Source: an uncultured Bacilli bacterium (GTDB lineage: Bacteria > Bacillota_I > Bacilli_A > RF39 > UBA660). From it: 5,084 bases of DNA. Position numbers and translations under genes: made by a program. Below the pieces are notes generated by a model. The model saw only the letters and a list, made by a program, of their open reading frames with translations. It was not told where the DNA came from and made no database searches. Below are positions 1 through 5,084 of this stretch, piece by piece (within the stretch, counting starts at the first letter, position 1; each line of letters begins with the position of its first letter). The stretch spans positions 1 to 5,084 of the forward strand of contig CAQBKK010000060.1 of the NCBI GenBank assembly GCA_948760655.1, read 5' to 3'.

Positions 1-89
1 TGTTATATTTTTTCAATTTTTATTATAACAAATGGAATATGTTTTTTCTTTTCCCAACATTCCGTTACACTATCGGGAAAGATTGTTAT

Positions 90-118
90 TTTACAACTAT
101 GGAAAAATATGTTATACT
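90..118 (+). promoter_or_regulatory. Sigma-A-type promoter of the DUF308-like gene
   Basis: The -35 box TTTACA (90-95) and -10 box TATACT (113-118) are separated by exactly 17 bases. Transcription would start near 125. That leaves a leader of about 15 bases holding the ribosome binding site AAAGGTGAT (128-136), and places the promoter inside the longer open frame that begins at 32, which argues against that earlier start. Confidence 0.7.
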
Positions 119-139
119 TATCGCAATAAAGGTGATGTC

Positions 140-703
140 ATGAAAAAGTTAGAAAAGGGATTTACTACTATTATCTATTCAGAAATGTTATATTCGGTTA
201 TTTATGCTCTTCTAGGGGCACTTCTTGTTTTTAAGAGTGAAATGGCTGATAATGTGGCAGGATTATTTATTGGAACTTTCTTTTTGATTTATGGGATTTT
301 AGCTATTTTTACTTTTATTGATAAAAATAAAATAAAGTTGTTTCGTTTTAACTTTATTTTTGGAATTCTTAGTATTTTTTTGGGAATATTTATTATGCTT
401 AATCCTTTGTCTATTATTAATTTCTTAAATATTTCTTTTGGGATATGGTTAGTAATTGGAGGAGTAAGTAAAGGAGTTTATTTTTACCTTTTAAAAAGGG
501 TTAAGGAATCTTGTGGTAAAGTGATTTTAGTTTCTGCCATTTTATTTATTCTTTTAGGAATTCTTATTATTGTAAATCCTTTTAGAAATATGTTTGTAAC
601 GAAAAGTGTTGGAATATTTATTATTTTGTATTCTATTCTTAATTTAAATGATTTGGTTTTATTGAAAAGAAGAGGTAAATATTTTTTAGAATTATTTAAG
701 TAA
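140..703 (+). CDS. DUF308/HdeD-like six-helix integral membrane protein
   Basis: This encodes a 187-residue, very hydrophobic protein predicted to cross the membrane six times, at roughly residues 12-31, 37-59, 69-87, 95-118, 127-146 and 153-175, with a lysine/arginine-rich tail. It appears built from repeated two-helix units: LGIFIMLNP (81-89) and LGILIIVNP (139-147) fall at the same place in successive units, each followed by a helix ending in a basic LLKR stretch. That architecture and length fit the DUF308/HdeD family of small membrane proteins. In enterobacteria HdeD is linked to acid resistance; in Firmicutes the function is unknown, so no role is assigned. The start at 140 is chosen because AAAGGTGAT lies just upstream and a good promoter (90-118) precedes it; the same frame is open from 32, but that would put the promoter inside the gene. 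It is a single-gene unit closed by a terminator at the stop codon. Confidence 0.65.
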   Translation: MKKLEKGFTTIIYSEMLYSVIYALLGALLVFKSEMADNVAGLFIGTFFLIYGILAIFTFIDKNKIKLFRFNFIFGILSIFLGIFIMLNPLSIINFLNISFGIWLVIGGVSKGVYFYLLKRVKESCGKVILVSAILFILLGILIIVNPFRNMFVTKSVGIFIILYSILNLNDLVLLKRRGKYFLELFK

Positions 704-728
704 ACAAGTTTTATTCGACTTGTTTTTT
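702..728 (+). terminator. Intrinsic terminator of the DUF308-like gene
   Basis: AAACAAGT (702-709) pairs perfectly with ACTTGTTT (718-725) around an 8-base loop, and the run of T continues to 728. The stem begins within the TAA stop codon. It separates this gene from enolase. Confidence 0.7.
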
Positions 729-730
729 CA

Positions 731-759
731 TTGCTATTTTTTTTTTCATTCGTTATACT
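731..759 (+). promoter_or_regulatory. Promoter of the enolase gene
   Basis: TTGCTA (731-736) and TATACT (754-759) are spaced by 17 bases. A perfect TATAAT overlaps at 759-764 but has no convincing -35 at the right distance. Either -10 gives a start at about 766-771, just ahead of the ribosome binding site AGAGGGTG (773-780). Confidence 0.6.
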
Positions 760-785
760 ATAATATAGAATAAGAGGGTGTAATT

Positions 786-2030
786 ATGGCGAATATTCGT
801 GATATTATAGCAAGAGAAATTTTAGATTCTCGCGGGAATCCAACTATTGAAGTTGATTTGGAGCTTGATAATGGAGTTTTAGTTACCTCCTCTGTTCCAA
901 GTGGTGCTTCTACAGGAAGTAGAGAGGCTTTGGAGTTACGAGATAAAGATTCTAAGCGCTTTTTAGGGAAAGGTGTTTTGGTTGCTGTTTTGAATGTCAA
1001 TCATATTATACGCCCAAAGTTGATTGGGAAAAAATTAGATCAAACGGAAATCGATCGTTTTTTAATTCAACTTGATGGTACACCTAATAAACGAATATTA
1101 GGTGCTAATGCAATACTGGCTGTATCTTTAGCTGTATTAAAGGCTCTTGCTAAAAATGAAGGAAAAGAGTTATTTGCGTATTTGGCACCCCAAAAATTTT
1201 CATTACCGATTCCTATGGTTAATATTATTAATGGTGGAGTGCATTCTGATAATAATTTAGATATACAGGAATTTATGATTTTACCAGCCGTTAAAGGATT
1301 TAAAGAAAGGGTACGATGTGCTTCTGAAATTTTTCACACTTTAAAAAAAATTTTAAAAGAAAATCATTTAAGTACTGCTGTAGGAGATGAAGGAGGGTTT
1401 GCTCCTGATTTACCCAGTAATCGAGTTGCTTTTGATTTGATTGTACAGGCTATTTTAGAAAGTCATTATGTTCCTGGAAAAGATGTTTTTATTGCTATTG
1501 ATGTAGCTGCAAGTGAAATGTATAATAAAGAGACAAAAACGTATCGTTTAGATGGAAAAGATGTATCTGTAGAAATGCTTACTAATTATTATTTAGAAAT
1601 TGTTCGTGATTATCCTATTATAAGTATTGAAGATCCTTACTTTGAAGATGATTTTGATAGTTTTTCTAAATTAACTTCTTTGATTGGTGAAAAAATTATG
1701 TTGGTTGGGGATGACTATTTTGTAACGAATGAAAAGTATTTGTCTTATGGAATTCAAAAAAAGAGTGGAAATGCTATTTTATTAAAAGCAAATCAAGTGG
1801 GAACTATTTCTGAAATGATTAAAACTATTTTTTGCGCAAAGAAAAATAATTATAAAACTATAATTTCTCATCGAAGCGGAGAAACTATGGATACTTTCAT
1901 AGCAGATTTAGCAGTAGGATTAGGGCTACCTTTTATAAAAAGTGGTTCTATGTCACGAGGAGAGCGTATTTGTAAATATAATCGTCTTATTCAAATTGAA
2001 GAAAAATTAAAGAACAAAAAAAAATGGTAA
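786..2030 (+). CDS. eno: Enolase (phosphopyruvate hydratase)
   Basis: Enolase interconverts 2-phosphoglycerate and phosphoenolpyruvate in cytosolic glycolysis. Conserved blocks run through the protein: REILDSRGNPT near the N terminus, the mobile loop GASTGSREALELRD (40-53), and the substrate-side H153 and E162. Next come GDEGGFAPDL with E202 (proton-transfer Glu), the metal ligands D239, E282 (SIEDP) and D309 (VGDD), the catalytic base K334 in ILLKANQVG, SHRSGET (361-367) and K385. All expected catalytic and Mg-binding residues are present, so the enzyme should be active. At 414 residues it is a little shorter than the usual ~430; the loop before SLPIPMVN is trimmed and the C terminus ends in a lysine-rich NKKKKW. 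Local departures from the usual motifs are GGVHSDNN and SHRSGETMD. The start is fixed by AGAGGGTG five bases upstream. The gene stands alone, not beside gap, pgk, tpi or gpm, with its own promoter and terminator. Confidence 0.96.
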   Translation: MANIRDIIAREILDSRGNPTIEVDLELDNGVLVTSSVPSGASTGSREALELRDKDSKRFLGKGVLVAVLNVNHIIRPKLIGKKLDQTEIDRFLIQLDGTPNKRILGANAILAVSLAVLKALAKNEGKELFAYLAPQKFSLPIPMVNIINGGVHSDNNLDIQEFMILPAVKGFKERVRCASEIFHTLKKILKENHLSTAVGDEGGFAPDLPSNRVAFDLIVQAILESHYVPGKDVFIAIDVAASEMYNKETKTYRLDGKDVSVEMLTNYYLEIVRDYPIISIEDPYFEDDFDSFSKLTSLIGEKIMLVGDDYFVTNEKYLSYGIQKKSGNAILLKANQVGTISEMIKTIFCAKKNNYKTIISHRSGETMDTFIADLAVGLGLPFIKSGSMSRGERICKYNRLIQIEEKLKNKKKW

Positions 2031-2044
2031 TAATACTATTTTTT
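2019..2044 (+). terminator. Terminator hairpin overlapping the enolase stop codon
   Basis: AAAAAATGGTA (2019-2029) pairs with TACTATTTTTT (2034-2044) around the loop ATAA, with one G-U pair. Weaker pairing could extend the stem outward. The enolase TAA (2028-2030) lies at the stem/loop junction, so the stop codon is part of the terminator. The distal arm supplies the T tract. Confidence 0.55.
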
Positions 2045-2080
2045 GTTTGTTAAAAAAGGAAATCGCCAATTTTTTGGGAA

Positions 2081-2086
2081 TATATA
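2081..2086 (+). promoter_or_regulatory. Candidate -10 element of the double-glycine peptide gene
   Basis: TATATA lies at the right distance for a transcript starting near 2092-2093, immediately before the strong ribosome binding site. No recognisable -35 box lies 16-18 bases upstream, unlike the other promoters here. If real, it could need an activator, but the assignment is weak because the stretch is a simple TA run. Confidence 0.3.
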
Positions 2087-2092
2087 TAGTGG

Positions 2093-2101
2093 AAGGGAGG
2101 T
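2093..2101 (+). promoter_or_regulatory. Very strong ribosome binding site of the peptide gene
   Basis: AAGGGAGGT matches the ideal AAAGGAGGT at eight of nine positions and sits five bases after its GGAGG core from ATG 2106. It is the best Shine-Dalgarno site in the window and is strong support that the 37-codon frame is translated. Confidence 0.8.
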
Positions 2102-2105
2102 ACGT

Positions 2106-2219
2106 ATGCATATTTTAGCTATGGATGAGTTAGAAAAAATATCGGGTGGATGTGCAATTATATTAGGAAATGCGATTCGTTTTATTAAAGTAATTTTAAA
2201 ATGTTTTCAAATACTTTAA
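2106..2219 (+). CDS. Double-glycine leader peptide (bacteriocin- or pheromone-like precursor)
   Basis: This small gene encodes 37 residues. The first 15, MHILAMDELEKISGG, match the double-glycine leader of exported class II bacteriocins and peptide pheromones: Leu at -12, Glu at -8, Leu at -7, Ile at -4, and Gly-Gly at -2/-1. Such leaders are recognised and cut after GG by ABC transporters with an N-terminal C39 peptidase domain. The predicted mature peptide has 22 residues, begins with Cys (CAIILGN) and ends KCFQIL. It carries three basic residues (R25, K28, K32) and no acidic ones, and it lacks Ser and Thr, so it is not a lanthipeptide substrate. N22, R25, K28, K32 and Q35 fall on one helical face, giving an amphipathic helix; C16 and C33 could form a disulfide. 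Its own ribosome binding site is excellent, and it lies between the enolase terminator and the promoter of the next gene. No transporter, immunity protein or modification enzyme is visible here. Whether it kills, signals or does something else is unknown. Confidence 0.75.
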   Translation: MHILAMDELEKISGGCAIILGNAIRFIKVILKCFQIL

Positions 2220-2235
2220 TTTTTTTGTAAACAAT

Positions 2236-2264
2236 TTGTTTTTCTTTCTTGGGTTTGTTATAAT
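2236..2264 (+). promoter_or_regulatory. Promoter with extended -10, upstream of the thioredoxin-like gene
   Basis: TTGTTT (2236-2241), a 17-base spacer, and a perfect TATAAT (2259-2264) preceded by TGT form an extended -10 (TGnTATAAT). The start would be near 2271, putting AGGTGA (2272-2277) almost at the 5' end of the message. The gene can therefore be expressed independently of the peptide, although no strong terminator separates the two. Confidence 0.7.
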
Positions 2265-2284
2265 AAATTACAGGTGAATTAGAT

Positions 2285-2803
2285 ATGAAGAAAGAAAATA
2301 AAAAATATGTAACAGAAGAACAAAAAGAAATACAAAAATTTTTATTAGTTCTTTTAGGACTTGTTATTATAATTATTGGTATTTATTTTTTTACAAGAGT
2401 ATTTGTTACGAAAGATTTATTTAAAGAAAATGAAAGAGACTATCAAGTTGGTGCGATTAATTATGATTTAGCAATCGTTGGAAATATGTTAAGTAAACCT
2501 TATAATGAATATTATGTAATGGCATTTTCAAATGAGGATATGCAGGCAACCTATTATAATACATTGGTTTCTAAGTATTTAAATGAAAAAAAAGATAAAG
2601 CTTTAAAAGTTTATTTCCTTGATCTTAGTGATGCTTTGAATAAGAAGTATGTATCTGAAGATGGAAATGTTAGTACATTATCTAAAAATTTTTCATTGGA
2701 TGATTTAAAACTTGGTGAAGTCACTTTGATGTACGTTAAAGATAGGAAGTTATCTAAAATTATTAGTGATATAGATGCTATAAAAAAAGAATGGGGTATT
2801 TAG
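2285..2803 (+). CDS. Membrane-anchored, cysteine-free thioredoxin-like protein (putative)
   Basis: This 172-residue protein has a charged cytoplasmic N terminus (1-18), one transmembrane helix (about 19-41) and an extracytoplasmic domain. There is no lipobox or obvious signal cleavage site, so it is probably a signal-anchored protein. The domain's order of elements resembles a thioredoxin fold: strand YYVMAFS (76-82), a helix (about 86-101), strand KVYFLDLSD (108-116), then the hairpin GEVTLMYVKDRKL (144-156) that resembles the strand pair after the cis-proline. The redox features are missing: no CxxC after the first strand, no cysteine in the whole protein, and Val where the cis-Pro is expected. 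If the fold is right, it would act as a binding or scaffolding domain, not an oxidoreductase. AGGTGA lies 7 bases before the ATG. The fold is my inference from the pattern; the safe call is a single-pass membrane protein of unknown function. Confidence 0.6.
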   Translation: MKKENKKYVTEEQKEIQKFLLVLLGLVIIIIGIYFFTRVFVTKDLFKENERDYQVGAINYDLAIVGNMLSKPYNEYYVMAFSNEDMQATYYNTLVSKYLNEKKDKALKVYFLDLSDALNKKYVSEDGNVSTLSKNFSLDDLKLGEVTLMYVKDRKLSKIISDIDAIKKEWGI

Positions 2804-2852
2804 GAATAATTTGTAGTTTTTTTGTCTAATGAAAGTATAAAGATTGTCAAAT

Positions 2853-2889
2853 AAAGAATAATTTCTGTAGATTTTATTCTTTTTCTTTT
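2853..2889 (+). terminator. Probable terminator after the thioredoxin-like gene
   Basis: AAAGAATAA (2853-2861) pairs perfectly with TTATTCTTT (2874-2882) around a 12-base loop and is followed by a T-rich run to 2889. The stem is mostly A-T and lies 50 bases after the stop codon. TTGTCA (2845-2850) and TAGATT (2868-2873), 17 bases apart, overlap it and could alternatively be a weak promoter for the protease gene. Confidence 0.5.
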
Positions 2890-2925
2890 TATAGAAAATA
2901 AAATTATGATACCATTATTTATAGT

Positions 2926-2933
2926 AGAGGGTG
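2926..2933 (+). promoter_or_regulatory. Ribosome binding site that fixes the ctpA start
   Basis: AGAGGGTG is identical to the enolase site. There it sits exactly five bases before ATG; the same spacing here selects ATG 2939. The ATG at 2936 is only two bases away, and the ATG at 2906 lies upstream of the site. Confidence 0.7.
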
Positions 2934-2938
2934 AAATG

Positions 2939-4108
2939 ATGGATAAAGATTCTAATAAAATGATAGGTTTTAATTTAAAAGAAGTTATTCTAGTAATTAT
3001 TGTAACTGCTTTGGTAACTAGTTTAACTACAGGAGTGATTGTATATAATCAAAATAAGCTTACTAAGAATTTGACTTATCAAGATTTAAATCAAGATAGC
3101 GCATTGAAAGAATTTTTGACTGTTTATGCTTCTTTAATTGATGAGTATTATGAAAACGTAGATAAGACTGCGATGCTTGAAAGTGCAATTGGTGCTATGT
3201 TTAATTATTTAGGAGAAGACTATTCAACTTATATGAATAAAGATGAATCTGATGCTTTGGCTGAAATGTTAAAAGGAGAGTATAAAGGAATAGGAATCGA
3301 GATTGATAAACAAACCAATGCTATTGCTGGTTTTATTGAAGGAGGAGCCGCAGAGTCTTCAGGACTTATGGTTGGAGATGTGATTACAAGTGTGAATGAT
3401 AGTGTTATTCAAAATGCATCTGATATTTCTTCTATCGTTGCCAAGGTAAATGTAGGAGAAAAAATCAAAATATCCGTTATTCGTGGTGAAGAAAATCTTG
3501 ATTTTTTTGTAGAAAATAAAAATTTGTTTTATCCAGTGGTTCAATCAGAAATGTTAGAAGATGGTATAGGATATTTAAAAATTAGTACATTTTCTAATAC
3601 TTTAAAAGAACAAGTTCAACTTGCTTTACAAAAGTTAGAGTCAAATGACATGCAATCTTTAATTATAGATTTAAGAAATAATACAGGGGGATATTTGGTT
3701 GCTGCTAAAGAGGTAGCCAGTATGTTTCTTGAAAAAGGGAAGGTTATTTATTCCTTAGAAGAAAAAGATGATACTAAAACCTTTAAAGATGAAACAGATG
3801 AAAAAAGGGATTATAAAATCGTTTTACTTTTTAATGAGAATAGTGCATCAGCCTCAGAGGTGTTAATTGCAGCGCTTAAAGAAAGTTATGGAGCTATAAC
3901 TGTTGGTATTACTAGTTATGGAAAGGGTAAAGTACAGCAAACTTATTCTTTGACTGATGGAAGTATGGTTAAGTATACTTCTGCTAAATGGTTGACTCCG
4001 AATGGGGATTGTATAGATGAAATTGGAATTACGCCTTCTTATGTTGTTGAGGAGACAAGAATTGATATAGATGAACAGTTAAATAAAGCAATAGAGGTAG
4101 CCAGATAG
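2939..4108 (+). CDS. ctpA: S41 family carboxy-terminal processing protease (CtpA/CtpB type)
   Basis: This 389-residue serine protease is anchored by one N-terminal helix (about 14-36) with the rest outside the membrane. A helical N-terminal region (about 50-112) is followed by a PDZ domain (about 113-192; YKGIGIEI and GLMVGDVI motifs), which in this family gates the active site and binds the substrate C terminus. The protease domain follows, with DLRNNTGG (244-251; usually DLRNNPGG). The catalytic Ser304 lies in SASASEV, Lys329 in SYGKGKVQQ exactly 25 residues later, and Gln333 four beyond, the spacing of the CtpB Ser309/Lys334/Gln338 triad. It should be active. Family roles include trimming secreted proteins and regulated proteolysis; the substrate is unknown. 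No strong promoter is evident: TATGAT (2905-2910) lacks a good -35, and TTGTCA/TAGATT (2845-2873) overlaps a hairpin. No clear terminator follows. Confidence 0.93.
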   Translation: MDKDSNKMIGFNLKEVILVIIVTALVTSLTTGVIVYNQNKLTKNLTYQDLNQDSALKEFLTVYASLIDEYYENVDKTAMLESAIGAMFNYLGEDYSTYMNKDESDALAEMLKGEYKGIGIEIDKQTNAIAGFIEGGAAESSGLMVGDVITSVNDSVIQNASDISSIVAKVNVGEKIKISVIRGEENLDFFVENKNLFYPVVQSEMLEDGIGYLKISTFSNTLKEQVQLALQKLESNDMQSLIIDLRNNTGGYLVAAKEVASMFLEKGKVIYSLEEKDDTKTFKDETDEKRDYKIVLLFNENSASASEVLIAALKESYGAITVGITSYGKGKVQQTYSLTDGSMVKYTSAKWLTPNGDCIDEIGITPSYVVEETRIDIDEQLNKAIEVAR

Positions 4109-4146
4109 AAATTTTATAAAGAACTGTCAATTATTTTTTCTACGGT

Positions 4147-4175
4147 TTGTTTTTTTCATGCATTTATTGTATAAT
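4147..4175 (+). promoter_or_regulatory. Promoter of ntdP
   Basis: TTGTTT (4147-4152), a 17-base spacer and a perfect TATAAT (4170-4175) give a start near 4181-4182. The -35 hexamer is the same as that of the thioredoxin-like gene. Because the promoter lies inside the longer open frame that starts at 4147, it supports the downstream start at 4198. Confidence 0.7.
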
Positions 4176-4197
4176 ATCTTATGGAAGCGAGAGAATT

Positions 4198-4740
4198 ATG
4201 GACAATATAAAAGTAGGAGATTTTCTTACTATACATTGTTATAAACATAATGGTGTTTTGCATCGCGTTTGTGAGGAAACAGTTGTTTTGGATATTACAG
4301 ATGATTATTTAGTTTGTGCAAATGATAAAACAAAAATTACGGAAAATGATGGTAGAAGTTATCGCACAAACGAAATAGCTATCCTTATTTTCTATAAAAA
4401 GAATTGGTATAATATTATTGCTCAATTGAAAGAACAGGGATTATTTTACTATTGTAATATTGCATCTCCCTTTTTAATTGATAATCAGGTGATTAAGTAT
4501 ATTGATTATGATTTGGATTTACGTGTGTTTCCAGATGGAGGATTTCGGATACTAGACAGAAATGAATATAAGTATCATAAACGTGTTATGAATTATAGTA
4601 AGGAATTGGATCTTATTGTTAAAAGCGAATTGCAATATTTAATTTCCTTGAAAAAGGCTTCAAAAACCCCGTTTGATAAGGAATTAATTGATAATTATTA
4701 TCAAAAATATGTAAATTTGAAAAAAAATGCTAAAAATTAG
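4198..4740 (+). CDS. ntdP: Nucleoside tri-/diphosphate phosphatase, DUF402 family
   Basis: This 180-residue soluble protein has the length and motifs of the Firmicutes DUF402 family typified by Staphylococcus NtdP, which removes phosphates from nucleoside tri- and diphosphates using divalent metal. Visible landmarks are YKHNG..HR with the presumed proton donor R23, the block CANDKTKITENDGR (40-53), NWYNII (69-74) and YYCNIASP (84-91). The metal-binding cluster follows: N87, D103, D105 and D107 in YIDYDLDLRVF, then D120 and E123. All the family's metal ligands are present, so activity is expected. The start at 4198 gives the standard family N terminus MDNIKVGDF; the frame is open further back, but that would begin upstream of the promoter. 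The ribosome binding site (GCGAGAG, 4187-4193) is weak and the leader is only about 17 bases. The gene is a single unit, and its TAG lies inside its terminator, directly ahead of the rRNA promoter region. Confidence 0.9.
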   Translation: MDNIKVGDFLTIHCYKHNGVLHRVCEETVVLDITDDYLVCANDKTKITENDGRSYRTNEIAILIFYKKNWYNIIAQLKEQGLFYYCNIASPFLIDNQVIKYIDYDLDLRVFPDGGFRILDRNEYKYHKRVMNYSKELDLIVKSELQYLISLKKASKTPFDKELIDNYYQKYVNLKKNAKN

Positions 4741-4749
4741 CATTTTTTT
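4721..4749 (+). terminator. Bidirectional-type terminator containing the ntdP stop codon
   Basis: A perfect 13-bp stem, A7-TGCTAA (4721-4733) with TTAGCA-T7 (4737-4749), closes on a 3-base AAA loop. The TAG stop (4738-4740) is in the descending arm. The A7/T7 symmetry means it could also terminate transcripts arriving from the right. It insulates the rRNA promoters from ntdP. Confidence 0.85.
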
Positions 4750-4750
4750 A

Positions 4751-4779
4751 TTGCATTTACATAGAATATAGAGTAAAAT
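4751..4779 (+). promoter_or_regulatory. Candidate upstream rRNA promoter (P1)
   Basis: TTGCAT (4751-4756) and TAAAAT (4774-4779) are 17 bases apart, just after the ntdP terminator. An overlapping alternative is TTTACA (4756-4761) with TGTAAA (4779-4784), also 17 apart. Either would start a transcript near 4787-4791, at the base of the hairpin at 4788-4806. Tandem promoters are common before rRNA operons, but both versions are weak matches. Confidence 0.4.
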
Positions 4780-4883
4780 GTAAAACGTGCTGAGGGAAAA
4801 ACAGCATAAAAAAGATACCAAATTTAATACATTTTACAATTTTGAAAATCTGGTCAATGTAAATTGTCGAAAAAAGTTGTAAA
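4756..4883. repeat. Cluster of TGTAAA/TTTACA hexamers before the rRNA promoter
   Basis: Five copies occur here: TTTACA at 4756-4761 and 4833-4838, TGTAAA at 4779-4784, 4858-4863 and 4878-4883. A sixth, TGTAAA, lies at 4710-4715. Two pairs face each other as TTTACA-N17-TGTAAA and TTTACA-N19-TGTAAA. A longer inverted repeat, GTAAAATGTA (4773-4782) and TACATTTTAC (4828-4837), overlaps them. They could be regulator sites; some coincide with candidate promoter boxes. Confidence 0.45.
4788..4806 (+). other. Upstream leader hairpin with AGGGAAAA loop
   Basis: TGCTG (4788-4792) pairs with CAGCA (4802-4806) around a 9-base loop starting AGGGAAAA. It closely resembles the hairpin at 4924-4942. It would stand at the 5' end of a transcript from the candidate P1. 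Confidence 0.55.
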
Positions 4884-4915
4884 AAAGTGTTGACACAGAA
4901 AAAAAGATTTGGTAT
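4815..4915. repeat. 9-bp inverted repeat mirroring the rRNA promoter -10 region
   Basis: ATACCAAAT (4815-4823) is the exact reverse complement of ATTTGGTAT (4907-4915), which overlaps the first bases of the P2 -10 box. The arms are 83 bases apart and enclose the -35 box and the TGTAAA cluster. Confidence 0.4.
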
Positions 4916-4918
4916 ATT
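4890..4918 (+). promoter_or_regulatory. Main rRNA operon promoter (P2)
   Basis: A perfect -35 TTGACA (4890-4895), a 17-base spacer and -10 TATATT (4913-4918). A-tracts just upstream (4870-4887) resemble an UP element. Initiation would fall around G4923-G4925; a G start would fit the GTP-sensitive rRNA promoters of Bacilli. This is the strongest promoter in the window. Confidence 0.9.
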
Positions 4919-4923
4919 ACTAG

Positions 4924-4942
4924 TGCGCAAGGGAAAAGCGCA
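4924..4942 (+). other. boxB-like hairpin at the start of the rRNA leader
   Basis: TGCGC (4924-4928) pairs with GCGCA (4938-4942) around the 9-base loop AAGGGAAAA. It forms the very 5' end of the P2 transcript and lies seven bases ahead of boxA, the order seen in rRNA antitermination leaders. Confidence 0.65.
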
Positions 4943-4948
4943 AGAAAA

Positions 4949-4963
4949 TGATCTTTGAAAACT
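4949..4963 (+). promoter_or_regulatory. boxA antitermination site of the rRNA leader
   Basis: TGATCTTTGAAAACT closely matches the Gram-positive boxA consensus (TGYTCTTTGAAAACT). In the RNA it is the binding site of the NusB/S10 complex, which lets RNA polymerase read the untranslated rRNA genes without Rho-type termination. Confidence 0.85.
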
Positions 4964-5012
4964 AAGTAAAAAAGTCAATTTTGAGTAGCTAAGATTAAAC
5001 TATATAAATATT

Positions 5013-5031
5013 GATTTATTAAATAAATCTT

Positions 5032-5034
<3 letters not shown>
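5013..5034 (+). other. Terminator-like hairpin at the 16S 5' boundary
   Basis: GATTTA (5013-5018) pairs with TAAATC (5024-5029) around TTAAA and is followed by TTTTT (5030-5034), at the predicted start of mature 16S rRNA. It is A-T-rich and weak as a terminator; a processing or folding role is more likely, with boxA antitermination allowing read-through. Confidence 0.4.

Positions 5035-5084
<50 letters not shown>

What the first reader, a model, noticed from the sequence alone, without database searches (positions are those of the whole stretch)
2093..2219. Unannotated double-glycine leader peptide gene between enolase and a membrane protein gene
A 37-codon frame with the best ribosome binding site in the window encodes a leader matching the GG consensus at every key position (L-12, E-8, L-7, I-4, G-2, G-1), then a short hydrophobic cationic core. 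Leaders of this kind direct export and cleavage by C39-peptidase ABC transporters. It falls below common gene-length cutoffs and fills a gap that would otherwise look empty. The core resembles no bacteriocin or pheromone I can name, so it may be a new family.
Basis: partly seen in the sequence, partly recalled or inferred. Interest (0 to 1): 0.85.

Follow-up and report, generated by a model that had tools for sequence, protein, structure and literature searches.

The report
Secreted peptide gene in competence regulon
A real but unannotated 37-residue precursor gene, shaped for export through a peptide-cutting pump, carries the same unusual promoter that related bacteria use for their DNA-uptake genes and for that pump, so it looks like a secreted part of a DNA-uptake programme in uncultured gut bacteria.

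Summary
Window 2106-2219 encodes a 37-aa double-glycine precursor; no such ORF appears in 400 shuffled windows. Seven relatives carry a homologue in the same place, invariant M1 L4 E8 L9 G14 G15 C16; L001/L002 dN 0.066, dS 0.79.

The new result lies outside the given coordinates. The promoter at 2055-2086 belongs to a genome-wide set: 117 matches in 23 relatives against 4 for the reversed pattern. Among 105 sites read, it precedes comEA-comEC in 19 genomes, the C39 exporter operon in 15, a thioester adhesin in 15, and mobile nucleases. Its -35 fits published Listeria sigma-H competence promoters; its -10 fits only partly. The exporter operon encodes two more GG peptides, one lactococcin-G-like.

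Most likely: an exported peptide made during a sigma-H-type DNA-uptake programme, either a CibAB/BriC-like effector (about 0.5) or a CSP-like pheromone (about 0.35). Against a pheromone: no kinase nearby, co-occurrence inconclusive. Against classical transformation: DprA found in 1 of 23 relatives. The window's own genome is not held, so its exporter is unchecked.

The parts
2055..2063 (+). -35-like element AAAGGAAAT of the shared promoter
   Evidence: the 32-mer at 2055-2086 has 2 mismatches to the regulon consensus; next best in the window 7; 0 of 300 shuffles reach 2. -35 fits the published sigma-H consensus.
2078..2086 (+). -10-like element GAATATATA of the shared promoter
   Evidence: GAAT lies at the sigma-H distance; most relatives have GTATATATA or GTAAATATA here. 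The full published -10 consensus RRMGAAW is not met.
2093..2100 (+). ribosome binding site AAGGGAGG
   Evidence: homologues have AGGAGG/GAGGAGG/AAGGAAGG at the same place
2106..2150 (+). double-glycine leader, 15 codons (MHILAMDELEKISGG)
   Evidence: mean leader identity 0.55 over 8 homologues against 0.31 for the core
2151..2216 (+). mature peptide, 22 codons (CAIILGNAIRFIKVILKCFQIL); Cys at +1 invariant in 8 of 8
   Evidence: cleavage itself is inferred
2217..2219 (+). stop codon TAA

Best explanation
The gene makes a double-glycine precursor that a C39-peptidase ABC transporter cuts after GG and exports, releasing a 22-residue cationic amphipathic peptide that begins with Cys (cleavage and export inferred from leader and exporter, not shown). 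It is transcribed from its own copy of an alternative, probably sigma-H-type, promoter that in relatives drives comEA-comEC, the C39 exporter operon with two further GG peptides, and a thioester adhesin (co-occurrence shown; recognition by sigma-H inferred). It is therefore made together with a DNA-uptake programme. I take the secreted peptide to be a programme-coupled effector acting on neighbouring cells or the cell surface, as CibAB or BriC do in pneumococcus (inferred). Step odds: real gene 0.99; exported GG peptide 0.9; co-regulated with DNA uptake 0.85; effector rather than pheromone about 0.5 against 0.35.
For: Real gene. Exporter in 20 of 23 relatives, 6 of 7 with the peptide. Shared promoter: 117 matches in 23 genomes against 4 for the reversed pattern; of 105 sites read, comEA in 19 genomes, C39 operon in 15, TED adhesin in 15, the GG peptide in 6 (G024's copy exceeds 3 mismatches), 83 of 105 with a ribosome-site ORF starting 10-80 nt downstream. 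ComEC above its NCBIfam cut-off, C39, SLBB/HHH and TED above Pfam cut-offs. -35 equals the sigma-H class and a SigH-like gene lies beside an rlmB-like ORF in 7 genomes read. In two distant relatives a GGC peptide follows peptides A and B in the exporter operon. For effector: patchy presence, at least 3 changes on the tree, absent from 12 of 20 loci whose kin keep comEA and C39, same promoter as late genes, no kinase beside it.
Against: No immunity gene was identified; the downstream membrane gene is kept in loci without the peptide. DprA is found in 1 of 23 relatives, so classical transformation is doubtful. The -10 departs from GAAT in most copies, and the relaxed sigma-H pattern alone turns up in 55 of 300 shuffles. 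G018 has the peptide but no C39 hit. The window's own genome could not be searched. Many motif sites (24 Rpn, 10 DUF1016) head mobile nuclease genes, so the regulon is not competence genes alone.
Confidence: 0.5

Rival explanations
1. It is a peptide pheromone of the ComC/BlpC type: exported by the C39 transporter, sensed by a HATPase_c_5 kinase with a LytTR response regulator, and self-amplifying because its own promoter is part of the regulon it switches on.
For: 22-23-residue cationic cores, leader conserved and core variable (0.55 against 0.31), no immunity gene beside it. LytTR regulators in 21 of 23 relatives; an AgrC/ComD-class kinase (PF14501, 53 bits) follows one of them in 8 of 23 genomes, among them 4 of the 7 with the peptide. 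L025's peptide gives a weak ComC_Streptocco score, E 0.011.
Against: No kinase or regulator gene next to the peptide; no GG peptide within the loci around the LytTR pairs. Kinase present in 4 of 16 genomes without the peptide; independent-pairs test has 3 pairs, p 1. G014 has the peptide and the regulator but not this kinase. ComC score far under its cut-off of 50. Peptide absent from many genomes that keep comEA and the exporter.
Confidence: 0.35
2. The peptide is a third structural partner of peptides A and B in a multi-peptide bacteriocin rather than an independent agent.
For: GGC peptide directly after A and B in G294 and G212; all three end or begin with Cys; A resembles lactococcin G beta, 32.2 bits against a cut-off of 37.
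Against: A and B are found without a GGC peptide in many loci; in the window's kin the gene is unlinked from A and B. Homology of the distant GGC peptides rests on the leader and general features.
Confidence: 0.1
3. A small hydrophobic intracellular toxin or membrane peptide whose GG motif is incidental.
For: Hydrophobic, cationic, short.
Against: Leader more conserved than core at the export positions; promoter shared with the exporter operon.
Confidence: 0.04
4. A chance ORF.
For: Short; no library model reaches its cut-off.
Against: 0 of 400 shuffles; 7 homologues; dN 0.066 against dS 0.79 for L001/L002 with nucleotide changes 4, 3, 10 by codon position.
Confidence: 0.01

Closest known systems
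CibA/CibB, competence-induced two-peptide bacteriocin of Streptococcus pneumoniae
   Same: GG precursors made as late-competence genes with comEA/comEC under one alternative sigma factor (passages of PMC6560143 and PMC7595303)
   Different: Single peptide of 22 residues starting with Cys, no immunity gene seen, sigma-H-type rather than ComX-type promoter; peptides A and B of the exporter operon are the nearer parallel to CibAB
BriC, competence-induced orphan GG peptide of S. pneumoniae
   Same: Stand-alone GG peptide, induced with competence, no two-component genes next to it (passages of PMC7595303 and PMC6560143)
   Different: BriC is an early, ComE-driven gene; no sequence likeness was tested
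ComC/CSP competence-stimulating peptide
   Same: GG leader, short cationic core, C39 exporter in the genome
   Different: No comDE beside it; NF033214 not reached
Sigma-H competence regulons of Listeria monocytogenes and Lactobacillus sakei
   Same: comEA under an AAAGGAWTT-type -35 (PMC4754846 section 7); sigma-H activates comEA and comGA (passages of PMC3364868)
   Different: No GG peptides among the targets in the passages seen; here the -10 is mostly GTATATATA, and dprA is missing in 22 of 23 relatives
Lactococcin G / enterocin 1071 two-peptide bacteriocins
   Same: Peptide A of the exporter operon scores 32.2 bits over leader and core
   Different: Below the cut-off of 37; concerns the sibling peptides, not the window peptide

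Membership tests
C39-exported double-glycine peptides | leader with conserved hydrophobic and acidic positions ending in GG | tested here: met
   invariant L4 E8 L9 G14 G15 in 8 of 8
C39-exported double-glycine peptides | C39 ABC exporter in the same genome | tested here: inconclusive
   20 of 23 relatives, 6 of 7 with the peptide; the window's genome is not held
C39-exported double-glycine peptides | cleavage after GG and export | not testable with these tools
   needs biochemistry
ComC/CSP pheromones | match to the ComC family model | tested here: not met
   no hit for the window peptide; L025 15.4 bits against 50
ComC/CSP pheromones | receptor kinase and LytTR regulator genes adjacent | tested here: not met
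   neighbours are enolase and a 172-aa membrane protein
ComC/CSP pheromones | cognate receptor elsewhere, co-occurring | tested here: inconclusive
   4 of 7 with and 4 of 16 without the peptide; p 1 on independent pairs
Class II bacteriocins | match to a class II model | tested here: not met
   Bacteriocin_IIc 13.5 bits against 27.1
Class II bacteriocins | linked immunity gene | tested here: inconclusive
   downstream gene is kept in loci without the peptide; no other candidate looked for
Sigma-H promoters | -35 RMAGGRWWW | tested here: met
   AAAGGAAAT
Sigma-H promoters | -10 RRMGAAW at N11-12 | tested here: not met
   full pattern absent in the window; GAAT alone present; mostly GTAT in relatives
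Sigma-H promoters | sigH in the genome | tested here: inconclusive
   SigH-like 208-aa protein of G001: TIGR02859 99.6 bits against cut-off 294.8, NF006147 116.5 against 212; rlmB-like ORF beside it in 7 genomes read, named by eye
Natural transformation regulon | comEA-comEC under the same promoter | tested here: met
   19 genomes; ComEC 257 bits against 190, ComEA helix-hairpin-helix 59.8 against 53.1
Natural transformation regulon | dprA present | tested here: not met
   1 of 23 genomes

The most novel reading that the evidence does not exclude
Uncultured gut Bacilli run a sigma-H-driven DNA-uptake programme without DprA in which GG peptides are exported by a co-regulated C39 pump; the window peptide is its autoinducer, so a 22-residue synthetic peptide could switch on DNA uptake in a lineage that has no genetics.
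Probability: 0.2. Interest if true: 0.85.

Novelty: new variant of a known kind. Interest (0 to 1): 0.6.

Why it matters
GG peptides tied to competence are documented mainly in streptococci in the papers I saw. Here the same coupling appears in a distant, uncultured lineage, with a sigma-H-type promoter in place of ComX and with no detectable DprA in most relatives. If right, it gives a short synthesizable peptide to test as an inducer or effector, and a promoter motif that reads out a DNA-uptake regulon directly from fragmentary metagenome bins.

Tried and rejected

Limits: whole-genome searches are of fragmentary bins, completeness not told, so each single absence is weak. One search drew on fetched loci only, kept 105 sites, set aside 6 at contig ends and asked for GG at positions 4-5; one search listed 117. 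Sites were first found with a strict pattern (27 genomes) and then with up to 3 mismatches (23 genomes).

Full report
What was checked. The window carries, left to right, a DUF308 membrane protein (140-703), enolase (786-2030), the peptide (2106-2219), a 172-aa membrane protein (2285-2803), an S41/PDZ peptidase (2936-4108), a DUF402/NtdP-like protein (4198-4740) and, by eye, the start of a 16S rRNA gene. In 400 first-order shuffles of the window no ORF with that leader pattern arose.

Conservation. An S41 search of bacterial genomes gave five loci, and 60 relatives of one of them were searched next. A GG-leader scan found the peptide in L001, L002, L016, L018, L019, L025 and L035, with ATG starts except TTG in L002, each behind a strong ribosome site. 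Seven columns are invariant in the eight sequences: M1 L4 E8 L9 G14 G15 C16. Leader identity averages 0.55 and core identity 0.31; cores are 22-23 residues, net charge +3 to +4. L001/L002 differ by 4, 3 and 10 nucleotides at codon positions 1-3, dN 0.066 and dS 0.79; L018/L035 differ at only three nucleotides. Of 20 loci read, 12 lack the peptide; on a tree of three linked proteins its presence needs at least three changes.

Promoter. Aligning the gaps showed a conserved upstream element, AAAGGAAAT-N4-AATT-N5-TGTATATATA. As a strict pattern it matched 13 of 27 genomes with no match of the reversed pattern; with up to three mismatches it gave 117 matches in 20 of 23 genomes, against 4 for the reversed pattern. 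In the window the site is 2055-2086 with two mismatches; the next best place has seven, and 0 of 300 shuffles reach two. Column frequencies over 112 sites are.

Targets. I read the genes downstream of 105 sites: ComEA in 19 genomes, the C39 exporter in 15, a thioester-domain surface protein in 15, Rpn nucleases 24 sites in 12, DUF1016 nucleases 10 in 4, the GG peptide in 6, RelB/DinJ 3, M16-like 2, RecA-like 1, other 10. 83 of 105 have a ribosome-site ORF starting 10-80 nt downstream. Family scans of one representative each support C39 plus ABC domains, ComEA, ComEC/Rec2, TED plus SpaA, PDDEXK_2, DUF1016/YhcG and RelB. In G007, G008 and G024 the element is recognisable upstream of C39 by eye in a more divergent form.

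Exporter operon. In the six operons first read, the order is C39 ABC transporter (683-688 aa), a 141-144-aa one-pass protein, GG peptide A (45 aa, ending CN), GG peptide B (51-53 aa, ending C); in four of them a pilin-like ORF follows in the stretch shown. Peptide A of G014 scores 32.2 bits on lactococcin G beta, cut-off 37. In an order-wide sample, 47 of 288 genomes gave a hit to the peptide alignment at E <= 0.01, many to the leader alone. Of 26 such loci read (L232-L257), four hold a GGC peptide of 38-40 aa by eye; in G294 and G212 it directly follows A and B, with a transporter-type ORF upstream judged by eye. In two others (G159, G265) the upstream region shows the AAAGGAAAT element again.

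Sigma factor. Listeria sigma-H promoters have -35 AAAGGAWTT or GAAGGAAAT and -10 GGCGAAT at N11 (PMC4754846, section 7 read). The element here has the same -35; at the sigma-H distance stands G-T-A-T in most copies and G-A-A-T in the window. The full published pattern is not met in the window, and the relaxed one turns up in 55 of 300 shuffles, so the link rests on the regulon and not on this one site. A SigH-like protein scores on SigH models but below their cut-offs; it stands beside an rlmB-like ORF in seven genomes read, the B. subtilis arrangement as I recall it. In L. sakei sigma-H activates comEA and comGA (passages of PMC3364868).

Results against the simple story. DprA was found in 1 of 23 relatives, while the control rang in 11 of 14 known genomes; T2SSE ATPases are in 23 of 23, three kinds in most. 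So DNA uptake is likely, transformation less sure. C39 was not found in G012, G013 and G018, and G018 has the peptide. Mobile nuclease genes carry many motif copies.

Function. A kinase-regulator pair of the ComD/ComE class exists in 8 of 23 genomes, in 4 of 7 with and 4 of 16 without the peptide; the tree-based test has too few pairs to decide. In pneumococcus GG peptides within the competence programme include CSP, CibAB and BriC, and several have no adjacent receptor genes (passages of PMC7595303; PMC6560143). I lean to an effector because the gene is dispensable among relatives that keep the rest and carries the same promoter as the late-type genes, but the pheromone reading is close behind.

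Novelty. Known kind: a GG peptide tied to competence. New here: the peptide family, the lineage, the sigma-H-type promoter and the missing DprA. Searches for print: in one open-access library only.

Noticed in passing
L044, L045, L046, L083, L089, L097 (exporter operons): Two GG peptides, A and B, in tandem after the C39 transporter, with cores far more alike between genomes than the window peptide's; A is near lactococcin G beta. Unnamed in the protein database.
   Followed up: partly
L051, L052, L055, L060, L073, L087, L096: A large thioester-domain plus SpaA surface protein is one of the three commonest targets of the promoter.
   Followed up: partly
L054, L068, L082, L083, L090, L094 and others: Rpn-type and DUF1016-type nuclease genes, some in near-identical copies, carry the same promoter; several copies end at contig ends.
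   Followed up: no
23 relatives of the window: DprA missing in 22 of 23 while ComEA, ComEC and type IV pilus-type ATPases are present.
   Followed up: partly
L285, L293: LytTR regulator without the kinase that follows its relatives in G002, G018, G023 and G024.
   Followed up: no
L089:3676-4425, L046, L083, L097: Pilin-like ORF starting MKNNNKGFIAISLIYS at the end of the exporter operon; no family hit.
   Followed up: no
L178-L227: Genomes labelled Tenericutes or Bacilli encode several sigma factors of sporulation type.
   Followed up: no
window 5035-5084: Start of a 16S rRNA gene by eye, with the rest cut off by the window end.
   Followed up: no
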